DNA of 64,000 nt from Salinibacter sp. 10B. GTDB lineage: Bacteria > Bacteroidota > Rhodothermia > Rhodothermales > Salinibacteraceae. The position numbers and the translations under genes are program-made. Positions 1 to 64,000 of this stretch are shown here, one piece after another; position 1 is the stretch's first letter, and each line of letters begins with the position of its first letter. The DNA lies in contig NZ_MQWC01000004.1 in assembly GCF_002954405.1 (NCBI RefSeq), positions 2,283,909 through 2,347,908 of the forward strand, read 5' to 3'. The notes beneath the pieces were generated by a model. It did no database searches and had not been told where the DNA came from. It worked only from the letters and a program-made list of their open reading frames with translations.

Positions 1-410
1 GTCCCCTACATTTTCGAATTCAATATAGCACCGAACACCGGGGGGAATCAACTTTGCCGTCCATCCCGTGGGGCGATTGTACGTTAAAATCCAAGCTGTC
101 CGTCCCCCCGCCCAAAAACAAAAACCGCAACGGAACGTCCGGGACGATTCTCTTTCAGCTTCGATCCGGACGATGGGCGCTCGCCAGCCATTGGCCGACG
201 GAGTCGATCAGAATCTACGTGGACATGAACACAGGCGATTTGCCCGGCGCCCCCGGCTTGAGAATCATCCGGCCGCAGACGGACTCCGACGTCAAACGAA
301 CGTGCGATTGACCGTCCCTTCAATCATTGACATTCCTCACGCCTGAATCCTTCCTTTTGGAAAGTATACCACTTTCCCGTTTCAGCGTCACCGCTGCACT
401 TTCCCTCAAC
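1..410. other. Non-coding left edge
   Basis: No convincing gene is seen here. The open frames are short, overlap each other on both strands and have no recognisable motif. The segment ends at the start of the lipoprotein gene and presumably carries its promoter, but I cannot point to a definite promoter sequence. Confidence 0.5.
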
Positions 411-1631
411 ATGATTGCATGTCGTCTCATCTTTTTTCTGTCCTTTGGGATGTGCCTTCTGCTCGGGGGCTGTTCTGAGGAATCTTCTCCCCCATCGTCC
501 TCGCCCCCCTCCGATGCCACCCCGACGGTCGTTGGCCTCACCGGCGATGCCGCTTTTCCCCAAACGAGCGACGCCCTGAATGAACGGCTGTTTCCCCTTG
601 TCAAGTATGAGAACGGGACCTTTCAGGACCTGTCCCTCCAAAGGGACACCACTCGTCAAGGGGGAACAACACACGTCACGTGGAGAGACTCCACCCTGGC
701 GCAGCGCACCCGGTATTTCATTGATGCGCCCCCTCGACTCCTCACGGCCCAGACGATCGGCCTGCGGACGTCTCCCGTCCACACTGCTCCTTTCATCAAC
801 GGCAGGGTGACCGACTCTCTTTCGCCCCCGCCGGCGCATTCGCGCCTTGATGTGGGCAGCCACGGGGGCATTGCCATCAGTTTGCCTCCGGACTCGATCG
901 TTGCCCCCAGCACCTGGATTCCGAAAGCCGATACCATACTCACAGACGCCGAGCGCACGGCCATAGCGACCTATGTCGGTCGCCAACTTCTGTCTCCCAT
1001 CACGGACGCCAAAAAAACCGGACACCCGATCCCTTCGCGGCGGCGATCCGTCCTGACCCGACACATACAGTCCGGCCTTTCCCCCGCTGCTTCTCCGCCG
1101 AACACTCCCTCCTCCCATCCAAGGCCGATCTCGAACCTGAGCATCGACGTCGCCTCTGGCCAGTTTGATACGGACGACGCAACCGACTACCTCGTCGTCG
1201 TGAACCACGAGTACAACGCCGTATGGCACGTCAACAGGCGTGGCCAAGCCGACTCCATTCACACCGCGAAGCGGACGTCTCCCTGTCCCTGCGACCGCCC
1301 CTTCCACGAGGAAGACGATGTCTTCAGCACTCGCAGCGATTCCACGCTGACGAACTTCGGCCTGGATCCCGATACGACCGAGCGGGCCTGCCTACACGGC
1401 GGCACACAGGCCGCTGCCTTTTTCGGCGACATCTCGGGCACGCAATGGCGTCCCCACGATGCGACCATAACGACCACCGAGTGGCACACGTCCCTGTCGC
1501 ACGTGCTCCGCCTCGATGGATCCTTCGTGCTCCTCTTCCACGGGCGCGGATACGAGGGACGGTGGTGGAAACTGTTCCGGCACGACGACAAAGCCTTCAC
1601 CCCTGTCACTACGGTTTCTCTGGGCACCTGA
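411..1631 (+). CDS. Secreted lipoprotein of unknown function
   Basis: About 406 residues. I chose the ATG at 411 rather than the upstream in-frame ATG at 327 because it gives a clean lipoprotein signal: a short basic start, a hydrophobic stretch, then a lipobox LLLGGC with the acylated Cys at about residue 21, followed by a Ser/Pro-rich linker. The protein is therefore probably anchored in an envelope membrane. Near residue 245 the stretch SGQFDTDDATDYLVVV resembles the Asp-rich loop of FG-GAP/VCBS propeller repeats, but one such motif does not establish the fold. I do not recognise the family. A MITE-like repeat begins five bases after the stop codon. Confidence 0.75.
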   Translation: MIACRLIFFLSFGMCLLLGGCSEESSPPSSSPPSDATPTVVGLTGDAAFPQTSDALNERLFPLVKYENGTFQDLSLQRDTTRQGGTTHVTWRDSTLAQRTRYFIDAPPRLLTAQTIGLRTSPVHTAPFINGRVTDSLSPPPAHSRLDVGSHGGIAISLPPDSIVAPSTWIPKADTILTDAERTAIATYVGRQLLSPITDAKKTGHPIPSRRRSVLTRHIQSGLSPAASPPNTPSSHPRPISNLSIDVASGQFDTDDATDYLVVVNHEYNAVWHVNRRGQADSIHTAKRTSPCPCDRPFHEEDDVFSTRSDSTLTNFGLDPDTTERACLHGGTQAAAFFGDISGTQWRPHDATITTTEWHTSLSHVLRLDGSFVLLFHGRGYEGRWWKLFRHDDKAFTPVTTVSLGT

Positions 1632-1635
1632 CCCC

Positions 1636-1799
1636 AGAGACTGTTCTGATGTCACACGATGGCAGTTCAGGCAGAGCGCGACGACTGCAGATCGTCGCGA
1701 TCCAACGGGGCGCCTTCTGAGCAACGGACGGCCCTCCACTCCCTGCGAAATTTCTCGTCGATTCTCAACCCGCTCAAAAATCAACATACCAGTCTCTAA
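1636..1799 (+). mobile_element. MITE-like repeat, copy 1
   Basis: A non-coding element of about 164 bp repeated in the same orientation at 38592-38754. The left end reads AGAGACTGTTCTGA and the right end, reverse-complemented, begins TTAGAGACTGG, so the two ends are short terminal inverted repeats. The core from 1663 matches the other copy at about nine positions in ten by eye, including shared runs such as CAGTTCAGGCAGAGCGCGA. No intact reading frame is shared by both copies, because small indels break the frame. It sits between two convergent genes. The GAGACTG termini resemble IS5-type ends, which is inference. Confidence 0.7.
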
Positions 1800-1821
1800 G
1801 GAAAAAACGTCCGTCTCCGGA

Positions 1822-2889
1822 CTACTTCAGGTACAGCTCCGCGATCTCTTTCGTCGGCGTGAAAACGTCGAACCCCGCCCGGTTGGTGAGAAGGATCACC
1901 GTGAGATCGTCGTCCGGGTAGTGCATGAACGCAGCCTTGCCGCCGCCCGAATGCCACACGCGCCGGTGACCGTCCTGCGCATCTACCGTCCACCCGATGC
2001 CGTAGCCCTCGACGGCGTCGATCGTCGTCTCCTCGAACGGCACCGAGGTCCACATCTGCTCGCGGGACTCTGCTGCAAGGAGCCGCCCCCCCGAGAGCGC
2101 CTGTGCAAAGCGTGCAAGGTCCCCAGTCGTACTGAAGAGCCCCGCCGCCGTGGGAATGTAATATTCGTAGGCCTCCGCGAAGTCGAACGCCGCGTAGTCC
2201 TCCCGATACGGTGTGGCGAGACGGCTTGAATCGGGCACCGGCTGCCCAACGAAGAACGTGTATTCCATGTCGGCAGGCGCAAAGATGTGCTCCTGGGCGA
2301 ACGCCTCCCAGGATTGCCCCGAAACACGCTCAATGATGCGCCGCACAATCTCGAAGCCGGTCTGGTTGTAGCGCCAGGTCGTCGTGCTCGTGTCCCGAAG
2401 CGGCTTCTGCCGCACGGCCTGCCACGCCGCGTCCATCGTCCCCCCGCCGCGGAGATCGCCGGTCTGCGGATCGACAAGCGACGGCAGCCCCGACGTGTGA
2501 GACATCGCCTGCCGGATGGTCACGCCCCGCCACGCGTCCGGAAGCGACGGCAGATACGTGTGTACGGAATCGGCAAGGGCCAACGCATCCTCCTGTACTA
2601 GCCTCATGACGGCAGTGCCGGCCACAATCTTCGTAGCGGAGGCGAGCTGGAACATGGTCGAGTCAGTCACCGCGCGCTCGGTGGCCCGATCGGACACACC
2701 GTAGTTGAGCTGTTGGACGATCTCGCCGTTCTGTACAACGGCGACGGACGCCCCGGGCACGTCGTGTTCGCTGCGGGCCTGATTGACGATCGATGCAATC
2801 ACGTCGGCTCGCTCTTCTGGGGTCTCGGGGGGGGAGCAGCCCGAAAGTAGAACAGCAACCACGAGTAGAACAAGGGAAAAGCGGGTCAT
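1822..2889 (-). CDS. Serine hydrolase lipoprotein, class C beta-lactamase family
   Basis: About 355 residues, starting at the ATG at 2889. Upstream codons in frame are rejected because this start gives a lipoprotein signal ending LLSGC. The body has the beta-lactamase/transpeptidase-like fold signatures: the nucleophile motif SATK, a YNQ in the position of the usual Tyr-x-Asn, and HSGGG replacing the KTG box. Members of this family (Pfam Beta-lactamase) are mostly periplasmic esterases or D-amino-acid peptidases rather than drug-resistance enzymes. The substrate cannot be told from sequence. It is the last gene of a leftward group with the two SDR genes, separated from the next by about 150 bp. 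Confidence 0.85.
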   Translation of the reverse strand: MTRFSLVLLVVAVLLSGCSPPETPEERADVIASIVNQARSEHDVPGASVAVVQNGEIVQQLNYGVSDRATERAVTDSTMFQLASATKIVAGTAVMRLVQEDALALADSVHTYLPSLPDAWRGVTIRQAMSHTSGLPSLVDPQTGDLRGGGTMDAAWQAVRQKPLRDTSTTTWRYNQTGFEIVRRIIERVSGQSWEAFAQEHIFAPADMEYTFFVGQPVPDSSRLATPYREDYAAFDFAEAYEYYIPTAAGLFSTTGDLARFAQALSGGRLLAAESREQMWTSVPFEETTIDAVEGYGIGWTVDAQDGHRRVWHSGGGKAAFMHYPDDDLTVILLTNRAGFDVFTPTKEIAELYLK

Positions 2890-3042
2890 CGGGAAAGGCG
2901 TGGAAAGTCGAAAGCAAGTGTGCGGCAGGCAAACGAACGCAGGCGACGTGTGACGCGCTGTACCCTTAACGGGACGATGCCGTCGAAAGGTACGCGACTG
3001 TCGCGTTTCCGCCAACCCTTCACGTGGGCGACACGCCGGAGG

Positions 3043-4059
3043 CTAGGCCCATCGTTTCCACACGGCATTTTCAGCCTCATAATCAGGATCAGGCATTTCG
3101 TCCTCGTCCCAGTGGTCCCGCTCCCATTCGACAGTCCGACGAAGCGCTTCTGTTTTCGTTACGGGAGGCTCGTATTCGAGCTCGGCACGCATCCGACGGG
3201 TGTCGGTGGCCAGTTCATACCGCCAATCGCCCGGCCCCTGCAGATGCTCGGGCAGTTCTTTCGAGGGCACCGGCACCACGTCGCCGCACCATCCAACGAC
3301 CCGCGCCAGTCGGTGTATTCGCTCGACCGTCGTTGGCGTTTCGACCTCGCCGACGTTGTAGATGCAGCTGTCCGCGCGTCCGTCCGCCGCAGCACAGGCA
3401 ATGGCCGCCGCCACGTTCTCAACGTACCCGTGCGTCCACCGCCAGTCGGCCTCCCCCTCGTCCATCAGAATGGCCGGACGATCGTCGTCCATGCGGCGGA
3501 GGTGGCGCACAAGGCGATGCTGCGTATCCCCCGGCCCGTAGACGGCGGGAAGACGAAGCACGGTCCCTGCAAGATTCGGTGCCCTCATCACAACGCGCTC
3601 GACCAGAATTTTCTCGTAGTCCCTGGCATAGTCAAAGCCGAGCCCCTCGTGGCCGCGGTACGGATAGAGCTTCTCGCGCAGCGGGGCCTCTTCGTCCAGC
3701 GGCACAGGATCCGGATCGTGATCGCTCACACCGCGCCAGCCGTCGTAGTTACGATACACGTCGCTGCTGCTCACGACAACGAGACGATCGGTAATGTCCC
3801 CGAACACATCAACCACCCGCTGCGCGTGCGCCTCGGTGTAGGGCACCACGTCGATGACGACGTCCGGGCTCTCCTGCTCGAATGCGTCTCTGTGCTCTGC
3901 CAGGGCATTTCGGTCGCCGTGAAGATGTCGAACGGACTCAGGCAGGTCGGCGTCCGTCTCTCCCCGGTGGAAGACGACAATCTCGTGGTCCTTCCGGACG
4001 AGTTGATGCACGAGAGGCGTCCCGATGAAGCCGGTGGCACCGATGACGAGAATTCTCAT
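3043..4059 (-). CDS. NAD-dependent epimerase/dehydratase family protein
   Basis: 338 residues with an N-terminal Rossmann motif GATGFIG, characteristic of extended short-chain dehydrogenases acting on nucleotide sugars or related substrates. The start at 4059 places this motif at residues 7-13, as expected. A Tyr-x3-Lys pair (YARDYEKI) lies near residue 145 and fits the catalytic dyad. The protein is of normal length for the family and Asp/Glu-rich in composition. It reads leftward towards the serine hydrolase and lies 55 bp downstream of another SDR gene. The substrate is unknown; proteins of this type are often annotated as NAD-dependent epimerase or reductase. Confidence 0.85.
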   Translation of the reverse strand: MRILVIGATGFIGTPLVHQLVRKDHEIVVFHRGETDADLPESVRHLHGDRNALAEHRDAFEQESPDVVIDVVPYTEAHAQRVVDVFGDITDRLVVVSSSDVYRNYDGWRGVSDHDPDPVPLDEEAPLREKLYPYRGHEGLGFDYARDYEKILVERVVMRAPNLAGTVLRLPAVYGPGDTQHRLVRHLRRMDDDRPAILMDEGEADWRWTHGYVENVAAAIACAAADGRADSCIYNVGEVETPTTVERIHRLARVVGWCGDVVPVPSKELPEHLQGPGDWRYELATDTRRMRAELEYEPPVTKTEALRRTVEWERDHWDEDEMPDPDYEAENAVWKRWA

Positions 4060-4113
4060 GGCGACGCGTGATTTGTGATGCGCGATGGAGGCGGCCCGCC
4101 TCGCTTCGACCGA

Positions 4114-4908
4114 TCAGCGCACCGCACAGGTCGTTCCGCCATCGACGATCATCGAGTGGCCGTGGACGTAGGTAGCGGCGCCGGAGGCGAGCCAGAGCAC
4201 GGCCTGAGCCGCTTCCTCGGGCGTCCCGATACGACCCACGGCACTACGATCCGCATACTGTTGATGAACGGCGTCCACGTCGGTGCCCTGCGCATCGGCC
4301 GCCTGCTGCATCACAGTCTGCAGCATGGGGGTGTCGAAAGCCCCCGGCACGAGTGCATTGACGCGGAGGCCCTGGGGGGCATACTCCTGTGCTGCCGATT
4401 TGGTGAGGGACAGCACCCCAGCCTTACAGGCCGAGTAGATCGATCCCCCGGGCGCTCCACCCAAGCCATTGACACTGGATACGTTGACGATGGTCCCGCC
4501 CGACTCGTCCTTGGAGAGCATTTGCTGGATCTGATGCTTCATTCCCACCCAGACCCCGCGCAGTGCTACGTCAACAGTAGCGTCGAATTCCTCCAGGTCA
4601 AACGCATGCGTCGGCTTGCCTGTCCCCGTTCGGCCCGCGGCGTTGTTCACCGCCACGTCGAGCCCCCCATACGTCGCCACGGTCTGCTCCACAAGACTCG
4701 CGATCTGCGTGGGCTTCCCTACGTCGACCTGAACGAAGGTTACCTCGCCGTCGATAAACTGAGCGACCGAGCCTCCACGATCGACATCACGGGCAGCAAT
4801 CACGACCGACGCCCCATGTTCGGCAAAGGCCTCGGCAACGGCGCGACCGATGCCGGAGGTTCCTCCTGTAACGAGGACGACGTGATCCGAGTAGTCGTAG
4901 GTAGGCAT
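4114..4908 (-). CDS. Classical short-chain dehydrogenase/reductase (SDR)
   Basis: 264 residues from the ATG at 4908. An upstream in-frame ATG at 5070 would overlap the AraC gene and adds no recognisable sequence. Visible SDR signatures are the cofactor loop TGGTSGIG, the NNAAG motif, the catalytic Ser in VSSVNG, the YSACK Tyr-x3-Lys and the PG motif after it. The C-terminus ends VDGGTTCAV, typical of classical FabG-like SDRs. It probably acts as an NAD(P)-dependent alcohol/ketone oxidoreductase with an unknown substrate. It lies 52 bp downstream of an AraC-type regulator in the same direction, suggesting co-transcription or regulation by that protein. Confidence 0.87.
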   Translation of the reverse strand: MPTYDYSDHVVLVTGGTSGIGRAVAEAFAEHGASVVIAARDVDRGGSVAQFIDGEVTFVQVDVGKPTQIASLVEQTVATYGGLDVAVNNAAGRTGTGKPTHAFDLEEFDATVDVALRGVWVGMKHQIQQMLSKDESGGTIVNVSSVNGLGGAPGGSIYSACKAGVLSLTKSAAQEYAPQGLRVNALVPGAFDTPMLQTVMQQAADAQGTDVDAVHQQYADRSAVGRIGTPEEAAQAVLWLASGAATYVHGHSMIVDGGTTCAVR

Positions 4909-4960
4909 AAGTTTGCCTCTGCTGTTAGGAATTGTACCTCCTGCCGCCCCGTCGGCGTGC

Positions 4961-5512
4961 TCAGTCGGCCTGCTCGCGAAACGCCCCCGGGGGCTGACCC
5001 TCAAGACGCTTAAAGGTGCGTGTGAGATGGGCCTGATCGTAGAAGCCGGCGTCGATCGCAATCGTTGCAATTGGGCGATCCGTCTCAGCGAGCAAGCGCC
5101 TAGCCTTCTGAACGCGCGCCTCCATCACATAGCGCCAGGGCGTCACGTCGGCTGCAGCCTTGAATCGCCGCACGAGCGATGACGGACTCACGTCGGCGAC
5201 CGCCGCCATGCGATCGAGCGACAGGTCTGCGGCCAGGTGCTCGTCGACGAACGTTTGGACCTGCCCGACCACGGGGTTGGGCGCCGCTTCGTCGGCCGCA
5301 GAGGAACCGGCAACGGGCATCGTGACTCGGGGGCTAGCCCGAACCCCGGCATCGCGGAGCACGCGATTCAATGACGCGAGAAACGTCCGATGCGATACTC
5401 TGGAAACCGAGTGAGTTGGACGCGACTGTGTGGATGTCATAACCAATTGGGGGTCGATGGATGATTGCACGTACGGATCGAACGTCTGCGGCTCGCCCAC
5501 AAGGTGAATCAC
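4961..5512 (-). CDS. AraC-family transcriptional regulator, short
   Basis: 183 residues from a GTG at 5512; an alternative ATG lies at 5440. The C-terminal half carries the paired helix-turn-helix of the AraC/XylS family: a first helix region LSLDRMAAVADVSPSSLVRRF and a second IATIAIDAGFYDQAHLTRTF, with the usual AGFYDQAHLTR signature. AraC proteins usually have about 280 residues with an N-terminal ligand domain. Here only about 80 residues precede the DNA-binding domain, so the protein may be a naturally short form or N-terminally decayed. The same frame stays open to the stop codon of the upstream gene but contains no ATG, GTG or TTG start. Confidence 0.8.
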   Translation of the reverse strand: MIHLVGEPQTFDPYVQSSIDPQLVMTSTQSRPTHSVSRVSHRTFLASLNRVLRDAGVRASPRVTMPVAGSSAADEAAPNPVVGQVQTFVDEHLAADLSLDRMAAVADVSPSSLVRRFKAAADVTPWRYVMEARVQKARRLLAETDRPIATIAIDAGFYDQAHLTRTFKRLEGQPPGAFREQAD

Positions 5513-5575
5513 ACGCCGTGCGGTGTCTTGTAAAATCGACGCACGGTTGTGCCCCCCTACTTGAGCTCCTCCCGT

Positions 5576-6052
5576 TCACGGATGGGTATCCTCGTACAGC
5601 CAGACCATCCGGTCCAGGTACCAGAGCTTGCTGGCGTAAACGAGCGCGGTCCCGAACACCGTGGGCCAAATCGACAGTTGCACGACGCCCCAGATCACGA
5701 ACAGCGTGCCGACGCCGTTGACCCCATTCAGCACATTCGGCACGACCCGGTGATGCTCGGGCACAGGATTCTCGTCGCGGTTCGTCCACACGCGCTCGCC
5801 AAGGACCGACTTTGAGGCCCAGTGGTCGAACGAGTGAGGGCGTCCAAAGAGGCGCGGATTGAACCACGTCCACAGCAGGGCCGCCGCGCCGGGCACCAGC
5901 GCCCACCATCCGATCCACACCCGGCTCCAGGCGGCCAGAATGAGCAGCGGCAGCACCGTGGTACGGCTCCACACGCTCCAGGGATTCGCGTGGCGTGCCC
6001 ACGTATCGTCGTCCATTCGGAAGAGCGAGGCAATGCGCTTGCCGACAGTCAT
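5576..6052 (-). CDS. DUF6653-like small membrane protein
   Basis: 158 residues from the ATG at 6052; a second ATG at 6016 is possible. The sequence begins with a soluble segment containing WARHANPWSVWSR, then two hydrophobic segments, an Asn/Pro/Arg/Phe motif (WFNPRLF), and two further hydrophobic segments near the C-terminus. This pattern matches a family of small uncharacterised membrane proteins (DUF6653). Its function is unknown. The stop codon lies just upstream of and in the same frame as the AraC gene. The hydrolase gene upstream ends about 137 bp away. Confidence 0.75.
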   Translation of the reverse strand: MTVGKRIASLFRMDDDTWARHANPWSVWSRTTVLPLLILAAWSRVWIGWWALVPGAAALLWTWFNPRLFGRPHSFDHWASKSVLGERVWTNRDENPVPEHHRVVPNVLNGVNGVGTLFVIWGVVQLSIWPTVFGTALVYASKLWYLDRMVWLYEDTHP

Positions 6053-6189
6053 GAGACGAGAAGAGTCAGCGAGAAACGAGAGGTGAGAGCCGCCCTCCCC
6101 CCCAGATACCGGACTCACAACCGATACAGTTATGGGCTCCTCCCTGGTCCCCGTGCTCACCGAGCGCCCCGCCCCACACTCGGAGCGGA

Positions 6190-7041
6190 TTACAGAAACG
6201 ACCGAAGAGCAACCTGCACGGCATCCGGCACTTCCTCCTGCGGCAGATGACCCGCGTCCGGGAAGGTCTTCGTCTCGGCCGTCTCGAAGAGCGCCTGCCA
6301 GCGCGCAAGGGCCTCCAGGCCGAAGCCCGGATCCTGCTCGCCCCACAACAGAAGCGCCGGAATCGAGCGCAGTCCGTCGCGCTGCTCCCAAAGCGACGCG
6401 TACCAGTCGTCTGCCCCGACCAGATCCCGCGCAAACAGCCACGGAGCGTGCCGCGTGTCCGGCGTGGGAAAGGGCCGCTGATAGTGCGCGTGTACTTCGG
6501 CGGAAAGGGCCTGATTCGTGAGGGCCGGCAGCATCACGTCCGGCGAGAAATTCCAGTGCGTGTAGACCCAACGTCCGAGGCGCGTCCCAAAGAAACGGCT
6601 CGCCCAACGCGTGGCCGTATTCTCAAGCGGCCACATCCACGTATTCAAGAGCACGAGACGATCGATCTCCTCCGGATGGTTAAGGGCGTAGGACAAGCCA
6701 ATCGGGCCGCCAAAGTCGTGCACGATCAACGTGAATCGATCCAGCTTCAGATGGTCGAGAAGGGCGCGAAGGTGATGGGCCTGTTGGGGCGGCGCCACGG
6801 CCTCCGTTTGCGGTTTGTCCGAAAGGCCGAAGCCGAGCAGGTCGGGCGCGATCACGCGATGGTCCTGCCGCAAATCGTCAATGAGGCGACGATAAAGGAA
6901 GGACCACGTCGGCGTGCCATGCACGAGCACTACCACGGGCCCCTTGCCTACATCAACGTAGTGCATCCGGCCGGCGCCGACGTCGAAGAAAGAGGAGGGA
7001 AACGGATATGCCGATCGGTCCAGCCAGTCGGGAGCAGTCAT
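6190..7041 (-). CDS. Alpha/beta-fold hydrolase, haloalkane dehalogenase-like
   Basis: 283 residues from the ATG at 7041. The oxyanion motif HGTPTWSFLYR, the acidic nucleophile motif HDFGGPIGL and the C-terminal catalytic His in DAGHLPQEE are all visible. This arrangement is that of the haloalkane dehalogenase/epoxide hydrolase branch of alpha/beta hydrolases, where the nucleophile is Asp rather than Ser. True haloalkane dehalogenases have Trp directly after the nucleophilic Asp to hold the halide. Here it is Phe, so activity on haloalkanes is not assured. It begins 40 bp after the stop of a TetR gene read in the same direction, so TetR may control it. Confidence 0.85.
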   Translation of the reverse strand: MTAPDWLDRSAYPFPSSFFDVGAGRMHYVDVGKGPVVVLVHGTPTWSFLYRRLIDDLRQDHRVIAPDLLGFGLSDKPQTEAVAPPQQAHHLRALLDHLKLDRFTLIVHDFGGPIGLSYALNHPEEIDRLVLLNTWMWPLENTATRWASRFFGTRLGRWVYTHWNFSPDVMLPALTNQALSAEVHAHYQRPFPTPDTRHAPWLFARDLVGADDWYASLWEQRDGLRSIPALLLWGEQDPGFGLEALARWQALFETAETKTFPDAGHLPQEEVPDAVQVALRSFL

Positions 7042-7081
7042 CAAGGTGGGGGGAGTGAGAAAAACAGAAAGGACGGACTCA

Positions 7082-7633
7082 TCAAGCCGCGGGAGAGAAG
7101 CGGCCGATGATTTGCTCGATGACATTGTCGAGCGGGTAGGATTCCGGATCACGAACGTAGTGCTGCCCCACCCCGTCGAGGGTGGCGAAGAGGAGACGAG
7201 CGCTTACGTCAGGCGCTTCGTCGTCCAGCGATACGAAGAGGGATCGGAGCCGAGCGTGGATCTCGTCGTACAGTCCGTCGAGCGTATCCCCAACCGCAGC
7301 CACCGCCTCGGGCTGCTGGCGCAGGCTGTAGAGCAGCTGCCAGAAGGCCCGGTGCGTGCGTACGGTGTCTAGGCAGGCAGTGACGAAGTGCCGGACCTGC
7401 TCCCCCGGAGGCCCATCGGGCTCGAGCTCGGAGAACGTCGTCTCGACCTGAGCCCTCCCCTCTTCCACAATCACACGAAGCAGATCCTCCTTTCCCGAGA
7501 AATAGTTGTAGGCCAGTCCGAGGGACACGTCCGCCGCCTCCGCAATGGCGCGCATGGAGGTGGCCTCGTAGCCGCGCCGGGCGAAGAGGCTGCGGGCAGC
7601 ATCGCGGATGTCGGTGGCACGATCGGTTGGCAT
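7082..7633 (-). CDS. TetR-family transcriptional regulator
   Basis: 183 residues. The N-terminal 50 residues form the TetR helix-turn-helix, with the typical segment TSMRAIAEAADVSLGLAYNY followed by F-x-x-KEDLL. The rest is a helical ligand-binding domain without an identifiable ligand. The ATG at 7633 places the HTH at the normal distance from the N-terminus. It is first in a probable two-gene unit with the alpha/beta hydrolase downstream, a common repressor-enzyme arrangement. The upstream interval of about 400 bp is filled with structured repeats rather than a divergent gene. Confidence 0.88.
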   Translation of the reverse strand: MPTDRATDIRDAARSLFARRGYEATSMRAIAEAADVSLGLAYNYFSGKEDLLRVIVEEGRAQVETTFSELEPDGPPGEQVRHFVTACLDTVRTHRAFWQLLYSLRQQPEAVAAVGDTLDGLYDEIHARLRSLFVSLDDEAPDVSARLLFATLDGVGQHYVRDPESYPLDNVIEQIIGRFSPAA

Positions 7634-7736
7634 CGATACAAGCCTCCAGCATGCGGAATGAACGTTCGTTCAACACTTAGATCCTCCGCTGGCGTCTCTG
7701 GTTCCCACACCGTCAGCACGGGGTTACCGATGCCCC

Positions 7737-8045
7737 CCGTCAAGGATGCATCAGAAGCGCCGTTGAACTGTGACGTTACGAGTTTAACCGCAGGGGCGAC
7801 ACACCCCGGCACTGGATTTACCGTCTTCTGCAAAGGTCAATATTCTCTGTGTAGCGTCGTTGGATCCAACGGCGCTACACAAGGGCATCCATCACGTCCG
7901 GTGGACAATCTCGGAATCCTATAGTCCAACGACGCTACAACGGGGCCATCTCCCTCGTCCGGCGGATAATTTTGCAATCCTACACTCCAACGGCGCTACG
8001 GAATCCTGCTTCCTACCGGAATAGAGCTTCCGGAGTTGGTATCAC
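7737..8045 (-). repeat. Expanded intergenic repeat of the TCCAACGRCGCTAC family
   Basis: The two ends of this segment match, in inverted orientation, a compact 93-bp element at 25627-25719. Positions 7981-8045 pair with 25627-25691 at 58 of 65 positions, and 7737-7769 pairs with 25686-25719 with about three differences. Between those ends lies about 210 bp extra, which holds a perfect-looking palindrome around 7851-7882 and two tandem units. The right end reaches the stop codon of the HtrA-like gene at 8042-8044. No gene is visible in the whole 7634-8041 interval. Confidence 0.75.
7865..7985 (+). repeat. Tandem ~60-bp units inside the intergenic repeat
   Basis: Two direct units begin TCCAACGRCGCTACA at 7865 and 7925, and a third partial unit begins at 7986, giving spacings of 60 and 61 bp. 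Each unit continues with a diverged middle, a conserved CGTCCGGYGGA segment and an AATCCTA segment. A related single unit is found reverse-complemented at 25353-25392. Confidence 0.7.
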
Positions 8046-9169
8046 TCCCGCCGTCCGATGGTCAGCTGAATCTCACGGGGCTCCCCGTCTCGGAGAACGC
8101 GCATGCGCAGTGTATCGCCGGGCCGGAAGTCGTAGATGCGGGCGATGTAGTCCTCCCGCGTCTCGATGGGCGTGCCCTCAATTTCAGTAATCACATCGTA
8201 GATCTGAAGGCCGGCCGCCGCAGCGGGCGACCCAAAATCGAAGTCGTGCACGAGCACCCCGCCGCTGCGCTTCAAATTGAGCGCACGGGCAATGCGGGGC
8301 GTGACCGACACCGTGGCGAGCCCCGTGTAGTACGACCGATCGACCGCGCCCCGGTCCCGGATCTCAGACACAATGCGGGCCGCGCGCTTGGCGGGCACAG
8401 CAAAGCCGAGTCCAATGGAGCCCCCGGACTCGCTATAGATGGCGGTGTTGACCCCAATCACCTTCCCCTCGGCATTTACGAGGGGACCGCCGGAATTGCC
8501 CTGATTGACGGCCGCGTCGGTCTGGATCATGTCGCGGTAGAGCCGTCCGTCACTCTCGGCGCGCAGGTCACGACCGGTGGCACTCACCACCCCCACCGAG
8601 ACAGAGGGCTGCGAGGCCTCGAAGAGTCCGAATGGGTTGCCGAACGCAATGACCCACTCGCCGACGATCGGGGAGGAGGTCGTGTCGAATTCGACGTACG
8701 GCAGGGCCTCCTTCGGGTCCACCTTCAGCACGGCCAGATCGGTGGCCTCGTCGCTCCCCACTCGCGTGGCCGGCATGGAGCGCCCGTCGGGAAAAAGCAC
8801 CTCAATCTCGTCCGCCGCTCCAATCACGTGCTCGTTCGTTACGACATATCCATCCGGCGACACAATGAAGCCGGATCCGGTCCCCTGCACTCGCTCCTCG
8901 CGATAGGGCGACTGGCGAAGAAAATAGCGGACATAGGCATCGTCGTAGGCGTCGAAGCGGGGATCGCGCACACGCTTCGTCTCCTCAACATTGATCGTAA
9001 CGACCGATGGCGATACTGCTTGCACCGCCCGCGTGATGGCCGTCCGGCGCGACTGGGCCACTTCTACCGTGTCCGACGTGGACCGGGCGTTCTGTGCCAC
9101 AACCCCTGCAGGCCCCACCACACTCATCGCGAAAACAACAAGGAGAATTCGAACACGCATATTGGACAT
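8042..9169 (-). CDS. HtrA/DegP-type trypsin-like serine protease with PDZ domain
   Basis: About 375 residues. The start may be the ATG at 9169 or 9160; both precede a hydrophobic signal sequence ending near AGVVAQ, so the protein is exported to the periplasm. The trypsin-like domain shows the catalytic triad: His in TNEHVIG, Asp in ATDLAVLK and Ser in GNSGGPL. One C-terminal PDZ domain follows, with GVLVHDFDFGSPAAAAGL as its binding loop region. With one PDZ it resembles DegS or a short HtrA more than the two-PDZ DegP. It probably takes part in envelope protein quality control. It is transcribed away from the LytS gene. Confidence 0.9.
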   Translation of the reverse strand: MSNMRVRILLVVFAMSVVGPAGVVAQNARSTSDTVEVAQSRRTAITRAVQAVSPSVVTINVEETKRVRDPRFDAYDDAYVRYFLRQSPYREERVQGTGSGFIVSPDGYVVTNEHVIGAADEIEVLFPDGRSMPATRVGSDEATDLAVLKVDPKEALPYVEFDTTSSPIVGEWVIAFGNPFGLFEASQPSVSVGVVSATGRDLRAESDGRLYRDMIQTDAAVNQGNSGGPLVNAEGKVIGVNTAIYSESGGSIGLGFAVPAKRAARIVSEIRDRGAVDRSYYTGLATVSVTPRIARALNLKRSGGVLVHDFDFGSPAAAAGLQIYDVITEIEGTPIETREDYIARIYDFRPGDTLRMRVLRDGEPREIQLTIGRRE

Positions 9170-9485
9170 TCCCTCTAGCAAGCTGATTTCATTTCAAGCG
9201 CTGTCTCCCTCTTGGACACCGACTGCCTCTCCCAATCGGCCGCCCGTCCCAAATTGAGAACCGCGGTCCAAGGCATGTTTTTCATAACGCAGGCGTGCCA
9301 TTCGTCGCCTGCCTTGAACCCTGTGCACCTGTGCACTTCTATGAGAGAACTGCGTTCATCGAAAGACCCGTATCCGGAACTGCCGGCGCTATACGTGGAT
9401 TTTGGGAAAACCTCGGAATACTTATTCCTCCTCCGGCCTCCGGTACGCCTCCTTCGCCTTCCCAACCCTCGTCTCCTTTGACGAC
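9170..9485. other. Intergenic region between divergent htrA-like and lytS-like genes
   Basis: This is the shared upstream region of two divergent genes. I see no gene or clear repeat in it. If the histidine kinase uses the upstream ATG at 9402, the non-coding part is shorter. Confidence 0.5.
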
Positions 9486-10676
9486 GTGACTACGGAACGT
9501 TCAATCCCCAATTGGCCGAGCCGGTCCGAATGGGGCATTATTGTCGCCTTTTGGGGCACCTTTGCGCTCATCTCGATTGGCCAGGGATTCATTGGGGAAC
9601 ACGCGGGCCATTTTCACTGGACCGACGCCCTCGGCGATCTCCTCGAATACGGCGCCTGGACCCTCATTACCCCGTTCGTCTTCTGGTTCGTGGGAACCGT
9701 TCCCGTTATCGAGATGCTCTCCGACGACACGATGCGGGCCGTACGAAACGTGGGCCTGCACACGATAACGGGCCTCGCCACGGCCATTCTGGTCGACGTT
9801 AGTGAAGACCTCTTCGGGCTCCACATGGGCCCGTCTCCTCCCGGAGCCTCCGCCGGCTCTCCCCCCACCATCCTCCAGCAGATTCAAAACCTCTGGTTTC
9901 TGGACGAATTGGGGATCTATCTCATCGTGCTGATGGCCGGATTCGCCCGAATCTACTATCTACAGAAGAAGAAGCAACAAGAGGAGGCCGAGCGACTGGA
10001 GGAGCGGGCCGAATCGCTAGAGGCGCAGCTTACGGAGGCCCGGCTGGAGGCCCTCCGCATGCAGCTCAACCCTCACTTTCTCTTCAACACGCTGCATGCA
10101 GTAAGCACTCTTGTGGACCGCGACCCTAGCGGGGTGCGACGCATGATCGCTCGCCTCAGCGAGTTGTTGCGACACGTGCTCGACGAGGATGCACCGCAAG
10201 AGGTCCCCCTCTCTCAGGAACTCGACTTTTTGAACGACTACCTCGACATTCAAACCATTCGCTTTCAGGGGGAACTCGACACCGAGATCGACGTCCCCTC
10301 CGAGCTACACGAGGCACAGGTGCCGAATCTCATTCTCCAGCCCGTAGTTGAGAATGCCATCAAGCACGGGGCAAGCCAGGTCCGCGGCGTCGGTCGCATC
10401 GAAATTCACGGCCGACGGGAGGACGATCGGCTCGTGCTCTCGGTACGGGACAACGGGCCGGGACTGCCGCCTTCGCAGGAGGACGGGCTGGGGCTCCGAA
10501 ACGTACGCGCCCGGCTGCAGGAACTCTACGGCGAGAATCAGTCCCTTCGCCTGGAATCAGATCCGGACAAGGGCACCCACGCGATCCTCGAGATTCCGTA
10601 CCACTCCAGCACGGCCCTCTACACCGCCGAGGGCGAGTCGACTCTCACCGCCGCCTTGCCCTCCTCCGTCGAGTAG
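9486..10676 (+). CDS. LytS/YehU-type sensor histidine kinase
   Basis: 396 residues from a GTG at 9486; an upstream ATG at 9402 in the same frame is the alternative. Four hydrophobic segments occupy roughly residues 20-150, then a coiled-coil linker rich in Glu and Arg, then the His_kinase domain with the phosphoacceptor region QLNPHFLFNTLHAV and an HATPase domain with the N box VVENAIKHG and the G box DNGPGLP. This is the layout of the LytS/YehU family, which partners LytTR response regulators. The cognate regulator begins 24 bp downstream in the same direction. The sensed signal is unknown. Confidence 0.9.
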   Translation: MTTERSIPNWPSRSEWGIIVAFWGTFALISIGQGFIGEHAGHFHWTDALGDLLEYGAWTLITPFVFWFVGTVPVIEMLSDDTMRAVRNVGLHTITGLATAILVDVSEDLFGLHMGPSPPGASAGSPPTILQQIQNLWFLDELGIYLIVLMAGFARIYYLQKKKQQEEAERLEERAESLEAQLTEARLEALRMQLNPHFLFNTLHAVSTLVDRDPSGVRRMIARLSELLRHVLDEDAPQEVPLSQELDFLNDYLDIQTIRFQGELDTEIDVPSELHEAQVPNLILQPVVENAIKHGASQVRGVGRIEIHGRREDDRLVLSVRDNGPGLPPSQEDGLGLRNVRARLQELYGENQSLRLESDPDKGTHAILEIPYHSSTALYTAEGESTLTAALPSSVE

Positions 10677-10700
10677 TCTTGCTCATTACGCAACCGGCCC

Positions 10701-11531
10701 ATGCCTGCCTCCAACGTCCCGATTCGAACCCTCATTGTCGACGACGAACCGCTGGCCCGCGAGCGCCTGCGCGGCTTGCTGGACGACCGTTCGGACGTGC
10801 GCGTCGTCGGTGAAGCCGAGGATGGACTCGATGCGGCCGAAGCGATCCGCGAGCAGGAGCCCGACCTTGTCTTCCTTGACGTGCAAATGCCGGGAATGAA
10901 CGGCATTGACGTGATCGAAGAGGTGGGACGGGAGCACATGCCGGTCACGGTTTTCGTGACGGCCTACGACCAGTACGCAATTAAGGCTTTCGACCTGGCC
11001 GCTGTCGATTATTTGCTCAAGCCGTTCGATGACGAGCGGTTCGAGCAGGCCTTTGCCCGAGCCCGTGACCGGATTGTGGACCAGGACGCCGATGCCATCT
11101 CACGCCGCCTACTGCGACTCCTTCAGGAGAAGGACCCCTCCCTCCTGGAAGAGGAGAAAGAAAAGACGTCGGACGAGCCGTACCTGGAACGAATTGCCGT
11201 GCAGGGACGCGGGAAGGCCCGGATCGTCTCGGTCGACGACATCACGCACATCACGGCCGACGGCTCCTACGCAGAGCTTCACACCGCAGACGGCACGCAC
11301 GTCATTCGCGAGCGAATGAAGGCCCTTGCCTCCCGCCTCGACCCAGAGGAATTCGTGCGCGTGCACCGTTCGGCCATCGTTCATCTCGATGAGGTGGAAA
11401 TGATTCTGCGGAGTGGTGGCGGCAACTATGCCGTGCGGCTCGAAGACGGGACGACCCTCAGTGTGAGTCGGGGGCGCATTGAAGAGTTACAGGACCGCCT
11501 CGGGGTGGATGTGGTGCAGCGGGATGGATAG
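10701..11531 (+). CDS. LytTR-family response regulator
   Basis: 276 residues. The N-terminal receiver domain has the acidic pair at residues 14-15 (IVDDEP), the phosphoacceptor Asp at residue 60 (VFLDVQMPG) and the conserved Lys in LLKPF. The C-terminal 100 residues form a LytTR DNA-binding domain, with VHRSAIVHLDEV as a recognisable core and a final SRGRIEEL segment. It directly follows the LytS-type kinase gene and is almost certainly its partner. Targets are not evident. Confidence 0.92.
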   Translation: MPASNVPIRTLIVDDEPLARERLRGLLDDRSDVRVVGEAEDGLDAAEAIREQEPDLVFLDVQMPGMNGIDVIEEVGREHMPVTVFVTAYDQYAIKAFDLAAVDYLLKPFDDERFEQAFARARDRIVDQDADAISRRLLRLLQEKDPSLLEEEKEKTSDEPYLERIAVQGRGKARIVSVDDITHITADGSYAELHTADGTHVIRERMKALASRLDPEEFVRVHRSAIVHLDEVEMILRSGGGNYAVRLEDGTTLSVSRGRIEELQDRLGVDVVQRDG

Positions 11532-11589
11532 GGGACTACCCCATTCGTGTGCAGTGACTTCGAGTCCCCTTCATCGATATAATCCCTGT

Positions 11590-11693
11590 TGAGAAGCGAA
11601 AGGCGAAGGGCGAACGACACCGTGCGGCCATTCGATACACGCCCCTCGCTCTTCGTCCCTCCCCTCTCGCCCTTCTCTCTTCGCCCCTCGCCA
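11590..11693. repeat. Purine-rich imperfect inverted repeat between convergent genes
   Basis: The left arm is a GCGAAAGGCGAAGGGCGAA-type stretch at 11596-11614. The right arm, TCGCCCTTCTCTCTTCGCCC and onward near 11667-11692, is its imperfect complement. The pair lies between the LytTR regulator and the photolyase, which converge, and could act as a bidirectional transcription end, though no T-tract is present. Confidence 0.4.
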
Positions 11694-13175
11694 CTACCCT
11701 CGGCTGCCGTGCCGCTCCAGGATGGTCTCGGCCTGTGTCTGAATCTCCGGCCGCTCGCGAAACGACCGAATCGTCTCTTGCGCGTGATGATAGGCCTCAA
11801 GATGATCGACGACCCGCTCGGGATAGTCGTCCCCAATCACACATCCCACGGCCTGCTGCTCGATGGGTGACATCTGCCAGGGCTCGTGGACGTAGGCATC
11901 GGTCTCCAGGTGAGATAGCTCCGGCACCCAGCGGCGAATGAACGTGCCTTCCGGGTCGTGCTCTTTGCCCTGCTTCACGGGATTATAGATGCGGATCTGG
12001 TTGATGCCGGTGGTGCCCGATTGCATTTGCACCTGCGGGTAGTGAATGCCGGGCACGTAATCGGCCATGAGGCCGCCGTAGGTGGGGGCGAAGCGGCGCC
12101 AGTCGAGCCAGCAGTCGTACGCGGCAAACGAGCACAGCATGGCCCGCATCCGGAAGTTGAGCCAGCCGGTGGTGCGGAGACAACGCATGCAGGCATCGAC
12201 CATGGGAAATCCCGTCCGGCCGTGGAGCCACTGTTCGTAGAGGGCTGAATCCCAATCGTTCTTCCGGAGCGCGTCGAAGGCCGGAATGTAGCTCTCGTGC
12301 TCGATGCGAGGGGCATCCTCCAGCTTCTGTGTGAAGTGGCTGTGCCAGTGGAGGCGGCTGTCGAAGCTGTCAAGGGCTTGGCGCCAATCGGTGGCGGCCG
12401 GGTCGCGGCGCTCGTCCAGTTCGGCCCGCCGCTGTCGCAGCTCGTACACCACCCGTCGCAGGCTGATGGTGCCGAAGGCGAGGTGCACCGACATCCGCGA
12501 ACAGGCCCTCTCTCCCGTAAGCGGGCTCGACATGGCACGCCGATAGTTCTGTCCCCGCTTGCGCAGAAAGGCGTCGAGCGTGCGGTGGGCCTCCGCCTCC
12601 CCGATCCGCTGAAGAGCAGTAGTGGACGGCCGCAGCCCGAGCTCGGCGTGCGAGGGCATCGGGCCCGGTTCTATGCCGTCCACCGGCGTCAGAGCATCCG
12701 GCGGATAAACGAGCGGGCGGCGCATGGCGTTCTCCCAGTGATTGGCCCAGTCGTCGCGGTCGTGCGGCCCCCGAACGACGCCCCGGCACGGGATTTCCGT
12801 GAAGCGAATGCCCTGCTCCTCGGCCCAGGCACGAACCCGACGGTCGCGCTCGAACGTCCGCCCGTTGCCGACTTCTTCGTGCGCCCAGAGCCTCAAGGGC
12901 CCGACCTGTCGTCGCAGCGCCTCCAGCACCTCCGGCATCTCGCCACAGCGCACCACGAGCGGCTGCCCCCGCTTTGCAAGACGGGCACGCAGTTCGATGA
13001 GGGCCTCGCGGATGAGCGTCCAGTGTCGTGAGCGGTAGTCGTCCGCCGCCGTAATCGACGGCTCGGCCACGTAGAGCGGCAGGACCGGTCCCCGCTCCGC
13101 GGCCCGGGCCAGCGGACGATGATCGTCCACCCGCAGATCCCGCTTGTACCAGACGACCTGGACCGGGTCGGGCAT
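11694..13175 (-). CDS. Cryptochrome/deoxyribodipyrimidine photolyase family protein
   Basis: 493 residues from the ATG at 13175. Frame sequence further upstream is Arg-rich, overlaps the Nudix gene and lacks motifs. The N-terminal alpha/beta domain starts QVVWYKRDLRVDDHRPL, the classic photolyase opening. The C-terminal helical FAD-binding domain contains HFTQKLED, GRTGFPMVDACMR, TGWLNFRMRAML and DYVPGIHYPQ, with Trp residues in the TGW and DWRRF segments that may serve in electron transfer. Length fits the family. It should repair UV-induced pyrimidine dimers or act as a blue-light sensor; sequence alone does not decide. A Nudix gene lies upstream on the same strand. Confidence 0.9.
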   Translation of the reverse strand: MPDPVQVVWYKRDLRVDDHRPLARAAERGPVLPLYVAEPSITAADDYRSRHWTLIREALIELRARLAKRGQPLVVRCGEMPEVLEALRRQVGPLRLWAHEEVGNGRTFERDRRVRAWAEEQGIRFTEIPCRGVVRGPHDRDDWANHWENAMRRPLVYPPDALTPVDGIEPGPMPSHAELGLRPSTTALQRIGEAEAHRTLDAFLRKRGQNYRRAMSSPLTGERACSRMSVHLAFGTISLRRVVYELRQRRAELDERRDPAATDWRQALDSFDSRLHWHSHFTQKLEDAPRIEHESYIPAFDALRKNDWDSALYEQWLHGRTGFPMVDACMRCLRTTGWLNFRMRAMLCSFAAYDCWLDWRRFAPTYGGLMADYVPGIHYPQVQMQSGTTGINQIRIYNPVKQGKEHDPEGTFIRRWVPELSHLETDAYVHEPWQMSPIEQQAVGCVIGDDYPERVVDHLEAYHHAQETIRSFRERPEIQTQAETILERHGSRG

Positions 13176-13257
13176 GGACGAGGCAGAGGCAGTTCGGACG
13201 AGCACCGGTACAGTTCTACCGCCCACCCCATCGCCCGATTCCATCGATTCGCACTCG

Positions 13258-13695
13258 TTACGGCATCGTCGACGCCCACCACGGTGCCTCTGCGGCCGAT
13301 TCCCCGGCGAGAAGGGTGCGGAGCGGCGCCGGCTGAAGGTGGACCTCGCCGAGCGCATCCGCCGGGGCCCACGCGAACGAGAGGTAGCCCTCCTGCGCCG
13401 CCGGGGCCGTGCCGGACGGAAGCGCCGGGGCCTCCACGGCGAAGCAGTGGTTGAGCTCGTACTGCGGCTCCCCGTCCCGGTGCCACCGATGCTCCACGGC
13501 GCCCCGGTATGCCCCCACGATCGACTCCACACCCAACTCCTCCCGCAACTCGCGCCGGAGGCATCCCGTCAGTCCCTCGCCGTTCTCTACGTGCCCGCCC
13601 GGCAGAAAGGTGTGCGACTGCCCTTTCGCCTGAACGACGAGGACTCTATCGTCTCGGCGGATGACGGCGCGGGCAAGGAGGTGGGTAGTGGACAT
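13258..13695 (-). CDS. Nudix hydrolase
   Basis: 145 residues. A complete Nudix box is present near residues 33-55 (GHVENGE followed by RRELREELGV), matching the G-x5-E-x7-R-E-U-x-E-E-x-G-U consensus that binds the metal needed to hydrolyse nucleoside diphosphate-linked substrates. The substrate is not predictable. It ends 83 bp upstream of the photolyase start and is read in the same direction, so a joint role in nucleotide or DNA damage metabolism is possible but speculative. Confidence 0.9.
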   Translation of the reverse strand: MSTTHLLARAVIRRDDRVLVVQAKGQSHTFLPGGHVENGEGLTGCLRRELREELGVESIVGAYRGAVEHRWHRDGEPQYELNHCFAVEAPALPSGTAPAAQEGYLSFAWAPADALGEVHLQPAPLRTLLAGESAAEAPWWASTMP

Positions 13696-13878
13696 GTGAA
13701 TGCGGACGGGAGTGAGAATGAACGGAAATATCGTGCTCTATCCGCAGGAGCGTGCCGTTCGTTCCCCCTTCGCCCTGGATTCACGCTTAAGAGCGTTTGG
13801 GGAAATGGCATTTCTTCTCTCCCTTCGCCTTCGCATCTTTCAGGCCCGCGAATCGCACACGCACACTTCCCGCTTCTT

Positions 13879-15462
13879 ATGAGCGACGCCGATCCCATTT
13901 TGCTGGAGCTGTACCGCCACCGGTTCGAGGGCGTGGCCGATGAAATGGGCGGAACGCTCCAGCGTACCAGCTACTCGCCCAACATCAAGGAGCGTCTCGA
14001 CTTCTCCTGTGCGGTCTTCGACGAGGAGGGCCGCCTCGTGGCGCAGGCCGCCCACATCCCCGTCCACCTCGGCGCCATGCCCGCCAGCGTGGCCGCCGCC
14101 CTGGAAAGCGTGGACGCCTGGGCCCCCGGCGACATCGTGATCCTCAACGACCCGTACGAGGGGGGCACGCACCTCCCGGACGTCACGATGGTCTCACCAG
14201 TCTTTGTGGCGAACAACGACACGCCAACATTCTTTGCGGCCAGCCGCGCACACCATGCCGACGTGGGGGGCATGACGCCGGGCTCGCTCCCGCTGGCGAC
14301 AGAGCTGGTGCAGGAGGGCCTCGTCATTCCCCCGGTCAAGCTGTACGAAGAAGGCTCCCCAAACGAGAGCGTCCTGCGGCTCCTCCTCCGCAACGTCCGT
14401 ACGCCGGAGGAGCGGCGCGGCGACCTGTCGGCCCAGCGCGCAGCTCACGCCGTGGGCGAGCGGCGCCTTCAGGATCTCGCGGCAACGCATGGCGCCGAAG
14501 AAGTCACGGCCTACGCCCATCATCTGCAGACCTACAGCGAGCGTAGAGTCCGTGCGGCCCTGGCCGAGTGGCCGAACGGCACCTATGCATTCGAGGACAC
14601 GCTGGAGCTGGCCGACGACACGTCCGCCACGATTCGCGTCACTGCCATGATCGGGGAAACATCCGTGGCGTTTGATTTTGACGGAACGGATCCGGCGGAC
14701 GATGGCAACCTGAACGCCGTGCTGCCCATCACCGAATCCGCCTGCTACTACGCGGTGCAGGGCCTCGTGGGCAGCGACATGCCGATGAATGCTGGGAGCC
14801 TCGTGCCCGTGTCGGTACACGCCCCTGAGGGATCCATCGTCAACGCCGATCCCCCACACGCGGTAGCCGGGGGCAACGTCGAAACCTCGCAGCGCATCGT
14901 GGACACGGTACTCGGCGCGCTCGCGGAGGCCCTTCCCACTCGGGTCCCTGCCGCCGGTCAGGGCACGATGAACAACGTTACGATTGGGGGGACTCGTGCG
15001 GACGGCTCCTCGTTTGCCTACTACGAAACGATTGGGGGCGGAATGGGCGCGAGTGCCGAAGCAGATGGCCTCAGCGGCGTGCACGTACACATGACGAACA
15101 CGCTCAATACGCCCATTGAGGCACTGGAGCAGGCGTATCCGTTTCGGGTCGTCGCCTATCGGCTCCGCGACGGAAGCGGGGGCGGGGGCAAGCACCGAGG
15201 CGGCGACGGGCTCGTGCGGGAGTACGAGGTGCTGGTGCCCGTCACCGTGACCATGCTCAGCACGCGCCGAACGGAGGGACCGTGGGGACGCGACGGCGGT
15301 GACCCAGGCGCGCCCGGCCGCAACGTCCTCGTGCATCCCAACGGCCAGGAAGAGGTATTGCCCGCTCACTTCTCCCGGCGTCTTCCCGTGGGCAGCCGTC
15401 TCCGCATCGAAACGCCGGGCGGTGGGGGATTTGGGCAACCGTACGCTGGAAGCTCAAATTAG
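13879..15462 (+). CDS. Hydantoinase B/oxoprolinase-family protein (HyuB)
   Basis: 527 residues from the ATG at 13879; in-frame sequence before it is antisense to the Nudix gene and is rejected. The protein starts with the usual LELYRHRFEGVADEMG, then SPNIKERLDFSCAVFDEEG, HIPVHLGAMP, NDPYEGGTHLPDV and a Gly-rich C-terminus (GGGGFGQP), all typical of the B subunit of ATP-dependent N-methylhydantoinase, oxoprolinase and acetophenone carboxylase enzymes. Those enzymes normally need an A subunit (HyuA), which is absent on either side. It may pair with a subunit encoded elsewhere. No Shine-Dalgarno sequence precedes the start. Confidence 0.88.
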   Translation: MSDADPILLELYRHRFEGVADEMGGTLQRTSYSPNIKERLDFSCAVFDEEGRLVAQAAHIPVHLGAMPASVAAALESVDAWAPGDIVILNDPYEGGTHLPDVTMVSPVFVANNDTPTFFAASRAHHADVGGMTPGSLPLATELVQEGLVIPPVKLYEEGSPNESVLRLLLRNVRTPEERRGDLSAQRAAHAVGERRLQDLAATHGAEEVTAYAHHLQTYSERRVRAALAEWPNGTYAFEDTLELADDTSATIRVTAMIGETSVAFDFDGTDPADDGNLNAVLPITESACYYAVQGLVGSDMPMNAGSLVPVSVHAPEGSIVNADPPHAVAGGNVETSQRIVDTVLGALAEALPTRVPAAGQGTMNNVTIGGTRADGSSFAYYETIGGGMGASAEADGLSGVHVHMTNTLNTPIEALEQAYPFRVVAYRLRDGSGGGGKHRGGDGLVREYEVLVPVTVTMLSTRRTEGPWGRDGGDPGAPGRNVLVHPNGQEEVLPAHFSRRLPVGSRLRIETPGGGGFGQPYAGSSN

Positions 15463-15511
15463 CCGACGACCGCTCGCATGCCGCTGCTCTTCCGGATGTG
15501 CGATGAGGGAC

Positions 15512-15632
15512 GTGCGTGTGGGAGTGGGGAGGAGCCGTTGGTTCTGCTGAACTGTCCCCCATGTTGCCGGTCTCTTCTGTTACCTGTGTCCCCGGGTGCC
15601 CCCCCCATACGCCCACACTCCCAGACGCACAC
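15512..15632. repeat. Imperfect long inverted repeat
   Basis: The left arm GTGCGTGTGGGAGTGGGG at about 15512-15529 and the right arm around 15606-15632 are near-complementary, separated by about 75 bp. It lies between the convergent HyuB and 5'-nucleotidase genes. It could fold as a large hairpin at the transcript ends. Confidence 0.45.
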
Positions 15633-15693
15633 AGATTAGGTCGATTTCGCCAGACAGCCCCTCTCCTTGAATCAAAGCCCTTTCTGTCCTGCC

Positions 15694-17187
15694 CTACCCC
15701 CGCTCCTTGGCTGTTGTCTCGTCCCACTCATAGCCAGAGGTGAGGGAGGAGTACTTCGGCTCCCGCTCAGCGGCCTCGTCGTGAGGCAGGCTGCCACGAT
15801 GCGAGCGCAGGTACGTGAAGGGGGTATGGTGGAGGAAATTCGACACGCGGCCCGTGTAGACGTCCGCGTAGCGCTCCACCTGCCGTGCGAATAGACTCTT
15901 GTCCTTGCCGGTGCGCATGAGGGGCCCCCAGTTCTCGTTCACGAGGCGGCTCGATTCCTTGGCGAGAGGAGCAATGCGCTCATCGAGCGCCGTGAGGCGG
16001 GTGCGGAGCGTTTGCATCTCTTCTTCCAGCGTCTTCGCATCCGGCCCGTTCGGGCCGCCGTAGTCCTTCTTGAGACGCTGCCGCTGCAGCCGCTTGGCCG
16101 AGAACTCCGCTTCCAGCTGCTCCTTCTTTTCCATGAGTCCCGACAACTGATCCTGCTTCTCGGCAAAGGCCTGAAACTCTTCAATTTCGGTCTCCAGTTC
16201 GCGCACCACAAGCGCCGTGCGCCAGCGCAGCACCTTCTTCGAAACGTTGACGTCGACGAAGAGGTGATCTCCCACGTAGAGAATCTCCTCGCCCCGTAGG
16301 CCCAGACTTTCCTCTACCAGCGGCGCATTGGCTCCTACGTAAACGTGCCCCTCTTCCAGCGGCCCATTCTTGTGCTCGCGTAGGAGTCCGTCTTCGCTCT
16401 CCACCCGAAACGCAGGCATGCGCACCGAGAAGAAATCCGGCTTGCGGGCGCCCACAATCGATAGATCGAAGAGATCACGCCACGTCATGCCCTCCGGCAG
16501 GAAGTCATTGAAGGCATACTCCAACATCGGGCGGGCATAGTCCCACTCCGAGTTGGTAATGAGCAACACCTTCTTACCAGCGCGCTTCTGATCGAGCAGC
16601 GTGAGCGGCATCTCCGGGTCCAGGTTCACGAAGCGCCCCGGGTTGTTCACAATCTTCTCTTTGAGGCGCCCCTCCATGTGCGCCTCGTCAAGCGTCTGCT
16701 GTACCTCCTCGAAAAGGTCGGCGTAGCCCATTGAACTGCCCAATTTATTGGCGTCGAGCAGGTCGACGAGCTGCATGTACATACAGGCCGACGAGATGGA
16801 AAAGAGGGTATTCAGAAAGTGCCATCGATCCTCCCCCAGATCAACCAGGGTCCGCTGATATACTTCTCGCTGTCGATCAAAATTGAGGGGTTCGGTCCCG
16901 TGAAAGGCCCGCTTCACGTACCCAAAGCGGTTGGCCTTTACGACATTGCCGTGCTCGGTATCGAGCACGAGCCCCCGAATGACGAGATCAGGATCAAAAG
17001 CAAGGTCCTCCACCGGCCAGCCCTTTGCCAGCAGTCCCTCTTTGATGAAGCTGTATGCCCGCTGCTCCCACTCGCGCATGTGGTAGTGAACGAGCGTGTA
17101 GTCCATGTCATATCCGATGGCCCGGATGCCACGCAGGTTGAGCGTGCGGTTGCAGAAGAGCCCGCGAGCGGGATCAATCGATTCCAT
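15694..17187 (-). CDS. HAD-IG family 5'-nucleotidase (cytosolic type II-like)
   Basis: 497 residues. The haloacid dehalogenase motif I is GYDMDYTL with Asp27 and Asp29 as nucleophile and acid/base. Motif II is probably the Thr/Ser in LLITNSEWDYA, and motif III/IV lies in EEILYVGDHLFVDV. A helical, Lys/Glu-rich segment of about 90 residues follows near residues 340-430, as in the HAD-IG purine 5'-nucleotidase family. The enzyme should dephosphorylate nucleoside monophosphates in the cytoplasm. The ATG at 17187 gives the expected short N-terminus. It is monocistronic and faces away from the Wzi-family gene. Confidence 0.88.
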   Translation of the reverse strand: MESIDPARGLFCNRTLNLRGIRAIGYDMDYTLVHYHMREWEQRAYSFIKEGLLAKGWPVEDLAFDPDLVIRGLVLDTEHGNVVKANRFGYVKRAFHGTEPLNFDRQREVYQRTLVDLGEDRWHFLNTLFSISSACMYMQLVDLLDANKLGSSMGYADLFEEVQQTLDEAHMEGRLKEKIVNNPGRFVNLDPEMPLTLLDQKRAGKKVLLITNSEWDYARPMLEYAFNDFLPEGMTWRDLFDLSIVGARKPDFFSVRMPAFRVESEDGLLREHKNGPLEEGHVYVGANAPLVEESLGLRGEEILYVGDHLFVDVNVSKKVLRWRTALVVRELETEIEEFQAFAEKQDQLSGLMEKKEQLEAEFSAKRLQRQRLKKDYGGPNGPDAKTLEEEMQTLRTRLTALDERIAPLAKESSRLVNENWGPLMRTGKDKSLFARQVERYADVYTGRVSNFLHHTPFTYLRSHRGSLPHDEAAEREPKYSSLTSGYEWDETTAKERG

Positions 17188-17625
17188 AGAGCAGAAGGGA
17201 TGTGCCGAGTTTCGTTGAGGAGTTTGGGTAAACGGGCCGAGCTCGGGATTGCTTCGTTATGAACCCGTTCGACCTCCTGTGGCTCTCCCGAGTGGAGTCG
17301 GAAGACCGAATCAGAATGCCTACTGAAGATGCTGGCGGAGGGTGAAAGCGTGAAGGTGCGAACGTTGACAGAAAACGATGTTCGGATGTCGAAGGCGGAT
17401 GATACCCTGCAGTTACAACGGAAACGACTTGGAGGGGTGGATCGGTGAGGCGATGCATTCGTAGGACGGGCGAATTCGGGTGTACGTGATATCGACCGCC
17501 TCTGCTGACAAAACCGCATACCAGCATCGCCTAACGGACCTTCTCTACCCTTGGAATTTTCCTTTTTACGTCCACGAAGAGTCCCCGGTCCTAGCGCTCA
17601 ACCTTCCAACCTTCAACGTTCCCCC
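17188..17625. other. Divergent intergenic region
   Basis: No gene is supported in this 438-bp interval between two divergent genes. It ends with a pyrimidine-rich stretch containing TCCAACCTTCAAC at 17605-17617, a 13-mer also found in the inverted repeat between pstC and pstA near 55718. Confidence 0.5.
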
Positions 17626-19335
17626 GTGACTCGACGGCTTCTTCCTTCCCTTCTGCTCCTCATTGGACTCTGCACGATTGGACTCTGCACGGCCCGAACG
17701 GCCCAGGCACAAACCGACGGCCTCCTCCAGATCGACGACGAGACCCACCGGTTCCTCCAGTCGCAGCAGACGAAGGGCCATCTGCCAGACGCCTTCCTCT
17801 CCCACCAGCCGCTGTCGGTGTACGAGGCCCGTCGCTACCTCGACTCCCTTGCCGTTCGCGACAGTGCCGAGCAGATCCTCACGCCGGCAAATCGAGAACA
17901 CCTCGCCTGGCTTCGGGGAACCACGGATCGTCCCGGCGCCGAATGGGCCGAGCGCACATTTTCGCTGTACGAGAATGGGCGGGACCTGATCTCACTCGCA
18001 GGCGAAGACTACGCTTTGCAGCTCAACCCGCGGTACTACGGCTTTCTCGGGCCGTCCGTCCACAGCGAGTCGTCGTCCCGATTCGCAAACGACCTCGCCT
18101 GGCGCAACACGCGCGGCCTCCGCTTCTCGGGCCACGTGGGCGATCACCTCTTTTTTGAAAGCCGGGTGTCGGAGAATCAGTGGCGGCCCGTCTGGCCGTC
18201 GTTCGCCAACAACACGGCGCCGCGCGTGGGGCACATCTCCTTCTACGACAACGGCGACCCCTACAACTTCTTCGAGGCCACCGGCGTCGTAGGGCTTCGC
18301 AGTCGGCACTTTGAGGTGCGTCTCGGCCGGGCTCGAAACCACTGGGGACCGGGACAGGGCAGCCTGTTCCTTTCCGATTACGGGACCGTTTACGATCAGG
18401 CACAGATCCGCGCAACCCTCGGGCCCCTGCAGTACAACTACCTGCTGGCCCGCTTCCTCGACACCGAGTCTCAAAGCATTGCCAGCGGCCCGCGTCGTCC
18501 CTCTCGGTACGGGGTTTTTCACCACCTCACGCTCCACGTGACCGACGCGCTTACGTTCGACTTCTACGAGGGCATCATCATGGGGCGCGACACCACCGCC
18601 GGGGGCACCGGCTTCGATCCCGGCTATCTCAATCCGGCCATCGTCTTTCGGCCCATGGAGCGGGACCTTGGGAGTGCTGGAAATACCTTGCTGGGACTGG
18701 GTGGGTCCTGGCGCCCCCTGTCGGGCGCGAACATTTATGGCCAGTTCGTCCTGGACGAACTCCGCGTCCCTGAGATCGGCAATCAGTGGTGGGCCAACAA
18801 GTGGGGCTGGATGCTGGGCCTGCACGTCGTGGAGCCGGGCGTGCCGCACCTGTCGGCCCGCATCGAAGCCGCACGCCTCCGCCCCTACCTCTACAGCCAC
18901 CGCACCTCGGCCTCGGCCTTCACCCACATGAGCGACGTCGTCACTCATCCCGCCGGCCCCAACAGCATCGATCTCTCCGTCTTCCTCGACTACACGCCCC
19001 CCGGCCCGTGGCACGCGCTGCTCCACGGCAGTTGGACGGTGCACGGGCGCAACGAGATCGGCCCCGATGGAACCGTCACCGCTAACTACGGGGGGGACGC
19101 CACCGTGCCCTCTCGTCCCCGGGTCCGGAGTCGTCCGGTGCCAATGCTTCAAGGCATCCGGCAGCGGCAGGGGGTCCTGGAGGCCGCGCTCGCGTATGAG
19201 GTGCTGCCCCACCTGCGCGTGACGGCCGCCGTGCGGGGCGAACGCCTGGTCGACGCCGAACGAGGCACAGACACCTACCTCAGCCCGCGCCTCGTACTGA
19301 ACTGGGGACTGCCGTTTCAGCACCTTCGGTATTAG
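17626..19335 (+). CDS. Capsule assembly Wzi family outer-membrane protein
   Basis: 569 residues from a GTG at 17626. The frame opens earlier at a TTG (17551), but the GTG gives a proper signal peptide: basic MTRR, a Leu-rich core and cleavage after TAQAQ. The mature protein has the features of the Wzi family: an N-terminal helical segment and then alternating beta strands, with the signature FEVRLGRARNHWGPGQGSLFLSD near residue 235. Wzi is an outer-membrane beta-barrel lectin that attaches capsule in enterobacteria; in Bacteroidota-like genomes relatives are common and their role is not proven. It is followed by a good candidate terminator. Confidence 0.85.
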   Translation: MTRRLLPSLLLLIGLCTIGLCTARTAQAQTDGLLQIDDETHRFLQSQQTKGHLPDAFLSHQPLSVYEARRYLDSLAVRDSAEQILTPANREHLAWLRGTTDRPGAEWAERTFSLYENGRDLISLAGEDYALQLNPRYYGFLGPSVHSESSSRFANDLAWRNTRGLRFSGHVGDHLFFESRVSENQWRPVWPSFANNTAPRVGHISFYDNGDPYNFFEATGVVGLRSRHFEVRLGRARNHWGPGQGSLFLSDYGTVYDQAQIRATLGPLQYNYLLARFLDTESQSIASGPRRPSRYGVFHHLTLHVTDALTFDFYEGIIMGRDTTAGGTGFDPGYLNPAIVFRPMERDLGSAGNTLLGLGGSWRPLSGANIYGQFVLDELRVPEIGNQWWANKWGWMLGLHVVEPGVPHLSARIEAARLRPYLYSHRTSASAFTHMSDVVTHPAGPNSIDLSVFLDYTPPGPWHALLHGSWTVHGRNEIGPDGTVTANYGGDATVPSRPRVRSRPVPMLQGIRQRQGVLEAALAYEVLPHLRVTAAVRGERLVDAERGTDTYLSPRLVLNWGLPFQHLRY

Positions 19336-19360
19336 CCCCCCTTGATGAAGGCACAGCAAA

Positions 19361-19404
19361 AGGCCCGCCGGTCGGTTGCCGATGCGCCGGGGCCTCTCTT
19401 CTTT
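19361..19404 (+). terminator. Candidate intrinsic terminator after the Wzi-family gene
   Basis: A nested stem is visible: AGGCC pairs with GGCCT, CCGG with CCGG and TCGG with CCGA around a short loop. It is followed by a T-rich CTCTTCTTT tract. It lies 26 bp past the stop codon and in front of proB. Confidence 0.6.
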
Positions 19405-19465
19405 AGGTGGAGAGTGGCGGCCTCTCCATCCAACGTGGGCATTCCTCCTCGATTCTCGATCCCCC

Positions 19466-20620
19466 ATGCCTTCTGCTCCCTCCCTCCCCGACTGGAACCG
19501 CGCCGTCGTAAAGGTCGGCAGCGCCCTCATCGCCCCCGACAATAGCGGCTGCAGCACGACGCACCTGTTGCCCATTGCCCGGTTTATCATCGAGAGTCGA
19601 CGACAAGGAAAAGAGGTGATCCTTGTTTCCTCTGGTGCCGTGGCCGCGGGGTTGGCCGAGCAGAACCGCGACGATCCCAGCACCGGCCTCTCCATCCCTG
19701 AGCGGCAGGCCCTCGCCGCCATCGGGCAGCCGCTGCTCATGGCCCACTGGCGCCGCCTCTTCGACGTGACGTGCGCGCAGGTCCTTCTCACGTACGACGA
19801 CCTGCAGCGCCGATCCCGCTTCGTGAACGCCAAAAACACGATCGCGGAGCTGCTGGACCGCGGCACGCTTCCCATCGTCAACGAGAACGACACGGTGGCC
19901 ACCGAAGAGCTCCAAGTGGGCGACAACGACAACCTCGCCGCCTACGTGTCCGTGCTTGCCGAAGCGGACCTCCTCGTCATCTGTTCGGACGTGGACGGCC
20001 TCTATACGGCCGATCCGCACCAGGACCCGTCCGCCAAACAGCTCCCCGAGGTGGACAAGATCACCGAAGAAATTTACGAGATGGTGGGAGGATCGCACCG
20101 GGCGGTGGCCACCGGAGGCATGCAGACGAAAGTGGAGGCGGCCGAGAAGGCCACGGACCGGGGCATCGACACGGTGCTCGTGAACGGAACGAAGGGGCGT
20201 CACCTCGACGCCCTCGGGCGTGGAGAGATGCCGGGGACCCTCTTCCGGCGCGCCGAGCGCCCCCTCTCCGCCCGCAAGCACTGGATGCTGCACGCCCTCC
20301 CCACCACCGGCCGCATCGTGATCGATGCCGGGGCCGCCCAGGCACTTCAAGATCACGGTGCCTCCCTCCTGCCCTCCGGCGTGGTGGCCGTCGAAGGCCC
20401 GTTTGGGCAGGGCGATGCCGTGGAAATTGCTGTCACAGAGGAAACCGATGCCCCCACTTCCCGAATTGGCAAGGGCATCACCCAGTACGGCTCGGAGGCG
20501 CTCCGCCGCATCCAGGGCCGGCAGAGCCATGCCATCGAGGACATCCTGGGCAATGCCCCCGCCGACCACGTCGTGCACCGCGACGATCTAGTGCTGCAGC
20601 ACGCTGATCGGGACGGGTAG
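19466..20620 (+). CDS. proB: Glutamate 5-kinase
   Basis: 384 residues from the ATG at 19466; a longer frame from 19376 overlaps the terminator and is rejected. The amino-acid kinase domain starts AVVKVGSALIAP and contains ILVSSGAVAAG, NENDTVATEELQVGDND and FATGGM-like (VATGGMQTKVEAA) motifs of ProB. The C-terminal 75 residues are a PUA domain (GRIVIDAGAAQAL...). The enzyme phosphorylates glutamate in the first step of proline synthesis and is feedback-inhibited by proline in most bacteria. Proline is also an osmolyte, relevant if the host is halophilic. proA is not adjacent. Confidence 0.95.
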   Translation: MPSAPSLPDWNRAVVKVGSALIAPDNSGCSTTHLLPIARFIIESRRQGKEVILVSSGAVAAGLAEQNRDDPSTGLSIPERQALAAIGQPLLMAHWRRLFDVTCAQVLLTYDDLQRRSRFVNAKNTIAELLDRGTLPIVNENDTVATEELQVGDNDNLAAYVSVLAEADLLVICSDVDGLYTADPHQDPSAKQLPEVDKITEEIYEMVGGSHRAVATGGMQTKVEAAEKATDRGIDTVLVNGTKGRHLDALGRGEMPGTLFRRAERPLSARKHWMLHALPTTGRIVIDAGAAQALQDHGASLLPSGVVAVEGPFGQGDAVEIAVTEETDAPTSRIGKGITQYGSEALRRIQGRQSHAIEDILGNAPADHVVHRDDLVLQHADRDG

Positions 20621-20776
20621 CCCTGCCTCCGAGGTACCGCCTGGAATGGGGCGAGTACGTGTCCCGTCAACATGATGTGCGACGTGAGGGGAGATGGGTA
20701 CGGCGTCACGCGACATGCGTTACGGATCACGAGGGCCCCTCTCGTCAATCGTCCCGTCCTCGCCCCTACACGAGCA

Positions 20777-21058
20777 TTATCCAATCTCCAGCGTGCCCTG
20801 CGCGGTGCCGTCGTCGTCTTCGTGCCACTCCAGCTCGAACTCGATTTCCATTTCGGCCGAGCCGTCCTCGTGTGCGTCCCGCTCTACGTCCACCTCAAAC
20901 TGCAGGCGCTCGGGCACGGACACGGACGTCGTTTCGCCCCCCGCAGCAAATTCCAGCGTGCCGTCGCCGTCCAGCTTGTCGGCGATTTCGCGCAGGTAGG
21001 CGGCCACGTTGGCCCGAGAAAAGGTCTGCTCAAACTCAAAAAGGGTTTCGTTGGACAT
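20777..21058 (-). CDS. Amphi-Trp domain-containing small acidic protein
   Basis: 93 residues, strongly acidic. The sequence starts ETLFEFEQTFSRANVAAYLR and then shows alternating hydrophobic and acidic residues (LQFEVDVERD, MEIEFELEW), the beta-hairpin pattern of the amphi-Trp domain family found in haloarchaea and various bacteria. Its function is unknown. The ATG at 21058 gives the full domain. It is probably monocistronic, being 122 bp from the YaiO gene and convergent with proB. Confidence 0.8.
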   Translation of the reverse strand: MSNETLFEFEQTFSRANVAAYLREIADKLDGDGTLEFAAGGETTSVSVPERLQFEVDVERDAHEDGSAEMEIEFELEWHEDDDGTAQGTLEIG

Positions 21059-21180
21059 GGGAATGGAAGTTGATGTACAAAAACGCGAGCGTCCGTCTCT
21101 TTTTTACGTCGCCAAATTTCATCGGTTGCTTTTACCAGCAACCGCACGACGCCTCGCGACGTGCCTCGCCCATTCCCGCG

Positions 21181-22440
21181 TCAAAATTTATACGAGACGG
21201 AGAGGCGCACGCTCACTCGCTTTTGGACACGCGCCGGAAACTCCTCCCTGTCGTACCCCACCGACCCGCGAAGCAGCGTCCGATAGTTCAGCGCCATCTG
21301 CCCACCGGCCGACACACTCCAGGACGACTGACGCTGCACATCTTCCTCAAACATTGCCTCGCGGGCCGAAGTCCCGGCACTTCCGGCCAGCTCCACGTAC
21401 GTACGGGCTCCGCCCAAATACCGACGCATGGTTCCTCCCACCGATACGGACGTACCCCCAGAAGACGGCGTGACGTAGCTCGCCCCTCGAAGCATGTAAT
21501 TGCCCCAGTACTTCGTAAGCGAGCCGGTATAAATAAATGTATTTCCTCCTCCAAAATTGAGATGGCGCACCCCAACCTCTCCTGTGAGGCTGTAGGGAAG
21601 GCTTTTGTAGAGAGACGCCCCAAAGCGATAGTCCGGAAAAATCGACGACGCCGACACGCCCCCACTCACGTAGGCATAAAGCCCGCTCATCAGCGACGGA
21701 TACGCATCTACCTCAAACTGCAGGCCACTGGTGGAAAACCGGTGTGCGTAGCGGACGCGGCCAGTGATACTCCCGATGGACGTTGATCGCCCCACACTCA
21801 CTGCCCCAAAGGTCCAGGGCGTTCGAGAGCCCTGAAAGGCATCGCGGCGAGCGGCAAGCGTGGTGGTGTAGTGCATCTGGTCCTGCCGAAGGCTTTGCAA
21901 GGCCTCCCGGGCTTCGTCGTCGTTAGGCCGGGAGGCCAGAACGGCATTCAGCTGCGTAGCCGCAGCGTCGGGCTGTCCCATCCATTGCAGGATGGACGCG
22001 CGCTTGCGCATGAAGTACGGATCTTCGGGATAGTGCTCTCGGGCCTGGTTGGCATACGTGAGGGCATCTTGGGGATGATCGGACCACGTCTCGACATCAA
22101 TGATGGCCTTCAGGGCTTCGTAGTGGTCCGGATCCCGCTCCAGCACATACCGCAGTTCGCGTCGTGCCTGGTCGTGCTGCTCCTCCCAGGCAAGTGTACG
22201 GGCCACAAAAACCCGGATGCCGTGATAGTTGGGGGCTGCGTCCAGCGCCCGGTAGGCCATGGCGCGTGCCTTCTCGTAGTTCTCGTCCTCGAACGCAATG
22301 GTCCGCGCCTGGGCAAAGAGAGAATCGACCGACTGGCCGTGCACGACGGACACGCCAAAGAGGAGGGCAACAATCATCCCCGCGAGCACGCCCGTCCCCG
22401 GCTGAATCCACAATCTAGACACAAAAACAAATCGGTTCAC
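21181..22440 (-). CDS. YaiO-family outer-membrane beta-barrel protein with TPRs
   Basis: 419 residues, starting at a GTG (22438-22440) that overlaps the TGA stop of the upstream sulfatase gene as GTGA, so the two are translationally coupled. A signal peptide ends near VVHGQ. Residues about 37-195 are tetratricopeptide repeats (LAWEEQHDQARRELRYVL, then ALTYANQAREHYPED). Residues about 205-419 alternate polar and hydrophobic residues in strand-like stretches and end in VRLSVSYKF, an outer-membrane C-terminal signature with terminal Phe. This is the architecture of YaiO. The TPR block is similar to the one at the C-terminus of the upstream sulfatase, so the two proteins share a duplicated periplasmic module. 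Confidence 0.88.
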   Translation of the reverse strand: MNRFVFVSRLWIQPGTGVLAGMIVALLFGVSVVHGQSVDSLFAQARTIAFEDENYEKARAMAYRALDAAPNYHGIRVFVARTLAWEEQHDQARRELRYVLERDPDHYEALKAIIDVETWSDHPQDALTYANQAREHYPEDPYFMRKRASILQWMGQPDAAATQLNAVLASRPNDDEAREALQSLRQDQMHYTTTLAARRDAFQGSRTPWTFGAVSVGRSTSIGSITGRVRYAHRFSTSGLQFEVDAYPSLMSGLYAYVSGGVSASSIFPDYRFGASLYKSLPYSLTGEVGVRHLNFGGGNTFIYTGSLTKYWGNYMLRGASYVTPSSGGTSVSVGGTMRRYLGGARTYVELAGSAGTSAREAMFEEDVQRQSSWSVSAGGQMALNYRTLLRGSVGYDREEFPARVQKRVSVRLSVSYKF

Positions 22441-24983
22441 GGATGGAGGCGGTTCTTGAGCGTGGGAAGTTCGTCGTAGTCCGGGGCCGTCTGCTCGAGA
22501 GTTGCTACAACCTGCGTGGCATCCGCAGAACGGTTAAGGGCAAGCAGTGCCTTTGCCTTCTTGGCCAGGAAGTCGGCCCGATCGGGGTGGCGGTCTAGCC
22601 CCGCATTGATCGTCTCCAAGGCTGCTCGCGGGCGTCCGGCCCACAGCTCTACGTCGGCGAGGGCGTTGTACGCATCGTAGTACGCCGGATTGCGCTGGAG
22701 AATGGTGCGAAAGTGGTCGCGAGCCGTGTCGAACTGCTGCGTCCAGGCGTAGGTGCGCCCCAACAGCGTACGCACGTCGTGGTAGTCCGGGCTTGTCTGC
22801 AAAAGACGACGACAAAGAGCCCGGGCCACCGCATAGTCCCCATCGAAGGCCTTTCGCCGAGCTACCTGAAACTGCTCAGTCGTATTCAAGTCCTGCTCGT
22901 CGATGCGCGCAAGCACCGTGTCGATGGCCTGCTGAGGCGACGCGGGCCCATCGGGCGCCGACGCCGCCCGGTACGGCGTGGTGGGCGGAAGCTCGTGCCC
23001 CGGCACCTCCGGACTGTACAGCTTGTTCTGCTGCGTCACGTACTGGTTGACCCGTTTGAAGCGGGCCATGCGCTGCTCCAAATCGGCCTGCTTGTCGGGA
23101 TTGTTCACGGGCGTCAGCGCCATTCCCTCCGACAGGCGGTACAACTGGTCGTCGGCCTGGTAGTAATCCTTGTGCAGATAGTCGATGAGCTGATTCTTGT
23201 TGCGCATCAGCGGCCGCGAGTGGACATTGCGAAACTGCCGCGCCGTGTCAATCCGCGTGCCCAGCCAATGGGCCGTCTCCGGCCACGAAAGCCCAAACTG
23301 TGCCTGGAGAAAGCCGAGGAGGGTCGGCCCCACGTCAGCGTGACTGGAGACGGATGCAAAGGTCGCACTTTCGGCCAGAAGGGGCGAGTAGAGGAGGAAC
23401 GGGACGTGATAGCGGGCGATCTGGGTCGGCTGCGGAATTGGAATCAGCCGATGATCGCCGGTAATCATAAAAATCGTGTTCTCGTACGCAGGCTGCGACT
23501 GGTACCATTCGAAGAATTGGCGAAGGGCATCGTCGGTATAGAGAAGGGTCGTCAATTCCGATTGATACGTCCGATAGCGCGCAGCCTCGTCTTCGCTAAG
23601 GTTGAGTGCCTGGAGCCGCTGCTCGAAGCGGCGCCAGTAGTCTTCTTCCTCCGGCACCACGAAGGGATCGTGGGACTGCAGGGTGTGGAAGATGTCGAGA
23701 CGCGGCTGCCGATCAACGGTATCGATGATCGAGGTCGCCAGGGAAAACATTTCCTTGTCGGGATAGCCCCAGTACCGCTCCGTAGCCCCAGGATCGCCCC
23801 CAAAGCGCCGATGCAACTCGGACCGGTCCACGAGACGATCAATCTCTTGCCGCTTTAGAAATTGGTCGACATTGTCGAACGCCGTGTCGAATCCGCTGTA
23901 ATAACTGGTATGATATCCGCGCTCTCCCAGCAGGCGGATCAGCGTCTGGTGCCGGGGCATGTCGTCGCCCATCGCCATGAAGCCGCGCTCAGCAAAGGGC
24001 AGAGCGCCAAAAAGAGAGGGCATGAGACCGAAGGTACGCCCCGTCGTGCTCAGGAAATTTTTCCAGTACAGCCCGTCACGCGCCAGCGAGTCGACGAACG
24101 GCGTCATGCCTCCATACCGCGCCTCCTCTCCGATGAAGGTCGTCCCCAACCCTTCGAACACAATGACCACGACGTGAGGGGGACGGTCAAGGGCGTCCAG
24201 CTTGGCCTGGTCAAAAAATGGCCCCAGCACGTCCTCGTAGTTCGCCCGGTACATCCAGGGATACTCCCGGCTCCGCACGGAAGCATCGGCAGACGCAACA
24301 TTGTCGGTGGGCTCCGTCTTGGGCTGGTACTCCGTGGAGGACGAGGCAAAAGCCCACGCTGCGCTCTCCCCAAGAAAGTATGCCGTTTTGTTGAGGGCAA
24401 GGTGTTCGGCCGCGGGGCGGTCGGCATCCAAGGCAGACGTCGAAACAAACAAATTGAGGAGGGCGAGAATCCCGACGGCATAAAGGGCCTTATCGGGGAC
24501 GCCCCCCGCGCGAAGGAAAAACGCGTTGCCCACAAGCACTGCGATGAGGACGAGCGCATTCCCCCAGAAGACGACATTGCCGGCACCGGAGGTCTGAACC
24601 GTGTCTACGACCTCCGTCAGGTCGTAGGCCCAAAAGTCCAGGCCCAGCGGCTGCAGTGTGGTGGTGTAGTAGCGAATGAGGACCAAATGTCCCACAATGA
24701 GCACCACAAGCCCCGCCAGTGTGACCCCGAAGGCCACGGACCTTCCCGCAATCGAGAAGAGGGTGAGATACCCCCCAATGATCCCCACCGCCACAAACAA
24801 CGAAAACTCCAGGTCGTGCAGTCCCCCGACCAACTCGTGCTTCCACAGCGCTACATCCAGCGAGTGATGAGCCCGAACGAGCCCGTATTCGATGAGACGA
24901 CTAACGATCAGGGACGCAAAAAACGCAGCCCAGAGGACCCCCCCATCTCGGAAGACACCTTCAAGGTCAAGATCGAGGGTCAT
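22437..24983 (-). CDS. LTA-synthase-type membrane sulfatase with C-terminal TPR domain
   Basis: 848 residues. Five or so hydrophobic segments cover about residues 15-210. A sulfatase-fold domain then spans about 265-560, with the metal and nucleophile residues of the LtaS/EptA/OpgB group: Glu277 in VIVFEGLG, the candidate nucleophile Thr317 in TTGRTFG, Asp510-His511 in ITGDH and His526 in RYHVPF. Such enzymes transfer phosphoglycerol or phosphoethanolamine from lipids to surface glycans. The last 150 residues are TPRs (TYAWTQQFDTARDHFRTIL and following), an unusual addition that resembles the TPRs of the coupled YaiO gene. I infer a two-protein envelope system modifying or exporting a surface polymer; the substrate is unknown. 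Confidence 0.85.
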   Translation of the reverse strand: MTLDLDLEGVFRDGGVLWAAFFASLIVSRLIEYGLVRAHHSLDVALWKHELVGGLHDLEFSLFVAVGIIGGYLTLFSIAGRSVAFGVTLAGLVVLIVGHLVLIRYYTTTLQPLGLDFWAYDLTEVVDTVQTSGAGNVVFWGNALVLIAVLVGNAFFLRAGGVPDKALYAVGILALLNLFVSTSALDADRPAAEHLALNKTAYFLGESAAWAFASSSTEYQPKTEPTDNVASADASVRSREYPWMYRANYEDVLGPFFDQAKLDALDRPPHVVVIVFEGLGTTFIGEEARYGGMTPFVDSLARDGLYWKNFLSTTGRTFGLMPSLFGALPFAERGFMAMGDDMPRHQTLIRLLGERGYHTSYYSGFDTAFDNVDQFLKRQEIDRLVDRSELHRRFGGDPGATERYWGYPDKEMFSLATSIIDTVDRQPRLDIFHTLQSHDPFVVPEEEDYWRRFEQRLQALNLSEDEAARYRTYQSELTTLLYTDDALRQFFEWYQSQPAYENTIFMITGDHRLIPIPQPTQIARYHVPFLLYSPLLAESATFASVSSHADVGPTLLGFLQAQFGLSWPETAHWLGTRIDTARQFRNVHSRPLMRNKNQLIDYLHKDYYQADDQLYRLSEGMALTPVNNPDKQADLEQRMARFKRVNQYVTQQNKLYSPEVPGHELPPTTPYRAASAPDGPASPQQAIDTVLARIDEQDLNTTEQFQVARRKAFDGDYAVARALCRRLLQTSPDYHDVRTLLGRTYAWTQQFDTARDHFRTILQRNPAYYDAYNALADVELWAGRPRAALETINAGLDRHPDRADFLAKKAKALLALNRSADATQVVATLEQTAPDYDELPTLKNRLHP

Positions 24984-25352
24984 TGAAGAGGGATACTGAA
25001 TTCAGGGACAACCGACCATCCTACTCTCTAACAGCACAACAAAGGACCGGACAGCGACACCGCCCATATCGTAAAGGGATCACAAAAACTGGTCCATGCT
25101 GCACGAAAAGTCCTTTGGCATGTTCGTAGCGCAGTGCACAGTCCTCCTTTGCAATTGGTATTGGAACGTGTTGTGTTACGCGTATCCGCTCCTAAGTAAC
25201 TTCAATCATGGATTTGGACTTTGCCCTACTCAAAATCGGCTTTTGCAACCATTGCGGGTCGTTTTTTAGACGCCAAGCCCCAAGTTTTCGATTGAAGTCA
25301 CTTGGTCTCCAGCAACGCCCCCTCGTCGCTCTAGAATGTGGGGAGGTATGAA

Positions 25353-25410
25353 CTCGTCCCCTCGGACGAGAGGGTTGTGTAGCGTCGTTGGAGTCCAAGG
25401 CGTTACACAG
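25353..25410 (-). repeat. TCCAACGRCGCTAC repeat, single unit
   Basis: The palindrome TAGCGTCGTTGGAGTCCAAGGCGTTA is centred near 25393. Its left side, read on the minus strand, continues ACAACCCTCTCGTCCGAGGGGA, resembling the tandem unit at 7925-7985. Confidence 0.6.
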
Positions 25411-25626
25411 GAGACGAAAGGCCCGGTGCTTCGTCCATGCTGATACATACAGGATCTGAGTCCTAGGGAAGCGGGAGGACCATGATGCTGATCGGAGTCG
25501 AACGCACCGAAACGGGAGGCGGGATCTGTTCTGTTTAACGAACTCACTGTTGCTCAAAGCAGCTGTACGCAACACGGGCCCAACGTCTTTCCCCAAGCAT
25601 CCCGCCAGACTCACAGTATATGGAAC

Positions 25627-25719
25627 GTAATACCAACCCCGGGAGCTCTATTCCGGTAGGAATCAGGCTTCCGTAGCGCCGTTGGAGTCCAACGGCGCTT
25701 CTGGTGCCATCCTTGACGG
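25627..25719 (+). repeat. Compact TCCAACGRCGCTAC-family element
   Basis: A 93-bp element whose two halves match the two ends of the expanded copy at 7737-8045 in inverted orientation. Its centre is the palindrome AGCGCCGTTGGAGTCCAACGGCGCT, a perfect 25-bp inverted repeat apart from the central bases. One shared arm contains CTCTATTCCGGTAGGA. Confidence 0.75.
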
Positions 25720-25905
25720 CACCGGCGATGCGAGAGGCTTTTGCGTATTGCACCGCCGTACCTCCTACCTGAAGTCTGCAGCAGGATTCGGTATAAAACG
25801 GCTTCTTTAGGATCCCGGAAGCCGACGTTCCATACGTCGCTGGGCGGGATCCCACCTGAAACAGCTTCTCCTTCTCAACTTCTATTTCCCCACCCCCAAC
25901 CGCCG

Positions 25906-26880
25906 ATGGCCGCCCTTCGCACGCTCTCCCCCTCCTTCGTCCTGTATGCCATTGGAACGATGGTCCTACTCACAACCGGATGTGGCACCACACATCCCCG
26001 TTCCGCCCCCGCCTCCACCGAGGCAGCAGCACGAGCCGACAGTCTGGCCCGCGTGACCGACAGTCTCGAACAGGCCCTCGCGGCGCAGACGGAGCGCGCT
26101 CACCTGCGCCATCCCAACCTCGACGCTACACTTTGGACCCAGACGGCGGTTGAATACGACGGGGTCACACAGGGGACCTACCGCCTAGCATCGGTCATGA
26201 TGAAACGGGCCCTGACTGATTCCAGCTGGTCCGCCGCATTGGCCCAGGCTGAGGAGTCGGCCGCGCAGTACCGTGAGAAGCCCCCCGCCGTGGTGCTGGA
26301 CGTTGACGAGACGGTGCTCGACAACAGTGCCTATCAGGCTCGTCTCGTACAAAACAATGAATCCTACGACACTCAAAGCTGGAACGCCTGGTGTCGCGAA
26401 CAACAGGCCGACGCGGTGCCTGGAGCCCTGCGCTTTACGCAGCAGGCCGACTCGATGGGCGTGCAGGTCATCTACCTCACGAATCGGGACTCGGTTGTAG
26501 AGGCGGCCACGCGCGCTAATCTCCGAGCGCTGGGCTTTCCGGTGGAGGATGCGCCGGACGCCGTGCTCACGCAGGGCGAACGGCCCGGCTGGACGCCGAA
26601 AGCCTCACGCCGCGCCTGGGTGGCGGAGCGCTACCGCGTGCTGCTGCTTGTCGGCGACAACCTGGGCGACTTCGTCGAGCCCGCCGACACGTCCCTCGCC
26701 GCTCGTCGTCGCATGAGCCACCGGCACGCCGACTTCTGGGGCACACGCTGGATTGTCCTTCCCAACTCCCAGTACGGATCGTGGATGGGTGCGCTTTTCC
26801 AGTACGATTACGCCCTCTCGCCGACCGAACAGCTCCGCCGCAAACATGATCGGCTCAAGACGAAACCCCAAACGCCTTGA
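25906..26880 (+). CDS. HAD-superfamily acid phosphatase, lipoprotein e(P4) type
   Basis: 324 residues from the ATG at 25906, which gives a lipoprotein signal ending LLTTGC. Upstream in-frame codons lie in the repeat region. The catalytic motif is VVLDVDETVLDNSAYQ with Asp-x-Asp, followed by IYLTNRD (motif II) and LLVGDNLGDF (motif IV). This matches class C acid phosphatases such as lipoprotein e(P4), which dephosphorylate nucleotides and other monophosphates at the cell envelope. A pst phosphate uptake operon lies 27 kb away in the same window, but there is no direct sign of shared regulation. Confidence 0.9.
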   Translation: MAALRTLSPSFVLYAIGTMVLLTTGCGTTHPRSAPASTEAAARADSLARVTDSLEQALAAQTERAHLRHPNLDATLWTQTAVEYDGVTQGTYRLASVMMKRALTDSSWSAALAQAEESAAQYREKPPAVVLDVDETVLDNSAYQARLVQNNESYDTQSWNAWCREQQADAVPGALRFTQQADSMGVQVIYLTNRDSVVEAATRANLRALGFPVEDAPDAVLTQGERPGWTPKASRRAWVAERYRVLLLVGDNLGDFVEPADTSLAARRRMSHRHADFWGTRWIVLPNSQYGSWMGALFQYDYALSPTEQLRRKHDRLKTKPQTP

Positions 26881-27015
26881 TGGCCGAATTGCCCCCATCG
26901 TCGGGTAGGGCGTTCCGACATACGCCGGATGTTGAACTAGCAGGAGAAACGTTGGGGGCGGCGGTCTGAGGGCCGTCGTCCCTTTTCGTAAAAGCCCGGG
27001 GTCCACTGTGTGTTG

Positions 27016-30000
27016 CTACTGATTGCCGTTCGGCCGCTGCGTGCGATCCGGGGCCGGAGGCTGCTCGCGCAGGTCCATACCCTCCGTTTCGAGAAGGCGC
27101 AGACCTTCCTCCACCGCCCGTTCAAGCTGCGGGTCACGCCCTTGCTCCACGAGACGCGGCGTCATCTCCACCTCTACGTCCGGTGCCACGCCCTCATTCT
27201 CAATAGCCCATTCCCCCTCGGTCGTAAAGAAGCCACCGCGCGGCGCCGTAATGGCCCCGCCGTCAATGAGCGGAGGCGTCCCCCAGATGCCAACCAGCCC
27301 GCCCCAGGTGCGCGTACCCACCAGGGGACCGATGTCCATTTTGCGAAAGAGGTACGGCAGGTAGTCGCCCCCCGAGCCGGACATTTCATTGATGAGCATG
27401 ACCTTCGGCCCCCACACGCCGGCTCCCGGGGAAGTGAAGGGCGTCTTTTCGCCAACCGGGTTGCTGAAGTACCCGTGCAGCTGGCGGCTCATCACGTTCA
27501 CCATGTAGTCGGCCGCCGAGCCCCCGCCGTTGTAGCGCTCGTCAATGATGATGCCCTCTTTGTGCTGCTGAGAGAAGTAGTTGCGCGTAAAGTGCTGGTA
27601 GCCGCCCCCACCGGTGTCCGGAATGTAGACGTAGCCGAGACGCCCATTGGAGAGGGAGTCTACCCGCTGTCGGTTCTTCTCAATCCAAGCAATACGGCGC
27701 AGATCAGCCTCGCTACGGGTCGGAACGACAGTGACATCACGGGCTCCCTCGGCGGTCGGCTCGTCATTTACAGTGAGGATGGTCTGCCGCCCGGCCGTCC
27801 CTTCCATCGCTGCGTAGGGGTTGTCCTCCGCAGTAATCTCTGTGCCGTTCACGCCAATCAGGTAGTCGCCCTCACTCACGTCGATGCCCGGAGCAGCGAG
27901 CGGGCCCATAGCGTCGGTCCACGGCTCCCCCTCGAAGATGCGGGCAAAGCGGTAGTAGCCCTCGTCTGCCGCGAGATTTGCGCCGAGCAACCCCACCGGT
28001 ACCCGATCCACCTCCGGCATGTCGCCCCCGCCGGTGTAGGAGTGCCCGACCGAGACCTCGCCGCCCATCACGTCGAGCACGTAGTTGACGTCTGCCCGAT
28101 GCTGGGCGTGCTCGAGCCATGGCTTATAGCGCTCATACACGGTCGACCAGTCGGCTCCATGCAGGTTCTCGACGTAGAAATAATCGCGCTGAAACCGCCA
28201 GGCTTCCCGGTAGATTTGCTCCCACTCCTTCGGGGGCGTGATGCGCGCCTCCAGGTCCGTCGAGAGCGCTCCGTCTCCCACCGACGGATCACCGCTGGTC
28301 GGGACCACGCCCCACGTACCGCCCGCCCGGTAGAGCAGATTCTTTCGGTCGTGGGAGAGTTGGAACTGGCTCACGCCTTCCATAAACGTGGCGCTCGCCC
28401 GCTCGTCGAACGAGTAGCGCTTGAGTGCCGGTTCGCCGGGATCTTCCCCAACTGGGGTCGGCATCTCGACATAAAACAGGGTGCCTGACGGTCCGGCCCG
28501 CAACTGACTGTAGGTATCTTTCGGAACGCCGAGAGAAACGATGCGATCGCCGAGCCCGTCGCGGTCAACTTCGACGGTCACGGCGCCGGAGGCTTCCTCC
28601 TCATTTCCATTCTCGTTATTGTTGGTTGACTCCTCATCACTGCGAGGGAGAAGGGGAGACTCGTCATCGTCGGAGAGGACAGCGGCGTAGAGGCCGTAGG
28701 TGGTGGGCCGCCCGTAGCTGCTCATGTCGAGCCAGCCGGTGTCGAGGCCGAGATTGGTACTGCCAAGAAAGTAGAGATAGTCGCCGTCGGCGCCCCAGGT
28801 GGGGTGCCGCGTCTCCACGAGCGTGGTCGCCACCGGGGCCGTCTCGCCCGTCTCCATCGAGTAGAGCATCACTGCGTAGTGCAGGTTCTCCTGGCGAACA
28901 GTGTAGGCAATCCACTCACCGTCGGGCGACCACGTCGGATCGATGGCCCGCTCCGGCGTAGCGTAGGGATCGGTGTCTACCTCTGTCGTCTCGCCGGTCT
29001 CGGTGTTGAGCGTCCAGAGGGTGCGATCGGCGTCGGTAAAGAGGACGTGGGTGCTATCCGGCGACCATTCCAACTCGTAGTAGAAGGTGGGCCCGGGCAG
29101 GTCAAACCGCTCCGGTTCCGTCAGGCCCTTCTGGTCACTCACAAAGAGCTGGTACTCGCCCGAAGCATCAGAGAACCAGGCCACCTGCGTTCCGCCTGGC
29201 GACCAGGCAGGACTGCGGTCGGCGGCGCCGGCGCTCTCGGTGAGGTTGCGCCAGTCGCCATGCTCGGTCGGCACAGTAAAGACCTCACCGCGCGCCTCCA
29301 TGACGGCCCGTTCGCCCATGGGCGAAAGCCGTGCGGTACGCACCTGACGCCCCACCTCCTTCCAGTCGGGGCGCGTCCAGGGCAGGTCGCCGCGCACATC
29401 GATCTCAAGCTGCGTCGTTGTGCCGGCCGAGGGGTCGTAGCGGTGCAAGTAGCCAGCCTGTTCGTACACGACCGCCCCGTCGCCCGCCGCCAGTCCCTTT
29501 ACGTCGTAAACGTCGTGCGAGGTTACCTGCCAGAGCGAATCCGCCGCGGTGTCGTAGGCCCACACATTCATAGCACGGTCCCGCTCCGAGAGGAAATAGA
29601 CCGTGTCGCCAAGCCATACCGGATTTTTGTGCCGGCTGCCCTCCCAAGGGACTTTCGTCAGGTCCATTGACTCCAGATCGAGGATACGAATCGGTTGGGC
29701 CTGACCGCCCTGATAGTTTCGCCACTCGGGGTCCCACGGATCCACGAGCTCATAGGCGAGACGCCGTCCATCCGGCGCCATCGTGCCAACGTACGCACGC
29801 GGCACCGACACCCGTTCCGGACGCCCGCCGCCATCCGGCTCCGTCGTCCAAAACTGCGGCTTCAAGTTCGGCCCCCCGCGCCGTCGGGACATGAAGAGCA
29901 CCTCCCCGTCCGGCGTCCAGCCACGTACGTGGTCGGCACTCGGGTGGTGCGTTATGCGCCGGGGCTGCCCGCCGTCAATCGAAACGACGAACGCATCGGT

Positions 30001-30273
30001 ATCTCCGTCGTACTCGCCGGTAAATGCCACCTGCTCCCCATCCGGCGAGAGGTGGGGCTGGGTTTCAGTACCGGGAAAGCTTGTGAGTCGCTCCGCCTCC
30101 CCACCGTTTTCCCCCACGACCCAGAGGTCGTTGGCGTAGGCAAAGACAATCGTGCCGTTTTCAACGGTGGGCTCGCGAAGAAGACGGGTCCCCTGTCCCT
30201 GCGCGGCGGAGAGCACGCCTATGCACAGGAAGAGCAGAAGAGCGGAAACAACAGGACGATGACGACCAATCAT
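27016..30273 (-). CDS. Tricorn-like S41-family protease
   Basis: 1085 residues from the ATG at 30273, which opens a signal peptide (LLLFLCIGVLSAAQGQG). The N-terminal 600 residues form TolB/tricorn-type propeller repeats with recurrent LSPDGE and WSPDG motifs. After an acidic, Asn/Glu-rich linker near residue 560 come a tricorn core domain (with His in GEVSVGHSY), a PDZ domain (LAAPGIDVSEGDYL) and the S41 peptidase domain with the probable nucleophile Ser in NEMSGSGGDYLPY and Glu in ENEGVAPDVEV. Tricorn relatives of Bacteroidota are exported peptidases. The exact cleavage role is unknown. It stands alone, with about 135 bp to the next gene end. Confidence 0.92.
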   Translation of the reverse strand: MIGRHRPVVSALLLFLCIGVLSAAQGQGTRLLREPTVENGTIVFAYANDLWVVGENGGEAERLTSFPGTETQPHLSPDGEQVAFTGEYDGDTDAFVVSIDGGQPRRITHHPSADHVRGWTPDGEVLFMSRRRGGPNLKPQFWTTEPDGGGRPERVSVPRAYVGTMAPDGRRLAYELVDPWDPEWRNYQGGQAQPIRILDLESMDLTKVPWEGSRHKNPVWLGDTVYFLSERDRAMNVWAYDTAADSLWQVTSHDVYDVKGLAAGDGAVVYEQAGYLHRYDPSAGTTTQLEIDVRGDLPWTRPDWKEVGRQVRTARLSPMGERAVMEARGEVFTVPTEHGDWRNLTESAGAADRSPAWSPGGTQVAWFSDASGEYQLFVSDQKGLTEPERFDLPGPTFYYELEWSPDSTHVLFTDADRTLWTLNTETGETTEVDTDPYATPERAIDPTWSPDGEWIAYTVRQENLHYAVMLYSMETGETAPVATTLVETRHPTWGADGDYLYFLGSTNLGLDTGWLDMSSYGRPTTYGLYAAVLSDDDESPLLPRSDEESTNNNENGNEEEASGAVTVEVDRDGLGDRIVSLGVPKDTYSQLRAGPSGTLFYVEMPTPVGEDPGEPALKRYSFDERASATFMEGVSQFQLSHDRKNLLYRAGGTWGVVPTSGDPSVGDGALSTDLEARITPPKEWEQIYREAWRFQRDYFYVENLHGADWSTVYERYKPWLEHAQHRADVNYVLDVMGGEVSVGHSYTGGGDMPEVDRVPVGLLGANLAADEGYYRFARIFEGEPWTDAMGPLAAPGIDVSEGDYLIGVNGTEITAEDNPYAAMEGTAGRQTILTVNDEPTAEGARDVTVVPTRSEADLRRIAWIEKNRQRVDSLSNGRLGYVYIPDTGGGGYQHFTRNYFSQQHKEGIIIDERYNGGGSAADYMVNVMSRQLHGYFSNPVGEKTPFTSPGAGVWGPKVMLINEMSGSGGDYLPYLFRKMDIGPLVGTRTWGGLVGIWGTPPLIDGGAITAPRGGFFTTEGEWAIENEGVAPDVEVEMTPRLVEQGRDPQLERAVEEGLRLLETEGMDLREQPPAPDRTQRPNGNQ

Positions 30274-30545
30274 AGGGCGGCTCGACGATTCGGGGCATGG
30301 GAAATGTTGCGGCATCTGTCTGGCGAACGTTCTGTGGCCTCCAACGTCGACCACTGTGTCTCGGCTTTTTCTTTACGCCACCAAACGAATTTCAAGATGA
30401 TGAACGGGCGGCCCGACATCAACCACGCTTCGTCCGTATTTGTCAGCGTTTCCGTGCGGCTCTTCTGTCTTGTCTGGCATTCCCGGGACGTGTTGACTTA
30501 CCTTGAGGGTGTCCGTCCATTTTTCGCCCGTCCCACCTCCCCTTC

Positions 30546-31259
30546 ATGTCCGCCCTCGAACCTCACATCGTCGACCGCAGCGATCGCAGCACCGGCTGGA
30601 TCGAGGTCATTTGTGGCTCCATGTTTAGCGGCAAAACCGAAGAGCTGATCCGTCGGCTGCGCCGTTCCCGCTTTGCCCGACAGCAAACGGAGGTGTTCAA
30701 GCCCTCTCTTGATGCTCGTTACAGCGAGGATGAGGTCGTGTCGCACGACGAGAACACGGTGCCCACAACGCCGGTGGACACGGCCGCTCAGATCCTCCTC
30801 ATGACGAGTGAAGCCGATGTCGTGGGCATCGACGAGGCGCAGTTTTTCGACAACGAACTGGTGGAGGTCTGCCAGCAACTCGCCAACGACGGGCGGCGAG
30901 TGATCGTGGCGGGACTGGATACCGACTATCGCGCCGAACCGTTCGACCCGATCCCTCAGCTCATGGCGGTCGCTGAACACGTGACCAAGCTGCATGCTGT
31001 GTGTGTGGAGTGCGGCGCGCCGGCCAATCATTCCCAGCGCATTGTGCCGGGCGAAGACCGTGTCCTTGTGGGCGCCACGGAGGCCTACGAGCCGCGCTGC
31101 CGAAAATGCTTCGAGCCAACGCCGGTGGAGGTACACCGCCCGCGTCCCCATACCGACGACTTCGAAATGGCGTCGTCCCCCCCATCCGCTCCGGACGACG
31201 AAATGGAACCGTCCCCCTCAGACGACCCGCGCTCTCTCAACGAGGGGGAGCCCTCGTAA
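30546..31259 (+). CDS. tdk: Thymidine kinase
   Basis: 237 residues. The type II thymidine kinase signatures are present: Walker [15 protein letters not shown] at residues about 25-38, the Walker B-like DEAQFF, the lasso region near [15 protein letters not shown], and a zinc-binding set of four Cys (CVECGAP and CRKCFEP). The enzyme phosphorylates thymidine to TMP in nucleotide salvage. The C-terminal 40 residues are an acidic, Pro/Ser-rich tail not needed for catalysis. It converges on the GGDEF gene with only three bases between stop codons. Confidence 0.95.
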
Positions 31260-31262
31260 TCC

Positions 31263-32708
31263 TCAGCCGGAGACCATTTCCGCCGTGGCGGACATCGGAG
31301 AGTCGGGTGTGTCCTCCCTCGCCCGCCCCAAAGGATGGTCGTCCGCAATGACTGTCGATTGTGCCCCTTCCTTGGCCTCGTACATGGCCATATCGGCTGC
31401 ATGGAGCGCCTGATCGATTGTGTCGTACGACGAGAGCCCCACGACGCCTCCGATACTCGCCGACACTCGAAGATCGCAACGATCGGTTTCAATGGGAAAC
31501 CGAAGGGTCTTGTGGATACGATCGGCCACCGAGCGTGCCTCCCCGGCCGTCGTCGCGTCCGGAAGACAGATCACAAACTCGTCGCCTCCGATGCGCCCCA
31601 CGCGGTCCTCCCCACGCGTGATCGTACGGAGCAACTCCGCCGCGCGGACGAGCACCTGATCGCCCGTGTTGTGACCGTATTCGTCGTTGATTGGCTTAAA
31701 ACCATCGAGGTCGAGGTACAGAAGCGCCCCGCTCCTGTCAGAGCGAGTCTGCATCAGCTCTCGAATGTCCTGCTGGACCGCGTATCGATTGGGGAGATTC
31801 GTGAGTGCGTCGTGCATGGCCTTGTGCTTCAGACGCTCCTCCCGCTTCTGCTGGTCCGTCACGTCGCGCTGGGTCGACACCCAGTGGGTTAACTCGTTCG
31901 TCTCACTGTAAACGGGGGCAATGTGCCAGGACACCACGTACGGCGTGCCGTCCTTCCGGTAGTTGACCGTTTCGGCGTGAACGGCCCGCTCGTTCTCGAG
32001 AGCACTCCGCACTTTGTTGAGCACGGACCGATCCGTCTCCGGTCCTTGGAGCATGCGGGGCGTTTGCCCGACCAGCTCCCCGCGCTCGTACCCGGTCATC
32101 CGGGAGAACGCTTTATTCGTCCATACAATCCGGGGACCGGGAGCCTCCAGCGGTTCTGCTTCGGTAATCACCACGGCGTCCTCGGCCTCTTCCAGGGCCG
32201 ACTTGAGATACCCAATCTGATAGGTCATGCGGTGAGCCTCCAAAAGGTCCACGACGATATCGGCGAGCGTGGTCAGGCGCGCCTGCTGTGCCCGCCCGAA
32301 GGAGCGAGGACGCTCATCCGTCAGGCAGAGCGTCCCCAGCCGAAGATTGTCGCCCATGTCGAGCGGGGCGCCCGCATAGAACCGAATCTTCTCCCCGGTA
32401 ACGAAGGGGTTGTCCGCAAAACGTTCGTCCTCGGTGGCGTCTTCCACCACCATCACTCCATCGTCGAGAATTGCATAGGTGCAGAACGAACTCTCCCGGT
32501 CCGTCTCGTCGACCTCCCACCCACAGATTGACTTGAACCACTGGCGATCGCGGTCGATCAGTGTGACGGCCGCACTCGACACGTCGAAGAGATCTTGGGC
32601 AAGGGTCGTGATGCGATCGAAGGACGCCTCGGGATCCGTGTCGAGAATGCCAATCTGATTCAGAGCCGCGAGTCGCTCGTCCTCATTGGCAGGAAAGGGG
32701 ACATCCAC
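31263..32708 (-). CDS. GAF-PAS-GGDEF diguanylate cyclase
   Basis: 481 residues from a GTG at 32708, giving the usual opening P-x-NE-x-RL-x-AL before the GAF domain. The GAF domain covers about residues 20-155. A PAS domain covers about 170-290, containing MLQGPETD, a hallmark of LOV-like PAS domains, but the flavin-binding Cys of the NCRFLQ motif is Pro here (QTPRMLQ). The GGDEF domain covers about 310-470 with an intact RIGGDEFV active site and LDLDGFKPIND. It should make cyclic di-GMP in response to signals on its GAF or PAS domain. It is divergent from the region leading to the FNT gene. Confidence 0.92.
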   Translation of the reverse strand: MDVPFPANEDERLAALNQIGILDTDPEASFDRITTLAQDLFDVSSAAVTLIDRDRQWFKSICGWEVDETDRESSFCTYAILDDGVMVVEDATEDERFADNPFVTGEKIRFYAGAPLDMGDNLRLGTLCLTDERPRSFGRAQQARLTTLADIVVDLLEAHRMTYQIGYLKSALEEAEDAVVITEAEPLEAPGPRIVWTNKAFSRMTGYERGELVGQTPRMLQGPETDRSVLNKVRSALENERAVHAETVNYRKDGTPYVVSWHIAPVYSETNELTHWVSTQRDVTDQQKREERLKHKAMHDALTNLPNRYAVQQDIRELMQTRSDRSGALLYLDLDGFKPINDEYGHNTGDQVLVRAAELLRTITRGEDRVGRIGGDEFVICLPDATTAGEARSVADRIHKTLRFPIETDRCDLRVSASIGGVVGLSSYDTIDQALHAADMAMYEAKEGAQSTVIADDHPLGRAREDTPDSPMSATAEMVSG

Positions 32709-32816
32709 AAGAAACGGAATTGGAATATGGGAGGGACTCGCGCACCCGTTTTTCTGAGCAAGGAACAGGCCACAGTCCTGGAAAATACGCTTTTAGCGCA
32801 CATTACCCACCCCAAA

Positions 32817-32853
32817 CTACGTACAAATCCCAAAAACACGGGAATGTACGTAG
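32817..32853. promoter_or_regulatory. Perfect-arm hairpin in the divergent region
   Basis: The 9-bp arms CTACGTACA and TGTACGTAG are perfect complements, and an inner TCCC...GGGA pair extends the stem around an A-rich loop. It lies about 110 bp upstream of the GGDEF gene and about 445 bp upstream of the FNT gene. It may be an operator or a transcript structure; no T-tract follows. Confidence 0.45.
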
Positions 32854-32936
32854 GACTGAACTGGTGTTTCAACACTCCGAGACGGTACTCGTACGTAGTG
32901 ATCCGAGACGAATTTGAACGAGACGCTCCCGTTGCC

Positions 32937-33134
32937 ATGACGCACGCTCGTTCTTCTCCCTCTTCTCCCCCCAAACGACAGCCGAAACGTCAACCCAAAC
33001 GGCAGCCCAAGCGTCAGCCGAAACGGCAGCCCACAGAGCCGACGCGCGTGCCCAACCCTACACGTCGCGAACCGAACACGCCGGATCCCGATCGACGGGA
33101 GCCGAGTACGCCGAGCCCCTCCTCCGGCGAGTAG
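32937..33134 (+). CDS. Possible small basic repeat protein (PKRQ repeats)
   Basis: A frame of 65 codons from the ATG at 32937. Residues about 12-31 are five tandem PKRQ units, encoded by near-identical 12-bp repeats at about 32971-33031, followed by a Pro/Arg/Thr-rich acidic tail. The four-residue Lys/Arg/Pro repeat recalls histone-like or nucleic-acid-binding tails, but such low-complexity frames can also arise by chance from DNA repeats. The frame extends upstream to 32595 in antisense to the GGDEF gene. I am unsure it is expressed. Confidence 0.35.
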   Translation: MTHARSSPSSPPKRQPKRQPKRQPKRQPKRQPTEPTRVPNPTRREPNTPDPDRREPSTPSPSSGE

Positions 33135-33297
33135 CCCTCCCCGTGTCCCCCAACGCCCGTCCTTTCGTGCCCCCTTCTCCGTAGCTGCACGGTCCGTGTC
33201 TCTATATTGTTGATTGATTACATGCGGCGGTGGACCTGTACGAAAGGTGCCCCGTCCCATTGTTGTCTGTTCAGACAAACAAGAGCACATCCACGGT

Positions 33298-34938
33298 ATG
33301 GATTCTTCCGCATCGGACCGTCCCGACTCGGCGACGTCGGGACTGGCGACAAGCGACGGAGACCTCCCGCTCTCTCTGCCCCGCCTTGACGCCGCAGCTG
33401 GTGAACAGAGCCGGATGCGGGAGGTGCTTGACCGCTCCGAGAGTGGGGCACCGGCAGCGGGGGAGGCCCTCCGCGACCTCTTCTCGACCGACGAGATTTT
33501 CCACCGCCTCGTCATTGCCGCCGACGAGGAGTTCAGTCGCTCTACGCGCCTTCTCTTCCTAAGCGGACTGGCCGCTGGTCTCTCAATCAGCCTGTCGTTT
33601 CTTGGCATGACGGCCCTTACGGCCCTCTGGCCCGGCGAAGCGGCTCGACTGGTGGGGTGCCTCCTCTACCCGCTTGGCTTCCTGTTCGTGGTGATGGGGC
33701 GCTACCAGCTCTTCACGGAGAACACGCTGACGCCGGTGACGCTCGTGCTCACCCGGATCGCAAGCATTCCCCGATTACTGCGCATCTGGGGCGTGGTCCT
33801 GGGGGCCAATGTATTGGGGGCGGCGCTCTGCGCCTACGTGCTCGCCACTACGGGCGTCTTTTCGCCGGAGATGGCAACGGTGGCCCACGACTTTGGACTG
33901 CACTTCCTGAAGATGTCCTGGGCGGACCTCTTCTGGAAGGGGGTCTTTGCCGGCTGGCTCGTGGCCGGGATGGTGTGGCTCAACTACGCCGCCCGCGACA
34001 TGACGTCCCGTTTCCTCATCACGTTTACTCTCATTTACACCGTGGCTGCGGCGGAGCTGGCCCACTGCATCGTAGGCTCGGCCGAGGTGCTCTACGTCGT
34101 CTTTCAGGGAGACGCGACGGTCTCCGCCTTCGCCCTTGACTTCCTGGTCCCGGCGGTGCTCGGCAACACCGTGGGCGGCGTCGGGCTGGTCGCCATTCTC
34201 AACTTCTCCCAGACGCGCGACCACCGCTTCCCGCACCGCGACTGCGGCCAGCTGGAGCTGACGTGGACCGAGTGGCTCTTCGGCCACTCGGCCGGCCGTC
34301 CCGAGTCGGAGGGGGATGAGGAAAACAATCAGCCGCTCGACCCGCCAGTGCACCCCGACGACCATGCATATGGCCCGCCCGATGCCCCCGTGACGGTCGT
34401 GCAGTACGGGGACTACGAATGTCCCACGAGCCGGCAGATCTACCGTTCGGTCAAGCGATCGATCATGGACCTTACAGACCGGAGCGACGTGACGAAGCCG
34501 CCGGTTCGGTACGTCTTCCGCCATCTGCCGCTGCGGCAACGTCACCCTCATGCCGTGCACGCCGGGGTGGCCGCGGAGGCTGCGGCTAAGCAAGGGGCCT
34601 TCTGGGACATGCACGAGCAGCTGTTTGCCCACCAGGACCACCTGGAGGACGAGGCCCTGCACACCTACGCAGCGGCGATTGGCCTCGACCTTGATCGATT
34701 TGACGCAGATCTGCAGGGCGATGCGCTCCACGAGCGTGTGATGGCGGACCGCAGCGCGGCGGTGAAGAGTGGGGTTCGCCGCACGTCCAACCTCTTTATC
34801 AACGGGGAGCGGTACCAGGGGGCGCTGACCCCAAACGCCATTGCCCGTGCCCTGCGCCGGCAGGCCGCCGCCGAGGCGCCCCTCCCGGACGACGATGAAT
34901 TCTACGACGAGCCGGAGCCGACGACCGACCGGGCGTAG
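33298..34938 (+). CDS. Formate/nitrite transporter-family channel fused to a DsbA-like thioredoxin domain
   Basis: 546 residues from the ATG at 33298. Residues about 65-325 form an FNT domain with six hydrophobic segments and motifs resembling YfdC-type members: RYQLFTENTLTPV, NYAARDMTSR and LAHCIVGSAEVLY, where the His is in the position of the central pore residue. An acidic linker leads to a thioredoxin_4/DsbA-like domain at about 358-530, starting DAPVTVVQYGDYECPTSRQ. The active site is Cys375-Pro-Thr-Ser378, so the second Cys of CxxC is Ser. A similar thioredoxin domain is known fused to NhaA antiporters. Redox gating or binding of the channel is inference. It converges on the amylase gene, nine bases apart. 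Confidence 0.85.
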   Translation: MDSSASDRPDSATSGLATSDGDLPLSLPRLDAAAGEQSRMREVLDRSESGAPAAGEALRDLFSTDEIFHRLVIAADEEFSRSTRLLFLSGLAAGLSISLSFLGMTALTALWPGEAARLVGCLLYPLGFLFVVMGRYQLFTENTLTPVTLVLTRIASIPRLLRIWGVVLGANVLGAALCAYVLATTGVFSPEMATVAHDFGLHFLKMSWADLFWKGVFAGWLVAGMVWLNYAARDMTSRFLITFTLIYTVAAAELAHCIVGSAEVLYVVFQGDATVSAFALDFLVPAVLGNTVGGVGLVAILNFSQTRDHRFPHRDCGQLELTWTEWLFGHSAGRPESEGDEENNQPLDPPVHPDDHAYGPPDAPVTVVQYGDYECPTSRQIYRSVKRSIMDLTDRSDVTKPPVRYVFRHLPLRQRHPHAVHAGVAAEAAAKQGAFWDMHEQLFAHQDHLEDEALHTYAAAIGLDLDRFDADLQGDALHERVMADRSAAVKSGVRRTSNLFINGERYQGALTPNAIARALRRQAAAEAPLPDDDEFYDEPEPTTDRA

Positions 34939-34947
34939 CCTAAGCCC

Positions 34948-36411
34948 TCAGGACTGGGCGGGCGCATTGACCCACACCCGAGCCGACCGTGCAGGAATCG
35001 TGACGGGTTCTGGGATTCCGTTGAGGTGGAGTCCGTCCTCGTCAGCGTCGAGTGGCCAGGCGAGGCTCAGGGCAGAGGACAGCACTGCATCTGGGGCAAG
35101 TTCAACGTTGGCAGTCGTCGTCCCTGCGTTGAAGACCACCACCGCTTCCCGCTCCCCTAGCTCTCGACGGAACGCCACGGTCCGCTCTTCGGCCCGTAGC
35201 CACTCCACCCGTCCGGTCCGAAGCACCTCGTAGCGATGACGAAGCGTAGTGGCCTTCCGATAAAATGCTAGCAGATCGGTGTCCCAGTCGTCTTCGTCTT
35301 CCGGAAACGCCCCACGGCAATGGGGATCCCCGTCGGATGAGAGGCCCACCTCGTCGCCATAGTAGATGCAGGGCGCGCCGGGCATCGTCATCAGGAAAAG
35401 CGTGGCTTGTCGGAGGGCCGTGGCGTCGTCCCCCATGATCCACTGCGCGCGGGCCATGTCGTGACTGTCCAGCAGATTGAGTTGCGCGCACGTCGCCTCC
35501 CAGTTGTACAGCGCCAGCACCTCATCCACGTCGGTGACAAACGCCTCAGCGTCGAGGGGATCAAATGTAAGGTGGGCCTTGGTGTAGTTGCGGAGACTCT
35601 TGGCGCCAAAGAAGCTGAGAATGGGACCCAGCAGCGGATAGTTCATGAGGGCATCGAACCGGTCTCCCTCCAGCCATGCTGGCGCCTCCTCCCAGATCTC
35701 TCCCACGAGATAGGCCTCTGGATTGGCGGACTTTACCACGTCCCGAAACTCGCGCCAGAAAGGGGGATTGTCGATCTCGGCGGGGACGTCGAGGCGCCAT
35801 CCGTCGATGCCGAAGTTGATCCAGTGCTCAGCCACGTCGAGCAGATAGTCTTGGACCTCCGGGTTGTCCGTATTGAACTCCGGAAGGGCGGGAAGGTCGT
35901 GCCAGGCCGCATAGTTATGGGGCTTCGTGGCCGTCGATGAGTAGGGGCGAAGAGGCCAATCTTTGATCTCAAACCAATCGACGTACGGGGAGTCGGGGCC
36001 ATTTTCAAGGACGTGGTGGAACGGCCAAAAGCCGCGACTCGCATGATTGAAAACCCCGTCGAGCACCACGCGGATGTCCCGAGCATGGGCAGCGTCCAGC
36101 AGCGCGCGGAGCGCGTCGTTGCCTCCAAGAAGCGGATCCACCTCGTAGTAATCGTACGTGTGATAGCGGTGGTTGGCTGCCGAAGCAAAGATGGGATTTA
36201 GATAGAGCGCCGTAATCCCGAGCTCGTCCAGGTAGTCGAGGTTGTTAATGATGCCGTAGAGGTCTCCCCCCTGAAATCCCTGCTCATCGGGCGGCGTCCC
36301 CCAGGGCTTCAGTTCCACCTCGTCCTGGTGCGCCACCTGCCCACTGCGCGCAAAGCGATCGGGAAAGATCTGGTAGAAGACGGCGTGCTTGACCCAGTCC
36401 GGGGTGGTCAT
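34948..36411 (-). CDS. GH13 alpha-amylase family glycosidase
   Basis: 487 residues from the ATG at 36411. The catalytic barrel shows the conserved regions of family GH13: DGVFNHA (region I), DGWRLDVPAE with nucleophile Asp208 (II), GEIWEE with acid/base Glu238 (III), and LLDSHDMAR (IV), where the usual Asn of NHD is Ser. QGGDLYGI and YYGDEVGL support the family. There is no signal peptide and no extra N-terminal domain, so it is a cytoplasmic glucan or maltooligosaccharide hydrolase of the neopullulanase/cyclomaltodextrinase kind. A glucan phosphorylase gene at 44.7 kb could act in the same pathway. Confidence 0.92.
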   Translation of the reverse strand: MTTPDWVKHAVFYQIFPDRFARSGQVAHQDEVELKPWGTPPDEQGFQGGDLYGIINNLDYLDELGITALYLNPIFASAANHRYHTYDYYEVDPLLGGNDALRALLDAAHARDIRVVLDGVFNHASRGFWPFHHVLENGPDSPYVDWFEIKDWPLRPYSSTATKPHNYAAWHDLPALPEFNTDNPEVQDYLLDVAEHWINFGIDGWRLDVPAEIDNPPFWREFRDVVKSANPEAYLVGEIWEEAPAWLEGDRFDALMNYPLLGPILSFFGAKSLRNYTKAHLTFDPLDAEAFVTDVDEVLALYNWEATCAQLNLLDSHDMARAQWIMGDDATALRQATLFLMTMPGAPCIYYGDEVGLSSDGDPHCRGAFPEDEDDWDTDLLAFYRKATTLRHRYEVLRTGRVEWLRAEERTVAFRRELGEREAVVVFNAGTTTANVELAPDAVLSSALSLAWPLDADEDGLHLNGIPEPVTIPARSARVWVNAPAQS

Positions 36412-36637
36412 GGTGAGATCGTCTAACGGAAACAAACTTCGATACTCAGGACCCAGACAGCCCTTGGCCCCCCGAGAACGACGGACGAACGCCTACGGCC
36501 CTGGGACACGTACGAGGCCAGTCGGGAGCGGGGCAGAAGAAAACGGAGGCCCGAGTGCCCCGCGCCCGTAACGTGCCTCCGCGGCGGTCGGTCGTCCGCC
36601 CCCACCCTCACGTTGAGAATGTGGACCGCCCCTGCCG

Positions 36638-38005
36638 TTAGATCACACCGAACACAATCCCGCCCAGAATGGTCGCGATGACAACAGGACACACGTACTT
36701 GAGAAAGACGGCCCACGTGGAGGCAAATGCCCCCGTAAACGTATCGCCAGCCCCTTGTTGCAACTCCTCAATGGCCTGCCCGGTGCCCCACACCCACCCG
36801 ACGAACACGCTAATGAGAAGCGCCCCAAGCGCAAGCGAGATATTCCCCCAGATGAAGTCCATGATCGAGAAGAACCCCGTGGCCCCAAAGAGGCTGATTT
36901 GCTCGGTAAGAAACGTCGATCCTCCGTTCGCAAGAGCCGAGGGCAACCCGAGGAGGAACGTGAAGCCGCCAACGAGCAACACCGATTTGCTGCGCGACCA
37001 TGTCGTTTCATCGACAAAGTAGGAGACCACTACCTCCAGCAGCGACACCATGGAGGTAAGGGCGGCAATGGACAGGAGGATGAAGAAGACCATACTGATG
37101 AAGCTTCCCAGCGGCATCGTCTCAAACACTTCCGGCAGCACCTGGAAAATGAGGGCCGGACCGCCACTCTCCGGCTGCTTGCCCATCGCAAACAGGGCTG
37201 GAAAGATCATGAGACCCGCCAGCAGGGCGATGGCCGTGTCGAAGAGGGCCACGTAGCCGCCGGACACGAGCAGGTTCTCGCGCTTCGGGAGGTAGGAGCC
37301 GTACGTAATCATGGCCCCCATTCCCAGACTCAAGCTAAAGAACGCCTGGCCCAGTGCAGCGAGGATAACCGTGCCGTCGATCTTCGAAAAATCCGGGTTC
37401 AGATAAAACTCCAATCCCTCGCCCGCCCCCGGAAGCGTCACAGCCCGGAAGATCACCACGAGCATCAGCACAAGCAGTACCGGCATGAGCACCTTCGCCC
37501 AGCGCTCAATTCCCTCCTCCACCCCGCCGTACACGACAAGGATCGTGATGACCATAAAAACGGCGGCCAGCGGAATGACGGTCCCGGCATCCGACACAAA
37601 GGAGCCAAAGTAGGCCGCCGAGTCGACGCCCGGCGCCACGAAGCCCTTGAAGATGTAGCCGAGAGCCCACCCGGCAACCACACCGTAGTAACTGAGAATA
37701 CACACCCCTGTGAGCACACAGAGTCCTCCCACGAGCACCCAGGGGGTTCCGCTCTTGATGGCCGCGATGGCCCCCACCGGATTCTTCTGGCTGTTGCGCC
37801 CCAGCGCTAACTCGGCAAACAAATAGGGGAGACAGATCAGCGCGATGCAGGCCAGATAGACCACAACGAAGGCCCCTCCCCCGTTCTCGGCAGTCACATA
37901 TGGGAATCGCCAGATGTTGCCCAGCCCAATGGCCGAGCCCGCGGCGGCGAGAATAAATCCGAGGCGGGAGCCCCACTGCTCGCGATCGGCAGACGTGGTT
38001 GCCAT
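36638..38005 (-). CDS. Sodium-dependent transporter of the SNF/NSS family
   Basis: 455 residues with about eleven hydrophobic segments, the length of bacterial MhsT-like members. The first transmembrane segment carries GSAIGLGNIWRFPY, the unwound sodium- and substrate-binding region of the LeuT fold. The family imports amino acids with sodium, a natural choice for a salt-loving organism. The substrate cannot be told. The C-terminus ends right after the last hydrophobic segment, with no long cytoplasmic tail. It is probably monocistronic; the interval to the amylase gene downstream is about 226 bp. Confidence 0.93.
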   Translation of the reverse strand: MATTSADREQWGSRLGFILAAAGSAIGLGNIWRFPYVTAENGGGAFVVVYLACIALICLPYLFAELALGRNSQKNPVGAIAAIKSGTPWVLVGGLCVLTGVCILSYYGVVAGWALGYIFKGFVAPGVDSAAYFGSFVSDAGTVIPLAAVFMVITILVVYGGVEEGIERWAKVLMPVLLVLMLVVIFRAVTLPGAGEGLEFYLNPDFSKIDGTVILAALGQAFFSLSLGMGAMITYGSYLPKRENLLVSGGYVALFDTAIALLAGLMIFPALFAMGKQPESGGPALIFQVLPEVFETMPLGSFISMVFFILLSIAALTSMVSLLEVVVSYFVDETTWSRSKSVLLVGGFTFLLGLPSALANGGSTFLTEQISLFGATGFFSIMDFIWGNISLALGALLISVFVGWVWGTGQAIEELQQGAGDTFTGAFASTWAVFLKYVCPVVIATILGGIVFGVI

Positions 38006-38228
38006 ATCGTCAGAGTGTGATCATCGATAGAGAAAGACGCAACCGGTAGTCCCCCATGCCCCTACAAACCGGAGTATCAGTGCTGATCCTGGAGTGCAGA
38101 TCACGCGAAGATAATGGGTGCCCTTGGTGAACGCAACGGAGCACCGCCCGAAATACGCTTGCTCCGCAAAAAATCATTCAAAACAAAAATCGAGCACAGA
38201 CGGACGGGGCGACCAAGCACGTAGACGG

Positions 38229-38477
38229 CTATGCGTTCCACTGGTCCTGTGGCGGATAGGTCTTCCGGTCGTGATAATCGTGGAGTCGGGGAACGACCTG
38301 TGCAAGAACGAATCGGGGGTTCGCGCCCTCTGCTGCATCGGCAACGTCCGCCAACTCAATGTCGCCCGACGACTTGTGCAAGCGCACATGCCCGATCGTT
38401 TCGGCCGACGTGCCGAACGTGTACACACAGTGATCCGGCGTTTCCTCTTCCTTCGAGACGAACAACTCAACACCCAT
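38229..38477 (-). CDS. Small hypothetical protein
   Basis: 82 residues from the ATG at 38477, or 85 from a GTG at 38486. It starts MGVELFVSKEEETPDHCVYTF and continues with a mix of short hydrophobic strands and acidic residues, ending DYHDRKTYPPQDQWNA. Composition and codon pattern look like a real protein, but I recognise no family. It lies between the NSS transporter gene and the second MITE-like element, on the same strand as both neighbouring genes. Confidence 0.5.
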   Translation of the reverse strand: MGVELFVSKEEETPDHCVYTFGTSAETIGHVRLHKSSGDIELADVADAAEGANPRFVLAQVVPRLHDYHDRKTYPPQDQWNA

Positions 38478-38591
38478 CGCATCCACGCAGAAAATGATCG
38501 GAAAACGGATCGAAGCCTCCGGCCTCGGGACTCACGTTTCTCAAACGTCCCCCCACAGGAACAGAAAGAACCACGCGCTCCGTGCCGGCCC

Positions 38592-38754
38592 GAAGACTGT
38601 TTTGACTTCAAACGATGACAGTTCAGGCAGAGCGCGAAGATCCGCAGGTCGTCGCGATCCAACAGGGGCTCCTTCTGAGCAACGGACGGCCCTCCAATTC
38701 CTGCGAAATATCTCGTCGATTCTCAATCCGATCAAAAATCAAAACAGTCTCTTA
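38592..38754 (+). mobile_element. MITE-like repeat, copy 2
   Basis: Second copy of the element at 1636-1799, in the same orientation. The left end has AAGACTGTTTTGA and the right end ATCAAAACAGTCTCTTA, which are inverted repeats of each other (AGACTGTTTTGA against TCAAAACAGTCT). The right terminus supplies the last bases of the alanine dehydrogenase gene, including its TAA stop at 38752-38754. A 46-codon frame is open in this copy only, from 38615. Confidence 0.72.
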
Positions 38755-39924
38755 GATCCCCGACGCGATGAGCAACTCGATGTCGCGGTGATTCATGCCA
38801 AACATGGACGCCAGGCTCTTCTTGGTAAGGTGCTGCCGGTACACGTACGTGCCGTTGCGCAGCCCTTCGTCGCGCCAAAGCGCTTCGTTGATTGATCCGG
38901 CCTCGCCGATGTGAAGAAGATAAGGCACGAGCACGTGCGAGAGAGCATAGGTGGCGGTGCGCGCCGCGTTGGACGGCATATTCGGCACACAGTAGTGGAT
39001 GACGTCGTGCCGGCGATACACTGGGTCAGAGTGAGTCGTGGGCCGGCTCGTTTCGATGCAACCGCCCTGATCCATTACGGCGTCCACAATGACGCCGCCC
39101 GGCGACATGGACGCCACCATATCTTCCGTCACGAGCATCGGGGAGCGCTCCCCGCCCGCCATCATTGCCCCGATTACTACGTCGGCCGAGCCCACCGCCT
39201 GTCGGAGGTAGTGGTCGCTGGCCATGGCGGTCGTGATGCTGCGGTCCAGGTAGTGCTCCAACGCACGCAGCGAGCCGAGCTCTGAGTCGAGCACAATGAC
39301 GTGTGCACCGTAGCCGAGAGCGGTGCGCGCCGCCCACTCCCCCACCACGCCGGCGCCCAGAATGACAACCGTCGCGGGCGGCACACCGGAGATCCCGCCG
39401 AGCATGACGCCCTTTCCGCCCTCATTGCTCTCCAGGTACCGCCCGGCGATCTGGATCGACATCGATCCGGTAATCTCGTGCATCATGCGCACGAGCGGAA
39501 ACGTCCCGTCCGGATCTCGAATGAACTCGAAGCCGATCCCTGTAATCCGAAGGCGCATGAGGTGGCGAAGAAACTCGGGCGTCGTGCCCCCCAGGTTGAG
39601 GGCCGAGATGAGAATTTGCCCCTGCTGAAGCAGACCCATCTCCTCCTCGTCCGGCGGCCCTACTTTTACAATGAGATCGCTTTGACTGTAGAGGTCGTCT
39701 GGTTCTTCGACGAGCTCCGCCCCCGACTCTTCGTACTCGTCGTCTTGAAAGTGGGCCTGCCGCCCGGCGCCCTGCTCAACATACACCTCATGACCGTTGG
39801 CAACCAACGCCCCTACACCGCTGGGCGCCAGGGCCACTCGACGCTCCTCGTTTGCCACCTCGCGCGGCACCCCGATGCGGAGCGATTGCCCGTCGTCCTT
39901 TTTCAGAGGCTTCTCCATCGTCAT
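38752..39924 (-). CDS. ald: Alanine dehydrogenase family protein
   Basis: 390 residues from the ATG at 39924; an ATG at 39969 would add 15 residues. The N-terminal domain starts RIGVPREVANEERRVALAPSGV, typical of the alanine dehydrogenase/transhydrogenase alpha group, and the NAD-binding domain has VVILGAGVVGEWAARTA. Further signatures are MLGGISGVPPA, IVDAVMDQGGC and HYCVPNMPS. The usual catalytic His motif LHLA reads ALNLGG here, as I recall for the longer Bacteroidota-type members. It would interconvert alanine and pyruvate plus ammonia with NAD. Its stop codon lies inside the terminus of the MITE-like repeat. Confidence 0.88.
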   Translation of the reverse strand: MTMEKPLKKDDGQSLRIGVPREVANEERRVALAPSGVGALVANGHEVYVEQGAGRQAHFQDDEYEESGAELVEEPDDLYSQSDLIVKVGPPDEEEMGLLQQGQILISALNLGGTTPEFLRHLMRLRITGIGFEFIRDPDGTFPLVRMMHEITGSMSIQIAGRYLESNEGGKGVMLGGISGVPPATVVILGAGVVGEWAARTALGYGAHVIVLDSELGSLRALEHYLDRSITTAMASDHYLRQAVGSADVVIGAMMAGGERSPMLVTEDMVASMSPGGVIVDAVMDQGGCIETSRPTTHSDPVYRRHDVIHYCVPNMPSNAARTATYALSHVLVPYLLHIGEAGSINEALWRDEGLRNGTYVYRQHLTKKSLASMFGMNHRDIELLIASGI

Positions 39925-40373
39925 CAATCCGGGTTCGCGCTCGAAGCCCTGCAGGGACGGGATTTCCATATAGAGAAAGACATCTGATTGTACGACCGGC
40001 GTCCAGCGAGCAGCACCCCCACCGGACAGTTCCCGACGGGGATGTAGCGCAGAAAAGGTATAAAACGGCATCGGCTTTTGCACATCACAGCCCCACGATC
40101 CATGCGTCCCATGCCAGACTCTGGTCTCCTGCGGTCGCCAGCACCACAAAGACATTTCGCCAAACGGGGGCGAACCCATGCGTCATCGTGCAGCTCAAAA
40201 TGCCATGGTGTGCTCCAGGCATACTCCAAGAGTCGTCGGCGGCGCCCTTCTTCCATTGCCGAAGGATAGGTGCACCAGACAAGGGTACATCGTTTCTTCA
40301 TGAGAGACCGAACCGGGAAAGTAGCAATGGTTCCCCCTGCGTTCGCCCCCTTACCTCTTCCCCCTTTCCTCCT
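39925..40373. other. Divergent intergenic region
   Basis: No gene is supported between the divergent alanine dehydrogenase and secreted-protein genes. A GGTATAAAACGGC stretch at 40057-40069 recurs at 25790-25802, 116 bp upstream of the P4-type phosphatase gene, and might be a shared promoter-like element. Confidence 0.4.
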
Positions 40374-40985
40374 ATGACTTCCGTCTATCGATCTCTCGTG
40401 ATCTTTTTGGCTCTGCTACTGATCGGGGGCCTGACCAATGCGGGAACGGCTGTTGCCATCAGCCTCGCCCCTTCTTCTCCAGTACTCTCAACGCTCTCCG
40501 AACACCTTCGCTCTGAACTCCGGTCGATGGATGCCACGCGGCAGGAACGCGCCCTGATTGACGTCGTGGCCCTGAGCCAATGCACGGCCTCCTGTACCAT
40601 CAAAATGTCATCGCTTCCCATGCGGAAGATTCGTATCGACAATGACACCGGTGCCGGTTCCGTAGCGAACCTTACCATCCTCACACCGGTCCTCACGCGA
40701 ATCTACCGGGTGGGACCAACCGATGAACTCCGCCTCTTGGCCCTCTCGGCCCTTCTGAACATCGGGCACGAGACGAGCCTGGACGCGATAATCGAACACG
40801 TTGCCTCGGTGGTGTCCCCCCGCGTAAAAACGGTCACGCATCGTGGCCTCTCCACCTTCTTCCTGACCAAATATCCCGAGCTGAATATGCGGATCTCGCG
40901 TAACGGCACGCTGGCTCTGGACGACATCCACGTCGCCCGTGCTCGTGCCGAACGACAGATGCGCAAGCAGGCAAGGCGCGGATAG
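40374..40985 (+). CDS. Secreted hypothetical protein with HEAT-like segment
   Basis: 203 residues from the ATG at 40374, which opens a clear signal peptide (SLVIFLALLLIGGLTNAGTAVA). The mature part is mostly helical. The segment DELRLLALSALLNIGHETSLDAI looks like a HEAT-type helical repeat and is similar to ESLRIMAISALYSIGTDTAM in the secreted protein at 58889-59347, so the two are probably paralogs. The function is unknown. A hairpin that could terminate transcription lies about 77 bp after the stop. Confidence 0.7.
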   Translation: MTSVYRSLVIFLALLLIGGLTNAGTAVAISLAPSSPVLSTLSEHLRSELRSMDATRQERALIDVVALSQCTASCTIKMSSLPMRKIRIDNDTGAGSVANLTILTPVLTRIYRVGPTDELRLLALSALLNIGHETSLDAIIEHVASVVSPRVKTVTHRGLSTFFLTKYPELNMRISRNGTLALDDIHVARARAERQMRKQARRG

Positions 40986-41061
40986 GCACAGTGCAGGACC
41001 ACTCCCCCGTCGTCGACAGAACAATAACGAACTCGCGACGACCCTCTTCACCGAAACTGGA

Positions 41062-41096
41062 GCCCCCATCCCGACAATTGGGAGGTGGGGGCTTTC
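41062..41096 (+). terminator. Candidate terminator hairpin
   Basis: GCCCCCA-CCC on the left pairs with GGG-GGTGGGGGC on the right around GACAATT, and is followed by a short TTTCC. It lies between the secreted-protein gene and the convergent ABC ATPase gene. Confidence 0.5.
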
Positions 41097-41190
41097 CTCG
41101 TTCCGGGGCGAGCATCAGGCTGCGTGATATGAACCGCAGGGCTGTGCGCCCCTCCCCCGACTCCACAGGGCGGGCGCGCCTCTCTCTGCC

Positions 41191-41883
41191 CTACGCCTCC
41201 CCTCGATCAACAATGTCGGCAATTTCTCCGGTCCGCACCACGCGACCGTTCTCCAGCCGTACCCCCCGGCGCCCCAACCGGTGCGCCCGGGCTTTGTCGT
41301 GGGTCACGAGCACGGCAGTGAGCGCATATGCCTCCATTACATCCGCCAGAAGCGACTCCACCCGCTCGGCTGCCGTCGCGTCTAGGCTGGAGGCCGGTTC
41401 GTCCAGCAGCACGACATCGGGATCGTTGAACAGGGTGCGGGCAATGGCAACCCGCTGCGCCTCGCCCCCCGACAGGGACTCGGTGTCGCGATCCTGATAC
41501 CCTGCCAGCCCCAGCCGATCTAGCAGCTCGTCCATCCGGTCAGAATCGACGGACGCGTCGCGGAGGCGAGGCCCCCATGTTACGTTGTCGGCCACCGTTC
41601 CCTCAGCAAGCGCGGGCTGCTGCGGCACAAGGCCGACGCGCTGCCGCACCGTGCGCGGAGGCAAGGTGCGGTAGTCCGTACCGTCAAGCAACACTGTGCC
41701 CGCCGTCGGCTCATCAAGCCGGTTCAGGAGGCGGAGGAGTGACGACTTTCCGGCCCCGGACGGCCCGAACACCACAAACACATCGCCCGCCTCCACTTCG
41801 ATATTCACGTCTCGCACCAGCGCCGTCCCGTCCACGACGCGCGTCAGGTTTTGAGTGGCGAGAGGAGCAGGGGCATCGGACAT
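41191..41883 (-). CDS. ABC transporter ATP-binding protein (FetA/PstB-like)
   Basis: 230 residues from the ATG at 41883. Walker A is GPSGAGKSS, the Q-loop region is VPQQPALAEGTV, the signature motif is LSGGEAQR and Walker B is DVVLLDEPAS, followed by THD for the switch His. The compact size with no extra domain resembles FetA (YbbL) and PstB subunits. No permease gene is adjacent; the next gene upstream on this strand is a DUF1080 enzyme. The membrane partner must be encoded elsewhere, so the substrate cannot be inferred. Confidence 0.88.
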   Translation of the reverse strand: MSDAPAPLATQNLTRVVDGTALVRDVNIEVEAGDVFVVFGPSGAGKSSLLRLLNRLDEPTAGTVLLDGTDYRTLPPRTVRQRVGLVPQQPALAEGTVADNVTWGPRLRDASVDSDRMDELLDRLGLAGYQDRDTESLSGGEAQRVAIARTLFNDPDVVLLDEPASSLDATAAERVESLLADVMEAYALTAVLVTHDKARAHRLGRRGVRLENGRVVRTGEIADIVDRGEA

Positions 41884-42071
41884 ACACGACAGGATTCTTG
41901 GGATGGCCGACGGACAAAACAATATGCGCAGACCGCCCCCAAGATTCTGCACAGCTGCCGCGACTACTGTCACAGGCAGCCCCACTCCACCCGCCTGGAG
42001 GAACTGGAGTCGGAGCACCCAGCCATTCGGTGCACACACGAGTACGCGCCCAGCGCCAAACGATCAACGCC

Positions 42072-42740
42072 CTAGTCCAGTGGCTTCACGTAGATGTTCT
42101 TGAAGTGAACGACACTGTCGGGGTCGTGACCTTGAAGGGCAACCGTGCCACTCGACAACACCCGTCCACTCATGTTGTCCGGGCGCTCCACATCAGCGGG
42201 CTCGGTGTACTCCACCATCGTTTCGCCATCCACCGCAATGGAGATGCTATCGCCCTTGACGCGGATGTGCATCGTAAACCACTCATTGTCGTCCACGGGC
42301 GACTCCTTCACGTCCTGTACCGCGTAGAGACTGCCCGTCCGCCGCGGATCTCCCTCGTACGTGTTGTTGATCTGTGCCTCGTACCCCTTCGACGGCCAGC
42401 CCTCCTCCTGATACTCGGTGTGAAAGTAAATGCCCGAATTCGCACCGGGCATCGATTTTACGTCGGCCCGAAACTCGAAATTATCAAAGTTGTGGTCCGC
42501 AACCTCCCCGACGTAAAACAAGTGCGAGCGCTCCCCATCTACGACGATCATTCCGTCCTGAACGGAGAAGGTATTCTCATTTTCGCTGGCCCGCCATCCC
42601 TCCAGCGACTCGCCATCGAAGATTGAGACCCAGCCGTCGCCCTCAGGTGGGGGTTGCTGAGCCAGAGCCGTCGAACATACGACGCCCGACAGGCCTGCAA
42701 GCAGAAGAAGCGTGACGATTTTGGTCAAAGCGGTTTTCAT
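42072..42740 (-). CDS. DUF1080 (3-keto-disaccharide hydrolase) family secreted protein
   Basis: 222 residues from the ATG at 42740, with a signal peptide ending VCSTALAQ. The mature protein is one DUF1080 domain: GWVSIFDGESLEGWRA at the start, then FEFRADVKSMPGANSGIYFH, GYEAQINN and WFTMHIRVKGDSI, a concanavalin-like beta-sandwich pattern. Some members of this family hydrolyse 3-keto-glycosides. It is exported and of normal single-domain length. The gene is divergent from the SDR gene that follows. Confidence 0.9.
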   Translation of the reverse strand: MKTALTKIVTLLLLAGLSGVVCSTALAQQPPPEGDGWVSIFDGESLEGWRASENENTFSVQDGMIVVDGERSHLFYVGEVADHNFDNFEFRADVKSMPGANSGIYFHTEYQEEGWPSKGYEAQINNTYEGDPRRTGSLYAVQDVKESPVDDNEWFTMHIRVKGDSISIAVDGETMVEYTEPADVERPDNMSGRVLSSGTVALQGHDPDSVVHFKNIYVKPLD

Positions 42741-42982
42741 AACAATCGTGGAATTAGGAGAGGAATAGAAGCCCGGAAGGAAAATACTCGTCGGGCCCAT
42801 GTGAATGAATAATGTACATAAACAAATCGTCGGATCGAAACCACACGACCCATTCCGTCCGCCCCGGCTCGAACCGACTCTCCATAACGGAAGTGCTACG
42901 AATACCAAAGAGGATTGACCTCGCCGGGTGTAGCGCCTACTTTCGATACTCCGTCTCCCACTCATTCATTTGTTGTCCTGCC

Positions 42983-43669
42983 ATGCCGACTGTTGCCATT
43001 ACAGGAGCCGCCGGCGCCATCGGCTCGGTCACTGCTGAAACGTTCGAGGATGCAGGTTGGAACCTTGCGCTTCTTGACTACGGGGAAGAGAACAAGACCA
43101 CGCTCGACTCGTCATTTCCGGACGCCCATACGTTCGACTGTGATCTGACCGACGAGGACGCAACCCGCAAGGCCTTCGCAAGGATCGACGACGCAACGGA
43201 GTTGGACGCTGTCCTCGCCATCGCGGGAGGATTCTCCATGCAGGCGGCCACCGACGCGACGATGGACGACTATCATCGCATGATGGCCCTCAACGTCCAA
43301 ACCCTCTTCAACACGGCTCGCGCCGCCCTACCGGTCCTGACGAAGCAAGACCAGAGCTTTCTGCTTGGCGTGTCCGCCCCAGCCGGGCTCGACGGCCAGG
43401 CGAACGCTGCTCTGTACGGAGCGTCGAAGGGCGCTGTGGCCGCCTACGTGAAGTCGCTCGGGAAAGAAGAGCAGGAGGCCGGCCTGCGTACAAGCGTGCT
43501 CTACCCGATGGGGGTCGTCGATACGCCCGCCAACCGCGACGCGATGCCCGACGCCGACCCGTCCTCCTGGATCGCGCCGCGCGAGCTGGCAGCCGGCATG
43601 CTTCACCTCGCCACCCGGAGCCCCCGTGGTCACGTGCCCGAGTTGAAAGTTCACGCCGCAACGGAATAG
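42983..43669 (+). CDS. Short-chain dehydrogenase/reductase
   Basis: 228 residues from the ATG at 42983. The cofactor loop is TGAAGAIGS at residues 7-15. AIAGG takes the place of NNAG, LGVSAPAG holds the catalytic Ser and YGASKGAV holds Tyr-x3-Lys. It is shorter than most classical SDRs and closest in style to the short dihydropteridine-reductase-like group, which is a tentative statement. The substrate is unknown. It is followed 109 bp later by the DUF5519 gene in the same direction. Confidence 0.87.
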   Translation: MPTVAITGAAGAIGSVTAETFEDAGWNLALLDYGEENKTTLDSSFPDAHTFDCDLTDEDATRKAFARIDDATELDAVLAIAGGFSMQAATDATMDDYHRMMALNVQTLFNTARAALPVLTKQDQSFLLGVSAPAGLDGQANAALYGASKGAVAAYVKSLGKEEQEAGLRTSVLYPMGVVDTPANRDAMPDADPSSWIAPRELAAGMLHLATRSPRGHVPELKVHAATE

Positions 43670-43778
43670 TCCGTCCCATCGGCATCGTTACGCCGCCCCT
43701 GGAACCGAGTCCAAAGCCAGGAATCGAAGGAGAGAGTTTATTCTCCCCGCTGCCCCCTTTCCCCGTCCCCCTCCCGAC

Positions 43779-44276
43779 ATGGCCGCAGCCGCTACTCCTT
43801 CTCGTCCCTCCACACTCGTCGCCAAACTGACCGAGCGGGCCGGGACGTGGACCCACGTGTCGCTTGCTCCCCATTCCGACCGGGCCGTCGCCTTCAAGCT
43901 AGACGATGCCACAATCGGCGTGCTTCACCACGACGGGCTGCTGGAAGTACCAGTCCCGATGCCCGTCCGCACCGTGCTCGTCGAGGAGGGCCTTGCCTCC
44001 CCGCACGACGCGCGGCCCGGAACGAACTGGGTCGCCGCTCACTTGCGCTCGGAGGACGACGTAGACCCAACTGCTCTCTTGCTCCGCCTCTCCTACCTCT
44101 ACCGTCGCCTCCTCCGAAGCCAGGACGCAGCAACACTCCGCCGCATCCGCACCGAAGTGGCCCAGTACGGCCTCCCCGATGCGCTCAACACCATCTACGA
44201 CACGATGCTCGCCAAGCGGGTCGACGCCACGGCCTCTCCCCTTCCGGGCCTGTCCTCGTCGTCCCTGAACCCGTAG
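43779..44276 (+). CDS. Luciferase-family DUF5519 protein
   Basis: 165 residues. The pattern AFKLDDATIGVLHHDGLLEVPVP, then LVEEGLASPHDARPGTNWV and a final LLLRLSYLYRRL, matches DUF5519, a family called luciferase in databases although light production is not shown for most members. The conserved His residues and the HHDG motif are present. No signal peptide is seen. The role is unknown. The next gene starts about 445 bp downstream. Confidence 0.75.
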   Translation: MAAAATPSRPSTLVAKLTERAGTWTHVSLAPHSDRAVAFKLDDATIGVLHHDGLLEVPVPMPVRTVLVEEGLASPHDARPGTNWVAAHLRSEDDVDPTALLLRLSYLYRRLLRSQDAATLRRIRTEVAQYGLPDALNTIYDTMLAKRVDATASPLPGLSSSSLNP

Positions 44277-44721
44277 CCCCGAACATCGAAGCGCTTCCTG
44301 TGTCCCCCCTTTATGTGGGTGGGGTTAAACCTGACCGTCCAGCCCTCCCCATAACTGATTTTTCACGCGAATCGCTTGGCAAATCCGCCCCCGACCTCGA
44401 CCCTTGTAAAAGGAATGGTGGATTGCGAACCTGTTTAGTGGATGGATAACAATGCTGAGACACAGTGGATGCCTTTCCGCACGATATCCACGACAATAGC
44501 AGGCCGTAGACAATCCGCCGAACAGGTTCCGCAAGGGTCCATCCCTGACCGGGAGGAATCGCATCGTCTTGCCCCCCGGTCGGGTGCATAGGCGTCGGCG
44601 GGAGGTCCCCCCGACCATGTGTCTGCGGGGACTCCCGGAGCACGTTCTCGTACTTGCGACGACCGCGCTCCCCGCGTCTTCCCACCTGCGTCGTTTTCCC
44701 CAAACCAACACCTCTTCCCGA
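44277..44721. other. Non-coding interval upstream of glgP
   Basis: No gene is supported in this 445-bp segment. Frames on both strands are short and have no motif. It should hold the promoter of the phosphorylase gene. I see no known riboswitch or strong repeat. Confidence 0.45.
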
Positions 44722-46770
44722 ATGAATACGCGTGATAAGCTCCAGTCAATTGCAATCAATCTGTGGTGGAGCTGGAGCCCCGAGGCTCGATCGCTGTTCC
44801 GCCGCCTGAACCCAGAGGTGTATCGCACGTCGGGCAACAACCCACAGGCGGCCCTTGCCCTCGCCAAGGACGAGGTGCTTGACGATCCGGACTTTCAGTC
44901 CGAAGTCGATGCGGTCTACGACAATTATATGTCGTACATGGACCGAGAGCCGGAGCTTGAGGAGGCTCCGAATACGGCCTATTTCTGCATGGAGTACGGC
45001 CTCCACGAGAGCTTGTCACTCTATTCCGGCGGCCTCGGCGTGCTTGCGGGCGACCATGCAAAGGCGGCCTCCGACCTTGGACTGCCGTTTACGGCCATTG
45101 GCCTCTTTCTCCGCGAGGGCTACTTCGAGCAGTCGTTTAACGCCAACGGGTGGCAGCAATCTACCTACCCCGTGCTCGACCCGGCCAAGCACCCGCTCTC
45201 GCTGGTGACCGAGCGAGAGGGAAGCGATCCGCTCACCGCAACGGTACACATTGGAGCGCAGCCCGTGCACGTTCGGGCCTGGAAGCTGGACCTCGGGCAC
45301 ACGGATCTGTACCTGCTCGATACCGACTTCGACGGCAATCCGGAGCAATACCGCTCCCTCACACGACGGCTGTATCAGGGAGGCGACCAGGAGCGCATTC
45401 AGCAGGAGATCATTCTCGGCATCGGCGGACTCCGCCTGCTGCGCAAGCTCGGCGTGACTCCGGACGTGTATCATGCCAACGAGGGACACTGCGCCTTTCT
45501 GATGCTGGAGTTGCTGCGCGAGCGGCTCGACGAGGGCGACGACCTGACGACGGCGGAAGACTGGGTTCGCGATAAGAGCGTCTTCACCACCCACACACCG
45601 GTCATGGCCGGGCACGACCACTTCGACCCCGACCTTTTCACGGAGGCCCTGTCCGGCTTTCAGGATCAGATCGAATTGACCAACGACGACCTTCTGAGCT
45701 ACGGGCGCGTCGACCCGGACGACGAGGACGAGAAGTTCACGATGACGGTGCTAGGCCTTAAGCTTTCGCGGGCGGCCAATGGGGTGTCGAAGCTCAACGG
45801 CCACGTCGCCCGGCAGCAGTGGGAGGATCTCTATCCGGATTGTGAACTGGGGGAAATCCCGATCGACTCGATCACGAATGGCGTGCACCTGCCCACCTGG
45901 ACCGCCGGCCCGGCCCGCGACTTCCTGGACAAACATCTCGACGGCGACTTCACCGAGCGTCAAGACCCGGACGTGTGGGACGGCCTTGCGAACGTGAGCG
46001 ACGAGACCCTTTGGAACTACCGTTCCTCCCTCCGCCAGCGATTGATCGACTTCGTGCATGCCCACGTGCAGGGGCAGAGTCTGCCGATGCAGCCCGACCT
46101 CGATCCGGAGGCCCTCACCATCGGCTTCGCGCGCCGGTTTGCGACCTACAAGCGTGCCCCGCTCATCTTCCGCGACCGCGAACGGGCCCGGGCCCTCTTT
46201 ACGGACCCCGACCGGCCCATCCAGCTTCTCTATGCTGGCAAGGCACACCCGCAAGACGACGCCGGGAAGCAGTTCATCCAGCGCATCTATGAGATTAGCC
46301 AGATGCGCGGCTTTGCGGGCAAGGTCATCTTCCTGGAAGGCTACGACATGGAAATCGGGCGGATGCTTGTCTCCGGCTGCGACGTGTGGCTCAACAATCC
46401 GCGCCGGCCGTTGGAGGCCTCCGGCACGAGCGGACAGAAAGTGGCGGCCCACGGAGGGCTCAACCTCAGCGTCCTCGACGGCTGGTGGCCGGAAGGATAC
46501 AATGGGCACAACGGCTGGGCCATTGGTCCGGAACCGACCGGCAACTACGGAGAGGCCAACCCCGAAGTGCAGGACGAACAGGATGCCGAATCGCTCTACA
46601 CGCAGCTCGAAGAGGAGGTCATTCCCACCTTCTACGATCGCAACGACGACGGGCTGCCGACGGAGTGGATCTCTAAGATGCGGGACGCAATGACGGGCCT
46701 TACGGCACCCTTCAGCGCGAAGCGAATGGTGATTGATTACGTGGAAGAGATGTATCGCCACGACGAATAA
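44722..46770 (+). CDS. glgP: Alpha-glucan phosphorylase
   Basis: 682 residues from the ATG at 44722; upstream in-frame ATG at 44569 has no supporting sequence. The protein belongs to the shorter GlgP type. It starts with a DUF3417-like opening (INLWWSWSPEARSLF), then FCMEYGLHESLSLYSGGLGVLAGD, VYHANEGHCAFL, RRFATYKRAPL and the pyridoxal-phosphate region EASGTSGQKVAAHGGLN, where the Lys binds the cofactor. It cleaves alpha-1,4-glucans with phosphate to glucose 1-phosphate. PlsC follows 66 bp downstream. The GH13 enzyme at 35 kb could supply or trim its substrate. Confidence 0.93.
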   Translation: MNTRDKLQSIAINLWWSWSPEARSLFRRLNPEVYRTSGNNPQAALALAKDEVLDDPDFQSEVDAVYDNYMSYMDREPELEEAPNTAYFCMEYGLHESLSLYSGGLGVLAGDHAKAASDLGLPFTAIGLFLREGYFEQSFNANGWQQSTYPVLDPAKHPLSLVTEREGSDPLTATVHIGAQPVHVRAWKLDLGHTDLYLLDTDFDGNPEQYRSLTRRLYQGGDQERIQQEIILGIGGLRLLRKLGVTPDVYHANEGHCAFLMLELLRERLDEGDDLTTAEDWVRDKSVFTTHTPVMAGHDHFDPDLFTEALSGFQDQIELTNDDLLSYGRVDPDDEDEKFTMTVLGLKLSRAANGVSKLNGHVARQQWEDLYPDCELGEIPIDSITNGVHLPTWTAGPARDFLDKHLDGDFTERQDPDVWDGLANVSDETLWNYRSSLRQRLIDFVHAHVQGQSLPMQPDLDPEALTIGFARRFATYKRAPLIFRDRERARALFTDPDRPIQLLYAGKAHPQDDAGKQFIQRIYEISQMRGFAGKVIFLEGYDMEIGRMLVSGCDVWLNNPRRPLEASGTSGQKVAAHGGLNLSVLDGWWPEGYNGHNGWAIGPEPTGNYGEANPEVQDEQDAESLYTQLEEEVIPTFYDRNDDGLPTEWISKMRDAMTGLTAPFSAKRMVIDYVEEMYRHDE

Positions 46771-46836
46771 TCGAATCAATTCGGAACGGGTGGGCGTCGG
46801 AGTCTTCCCGCTTTTTCCGGCTGGTCTCCCTCTGCC

Positions 46837-47718
46837 ATGCGTACCGTCCTGCTTTCCCTCTGGGTCTGGTTTGCCATCGGGGTCCTCCTGGTTGCGTGGA
46901 TTCCCGTCATGTTGGTGGCCCGCCTCCTGGACCGCGATCCGGCCCTGTACAACACGGGACTTGCCCTGCGCTGGCTGGGACGTGCCATGACGTACGTCAA
47001 TCCCTTCTGGGACATTGAACTGGAGGGTCCATTTCCGGACAATCCACGCGCGCCGTACGTGGTGGTGGGCAACCACTTCTCGCAGGCCGATCCTCCCATT
47101 ATCGCCCGCGTGCCGTGGGAAATGAAGTGGGTCGCCAAGAAGGCGCTCTTCAGCCTGCCGGTGGCCGGATGGCTCCTCCGGCTGAGTGGCGACATCTCGG
47201 TAGACCGTCGCGACAAGCGAAGCCGCGCTCGGGTGCTCGAAACGGCGTCATCGTACCTGTCCAATCGATGCAGCGTGATGTTCTTTCCGGAAGGCACCCG
47301 GTCGCGGGACGGGCGTGTGCGGAAATTTTCGGACGGTGCGTTCCGTCTCGCGATTAAAGAGGGCGTGTCGGTACTGCCCCTCGCCGTCGACGGCACACAC
47401 GAGGCCCTCCCCAAACATTCGCTCTGGTTCAACCCCGACGTGGAAACGATTCGGGTGAAGGTCCTCGACCCAATCGATACGAGTTCCTACACGCCCGATC
47501 AGGCTCGTGCCCTGCAGCGGTACGTGCGCGCGCAAATCATCGACCAAATTGCGACGTGGCGGGGTGTAGACCCGTCCGCAGTGGATGCCCTCTCCGACAG
47601 CGACGCCGCCGTAACGAACTGGCTGGACGCCCCGCCCCCGCCCTCGTCCTCGGAAGCGGAGGGTGAAGCGTCCGTCAAACCGTCTGCGCGCTCCGGCTCG
47701 ACGGAACCGGGCGGCTAG
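46837..47718 (+). CDS. 1-acyl-sn-glycerol-3-phosphate acyltransferase family protein
   Basis: 293 residues. An N-terminal hydrophobic segment (residues about 3-28) anchors it to the membrane. The acyltransferase motif NHFSQADPP is the HX4D box, and FFPEGTRSRDG is the substrate-binding motif, both diagnostic of PlsC-like enzymes that add the second acyl chain to lysophosphatidate. The C-terminal 60 residues are a Ser/Pro-rich, acidic tail that is unlikely to be catalytic. It follows glgP closely but has no obvious metabolic link with it. Confidence 0.88.
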   Translation: MRTVLLSLWVWFAIGVLLVAWIPVMLVARLLDRDPALYNTGLALRWLGRAMTYVNPFWDIELEGPFPDNPRAPYVVVGNHFSQADPPIIARVPWEMKWVAKKALFSLPVAGWLLRLSGDISVDRRDKRSRARVLETASSYLSNRCSVMFFPEGTRSRDGRVRKFSDGAFRLAIKEGVSVLPLAVDGTHEALPKHSLWFNPDVETIRVKVLDPIDTSSYTPDQARALQRYVRAQIIDQIATWRGVDPSAVDALSDSDAAVTNWLDAPPPPSSSEAEGEASVKPSARSGSTEPGG

Positions 47719-47776
47719 CCGAGTCATTTCTGTTGATCCGATGTCGGACTTGATCGTCCGGCTCACAGACTCGTCT

Positions 47777-47849
47777 TGCCCAGTAGCTCAATCGGCAGAG
47801 CGTCCGGCTCTGGACCGGGAGGCTGATGGTTCGAATCCATCCTGGGCAG
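47777..47849 (+). tRNA. tRNA-Gln (anticodon CTG)
   Basis: A complete cloverleaf can be drawn: acceptor TGCCCAG with CTGGGCA, D stem GCTC/GAGC, anticodon stem TCCGG with CCGGG around loop CTCTGGA, and T arm GATGG TTCGAAT CCATC. The anticodon CTG reads CAG (glutamine). The discriminator is G and no CCA is encoded. Confidence 0.92.
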
Positions 47850-47855
47850 CCCTCG

Positions 47856-47887
47856 CCCCGCGGCCACTTCAGCCGTGGGGCTTTTTT
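47856..47887 (+). terminator. Intrinsic terminator after tRNA-Gln
   Basis: A stem CCCCGCGGC / GCCGTGGGG with a short loop is followed at once by CTTTTTTG. It starts seven bases past the tRNA end. Confidence 0.8.
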
Positions 47888-47961
47888 GTTTGACGAAGAT
47901 CCAGAAGCCAAACCGAACGGCTCTGTCCCGCAAAGCCCTGTGCTTCCGTCCCGCTGGAGCC

Positions 47962-48010
47962 TGCATCAGAAGGGCCGTTGGACTTCAACGACGCTTTCAA
48001 TGCCCCTCGA
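47962..48010 (+). repeat. Degenerate TCCAACGRCGCTAC-family repeat
   Basis: The stretch GCATCAGAAGGGCCGTTGGA matches the end at 7748-7766 (GCATCAGAAGCGCCGTTGAA), and the following CTTCAACGACGCT is a diverged palindrome half. It lies between the tRNA terminator and the P-type ATPase gene. Confidence 0.5.
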
Positions 48011-48127
48011 CCCGTGCCGACATTCCGAGCACAGGAAAGACGAGACCGTTCGTGCACGGGTACGACCAGCAACTTCGATCCGGGGCGGTACGTGTAAGGA
48101 GGCGATCCTCTTAGCCTTCTTCTCTCT

Positions 48128-50521
48128 ATGCCCACCTCCTCCCCTCCCGATCCCACGTGCGCCGAGGCCGTCGACCAAACGGCCGGCGACGTTGAGGGCG
48201 TCGTCCGGGTCGAGCTCGACACCGACCGGGGCCGCCTCGCCCTCGACTACGATCCGTCGCGTCTGTCTCCCCGCGAGGCTGAGCAGCTGATGCGCCGCAT
48301 GGCGTCGGCTGTGGACGAGCCGCACTCGTCCTGTACGCTGCCCCTCGGGCGTCGGGGCGGACGCAGCTGCGACACCTGCGCCCTCGCCCTCGAAAAGCGG
48401 CTGCGCGAGGTCCCCGGCATCCGGGACGCCCAGGCCTCGTTTCGGAGCGGTCTCCTGCGCGTGACGTACGACGACGCCATCACGTCCCCCGACGACCTCA
48501 CGCGCATCGTTCAGAACCTGGGAGAACACACCGCGCCTCGCTCCGCCGAGCCACGGGCGCAGAACGAACCGACGCCGTCTGACGAACCTCCAGAGGAACA
48601 GCCGGTCGAGCCAACGCAACTCCGGCGCGAATCCATCTTCGTCGGCCTCTCCCTCGCAGGCATGGTTGGCGGATTGCTCGCCGGATGGCTGGACGCCCCG
48701 TCCGCCGTGGCGTGGACGAGCTACGGCGTTTCGTACGTGTTCGGCGGATGGTACGGCCTCAAGGCGGGCCTGGAGACGCTACGGGAGGGGGCTGTTGACA
48801 TCGACCTGCTCATGATCCTGGCGGCGATGGGCGCACTGGCCATCGGGGCGCCGTTTGAGGGCGCGATGCTGCTCTTCCTCTTTTCGCTCTCAAACGTGTT
48901 GCAACACTACGCCATCGGGCGGTCGCGCCGGGCCATCGAGGCCCTCATGACGCTCCGTCCCGAAACGGCACGGGTGCGACGCGGCGACGACACCGAGGTG
49001 GTCCCAATCGACGAGGTGACGCCCGGGGACGTGTTCGTCGTGCGTCCGGGCGACCGCATCCCACTCGACGGGGTGGTGGCCTCGGGCGAGAGCACGATCG
49101 ACCAGTCGGCCCTTACGGGCGAATCGGTACCGGTCCCCAAAACCGAGGGCGACGAGATTTTCAGCGGGACGATGAATGAGGAGGGCAGTCTCGACGTGCG
49201 GGTGACACGACCTGCGCAGGAGTCCGCCCTCGCCCGCCTCATCCGCATGGTGGAAGATGCGCAGGGCCAGAAGGCACAGACGCAGCGCCTCATCGACCGG
49301 CTGGAGCAGCCGTACGTGATCGGCGTGCTGAGCATGACCGCCGCTGCCCTCGGCCTTCCGCTCGTGTTCGGCGCGACGTTCGATCCAACGTTCTATCGCG
49401 CCATGACCCTCATGGTAGCGGCCTCCCCCTGTGCCGTCGTCATCTCGACCCCCGCCGCCGTGCTGTCGGCCATCGCCGCGGGGGCCCGGCGAGGCGTGCT
49501 CTTCAAGGGTGGCGCCCACGTCGAGGCAGCGGCCAACATTCGCGCGGTGGCCTTCGACAAGACGGGCACCCTCACGAAGGGGGACACCGACCTCACGGAC
49601 ATTGCCGTCCACCCCGAGGCCACGTTCAACGGCACGACCGTCACGGAGGAGCGCCTACTCGCCCTCGCGGCGGCGGTACAAGCCCGCTCGGAGCACCACC
49701 TCGCCCAGGCCACCGTCGACGCGGCTGCGGATCGAGGTCTAGAGGTCCCGAGCGCGGCCGGCTTCCAGGCCCGCGTGGGGAAAGGAGTGCACGCCTCGGT
49801 GGACGGGACGACACTCCACATCGGGAATCCGTCTTATTTCGACACGCTCGGCAGTAGACCGATCGCCCACCTTGACGAGGGACTCGACGCTGTCAATGCG
49901 TGGCAGTCTGAGGGCAAAACCAGCGTCCTCGTGACCGCCGAGACGAACGACTCCATTCACGTGATCGGGTGGATCGCCTTTGCCGACACTGTACGGGAGA
50001 ATGCGGCGGAGACCATTGCGGCACTGCGCGACCTCGGCGTTGAGCACGTGGTCATGCTCACCGGCGACAACAAAGAGGTGGCTCAGCGGATCGCCGAGCA
50101 GGTGGGCATCGACGAGGTGCAGGCCGAGCTGATGCCGGAGGAGAAGGTCGAGACCGTGCGTCGCCTCGTATCGCGATACGAGCACGTGGCCATGGTGGGC
50201 GACGGCGTGAACGACGCCCCAGCCCTCGCCACCGCCACCGTCGGCGTCGCCATGGGGGGAGCCGGCACCGACGTGGCCTTGGAGACGGCCGACCTCGTCC
50301 TTATGGCCGACGACCTCTCCATGCTGCCCTACGCCTTCGGTCTAAGCCGTGCCACCCGCCGCACGCTGCAAGTCAACCTCTCGATTGCGTTTGGGGCCAT
50401 TGCCGTGATGGTGGCGTCCATTCTCGTGACCGGCATTTCGCTCCCCTTGGCGGTGGTGGGACACGAGGGCTCCACCGTCGTCGTCTCCCTCAACGGCCTG
50501 CGCCTCCTTCGGTATCGGTAA
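48128..50521 (+). CDS. Heavy-metal P1B-type ATPase, SPC (P1B-4-like) type
   Basis: 797 residues. The N-terminal 135 residues include a ferredoxin-like metal-binding segment with SCDTC. The actuator loop has TGES, the phosphorylated Asp477 lies in DKTGTLT, and GDGVNDAPAL closes the hinge. The transmembrane metal motif is Ser433-Pro-Cys435 in AASPCAVVIST, with GHEGST in the last transmembrane region. SPC plus HEG(G/S)T marks the P1B-4 group, known to export cobalt, zinc or iron, rather than the CPC type for copper or zinc/cadmium. The exact metal is inference. No metal-responsive regulator is adjacent. Confidence 0.92.
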   Translation: MPTSSPPDPTCAEAVDQTAGDVEGVVRVELDTDRGRLALDYDPSRLSPREAEQLMRRMASAVDEPHSSCTLPLGRRGGRSCDTCALALEKRLREVPGIRDAQASFRSGLLRVTYDDAITSPDDLTRIVQNLGEHTAPRSAEPRAQNEPTPSDEPPEEQPVEPTQLRRESIFVGLSLAGMVGGLLAGWLDAPSAVAWTSYGVSYVFGGWYGLKAGLETLREGAVDIDLLMILAAMGALAIGAPFEGAMLLFLFSLSNVLQHYAIGRSRRAIEALMTLRPETARVRRGDDTEVVPIDEVTPGDVFVVRPGDRIPLDGVVASGESTIDQSALTGESVPVPKTEGDEIFSGTMNEEGSLDVRVTRPAQESALARLIRMVEDAQGQKAQTQRLIDRLEQPYVIGVLSMTAAALGLPLVFGATFDPTFYRAMTLMVAASPCAVVISTPAAVLSAIAAGARRGVLFKGGAHVEAAANIRAVAFDKTGTLTKGDTDLTDIAVHPEATFNGTTVTEERLLALAAAVQARSEHHLAQATVDAAADRGLEVPSAAGFQARVGKGVHASVDGTTLHIGNPSYFDTLGSRPIAHLDEGLDAVNAWQSEGKTSVLVTAETNDSIHVIGWIAFADTVRENAAETIAALRDLGVEHVVMLTGDNKEVAQRIAEQVGIDEVQAELMPEEKVETVRRLVSRYEHVAMVGDGVNDAPALATATVGVAMGGAGTDVALETADLVLMADDLSMLPYAFGLSRATRRTLQVNLSIAFGAIAVMVASILVTGISLPLAVVGHEGSTVVVSLNGLRLLRYR

Positions 50522-50580
50522 TCTCTGGCTGCACTGTTATTCGCCGGAAATGAGAGACGCCCCACTCACGTATCTGTCCT

Positions 50581-50687
50581 CCGTATTGCGTATTCCGTAG
50601 TGCGTGTTTCGTATTGCGTATTTCGTATTGCGTATTTCGTGGTGCGTAATCGACCGGGAATGGCAATGATACGCACTACGAAATACG
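50581..50687. repeat. CGTATTGCGTATT repeats with long hairpin
   Basis: Short direct repeats of CGTATTKCGTATTYC fill 50583-50640. The last runs into an inverted repeat: left arm CGTATTTCGTGGTGCGTA (50631-50648) and right arm TACGCACTACGAAATACG (50670-50687) match at 17 of 18 positions around a 21-bp loop. A shorter relative is at 53709-53760. Confidence 0.75.
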
Positions 50688-50750
50688 AGAGCACAAACCT
50701 AACGCGGGCGGAATCAGCATCTCGATCCTCCCCATCCCTCCCCCCAGCCC

Positions 50751-51611
50751 ATGGCATTCCAGCTCGACGACCTGTACGACCTTCTTGACCTCGAATACAT
50801 TGAGCATAACATTTTCCGGGGCCGCAGCGTCGACATCGGCTCGGGAAACGTCTTCGGCGGACAGGCCCTCGCACAGTCGCTCGTGGCTGCCCAGCGCACC
50901 GTTAAGGACACACGCGTGCCCCACTCGATGCACGGCTACTTTATTCTCCCGGGGGACGTGGACGCGCCCATCGTGTACGAGGTCGATCGCCTGCGCGACG
51001 GCAAGAGCTTTACCACGCGCCGCATTGTGGCCATCCAGCACGGACGGGCCATCTTCAACATGGCGGCGTCGTTTCAGGTGCCAGAGGAGGGGGCGGAGCA
51101 TCAGGCCGAGATGCCGGACGTGCCGGGACCGGACGACCTGCCCCGTGAGCTTGAACTGATTCGTGCCGTCGAGGACCAAATCCCGGAAGCCGTGCGCTCC
51201 TTCTACACGCGGGAGCGGCCCATCGAATTTCGGCCCGTGGCGCCCGTCGATCCGTTCGACCCGGACCCGACCCCGCCCACCAACCACGTCTGGTTTCGGG
51301 CGCGGGGCACGCTTTCCGACGACCGGCTCACGCACCAGAGCTTGCTGGCGTACGCATCGGACTACGGCCTGCTAAGCACGGCGCTGCGGCCGCACGGCCT
51401 CTCGCTCGTGCAGCCGGACCTGCAGGTCGCCTCTCTCGACCACGCGCTCTGGTTCCACCGGCCCGTGCGGGCAGACGAGTGGCTGCTCTATGCGATGGAC
51501 AGCCCCAGCGCCTCGGGCGCCCGCGGCTTCGTGCGGGGGCAGATCTTTTCCGCGGACGGCACACTCGTCGCGTCGGTGGCGCAGGAGGGGCTGATGCGAG
51601 TGTGGGAGTAA
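50751..51611 (+). CDS. tesB: Acyl-CoA thioesterase II
   Basis: 286 residues with two hotdog domains, as in TesB. The first opens FRGRSVDIGSGNVFGGQALAQSL. The second contains YASDYGLLSTAL with the catalytic Asp and later SLDHALWFHRPVRADEWLLY, in which His/Trp/Phe belong to the conserved core, then GQIFSADGTLVASVAQEGLMR with the catalytic Gln. It hydrolyses acyl-CoA to free acid and CoA. It begins 63 bp after a large hairpin built from direct repeats. Confidence 0.93.
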   Translation: MAFQLDDLYDLLDLEYIEHNIFRGRSVDIGSGNVFGGQALAQSLVAAQRTVKDTRVPHSMHGYFILPGDVDAPIVYEVDRLRDGKSFTTRRIVAIQHGRAIFNMAASFQVPEEGAEHQAEMPDVPGPDDLPRELELIRAVEDQIPEAVRSFYTRERPIEFRPVAPVDPFDPDPTPPTNHVWFRARGTLSDDRLTHQSLLAYASDYGLLSTALRPHGLSLVQPDLQVASLDHALWFHRPVRADEWLLYAMDSPSASGARGFVRGQIFSADGTLVASVAQEGLMRVWE

Positions 51612-51753
51612 TACAAAACCCGATTGGCGATGGCCACCGGAATGTCTTTGAAAGCAGTGTCGATCCGAGGGAGGCTTTGCGCTTCCCCTCCATCCTGGCT
51701 ACCCATTTCACGAGAGTGCTCCCCTTCTTTACCTTTACTGCAGGAGGAGGAGA

Positions 51754-52110
51754 ATGACAGAAGCGATTTCAGAGATCGAAGAGTACTTTCGGCAGCGGGC
51801 GCAGGAGCGGCAATGGGTGTCGCTCATTGCGGCCACGTATCTCCGGCTCGGCTTCCCGGCCCTGCTTTCACTCACCATCCTCTACAAGAACGACCTCAGC
51901 GACGCCTTCTGGCCGGTCATCATCACGACGAGCCTCATTCAGATTCTGAGCGTCCTGGTGCGCGTCTCCACCGGAAAGAGCGAGACCGCATTCTTCGAGC
52001 ATAGAGACCTTCAGCGCAGGTACGAAGAACTGGAGACGCGGTACGAAAACGAAAAAGAACGATCCAGGGCCGCAGTGTATGGAATTCAGGCCTTGAGAAA
52101 CGCCTCGTAG
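51754..52110 (+). CDS. Membrane-anchored upstream part of an amber-split gene
   Basis: 118 residues to a TAG at 52108-52110. The start is firm: AGGAGGAGGAGA lies directly before the ATG, a strong Shine-Dalgarno in a region where others lack one. The protein has a short helical N-terminus, two hydrophobic segments (about residues 22-43 and 50-69), then a Glu/Arg-rich coiled coil (RRYEELETRYENEKERSR). The stop codon is directly followed, in the same frame, by another open frame of 174 codons that looks like the rest of the protein. Either one gene carries a nonsense mutation or the two parts are separate. The family is unknown. Confidence 0.65.
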   Translation: MTEAISEIEEYFRQRAQERQWVSLIAATYLRLGFPALLSLTILYKNDLSDAFWPVIITTSLIQILSVLVRVSTGKSETAFFEHRDLQRRYEELETRYENEKERSRAAVYGIQALRNAS

Positions 52111-52635
52111 GTGGTGATCGACGCCCTCACGTCGGCAGACGAAGCGCAAAACGAGGGAAATCTAGAAGAGCTCGTTCGAGAAGCACTGTATTCAGTCGTC
52201 GGACTCCGCAAAGAAATTTTCGGCTTCTCCGGCGAACGATACAACTTTGCCGTGTACCAGTACAATTCAGAGCGCGACGTTCTGCACGTGCTGTACCGAG
52301 ACGTTCATCGAGACATTCCCCGGCAAGATCGAGAGTGGAAGCCGGGATTCGGACACGTCGGATTTTGTTTTATTCGGCGGGAGGCCGTTCTTTCTCACGA
52401 CGTGACCGAATCGGAAGAAATGGCAGACGACCAGTCCGAAACGGACGATGAACACTACGTGTCCATTGCGGCCGCTCCCATCTTTTCTCTCACCTCCGGT
52501 GACGATTCGGATCCTCGCGGCGTGCTCGTAATTACAAGCAGTGCACCCAATCAGTTTGAGAAAGCGATTCACCGGCCCTTCCTGATCGTTCTCGCCAACA
52601 TTCTGTCGATGCTATTCCACATCACGGACAACTGA
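52111..52635 (+). CDS. GAF-like sensor part of the amber-split gene
   Basis: 174 residues from a GTG directly after the amber codon; the next codon is also GTG. It is in the same frame as the preceding part. Residues about 15-170 have the alternating pattern of a GAF-like domain: YNFAVYQYNSERDVLHVLY, a central GFGHVGFCFIRREAV, then YVSIAAAPIFSL and GVLVITSS, ending in a helix with hydrophobic residues. This pattern suggests a small-molecule or redox sensor linked by the coiled coil to the two membrane segments upstream. It has no independent Shine-Dalgarno. Confidence 0.6.
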   Translation: MVIDALTSADEAQNEGNLEELVREALYSVVGLRKEIFGFSGERYNFAVYQYNSERDVLHVLYRDVHRDIPRQDREWKPGFGHVGFCFIRREAVLSHDVTESEEMADDQSETDDEHYVSIAAAPIFSLTSGDDSDPRGVLVITSSAPNQFEKAIHRPFLIVLANILSMLFHITDN

Positions 52636-52653
52636 CCAAGCCGCCCACTCGCC

Positions 52654-52851
52654 ATGCCGGATACTCCCAACGAGACACAGGATAAAAATCGCCGTCAGAA
52701 TGGAGAAAGCGGCGGAGCCGTATCGTACTACGACTTTTCCACCGACCGCCTCTTCCAGAGATACCTTCAGGGAGACGAGGACGCGGGCCGAAAAGCTCTA
52801 GAAGCGGTTCGCCGAGAAGTCGAGTCCGACCTGCGCGAAGCACGTCGCTGA
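52654..52851 (+). CDS. Small hypothetical protein
   Basis: 65 residues, starting 18 bp after the sensor frame. The N-terminal 20 residues are polar and low-complexity. The rest (YYDFSTDRLFQRYLQGDEDAG and a final helix KALEAVRREVESDLREARR) looks like a compact helical domain. No family is recognised. Its spacing suggests it is co-transcribed with the split membrane/sensor gene. Confidence 0.55.
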   Translation: MPDTPNETQDKNRRQNGESGGAVSYYDFSTDRLFQRYLQGDEDAGRKALEAVRREVESDLREARR

Positions 52852-52889
52852 ACGCGGACATCATACGAAAAACGGAAACGCCCCGCGCA

Positions 52890-53624
52890 CTACGCCTCCC
52901 GGGACGACACGTCCGACGACGCGTCGGGCTGCCCGTTGTTTGGCGCTGCCTCTTCTTCCTCGTCCACTCCTCGGTGGCGAATGTCGCGCCCCTCGATCAT
53001 GAAGACGATGCCCTGAGCCACGTTCTTCGCGTGGTCGGAGATGCGCTCCAGGGCCTTACTCACCGTCAGGAGATGCGAGAGGGCCTCTGCCTGCTCGTGC
53101 CCCTCTTCCATCATCTTTACGAGCATAGAGAAAGTCTCGTCGTGGAGACGGTTCACCTGAAGATCGCGGGCAATGACCTTGCGCGCCTTCAGACGATCGT
53201 TTTCCAGAAACGCATCTTCTGCCTCCCGGAGCATCGTGCGGGCCATGTCGGCCATCTTGGGCAGCCGTGTTTGGGCCAGCAGGCCAGGCGCATCGGCCAG
53301 GTGCCGCGCGTTGCGGGAAAGGTTACTACAATGGTCCCCAATGCGCTCCAGATCCGTATCGATCTTCACGGCCATGATGAGCATGCGCAGATCCACGGCC
53401 ACAGGCGAATGCAGAGCCAGGATGTGCTCACACTGCTCGTCGATACGCAATTCGAGGGCGTCGATGGCGTCGTCGCCTTCCACCACCTGCTCAGCAAGCT
53501 CCGTATCGCCCTGCAGGAGGGCATTCATGGCGTCGGCAAATTGGGAGTCGACGTGATTCGCCATTTCGGCGATCAGGCCGCGAAGCAGTGCGAGCTCCTG
53601 GTCGAGAGAAGAACGATTCGACAT
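52890..53624 (-). CDS. phoU: Phosphate signalling complex protein PhoU
   Basis: 244 residues. Two PhoU three-helix units are visible with the metal-binding motifs DLERIGDHCSNLSRNA and LERISDHAKNVAQGI, the E/DxxxD signatures of the family. PhoU represses the phosphate-starvation response and modulates the Pst transporter. The C-terminal 25 residues are an acidic, Ser-rich tail. It is the last gene of the leftward pst cluster, 197 bp after pstB, an interval with a CGTATT-type hairpin. Confidence 0.95.
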   Translation of the reverse strand: MSNRSSLDQELALLRGLIAEMANHVDSQFADAMNALLQGDTELAEQVVEGDDAIDALELRIDEQCEHILALHSPVAVDLRMLIMAVKIDTDLERIGDHCSNLSRNARHLADAPGLLAQTRLPKMADMARTMLREAEDAFLENDRLKARKVIARDLQVNRLHDETFSMLVKMMEEGHEQAEALSHLLTVSKALERISDHAKNVAQGIVFMIEGRDIRHRGVDEEEEAAPNNGQPDASSDVSSREA

Positions 53625-53708
53625 GGCCGGGAGGGGGATGAGAAGGGCGACGTGAGCGAGCAGGACAGACCGTTACTGCTGTACTGTGCAGTTTCGAGGT
53701 CGTGGATG

Positions 53709-53760
53709 TCGTATTACGTATTGCGTAGATGCCCGGTCCAGGCCCAAAATACCCAATACG
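53709..53760. repeat. CGTATTGCGTA hairpin between phoU and pstB
   Basis: CGTATTACGTATTGCGTA (53709-53726) is followed after about 21 bp by AATACCCAATACGG, an imperfect complement of its second half. It resembles the larger array at 50581-50687. Confidence 0.5.
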
Positions 53761-53821
53761 GAAAGCGAGATCTCTGTTCGGGCCCGCCCTCTCGGCATTG
53801 AAAACAACTGTTGGAGACCCC

Positions 53822-54718
53822 CTACCCAAACCGTCCCGTCACGTACGCTTCGGTCCGATCCTTCTCGGGACGGGTAAAGAGCTGATCGGTCGGATTCATT
53901 TCGATGAGGCGCCCCATGTAAAGAAACGCCGTCTCGTCACTGATGCGAGAGGCCTGCTGCATGTTGTGGGTGACGATCACGATCGTGTACTCTTCTTTTA
54001 GCTCCGTGATCGTTTCCTCCACCTTCGAGGTGGCAATGGGGTCGAGCGCACTGGCCGGTTCGTCCATGAGGAGTACGTCCGGCTCCACCGCAAGGGTGCG
54101 GGCAATGCAAAGGCGCTGCTGCTGGCCGCCGCTCAGATCGTACGCGCTGGTGTGAAGGCGGTCTTTCACCTCGTCCCAGAGGGCCGCCTGGCGCAGGGAG
54201 CGTTCCACGAGGGCGTCGATGTCGCCGGTGTAGCCGTTGATCTCGGCCCCCCAGGCCACATTCTTGTAGATGGTCTTGGGGAAGGGGTTGGGCTTTTGAA
54301 ACACCATGCCCACCCGGCGGCGCACCATCACCGGATCGGTGTCCTTTGCGTAAATGTCTTGCCCGTCCACGTGAACATTGCCCTCCAGGGTGGTGCCCTG
54401 GATAAGCTCATTCATGCGGTTGAGGCACCGAAGCAGGGTCGACTTGCCACACCCCGACGGGCCGATGAGGGCCGTCACCTGCTCGGGCTGAATTTCCATC
54501 GAGATGCCCTGTAGGGCGTGCGTGTCCTCGTACCAGAAGTGGAGATCGTCAATATTGATCTTAGGCTGCACGGCAGACGTTGAGGGATTAGAAGCGGCCG
54601 TCTGCGCCTCCTTGTCCGCGGCCTGCCCGTTGTTGGACGCCGGGGACTCGTCGGTGGACGGATCATCCACAGGAGTCGTCGAGGCAGAAGCTTGGTCGGC
54701 GGGCTCGTCGGTCGGCAT
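53822..54718 (-). CDS. pstB: Phosphate ABC transporter ATP-binding protein PstB
   Basis: 298 residues. The first 45 are a low-complexity, acidic Ser/Thr/Pro/Ala extension not found in most PstB proteins. The ATPase domain then shows Walker [10 protein letters not shown], the PstB-type Q-loop [18 protein letters not shown], signature LSGGQQQR and Walker [14 protein letters not shown]. The sequence matches PstB over its whole length after the extension. It works with PstS, PstC and PstA for high-affinity phosphate import and starts 44 bp after pstA. Confidence 0.96.
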
Positions 54719-54762
54719 GGCAGGCAGAATCGGTCGTGCGAAAGCAGTGGGCAGCCGTTGGT

Positions 54763-55650
54763 TTAGGCACCGGCGCGGCGCTCTTCGAAGTAGTTGCGCA
54801 GCAGGATGGCCGTGAGATTCATAGTAAACAGCAGAATCATGAGAACGACGATCGCAGCAGCCGCAAGTCCCCGGAATTCATCTTGCGGCCGGGCCGTCCA
54901 GTTAAAGATCTGAATCGGCAAGGCCGTAAACTGATCCATCGCCCCCCGTGGCAGGAACGGAATAAACGTGAGAGCGCCGACCAGAATGAGGGGGGCTGTT
55001 TCGCCAATGGCGCGGCTGAGAGCCAGAATGACCCCTGTAAAGATGCCAGGCGCAGCCATGGGCAATACATGACTGTAAATCACCTGCCAGCGGGTGGCGC
55101 CGAGTGCGAAGGCGCTTTCGCGAATGCCACTCGGGATGCTCCGTAACGCCTCCTGCGTGCTAATGATGATGATCGGAAGAATGAGGAGACTCAGCGTAAG
55201 GGCACCGGCGAGAAGACTGTTGCCCCACGCGGCAAACCGAACGAAGAGAGCAAGTCCCAGGATGCCGTACACGACTGAGGGCACCCCGGCAAGATTCGCA
55301 ATGTTCACCTGAATGAGCCGGAGAAACCAGCCGTCCGCTGCATACTCTTCCAGGAAGAGTGCCGACGCCACACCCAGCGGGACGGAAATGAGGGCCGTGA
55401 GGCCCATGAGCCATAGCGACCCGACGAGTGCCGACTTGATCCCGGCCTCCTCCGGATGACGCGACGGAAAGCTGCTGATAAATTGCCCGTCGAGCCACGG
55501 CGCAGCCGTGACTGCCACGTCCACCAGAAGGGTCACGAGCACCACAATGCCAAAAATCGTGGCCAGAAACAGAATCCCGGCCAGGATCATGCCGAGACGC
55601 TTTCGGCGCGTGCGGCGAAGGTTAAATGTGCCGTTCGAAGAAGGCTCCAT
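54763..55650 (-). CDS. pstA: Phosphate ABC transporter permease PstA
   Basis: 295 residues with about six transmembrane segments. The permease EAA-like loop reads [25 protein letters not shown] and is followed by [17 protein letters not shown], a stretch characteristic of PstA. Length is normal. It is separated from pstC by 99 bp that hold an imperfect inverted repeat, an unusual gap inside a pst operon. Confidence 0.95.
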
Positions 55651-55660
55651 TTGTGTGAAG

Positions 55661-55745
55661 GGTAAAGGGTGGAAGGCTCAAGCTTGAAGGTTCGACAAGC
55701 GTCCATCACTGCTAACATCCAACCTTCAACATTCTAACCTTTACC
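55661..55745. repeat. Inverted repeat between pstC and pstA
   Basis: The left arm GGTAAAGGGTGGAAGG...TTGAAGGTT (55661-55692) and the right arm, whose complement reads GGTAAAGGTTAGAATGTTGA and continues AGGTTGGA (55718-55745), pair over most of their length with a 7-bp bulge. It may form a hairpin that sets the relative level of pstA and pstC messages. Confidence 0.6.
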
Positions 55746-55749
55746 GACC

Positions 55750-56715
55750 TTAGTATTTTTCCTGGTAGCGACGCGTGATACGATTGGCCAAGATGTTCAT
55801 CGCAAGGGTGATGAGGAAGAGCACCAACCCCACGGCGAAGATGCTCTGATACACAATGGTGCCCTGTGGCGTGTCGCCTTTGCTCACCTGCACGATGAAG
55901 GCCGTCATTGTCTGAATCGACTGCGTGGGGTCAAGCGTCATCTTCGGCGTGGCTCCCGCCGCCAGCGTCACAATCATTGTCTCCCCAATGGCTCGACTCA
56001 CAGCCAGAATGAAGCTCGCCATGATGCCACTGAACGCCGCCGGCACGTTGACGCTGAGAACGGTTTCAAATTTCGTGGCGCCGAGCGCGTAGGCGGCTTC
56101 CCCGAGACTGTCGGGGACAGCCTGAAGAGCATCCTCGCTCAGCGATGCGACCATCGGGATGATCATGATGCCCACCACGATGCCACCGCTAAGGGCGTTA
56201 TAGACCCCCAACCCCGGGATGACGGTTTGCAGCAGAGGAGTTACGAAGGTGAGGGCAAAGTAGCCGTACACGACCGTCGGCACCCCGGCCAGCAGCTCCA
56301 GCCCCGGCTTCAGAATCTGACGCACCCAGTCCGTGGCGTACTCCGAGATATAAATGGCGCTGGCCAACCCCACCGGCAGGGCCACGACCGCCGAGATGAC
56401 CGTCACCAGCACCGTGCCGCTCAGCAGGGCCCAGATGCCGAAGTGCTTGTTGGCAAACTGCGGCGTCCACCGCGTGTCCCCGAAAAACTCGCCGAGGGCC
56501 ACCGACTGGAAGAAGGGAATCGACTCGATGACGAGCACGGCCGCAATGCCGAGCGTCGTAAGCACGCTCACCAAAGCACAGGCCCCAAGCACGTACTTGA
56601 TGGCCCGCTCCTTGGGACTGTTATAGATCTGCTGCCGGAGATCGTCGGCCGGGCGCGACGCCGCAGTGGTCGTCGTTTCAGGGGCGTTTGTGGCCGTGGA
56701 GGACTCCGTACTCAT
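55750..56715 (-). CDS. pstC: Phosphate ABC transporter permease PstC
   Basis: 321 residues. A 40-residue Thr/Ala-rich cytoplasmic start precedes about six transmembrane segments. The EAA-like loop reads [26 protein letters not shown], followed by [17 protein letters not shown], typical of PstC. An [16 protein letters not shown] segment is the conserved family signature. It starts 42 bp after pstS ends. Confidence 0.95.
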
Positions 56716-56757
56716 AGCGCGCGGCGCAAATCGGCGAGAAGCCAGTGAGGAGAGAAT

Positions 56758-57831
56758 TTATTCATCAGTCGTGTCGGCGGCCGTCGTGTCCCTCCGGGAA
56801 CGGAGCATGTCCGTTACTTTCGTGCCCGTCACATCCATTCCCTCGGCGCCAAAGATCGTGCCCGTCGTGCGGTTCTGAAAGCGCTGGAGCGCAAGGTCAT
56901 AGGCCTCTTCCGGCATGCCCACGTAGCCCACGTCGGAGGCCAGCGTGCGTGCGTTTTCCAGGTAGAACTGGACGAACGACTCGACGGTCGGCGTGATCTT
57001 CGCCGGGTTTACGTAGATGAAGAGGGGGCGGGACAGGGGGCGGTACGTTCCGTTCTGAACCGTTTCGGCACTCGGGGTCACGCAGGACGCGCCGCTGTCA
57101 CGCTGGTCGGGGTCGATGCCGAGCACCTTCAAGTCGTCCGCGTTGTTTTCGTAGTAGGCCAACCCAAAGTACCCGAGCGAGGTCTCCGTTCCCTTAATGC
57201 CCTGAACGAGCACGTTGTCGTCTTCACTGGCCGTGAAATCCGATCGGCTGGCCCCGCTCTCTCCCACAATCGCCTCGGTGAAGTAGTCGTAGGTGCCGCT
57301 GGCCGTGCCCGGACCATAGAGATCAATCGGCCGATCCGGAAACTCGCTGCGGAGCTGATTCCAGCGGTCGATTGAGCTGTTGGGACGCCACAGCTCTTCG
57401 AGCTCCTCGGCGGTGAGGCACTCCACCCAATCGTTCTCGGGATGCGCGACCACGGCCAACCCGTCGTAGGCCACCGGGATCTCAATATACTCGACGCCAT
57501 TGCTTTCGGCTTTCTCGATCTCCTCGGGCGAGATGGGGCGGGACGCATCGTTGATGGCCGTTTCTCCCCGCAGAAACTTCGCAAATCCCCCACCGGTGCC
57601 GCTCACTCCCACATTGACACGGGCCCCCGGAGTCTCCTTCATGAACTCCTCCGCCACGGCTTCCGTGAGCGGAAACACGGTGCTGGAGCCGTCGACGCTC
57701 ACCGACTTGGCCGACCCGCCGCCGCATCCAGCAAGCGCAAGAACCAATGCACACGCAATCACGCCCAGGCCTCCAGTAGACGCCCAGAGCGAAGAGAACA
57801 ATGATTCAGCGGAATGAGACGAGGTCATCAT
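56758..57831 (-). CDS. pstS: Phosphate-binding lipoprotein PstS
   Basis: About 357 residues; the start is one of two adjacent ATGs at 57831 and 57828. A signal sequence ends in LALAGC, so the protein is a lipoprotein held at the membrane. The mature start VDGSSTVFPLTEAVAEEF and later GVSGTGGGFAKFLRGE, SRPISPEE and GPGTASGTYDYFTEAI are the phosphate-binding loops of the PstS/SphX group. It delivers periplasmic phosphate to PstCA and leads the transporter part of the operon. The regulator gene phoB is 135 bp upstream. Confidence 0.95.
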   Translation of the reverse strand: MMTSSHSAESLFSSLWASTGGLGVIACALVLALAGCGGGSAKSVSVDGSSTVFPLTEAVAEEFMKETPGARVNVGVSGTGGGFAKFLRGETAINDASRPISPEEIEKAESNGVEYIEIPVAYDGLAVVAHPENDWVECLTAEELEELWRPNSSIDRWNQLRSEFPDRPIDLYGPGTASGTYDYFTEAIVGESGASRSDFTASEDDNVLVQGIKGTETSLGYFGLAYYENNADDLKVLGIDPDQRDSGASCVTPSAETVQNGTYRPLSRPLFIYVNPAKITPTVESFVQFYLENARTLASDVGYVGMPEEAYDLALQRFQNRTTGTIFGAEGMDVTGTKVTDMLRSRRDTTAADTTDE

Positions 57832-57965
57832 GGGTGACGTTCGAGTGGAAAGTCGGGGATGGAATGGTTGAAGTTGCGGAAACAGGGCGTTCATGTCAAA
57901 TAGAGAATGCCAAAGATTCCGACACTCTCAGGATTGAGGGACGAGCCGGGACACACACCGTGGGG

Positions 57966-58658
57966 CTATTCTTTCATTCGGTAGCCCACTCCTTTCACCG
58001 TTTCAATGTATTCGCTTCCAATCTTTTGCCGAATCTTCCGCACGTGCACGTCTACGGTCCGATCCACAACGTACACGTCCCGTCCCCAAACCTCATCCAG
58101 AATTTCCTGACGGGAGAAGACCTTGCCGGGATGGGACGCTAGAAAGTACAGAAGCTCGAATTCTTTTCGGGGCATCCGGAGCTCTTCCTCGTCCCCTTCC
58201 CCGTTTTTCTGATAGACCAAGTAGCGGTCCCGATCCACGCGCAGGTTGTGCACCTTGATTTGGTCGGGTGGGTCGGCGTAGCGCCGAGCACTTCGGAGAA
58301 GGGCGTTGGCCTGGCTTATGATGACGGACACGGACACCGGCTTGCCGAGATAGATATCCGCCCCTACATCGAGCCCTTCGACCTGATCCTCCTCTTCGGT
58401 ACGGGCAGTGAGCATCATGATCGGGATGGTGCGCAAATGGGCGTCCTTTCGCAGACGCTCGCACACCTCGATGCCGTCCATTTTCGGCATCATGATGTCG
58501 AGGATGATGAGATCCGGCTCATGTTCTCGTGTCTGCTCAATGGCCTCCACCCCATCCCGAGCAAGAAGAGTGTCGTATCCTTCCTGCTCCAGGTTATACT
58601 CCAGTAGGCTCAACAGATCCTCTTCGTCATCGACGACGAGAACCGTCGGGCCCTCCAT
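57966..58658 (-). CDS. phoB: OmpR/PhoB-family response regulator
   Basis: 230 residues from the ATG at 58658. The receiver domain has VVDDEED, phosphoacceptor Asp54 (LIILDIMMPKMDG) and TARTEEEDQVEG. The C-terminal winged helix of OmpR type contains LRMPRKEFELLYFLASHPGKVFSR and VVDRTVDVHVRKIRQKIG. Its place upstream of pstSCAB-phoU makes it the likely PhoB. No sensor kinase PhoR gene follows; the kinase may be elsewhere. The assignment rests on context more than on residues unique to PhoB. Confidence 0.88.
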   Translation of the reverse strand: MEGPTVLVVDDEEDLLSLLEYNLEQEGYDTLLARDGVEAIEQTREHEPDLIILDIMMPKMDGIEVCERLRKDAHLRTIPIMMLTARTEEEDQVEGLDVGADIYLGKPVSVSVIISQANALLRSARRYADPPDQIKVHNLRVDRDRYLVYQKNGEGDEEELRMPRKEFELLYFLASHPGKVFSRQEILDEVWGRDVYVVDRTVDVHVRKIRQKIGSEYIETVKGVGYRMKE

Positions 58659-58888
58659 GCCAAAGTCTGGTGCGTTCACGGCGTTGGGGATAAGTGATCC
58701 CAAAAACGGTGTATCGGGCGATTTTACACCGGAATGACGGTGGCTGTTGTTATCGAACCATTATCATCCGGACGGCGTGCCGTCCTTTGCGGTTTTTTTG
58801 CACCCACATAATAATGCCCCCCGCCGGCCAAAACCAACGGGGGACACGTTCGACGCAAATGAGGAACCGCGTTTCTCTTTCTAGGGCA

Positions 58889-59347
58889 CTACTCACTGGA
58901 GCGTACCTGGGAGGTCGCCGTGCGATCCGCCTCATACTGCGCGATCGCATTCTCGGCCACTGTCGTCAGCCGCTCGGACTCGAAACTGTCCATCTGCGCC
59001 TTGAGTCCACGCATGGCCGTGTCGGTACCGATGGAATACAGTGCCGAAATCGCCATGATGCGAAGCGACTCGGTCTCCCCTTTACTTACAAGCGCGTGGA
59101 GGGGCGTGACCATCAGGCTATAGAAGTCGGCATCGAACCGTCCGACGTGGGCGTAGTGACTGATGAGGCTGATAGCGTCCGCCTGCTTGGCGACGACGCC
59201 ACTGTTGAGATTGTTCATGATCGTCATCTTGGCAGCCGTCTCCGTTTGTGGCGTGTCGGTCGTATCTGCCGGGATCGCCATCGTGCTCATCGGAAGCAGT
59301 GCGAGGAGCAAAAGGAGCGTCGGGAGTGCGTGTCGGAGTCGAGTCAT
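58889..59347 (-). CDS. Small secreted HEAT-like protein upstream of phoB
   Basis: 152 residues with a signal peptide (LPTLLLLLALLPMSTMAIPA). The mature protein is helical and contains ESLRIMAISALYSIGTDTAM, similar to a segment of the secreted protein at 40374-40985, so they appear paralogous. The function is unknown. It is read towards phoB across 230 bp containing a GGACGGC-GT-GCCGTCC hairpin at 58770-58785, so it may or may not be part of the phosphate regulon. Confidence 0.65.
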   Translation of the reverse strand: MTRLRHALPTLLLLLALLPMSTMAIPADTTDTPQTETAAKMTIMNNLNSGVVAKQADAISLISHYAHVGRFDADFYSLMVTPLHALVSKGETESLRIMAISALYSIGTDTAMRGLKAQMDSFESERLTTVAENAIAQYEADRTATSQVRSSE

Positions 59348-59832
59348 GAGTGCGGTTGGATTCGTCTACGGGAATACGGAATGCGAACGCAGGGGCTGGC
59401 GCCCGGGCTGTCCCAGCCCACCGTTCCGACCTGGCCGGTCGCTGCGGCCGAGCCGAGATCGCCAGCATGTTCACCCGCCCCTACGACCGGTTGGCGGAAA
59501 AGTGGCAGATTTCTGTCTCGAAAACATGCATTCTCTGTCTACGCAGTTTGAAGGAAGCGATTTCATTTCCCTGAAAACGCTTCTTTTCATAATCCGGTTA
59601 CACGGCCCTCAGAGGCATTTTTTGCTGTAACCGCTCCCAAGACGAGCACTTTTCTTTCCCATTTCCCTCCAGAAACACTCCTCAAAAGAAAAGACCATTT
59701 CCTTTCGCCCAGGCGAACCGCTCACTCTCTTCTTGGCTATTACGAAAAGATCGGAGGGACGGCGAACCCATTCCAAATGCGGATCGTGCAGAGAGGCGAT
59801 CCGCAATTCCTTCTGATCGGTGTTCGGCGCCA
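59348..59832. other. Divergent intergenic region
   Basis: No gene is supported in this 485-bp interval. It has two small hairpins: GGGCTGG...CCAGCCC near 59393-59419, and GGTTACA...TGTAACC near 59597-59633. The latter encloses a T6 run. Their roles are unknown. Confidence 0.5.
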
Positions 59833-61155
59833 GTGTCTCTCTCGCTCACCAGTCCCCACGACGACGATATTCTGACCCTTGCGGTGCCTGCCCTCGCGGG
59901 GCTTGCCGCCGACCCGCTCGTGTCCCTCATCGATACGGCGTTCGTCGGGCAATTGGGAAGTGTTGCCCTGGGCGCGCTCGGCGTCAACACGTCCATTTTC
60001 TCGATGACGTTTGTCGTCTTCAACTTCCTTGCGTACGGGACCACCCCGCGCGTGGGGCGCGCGGTGGGCAACGACAATCGAGCAGAGGCCGGGCGGGCGG
60101 TCGTGCGGGCGCTCGTGCTCGCCGGACTGTGTGGGATTCTCGCACTGATCGCCCTTCAGCTTCTGGCCCGCCCCATTCTCGTTCTAATGGGGGCGAGCAA
60201 CGACCTGATGGCCCCGGCCCTCAACTACCTGCGCATTCGCGCACTGGCAGGGCCCGCTGTGCTCCTCATCACGGCCAGCCACGGCGCCTTCCGGGGCTAC
60301 CAGGACACCCGGACGCCGATGCTCGTCACCATCGGGTTCAATATCGTCAATGCGAGCCTCGATCCCATTCTCATCTTCGTTCTCGACTGGGGAGTGGCCG
60401 GCGCGGCGGCCGCCACCGCCATAGCCCAATGGCTCGGCGCCCTCGTCTTCCTGGGGCTGCTCCTTGGCACCCGGCGGGACGAGCTTGGCGTTGAGCTGAT
60501 GTGGCCTTCCCTTCGCTCCCTGGTCCCCTTCCTCAAGGTGGGACGCGATCTCCTGCTGCGCACCGGCTCGCTCGTGGGCAGCATGACGCTCGCAACAGCC
60601 GTGGCTGCGCGGGTGGGAGTGACGGCCGTCGCGGCCCACCAGGTGGCCCACCAACTCTGGCTCTTTCTCGCGCTTGTGGTCGACGCCCTTGCCGTAGCCG
60701 CGCAGGCCCTCGTGTCAAAACACCTGGGGGCCAATGACCCCGAGACTGCACGAGCCGTGTCGGACCGCCTCTTTCAATGGGGCTTCGCGGTCGGGGTCGT
60801 CCTCGGCCTCGCGTTCTTTCTCCTCCGTCCCGTCCTCCCCCATTTCTTTACCGACGACCCGGACACCGTCGCGGCACTGCTTGACGTGTATCTCTTCGTC
60901 GCGCTGCTGCAACCGCTCAATGGCCTCGTCTTCGTGGGAGACGGCATCTACATGGGCGCCGAGGCGTTCCCGTACCTCGCAAAGGCCATGATTGGCACCG
61001 CCCTCGTCGCCGCCGCGGTGCTCGGCCTCGTCCTCCCGATGGGATGGGGCCTCACGGGCGTGTGGTGGGGCATCGCAACGCTCATGGGCGGGCGGCTTCT
61101 CACGCTCGCGGTGCCGTACGGCCGACGATCCCTCTTCCCAAACGAAGCGGCATAA
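59833..61155 (+). CDS. MATE-family efflux transporter (DinF-like)
   Basis: 440 residues from a GTG at 59833. Twelve hydrophobic segments are arranged in two similar halves. The first contains PLVSLIDTAFVGQLGSVALGALG and the loop AFRGYQDTRTPM, both typical of the DinF branch of MATE transporters; the second half has VAAHQVAHQLWLFLALVVDALAVAAQAL. Members export cationic compounds or metabolites using sodium or protons. The substrate is not deducible. It is followed by the sensor kinase gene in the same direction, 175 bp away. Confidence 0.92.
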   Translation: MSLSLTSPHDDDILTLAVPALAGLAADPLVSLIDTAFVGQLGSVALGALGVNTSIFSMTFVVFNFLAYGTTPRVGRAVGNDNRAEAGRAVVRALVLAGLCGILALIALQLLARPILVLMGASNDLMAPALNYLRIRALAGPAVLLITASHGAFRGYQDTRTPMLVTIGFNIVNASLDPILIFVLDWGVAGAAAATAIAQWLGALVFLGLLLGTRRDELGVELMWPSLRSLVPFLKVGRDLLLRTGSLVGSMTLATAVAARVGVTAVAAHQVAHQLWLFLALVVDALAVAAQALVSKHLGANDPETARAVSDRLFQWGFAVGVVLGLAFFLLRPVLPHFFTDDPDTVAALLDVYLFVALLQPLNGLVFVGDGIYMGAEAFPYLAKAMIGTALVAAAVLGLVLPMGWGLTGVWWGIATLMGGRLLTLAVPYGRRSLFPNEAA

Positions 61156-61330
61156 GCATCCTCCCGGGGCGATCTCTTCATTCCCATTACAAAAATTCCC
61201 ATTCCCAGCAATACCGCTCTGCTTCAGGTATCCTTGCTCCTACACGAACGGATGGAGATGGGACTTTTGGCCTCCATTTTGTACATTTTGCCCCCCCGGT
61301 TCTCCTCTGTCCTTACCCACCGCATCGACC

Positions 61331-64000
61331 ATGACGTCCGTGCGGTATGCTGCTTTCGTTCTCGTCGTGGCGGTGGCCCTCGGCTCGGGGGCACGGCCGC
61401 TCTGGGCGGACACGGCTCCCTACCTCCGCTATGCTACCCACGACGGGCTCCCCAGCAAAGACATCACGGCCCTTGCCCAAACGAGCAATGGGCTCCTCTG
61501 GATCGGTACCCGGAACGGACTGGCAGTCTACGACGGCCACCAGTTCCGCACGATTCCTATGCCGGACTCCGTGCGCCAAAAGCAGGTAATTTCCCTCCAG
61601 CCCATGCCGGACGGATCGGTGTGGGCAGGAATTGGTCACGATGCTGTCCGGGTGGCCCCGCACGGGATCACCCGGGTGCTCCTGCTCGGCCCTCACTTGC
61701 ATAGCGAGATTCTAAAGCGGGACGACGAAATCCTGTTCGTCACGGATCGGTCCGTGTGGAGCCTTCCGTCCTCTCACCGCCGTCCAACTCGTACCCGCTT
61801 CCGGTACGACACCCTGTCGGACGTGACGCTCGTCCGAGGGGCCGACCTAGACTCCCAAGGACGGCTGTGGGTGGTAAACAAAAGACGAGGACCGGGACGC
61901 GTGCGACCGGATGGACGGGTTCAGTTCTCCGAGCCTCCCCTCTCCCTCCCAGATCGTCCTCAGCCTCAAACAGGGTTTTCCGATCTCCACTTTCTCGCGG
62001 ATGGAACCGCGCTGGTCACCGGCGCCCGCCGGCTGTTTCGGTTCGACCCCGAAGCGCATACGCTGACCCCTCTTTCTGATGGACTTCCTCCCCTCGCTGA
62101 GATTAGCCACGACGGCACTGTGGCCCACCTCACCCAGGCCCCGTCCGTTCTTCGGTACGACACACAAGCTCGTCAGATACGGCCTTCCATTGGCCCGGCG
62201 CAGGAGGCGCCCAACGCCGCGACAACTTCACTCCTTCACGACCGGGAAGGCGGCCTTTGGGTGGGGACCCAAAACGGACTCCTGCATTTTATGAATCCAG
62301 CCTCGCGGCACGTGGAAGCCGTCGACGGCGTGTCGTTCCAAACCGGAGCGTCGTTTCGGGCACAAGACTCAACGCTGTGGGTCAGCACGTGGGGAGACGG
62401 CCTTTTCCAGCTCCGCCCTGAGCGCAGGCGCGTGGCCCCTGACGGACGGACCCGGTGGGTTTTCCCTCGCAGCCACGACGGCCAACTGCACGCCCTCGCA
62501 GGTCCGGGCCGCTGGTGGTACCGATGGAATACTTCCAACGGATGGAACCTGATGAGATTTGCAAAGGATGCTGTCCGGGGCTACGTCGACTCCTCCGGTA
62601 CTGGCTACTTTTGGCATAACGACGGCCTGTACCGTCACGTGCCTGCCGGAGACACGACGGAGCGCACCCGCCTCCGTCCCTGGTCCGTCGGCACCTCCCA
62701 GCACCACCTGATGGGCCCCGCTCCGAACGGAGACCTCATTCTATTCGACGAAGGCCACCTCCTTCGCCTGCGACGTCCGGACGGCGCAGTGCTTGACACC
62801 ATTGCCTTCGTTCCTGAACACGTCCAATCGCAGGGGCGTCGCCTCCAAATCGACTCGGCCGGCCGCATCTGGTGTCCCTTCCGCGGCGGCGGCCTGCTCC
62901 GCGTGGACCCGTCCCGCGGAACGACGCAGACGCTTCTGAAGGGAACGATCGTTGAAAAAGTCACCCTGGGGGGCGACAGTCTGGCCATGGTCAATACCAA
63001 GAACGGCCTCTATCTGCTGGATGCCCAAACCGGCTCCCTCCGACGTCACCTCACCGAGGCCGATGGCCTCCTGTCGAACGATGTGAACGGCAGTCTCATG
63101 ATGGAGGACACCCTCTACGTGGGCCATCTGTCGGGCCTCACGCTCCTCCCAACCAGTTCGCTCTTTCGGACGCCCCCAACGCCCCACGCCGTCCTTACGG
63201 GACTGGAAATCAACCTCGACAACCGTCCCTTACCGTCGGACTCCCTTTTCGGACAGGAGGAGCGCGCGGTCGGATTTTCCTACACTGGCGCCAGCCTCCT
63301 CTACCCCGACCGCGTCCACTACGAGGTGCGGCTTTCGCCTCGGGACACAACGTGGAAAACGACTCCGCGACGCTTCGTCCGATATACGAATCTGGAGCCA
63401 GGCACCTATCGGTTCGAGGTGCGTGCACGGCTGGAAAATTACCCGCCCGGCCCGGTGGCAACCTACACGTTTACCATCCCCCCCCATTTCTACGAGACGT
63501 GGTGGTTTCAACTTCTCCTCGTGCTGGGGGTCATCGGGAGCGGCCTCGGCATCTACCGGTGGCGCACCGCTCGCCTTCGGAAGCGACAAGAAGAGTTGGA
63601 GACCGCCGTCGAAGATCGAACCCAAGAACTGGTCGAGGAGAAGAAAAAGACCGAACGGCAGGCCGAGCGCCTCGCGGAGTTGGACGACGCGAAGAATCGC
63701 TTCTTCGCTCACGTCAGCCACGAGTTTCGCACGCCCCTTTCCCTCATCCTCACCCCCCTGGAGGAGCAGCTCCGTCGCAGCGATGGATCGGTCTCGTTCG
63801 GACGTCGACAGGCCCGCCGCATGACGGAAAACGCCCGCCGCCTGCAACGCCTCATCGACCAGCTCCTCGACCTTGCCACCCTGGAAGCCGGTCGCATGGA
63901 GTTGAACCGCCGACCCGGCCGCCTGGCGCGTCTCGTCCGTCGGCGCACCGAAGCCTTCCGCTCAAAAGCCGACCAAAAAGACATCGACCTCCAGGTCGAC
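61331..64000 (+). CDS. Two-component hybrid-type sensor with propeller and histidine kinase domains (3' end outside window)
   Basis: The frame opens at the ATG at 61331 and runs without a stop to the window edge, 890 codons. A signal peptide (MTSVRYAAFVLVVAVALGSG) is followed by propeller repeats of the two-component regulator type (DGLPSKDITALAQTSNGLLW and later similar units), a Y_Y_Y domain near residues 640-715 (FSYTGASLLYPDRVHYEVRL), one transmembrane segment at about 720-740, a coiled coil and a HisKA domain with His797 in HVSHEFRTPLSLI. The ATPase and any receiver and AraC domains lie beyond the window. In Bacteroidota such proteins often sense oligosaccharides; that is inference here. 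Confidence 0.88.
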   Translation, partial: MTSVRYAAFVLVVAVALGSGARPLWADTAPYLRYATHDGLPSKDITALAQTSNGLLWIGTRNGLAVYDGHQFRTIPMPDSVRQKQVISLQPMPDGSVWAGIGHDAVRVAPHGITRVLLLGPHLHSEILKRDDEILFVTDRSVWSLPSSHRRPTRTRFRYDTLSDVTLVRGADLDSQGRLWVVNKRRGPGRVRPDGRVQFSEPPLSLPDRPQPQTGFSDLHFLADGTALVTGARRLFRFDPEAHTLTPLSDGLPPLAEISHDGTVAHLTQAPSVLRYDTQARQIRPSIGPAQEAPNAATTSLLHDREGGLWVGTQNGLLHFMNPASRHVEAVDGVSFQTGASFRAQDSTLWVSTWGDGLFQLRPERRRVAPDGRTRWVFPRSHDGQLHALAGPGRWWYRWNTSNGWNLMRFAKDAVRGYVDSSGTGYFWHNDGLYRHVPAGDTTERTRLRPWSVGTSQHHLMGPAPNGDLILFDEGHLLRLRRPDGAVLDTIAFVPEHVQSQGRRLQIDSAGRIWCPFRGGGLLRVDPSRGTTQTLLKGTIVEKVTLGGDSLAMVNTKNGLYLLDAQTGSLRRHLTEADGLLSNDVNGSLMMEDTLYVGHLSGLTLLPTSSLFRTPPTPHAVLTGLEINLDNRPLPSDSLFGQEERAVGFSYTGASLLYPDRVHYEVRLSPRDTTWKTTPRRFVRYTNLEPGTYRFEVRARLENYPPGPVATYTFTIPPHFYETWWFQLLLVLGVIGSGLGIYRWRTARLRKRQEELETAVEDRTQELVEEKKKTERQAERLAELDDAKNRFFAHVSHEFRTPLSLILTPLEEQLRRSDGSVSFGRRQARRMTENARRLQRLIDQLLDLATLEAGRMELNRRPGRLARLVRRRTEAFRSKADQKDIDLQVD

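Follow-up and report, generated by a model that had tools for sequence, protein, structure and literature searches.

What do an inner-membrane enzyme and an outer-membrane protein of the YaiO family do together when their genes overlap, as they do on the minus strand of the 64,000-nucleotide stretch of Salinibacter sp. 10B DNA analysed here (the window)? To our knowledge the YaiO family has no settled function, and the literature searched, the coverage of which was incomplete, yielded no functional study of YaiO from Bacteroidota. The upstream gene (22437..24983, minus strand) encodes an 848-residue, TPR-tailed, LtaS/OpgB-like membrane enzyme of the alkaline-phosphatase superfamily (PF00884, 126 bits; its nearest solved folds are LtaS 4uor at Z 33.0 and the Vibrio protein 3lxq at Z 32.5), and the downstream gene (21181..22440, minus strand) encodes a 419-residue TPR-YaiO outer-membrane protein with a GTG start. 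Both ORFs were found where the preliminary description of this DNA had placed them, and the GTGA stop/start overlap that it reported (22437..22440, minus strand) could be read directly from the junction, CATCCGTGAACCG, in which the TGA at 22437-22439 overlaps the GTG at 22438-22440. As read from the sequence, this 4-base overlap couples the enzyme gene to the TPR-YaiO gene, and it also occurs in S. iranica and several flavobacterial loci. A scan for promoters and terminators gave no signal above shuffles.

The same gene pair is carried by S. iranica and S. lutea, named congeners by which the host genome was judged to belong to Salinivenus, and the pairing extends across Bacteroidota. The enzyme subfamily was present in 37 genomes of a 394-genome phylum sample, and all 37 carried a YaiO gene no more than 1.4 kb from it on one contig (raw counts, kinship ignored); YaiO was also found in 55 of the 357 remaining genomes, in which the enzyme subfamily is absent. 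This complete pairing rules out chance adjacency and upholds the earlier expectation that homologous genomes would keep the two genes together. In a survey of 50 enzyme ORFs from fetched loci, with hosts that include Aliifodinibius, Flavobacterium, Algoriphagus, Indibacter and Mongoliibacter, YaiO was near the enzyme in 46 and was always of the TPR type. The C-terminal TPR tail, previously called unusual, is common in the subfamily (26/50 ORFs). Tailed enzymes had a same-strand yaiO as the next gene in 23 of 26 cases, at a spacing of -208 to +69 bases (the -208 value stems from an S. lutea ORF that was called too long), versus none of the 24 tail-less enzymes, although the latter are still paired with a TPR-YaiO. 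A dependence of YaiO on the enzyme was ruled out, as many loci hold a GT2 glycosyltransferase and YaiO alone. Since TPR-YaiO and GT2 are found without the enzyme (L145 and L146), the enzyme is the accessory component.

The GT2 was near or fused to the enzyme at 44 of the 50 enzyme loci, with GT2-enzyme fusions of 1134-1270 residues at 11 of them (raw counts, kinship ignored). GT2-YaiO adjacency was seen in many genomes, and in E. coli K-12 yaiP (GT2), yaiX and yaiO lie in a row. Within the order, all 26 genomes with a close GT2 have YaiO, which occurs in 29 genomes in all. In S. iranica the GT2 gene sits immediately before the enzyme gene, within an apparent operon encoding a GGDEF-EAL protein, a response regulator, a HEAT protein, GT2, enzyme and YaiO, and in S. 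lutea it is convergent, just past yaiO. The GT2 of the host genome is 78% identical to that of S. iranica, carries the motifs NDGS, DAD, GED and QRDRW, and is closest to PgaC_IcaA at 139 bits, missing the PgaC cut-off of 422. These motifs, together with the association with the enzyme, identify it as a predicted processive membrane glycosyltransferase. It is encoded on the same contig at C4:965282-966673, with GT2-side upstream genes of the S. iranica type also at C4:965-970 kb, and is 1.34 Mb from the pair, which is why it was invisible to the preliminary description. A 404-residue extra protein (L096:7884-9098) gave no match in family searches.

All Salinivenus GT2 proteins, with or without the pair, formed one clade inside Rhodothermales, suggesting that the GT2 was inherited vertically with Salinivenus. 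The TPR-YaiO barrels of the host and its congeners grouped with those of Balneolaceae (SH-aLRT 99), the TPR-less YaiO barrels (G067, G072 and the second copy in G071) belonged with Rhodothermales, and the enzyme was confined to those Salinivenus congeners that have TPR-YaiO. Since the GT2 follows Salinivenus whereas TPR-YaiO resembles Balneolaceae, the enzyme and TPR-YaiO look like a single cassette that joined a synthase already resident, a history that both transfer and differential loss would fit.

The protein encoded downstream passed the YaiO model cut-offs (PF19413, 170.4 bits over 23.9; TIGR04390, 140.4 over 32). Its signal-like N-terminus is followed by a periplasmic TPR module of nine helices (residues 37-190, 21871..22332, minus strand; model pLDDT ~90) and a beta-barrel of ~14 long strands (residues 191-419, 21184..21870, minus strand; Z ~20 to the FadL, OmpG and CymA barrels). 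Foldseek with the TPR-YaiO model returned BcsC as the best match (9b8a, E=1.6e-11) and PelBC among the top ten; BcsC was not among the 50 matches listed by VIA re-alignment. By model and fold search it is thus an outer-membrane TPR protein joined to a beta-barrel porin, with a predicted role in export, although the barrel alone resembles many barrels and not specifically exporters, which counts against that role.

Synthase-dependent exopolysaccharide secretion systems comprise a processive glycosyltransferase, a c-di-GMP-binding regulator, a periplasmic modifying enzyme, and a TPR protein with a beta-barrel porin (PMC9734138). On the c-di-GMP side, the GGDEF-EAL, response regulator and HEAT genes stand upstream of the S. 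iranica GT2; the recognised domains included no known c-di-GMP receptor, and the neighbourhood offered GGDEF-EAL genes only. The LtaS-like domain, linked and fused to GT2, would be the modifying enzyme acting on the polymer. The reading that we favour, with a probability of about 0.65, is that the gene pair is the modification-and-export half of such a system. The PgaC-like GT2 would polymerise and extrude a glycan, onto which the LtaS/OpgB-like enzyme would transfer, through a Thr317 phospho-intermediate, a phospholipid-derived group that is most likely phosphoglycerol; the chain would be handed along two homologous periplasmic TPR modules, the enzyme's and then YaiO's, before entering the YaiO barrel and leaving the cell. 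Several points count against this reading: the distance of the GT2 from the pair in the host genome, the missing c-di-GMP receptor domain, the enzyme's scores below every equivalog cut-off, and the loci in which TPR-YaiO and GT2 lack the enzyme. The trans-envelope polymer system that had been proposed for the two genes survives as the best reading, but its core is the polysaccharide synthase, which that proposal lacked.

The shared TPR module that had been claimed for the two proteins held up well. The enzyme's C-terminal module (residues ~701-838, 22470..22883, minus strand), a set of helical repeats with pLDDT mostly >90, and the YaiO module both match TPR_19/TPR_14 and are 39% identical to one another over 136 residues (E=1e-23), with a local alignment score of 231, where 500 shuffles averaged 32 and reached 53 at most. 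The YaiO module was the sole other locus in the 4.75 Mb genome to match the enzyme tail at E<=0.001 (79 bits), and across 114 genomes of the order YaiO modules scored 75-98 bits against the tail versus ~31 or less for other TPR proteins, so that unrelated TPR proteins match it far less well. Scores within loci (164) exceeded those between loci (146), a difference that is confounded by phylogeny and was set aside. Enzyme tails and YaiO modules formed largely separate clades, the deep forks of which are unresolved. As the Salinivenus sequences stand next to those of Balneolaceae among the tails and again among the YaiO modules, a recent local duplication was rejected. The simplest history would be that the gene preceding yaiO gained its tail when the 5' region of yaiO that encodes the TPRs was duplicated, probably before the Salinivenus and Balneolaceae copies diverged.

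TPR positions 2 and 13 are concave ligand-binding positions in the numbering of PMC1261162, which we applied with P766 and P800 set as position 32. At position 13, on the concave face, W747 of the enzyme tail (22743..22745, minus strand) corresponds to W85 of YaiO (22186-22188) and is 100% conserved in both modules, and in the next repeat W781 (22641..22643, minus strand) corresponds to W119 (22084-22086), with 100% and 82% conservation, respectively. D736 and D74 occupy position 2 and are conserved in both modules. Both Trp residues were missing in 14 of 15 other TPR matches of the order; the exception, L023, is a TPR protein with a barrel-like C-terminal region encoded beside a PIG-L-like ORF and a GT2. 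The TPRs of BcsC have been reported to contact a putative cello-oligosaccharide (PMC11379886), and the conserved aromatic groove residues appear compatible with glycan stacking. In a variant of the favoured reading, the modules would instead bind each other or another protein, bridging the membranes without touching the polymer. Modifying enzymes are docked on TPR exporters in AlgX-AlgK, PelA-PelB and PgaB-PgaA (PMC9734138), and tails are nearly confined to enzymes whose gene is followed by yaiO. But the residues conserved in both modules are at the concave ligand positions, as for a common ligand, and tail-less enzymes also pair with TPR-YaiO; this variant is possible, yet we find it doubtful.

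Modification of the glycan, as favoured here, depends on what the enzyme does. N-terminal hydrophobic helices, seen as hydropathy segments and in the model, would anchor it in the inner membrane (residues ~1-190, 24414..24983, minus strand), and the periplasmic catalytic domain (residues ~266-661, 23001..24188, minus strand) contains E277, T317, H438, D510 and H511, four of which (E277, T317, D510 and H511) had already been located correctly. All five were kept in 18 homologues with a single Thr-to-Ser change. T317 aligned with the threonine in the Lys-Thr-Ser stretch of LtaS, the known nucleophile of that enzyme. The best matches of the domain by sequence, Foldseek and re-alignment were LtaS and Vibrio 3lxq, at Z 31-33 versus ~23-27 for sulfatases. 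The label 'sulfatase' is a fold name only, the fold and residues being those of LtaS/OpgB-type phosphotransferases, of which OpgB decorates glycans. Since the enzyme combines an LtaS-type fold and conserved catalytic residues with the absence of the sulfatase motif, it is most likely a phosphotransferase that uses phospholipid headgroups. No BcsG family model was among its Pfam or NCBIfam matches at E<=0.1.

Could the enzyme itself build a polyglycerol-phosphate chain in the manner of LtaS, with the GT2 making a carrier or linkage glycan and YaiO exporting or holding the product? Among solved structures it most resembles LtaS and LtaP, and one of these contains bound glycerol phosphate. However, it scored far below the equivalog cut-offs of LtaS (51 of 970 bits) and of the PRK12363 phosphoglycerol transferase I (25 of 572 bits), its partner is a processive PgaC-like synthase, and the superfamily includes members that decorate glycans, namely BcsG (PMC11379886) and OpgB (PMC3818809). 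We consider this unlikely. Another reading, in which the enzyme and YaiO serve outer-membrane lipids or LPS in the way of YejM/PbgA-type proteins and the link to the GT2 is regulatory or historical, seems more unlikely again: YejM/PbgA folds are among the next matches on re-alignment (Z 28-29) and the pair lies apart from the GT2 in the host genome, but the conserved metal-site and nucleophile residues, the GT2-enzyme fusions at 11 of 50 loci and the GT2-YaiO adjacency in many genomes speak against it. A true sulfatase stripping sulfate from an imported or exported glycan is highly implausible despite the Pfam Sulfatase match and the sulfatases further down the fold list, as the nucleophile position is Thr and the formylglycine motif Cys/Ser-X-Pro-X-Arg is absent from the whole 848-residue window protein and from the first 110 residues of the catalytic domain in each of the 50 family members.

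By its parts, the synthase-dependent system that we favour appears nearest in logic to BcsA-BcsG-BcsC, with each part drawn from a different family. Like the phosphoethanolamine-cellulose system of E. coli, it combines a GT2 synthase with an inner-membrane alkaline-phosphatase-superfamily transferase of ~five TM helices and a TPR-barrel exporter (PMC11379886), and the exporter of that system is the best fold match of TPR-YaiO. Here, however, the GT2 is PgaC-like, the enzyme is LtaS/OpgB-like with a TPR tail of its own and GT2 fusions, and the YaiO barrel carries ~four TPRs versus 19 in BcsC. It shares with the Pga/PNAG system (PgaA, PgaC) a GT2 closest to PgaC_IcaA and a TPR-barrel exporter, but the GT2 falls below the PgaC cut-off, the LtaS-like enzyme replaces the PgaB deacetylase, and YaiO replaces PgaA. 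In NfrB-NfrA of E. coli a GT2 synthase likewise adjoins a TPR-barrel outer-membrane protein, with overlapping genes (PMC8669469), but an LtaS-like enzyme is lacking and NfrB has an MshEN domain for c-di-GMP. The LtaS/OpgB phosphoglycerol transferases have the same fold and Glu/Thr/His/Asp-His active site; the enzyme described here differs in its scores far below their equivalog cut-offs, its TPR tail, and its GT2 and YaiO partners. The E. coli yaiO-yaiP-yaiS cluster also places a YaiO barrel gene beside a GT2, but lacks the TPR module and the LtaS-like enzyme and has a putative deacetylase and a broken acyltransferase. We therefore regard the locus as a variant of the synthase-dependent kind that lies outside the Bcs, Pga and LtaS families.

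A bolder extension, which we offer tentatively and think would more probably fail than hold, is that a Bacteroidota-wide pathway puts glycerol phosphate on its polymer, yielding a teichoic-acid-like glycan on a Gram-negative surface, with duplicated glycan-binding TPR modules, one on the inner-membrane enzyme and one on the YaiO channel, acting as a periplasmic relay; no description of a glycerol-phosphate exopolysaccharide pathway of Bacteroidota was found in the literature searched. The conserved locus, natural GT2-enzyme fusions included, links YaiO both with a polysaccharide synthase and with a lipid-headgroup transferase. If the favoured reading is true, YaiO would be the outer-membrane exit of a synthase-dependent polysaccharide, which would give the YaiO family a job that can be tested in culturable members of Flavobacterium and Algoriphagus, and then also for yaiP-yaiO of E. 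coli, and a matrix polymer that is likely phosphate-modified would be added to the biology of Bacteroidota.

A further protein, of approximately 394–404 amino acids, occurs mainly at loci in which the LtaS/OpgB-like enzyme lacks the C-terminal TPR tail. Members of this family are present in 17 fetched loci, and in 16 of these the enzyme has no TPR tail. In L096, one of the 17, the gene for this protein (L096:7884-9098, minus strand; similar proteins in 16 other loci) sits between the enzyme gene and yaiO, and searches of Pfam and NCBIfam with the protein returned zero matches. Two loci with enzyme-family genes, L112, which holds the second copy in genome G198, and L105, from a MAG, have neither YaiO nor the PgaC-like processive glycosyltransferase (GT2) within the fetched stretch.

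Upstream of the pair, at a distance of approximately 6 kb, the window encodes a GAF-PAS-GGDEF diguanylate cyclase-type protein (31263-32708, minus strand), which is related to the GAF-PAS-GGDEF-EAL protein encoded by the first gene of the apparent S. iranica GT2 operon. Two other genes upstream of the pair encode a Tricorn-like protease (27016-30354, minus strand) and a protein of the class B acid phosphatase type (25741-26880, plus strand). A signal-bearing ORF at 17551-19335 (plus strand) gave a weak, below cut-off match to the capsule assembly protein Wzi.

Both TPR and TPR-less YaiO occur in one Salinivenus MAG (G071; loci L070 and L074), the contigs of which are short. In L040, L047, L049, L059 and L060, YaiO from another subgroup adjoins ORFs that, judged by eye, resemble UDP-GlcNAc 2-epimerase (WecB), an arrangement reminiscent of the NfrC-NfrB-NfrA pathway. 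At locus L023, a TPR protein with a barrel-like C-terminus (L023:748-1887, minus strand) carries both groove Trp residues, and its gene is flanked by genes for a processive GT2 and, as an ORF, a PIG-L-like deacetylase. This protein possibly represents another exporter family, one without a Pfam barrel model.

Follow-up and report, generated by a model that had tools for sequence, protein, structure and literature searches.

A YfdC-type FNT channel fused to a DsbA-fold domain with an altered thiol site in Salinibacter and related bacteria

Results

The fusion gene and its domains

The window analysed here, a stretch of 64,000 nucleotides from Salinibacter sp. 10B (genome size 4.75 Mb), contains a single 546-aa frame that runs from ATG to stop with no internal stop codon (Table 1). 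A TTG start upstream of the ATG at 33298 would give an alternative product of 574 aa. In Pfam, Form_Nir_trans (PF01226) matched residues 66-302 with an E-value of 5e-52 and 177.1 bits (cut-off 34.6), spanning positions 1-238 of the 240 in the profile, and Thioredoxin_4 (PF13462) matched residues 353-519 with an E-value of 3.5e-19 and 70 bits (cut-off 23.2). We refer to this domain order as FNT-Trx and to the reverse order as Trx-FNT. The protein has five cysteines, at residues 121, 178, 257, 316 and 375. A sequence-only reading of this DNA had described an acidic linker between the domains and an active site with one cysteine, Cys375, where serine (Ser378) replaces the resolving cysteine; the acidity of residues 331-352 and the numbering and identity of both active-site residues were confirmed. 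Upstream of the gene, a 12-base tandem repeat of 5.3 copies lies at 32970-33033. PADLOC returned no anti-phage defence match.

Table 1. Features of the fusion gene, with positions given in the window.
Feature	Position	Strand	Evidence
CDS, FNT-Trx fusion, 546 aa	33298..34938	+	single frame, Pfam, kept in 9/244 class genomes
FNT channel domain, YfdC-type pore, residues 66-302	33493..34203	+	PF01226, pore residues, fold match
Juxtamembrane tail, residues 303-330, predicted cytoplasmic, conserved RDCGQLELTWTEWLFG	34204..34287	+	alignments
Cys316, candidate partner thiol	34243..34245	+	alignment counts
Acidic linker, residues 331-352, mostly disordered in model	34288..34353	+	sequence, model
DsbA-fold (Thioredoxin_4) domain, residues 353-519, predicted cytoplasmic	34354..34854	+	PF13462, BdbD fold match
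Active-site motif E-Cys375-P-T-Ser378	34417..34431	+	sequence, alignment
cis-Pro loop RRTSNLF, residues 494-500; Ser497 for proline, then Asn498	34777..34797	+	alignment
Acidic C-terminal tail, residues 526-546, low model confidence	34873..34935	+	sequence, model

Fold, pore type and topology

The AlphaFold model of the full protein (mean pLDDT 80.8) shows both domains with confidence, joined by a linker that is disordered. Cys316 and the linker have pLDDT values below 50; the model does not give the relative placement of the domains and predicts no contact between Cys316 and Cys375. Foldseek matched the FNT half to HSC, FocA and LciA with TM-scores (TMt) of up to 0.89. The Trx half, modelled alone with a pLDDT of 90.5, matched the fold of BdbD (Z 21.1, rmsd 2.1, 173 aligned residues) and further DsbA-like proteins. 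Lower-ranked matches were FrnE (Z 16.3) and YjbH (Z 15.0), both cytosolic DsbA-fold proteins, the latter an adaptor. Known BdbD and alpha-DsbA oxidoreductases have a CxxC site and are exported. The Trx domain of FNT-Trx shares their fold and differs from them in its CxTS site, in the missing cis-Pro and in having no hydrophobic segment ahead of the domain.

Alignment with E. coli FocA and YfdC located the pore residues of the fusion protein at Y124, F128, R135, E141, N142, G219, V249, A255, H256, V259 and F282, with H256 as the central pore histidine and L138-F139-T140 as the L-F-T of the omega-loop. These residues match the YfdC-alpha set in Table 4 of a published survey (PMC5525234), namely the equivalents of Y75/F79, R86, E92, N93, G172, I/V/M202, A/S/T208, V212 and F254. 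At the K100-equivalent position, where 75% of YfdC-alpha members in that survey have proline, the fusion protein has Leu149; because this proline is absent here and is not invariant in YfdC-alpha, we name the channel YfdC-type only. Judged by these residues and the PF01226 match, the FNT domain is of YfdC type, as the sequence-only reading had proposed, and a predicted anion channel. In the main text of the survey the YfdC groups appear without an assigned function, and there is no occurrence of the words "fusion", "fused" or "thioredoxin". The fold, the pore histidine and the YfdC-alpha signature are shared with E. coli FocA (285 aa) and YfdC (310 aa), which, unlike FNT-Trx, lack a Trx domain.

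As described in passages of PMC5572259, FNTs are pentamers whose protomers have both termini in the cytoplasm; the N-terminal helix of FocA is bound by PflB, and nitrite transport is regulated by the C-terminus of NitM. Since FNT termini are cytoplasmic, the Trx domain would lie in the cytosol in either order, and by analogy with this topology that of FNT-Trx should be cytoplasmic. From residue 331 onward no hydrophobic stretch was found (maximum 0.35), and the Trx domain has no recognisable export signal. The description of this domain as DsbA-like holds for the fold and the Thioredoxin_4 profile and not for location, which is expected to be cytoplasmic, unlike that of the classical exported DsbA.

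Distribution of the fusions

A search with the 546-aa protein (P0001) as query found full FNT-Trx in 9 of 244 genomes of the host class. Four of these belong to the host family and the other five to family f18, in which the named copies come from Aliifodinibius and a Balneolaceae MAG. A tenth copy is carried by the Salinibacter ruber plasmid pSR116. Within the host genus just 2 of 13 genomes have the fusion, which is thus an accessory gene. The sequence-only reading was to be abandoned if the fusion occurred only here or if a frameshift had joined two genes. Neither is the case: a frameshift or assembly artefact is ruled out by the same intact frame in the nine class genomes and pSR116 and by dN/dS values far below 1. 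In one MAG copy (L052:6315-7736) the region of the first membrane helices is short by about 37 residues, through a real deletion or an assembly error. Plasmid records label these genes merely "formate/nitrite transporter family protein", and no description of an FNT-Trx fusion was found in open-licence PMC papers.

A scan of genome contigs confirmed 102 loci, of which 80 were kept. They comprise 5 FNT-Trx (repeats of copies from the class search or pSR116), 15 intact Trx-FNT, 4 broken or partial Trx-FNT (L078, L079, L087 and L122) and 56 with no Trx in the FNT frame. Trx-FNT hosts are haloarchaea and one MAG labelled Thermoplasmatales (L094), and near full-length Trx-FNT is present in at least 16 of 391 haloarchaeal genomes. 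PF01226 was also sought in the phyla to which L086, L143 and L148 belong (labelled Chloroflexota, Pseudomonadota and Actinomycetota; 201, 299 and 246 genomes, respectively). Of the frames found, some others of which were also long, 18 long ones were checked together with one from G047, and none of these 19 had a Trx match.

Several Trx-FNT loci are irregular. In Natrialba aegyptia (L079:5086-6927) an in-frame stop lies between the domains, and frame changes disrupt L087 and L122. In Halocatena salina (L067, about 5970-7485) the annotated start at 6535 deprives the record of the N-terminal Trx half of the open frame.

Active site, cis-Pro loop and Cys316

All 10 distinct FNT-Trx copies carry C-x-T-S, where x is P, E or V and the protein described here has CPTS; Cys375, Thr377 and Ser378 are invariant. 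Two further features had gone unmentioned in the sequence-only reading, namely the loss of cis-Pro (Ser497-Asn498) and the conservation of Cys316. The cis-Pro is absent in 10/10 copies, and the residue after it is Asn in 10/10. The domain thus has the fold and Thioredoxin_4 profile of a DsbA-like oxidoreductase and lacks the CxxC and the cis-Pro loop. Among Trx-FNT rows, CxxC was found in 20 of 21 (the 21st, L122, is without this segment, which makes it 20 of 20 readable rows) and cis-Pro in all 21. The earlier suggestion that the site fits thiol binding or trapping holds for the monothiol FNT-Trx (10/10) and does not extend to the archaeal Trx-FNT, which keep CxxC. The lone Trx proteins of f18 genomes (n = 8) have CPYS and keep the proline; those of f13 genomes (n = 6) have CxxS, CPFG or CPWA and have lost it. 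The resolving cysteine would have been lost first and the proline later. CxxS monothiol sites have been described, and a role of cis-Pro against metal binding has been proposed, in the review-type analysis PMC2757866, as far as its sections on these sites go. With monothiol glutaredoxins the Trx domain of FNT-Trx appears to have the CxxS pattern alone in common.

Cys316 lies shortly after the last membrane helix. By alignment it occurs in 10/10 FNT-Trx, 1/20 Trx-FNT (L071) and 6/69 unfused relatives, a set that includes the stop-broken Trx-FNT L079; it is present in 6 of 7 f13 channels. Its presence in unfused channels means that it is not specific to the fusion, and shared ancestry could account for it. 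As a candidate partner of Cys375, Cys316 is suggestive only, and its distribution tracks relatedness.

Phylogeny, split forms and selection

In a tree of Trx domains (66 rows), those of FNT-Trx formed one group with weak support (61/70), nested in a starred set with the lone Trx of f13 (97/92). The Trx-FNT domains formed a separate group (89/79) near archaeal lone DsbA-like proteins. A common Trx clade for both fusions was rejected (p-AU 0.0065, 55 rows); the tested group was picked after the first tree, so this p-value is optimistic, and the test set was without 11 lone Trx rows scoring 90-130 (present in the 66-row tree), L025, L087 and L122. The same test did not favour a single origin of the fusion followed by permutation between bacteria and archaea. 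The archaeal Trx-FNT would have arisen separately, from a Trx stock different from that of the bacterial FNT-Trx. In a tree of FNT domains (99 rows, copies and fragments removed, quick method), fused and unfused channels were intermixed and FNT-Trx was not one group, requiring 4 changes, so that gains and losses cannot be ordered.

Eight f13 genomes had any match: six have both parts, as an unfused channel and as a lone Trx belonging to this group, one has the channel alone and one the Trx alone. Where the split genes share a contig (G038, G057 and G520), a long distance separates them. The lone Trx proteins start like MPLDPPLTASDH, at the same point as the fused domain, which starts QPLDPPVHPDDH, and the tails of the unfused channels stop near LDQPV. 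This split form looks like fission or a retained docking peptide. The f13 channels L191-L194 have a common conserved tail, GAETGS(L/M)LDQ(P/A)V, which could be a docking peptide or a remnant of fusion. Apparent partner domains in the 200 aa upstream of L156, L157, L164, L165 and L166 were judged open-frame noise, because Trx was the sole Pfam match in L156, L164 and L165, the three scanned, and start codons lie just ahead of the Trx.

For four close pairs, dN/dS (Nei-Gojobori) was 0.034-0.049 in FNT, 0.067-0.116 in Trx and 0.103-0.221 in the linker; for two distant pairs (dS >1) it was 0.20-0.25 in Trx and about 0.10 in FNT. Both domains are under purifying selection, and the constraint on Trx is weaker than that on the channel.

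Genomic context

No conserved operon was found for FNT-Trx, and neighbours were shared only between two host-genus copies. The pSR116 copy has FeoA, FeoB, ZIP and Dps genes in its vicinity. A redoxin gene lies near 6 of 24 Trx-FNT loci, four of which also have a lone DsbA-like gene; the redoxin of L066 is AhpC-TSA by Pfam. Redoxin and DsbA-like gene pairs were seen in haloarchaea at L221:3420-4516 and L066:4840-5921, and in L221 the pair is followed by a dihydrolipoyl dehydrogenase gene on the opposite strand. Upstream of one Halocatena Trx-FNT are two formamidase genes and an AmiS/UreI gene, which would fit formate as a substrate. No paper joining bacillithiol and Salinibacter was found among open-licence PMC papers, and the portion of PMC7278568 devoted to haloarchaeal thiols does not mention DsbA.

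Related fusions

The haloarchaeal Trx-FNT consists of the same two domains, with an FNT half 57-63% identical to that of FNT-Trx, and differs in its reverse order, its CxxC and cis-Pro, and the branch from which its Trx comes. Among the next best matches of the Trx domain were NhaA-annotated proteins; the three opened carry both domains (PF06965 and PF13462), in line with the NhaA fusion mentioned in the sequence-only reading. Here the same DsbA-like module sits on a transporter, C-terminally in L217 and L219 and N-terminally in L220. Unlike FNT-Trx, the NhaA-linked Trx domains keep CxxC (CPYC, CPYC, CAYC and CPHC) and the TP cis-Pro in all four opened. The N-terminal case, Trx-NhaA at L220:1977-3785, lies on a Sinorhizobium plasmid. 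In the host class NhaA occurred in 51 of 117 genomes with no frame above 514 aa, which is too short for NhaA and Trx (602-626 aa elsewhere). No description of NhaA with DsbA or thioredoxin was found in open-licence PMC papers.

FNT-Usp of haloarchaea and FNT-CBS of Pseudomonadota-type genomes resemble FNT-Trx in placing a soluble domain after FNT. They differ in that Usp and CBS are not Trx and that the FNT-CBS channel is FocA-like and outside this FNT clade. Usp domains followed FNT in the four haloarchaeal relatives scanned (L116, L119, L132 and L138). L116:5902-7839 has a C-terminal universal stress protein domain, and many haloarchaeal FNT frames of 600-670 aa may have the same make-up. 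L172-L176 are FocA-like FNTs, 483-501 aa long, whose C-terminal sequence resembles CBS; Pfam found CBS in the two scanned, L172 and L175. The factor common to FNT-Trx and the Usp, CBS and NhaA cases is a soluble domain, expected to lie on the cytosolic face.

Discussion

FNT-Trx is a genuine fusion that recurs, is maintained by selection and has an unusual, altered active site. For its mechanism, our best reading from the sequences is redox gating: FNT-Trx may be a YfdC-type channel whose cytosolic DsbA-fold thiol sensor gates the pore, which architecture, conservation, recurrence and selection lead us to propose tentatively, with slightly less than even confidence. The C-terminal domain would sense the cytosolic thiol redox state and gate the channel. 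The nucleophilic Cys375 is kept and, because the resolving cysteine and cis-Pro are lost, it would form a long-lived mixed disulfide with no oxidoreductase turnover. Cys375 could pair with Cys316 in the channel's juxtamembrane tail, with a low-molecular-weight thiol or with another protein, and the mixed disulfide would alter the cytoplasmic mouth of the pore. The thiol chemistry, the gating, the substrate and the Cys316-Cys375 bond are what we infer in this scheme.

We count in favour of a thiol sensor that Trx domains from different stocks sit at opposite ends of this FNT clade in bacteria and archaea, together with the f13 split form, the terminal control of FocA and NitM, the NhaA, Usp and CBS parallels, the CxTS site, Cys316, dN/dS and the redoxin neighbours. 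Against it we count the pLDDT below 50 at Cys316, the occurrence of Cys316 in 6/69 unfused channels, the lack of conserved neighbours and the 4 changes on the FNT tree. The apparently separate fusions in salt-loving bacteria and salt-loving archaea suggest that these channels respond to the intracellular redox state.

The loss of both CxxC and cis-Pro could equally reflect a lost redox function. The Trx domain would then be a degenerate docking or assembly domain with no part in redox chemistry, its DsbA fold kept as a scaffold that binds proteins, whether to engage a metabolic partner or to lend stability at high salt; we regard this as unlikely, though it is the strongest alternative. The related lone Trx proteins diverge further, to CPFG and CPWA, and the fold matches include the DsbA-fold adaptor YjbH (Z 15.0). 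Docking of PflB controls FocA (passages of PMC5572259). However, invariant Cys375, Thr377 and Ser378 in all 10 copies, and the retention of CxxC (20/20 readable rows) and cis-Pro (21/21) in archaea, argue against a purely structural role.

Less probable again is a relocation of the resolving cysteine to the channel, in which a Cys375-Cys316 latch within one protomer or between neighbours would open or shut the pore, and the archaeal dithiol switch would be independent, at the other terminus. We consider it improbable that the Trx domain is a coupled enzyme that acts on the transported species or passes electrons to a membrane-side peroxidase with no pore gating: redoxin and lone DsbA-like genes adjoin archaeal Trx-FNT and formamidase genes adjoin another, but this context is exclusively archaeal and the bacterial form lacks the resolving cysteine expected for turnover. 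Very doubtful is a metal or Fe-S site, with the lone thiolates of the pentamer (PMC5572259, in part) coordinating a metal or cluster as an iron or oxygen sensor in the absence of cis-Pro, which may prevent metal binding, as monothiol glutaredoxins tied to Fe-S work might suggest (PMC2757866, in part); no second conserved metal ligand was identified beside Cys375, and metal genes lie near the pSR116 copy only.

The independent fusions at either end, the split form and the NhaA, Usp and CBS parallels point to cytosolic control of YfdC-type pores and to one testable cysteine pair in FNT-Trx, Cys316 and Cys375, and the DsbA-fold module appears to work in the cytosol as a transporter add-on.

The same DsbA-like Trx module, with CPYC, was also observed fused to a diadenylate cyclase (DAC, PF02457) in f10 genomes, at L056:6282-7457 on the minus strand, the one locus on which Pfam was run, and in L018 and L059.
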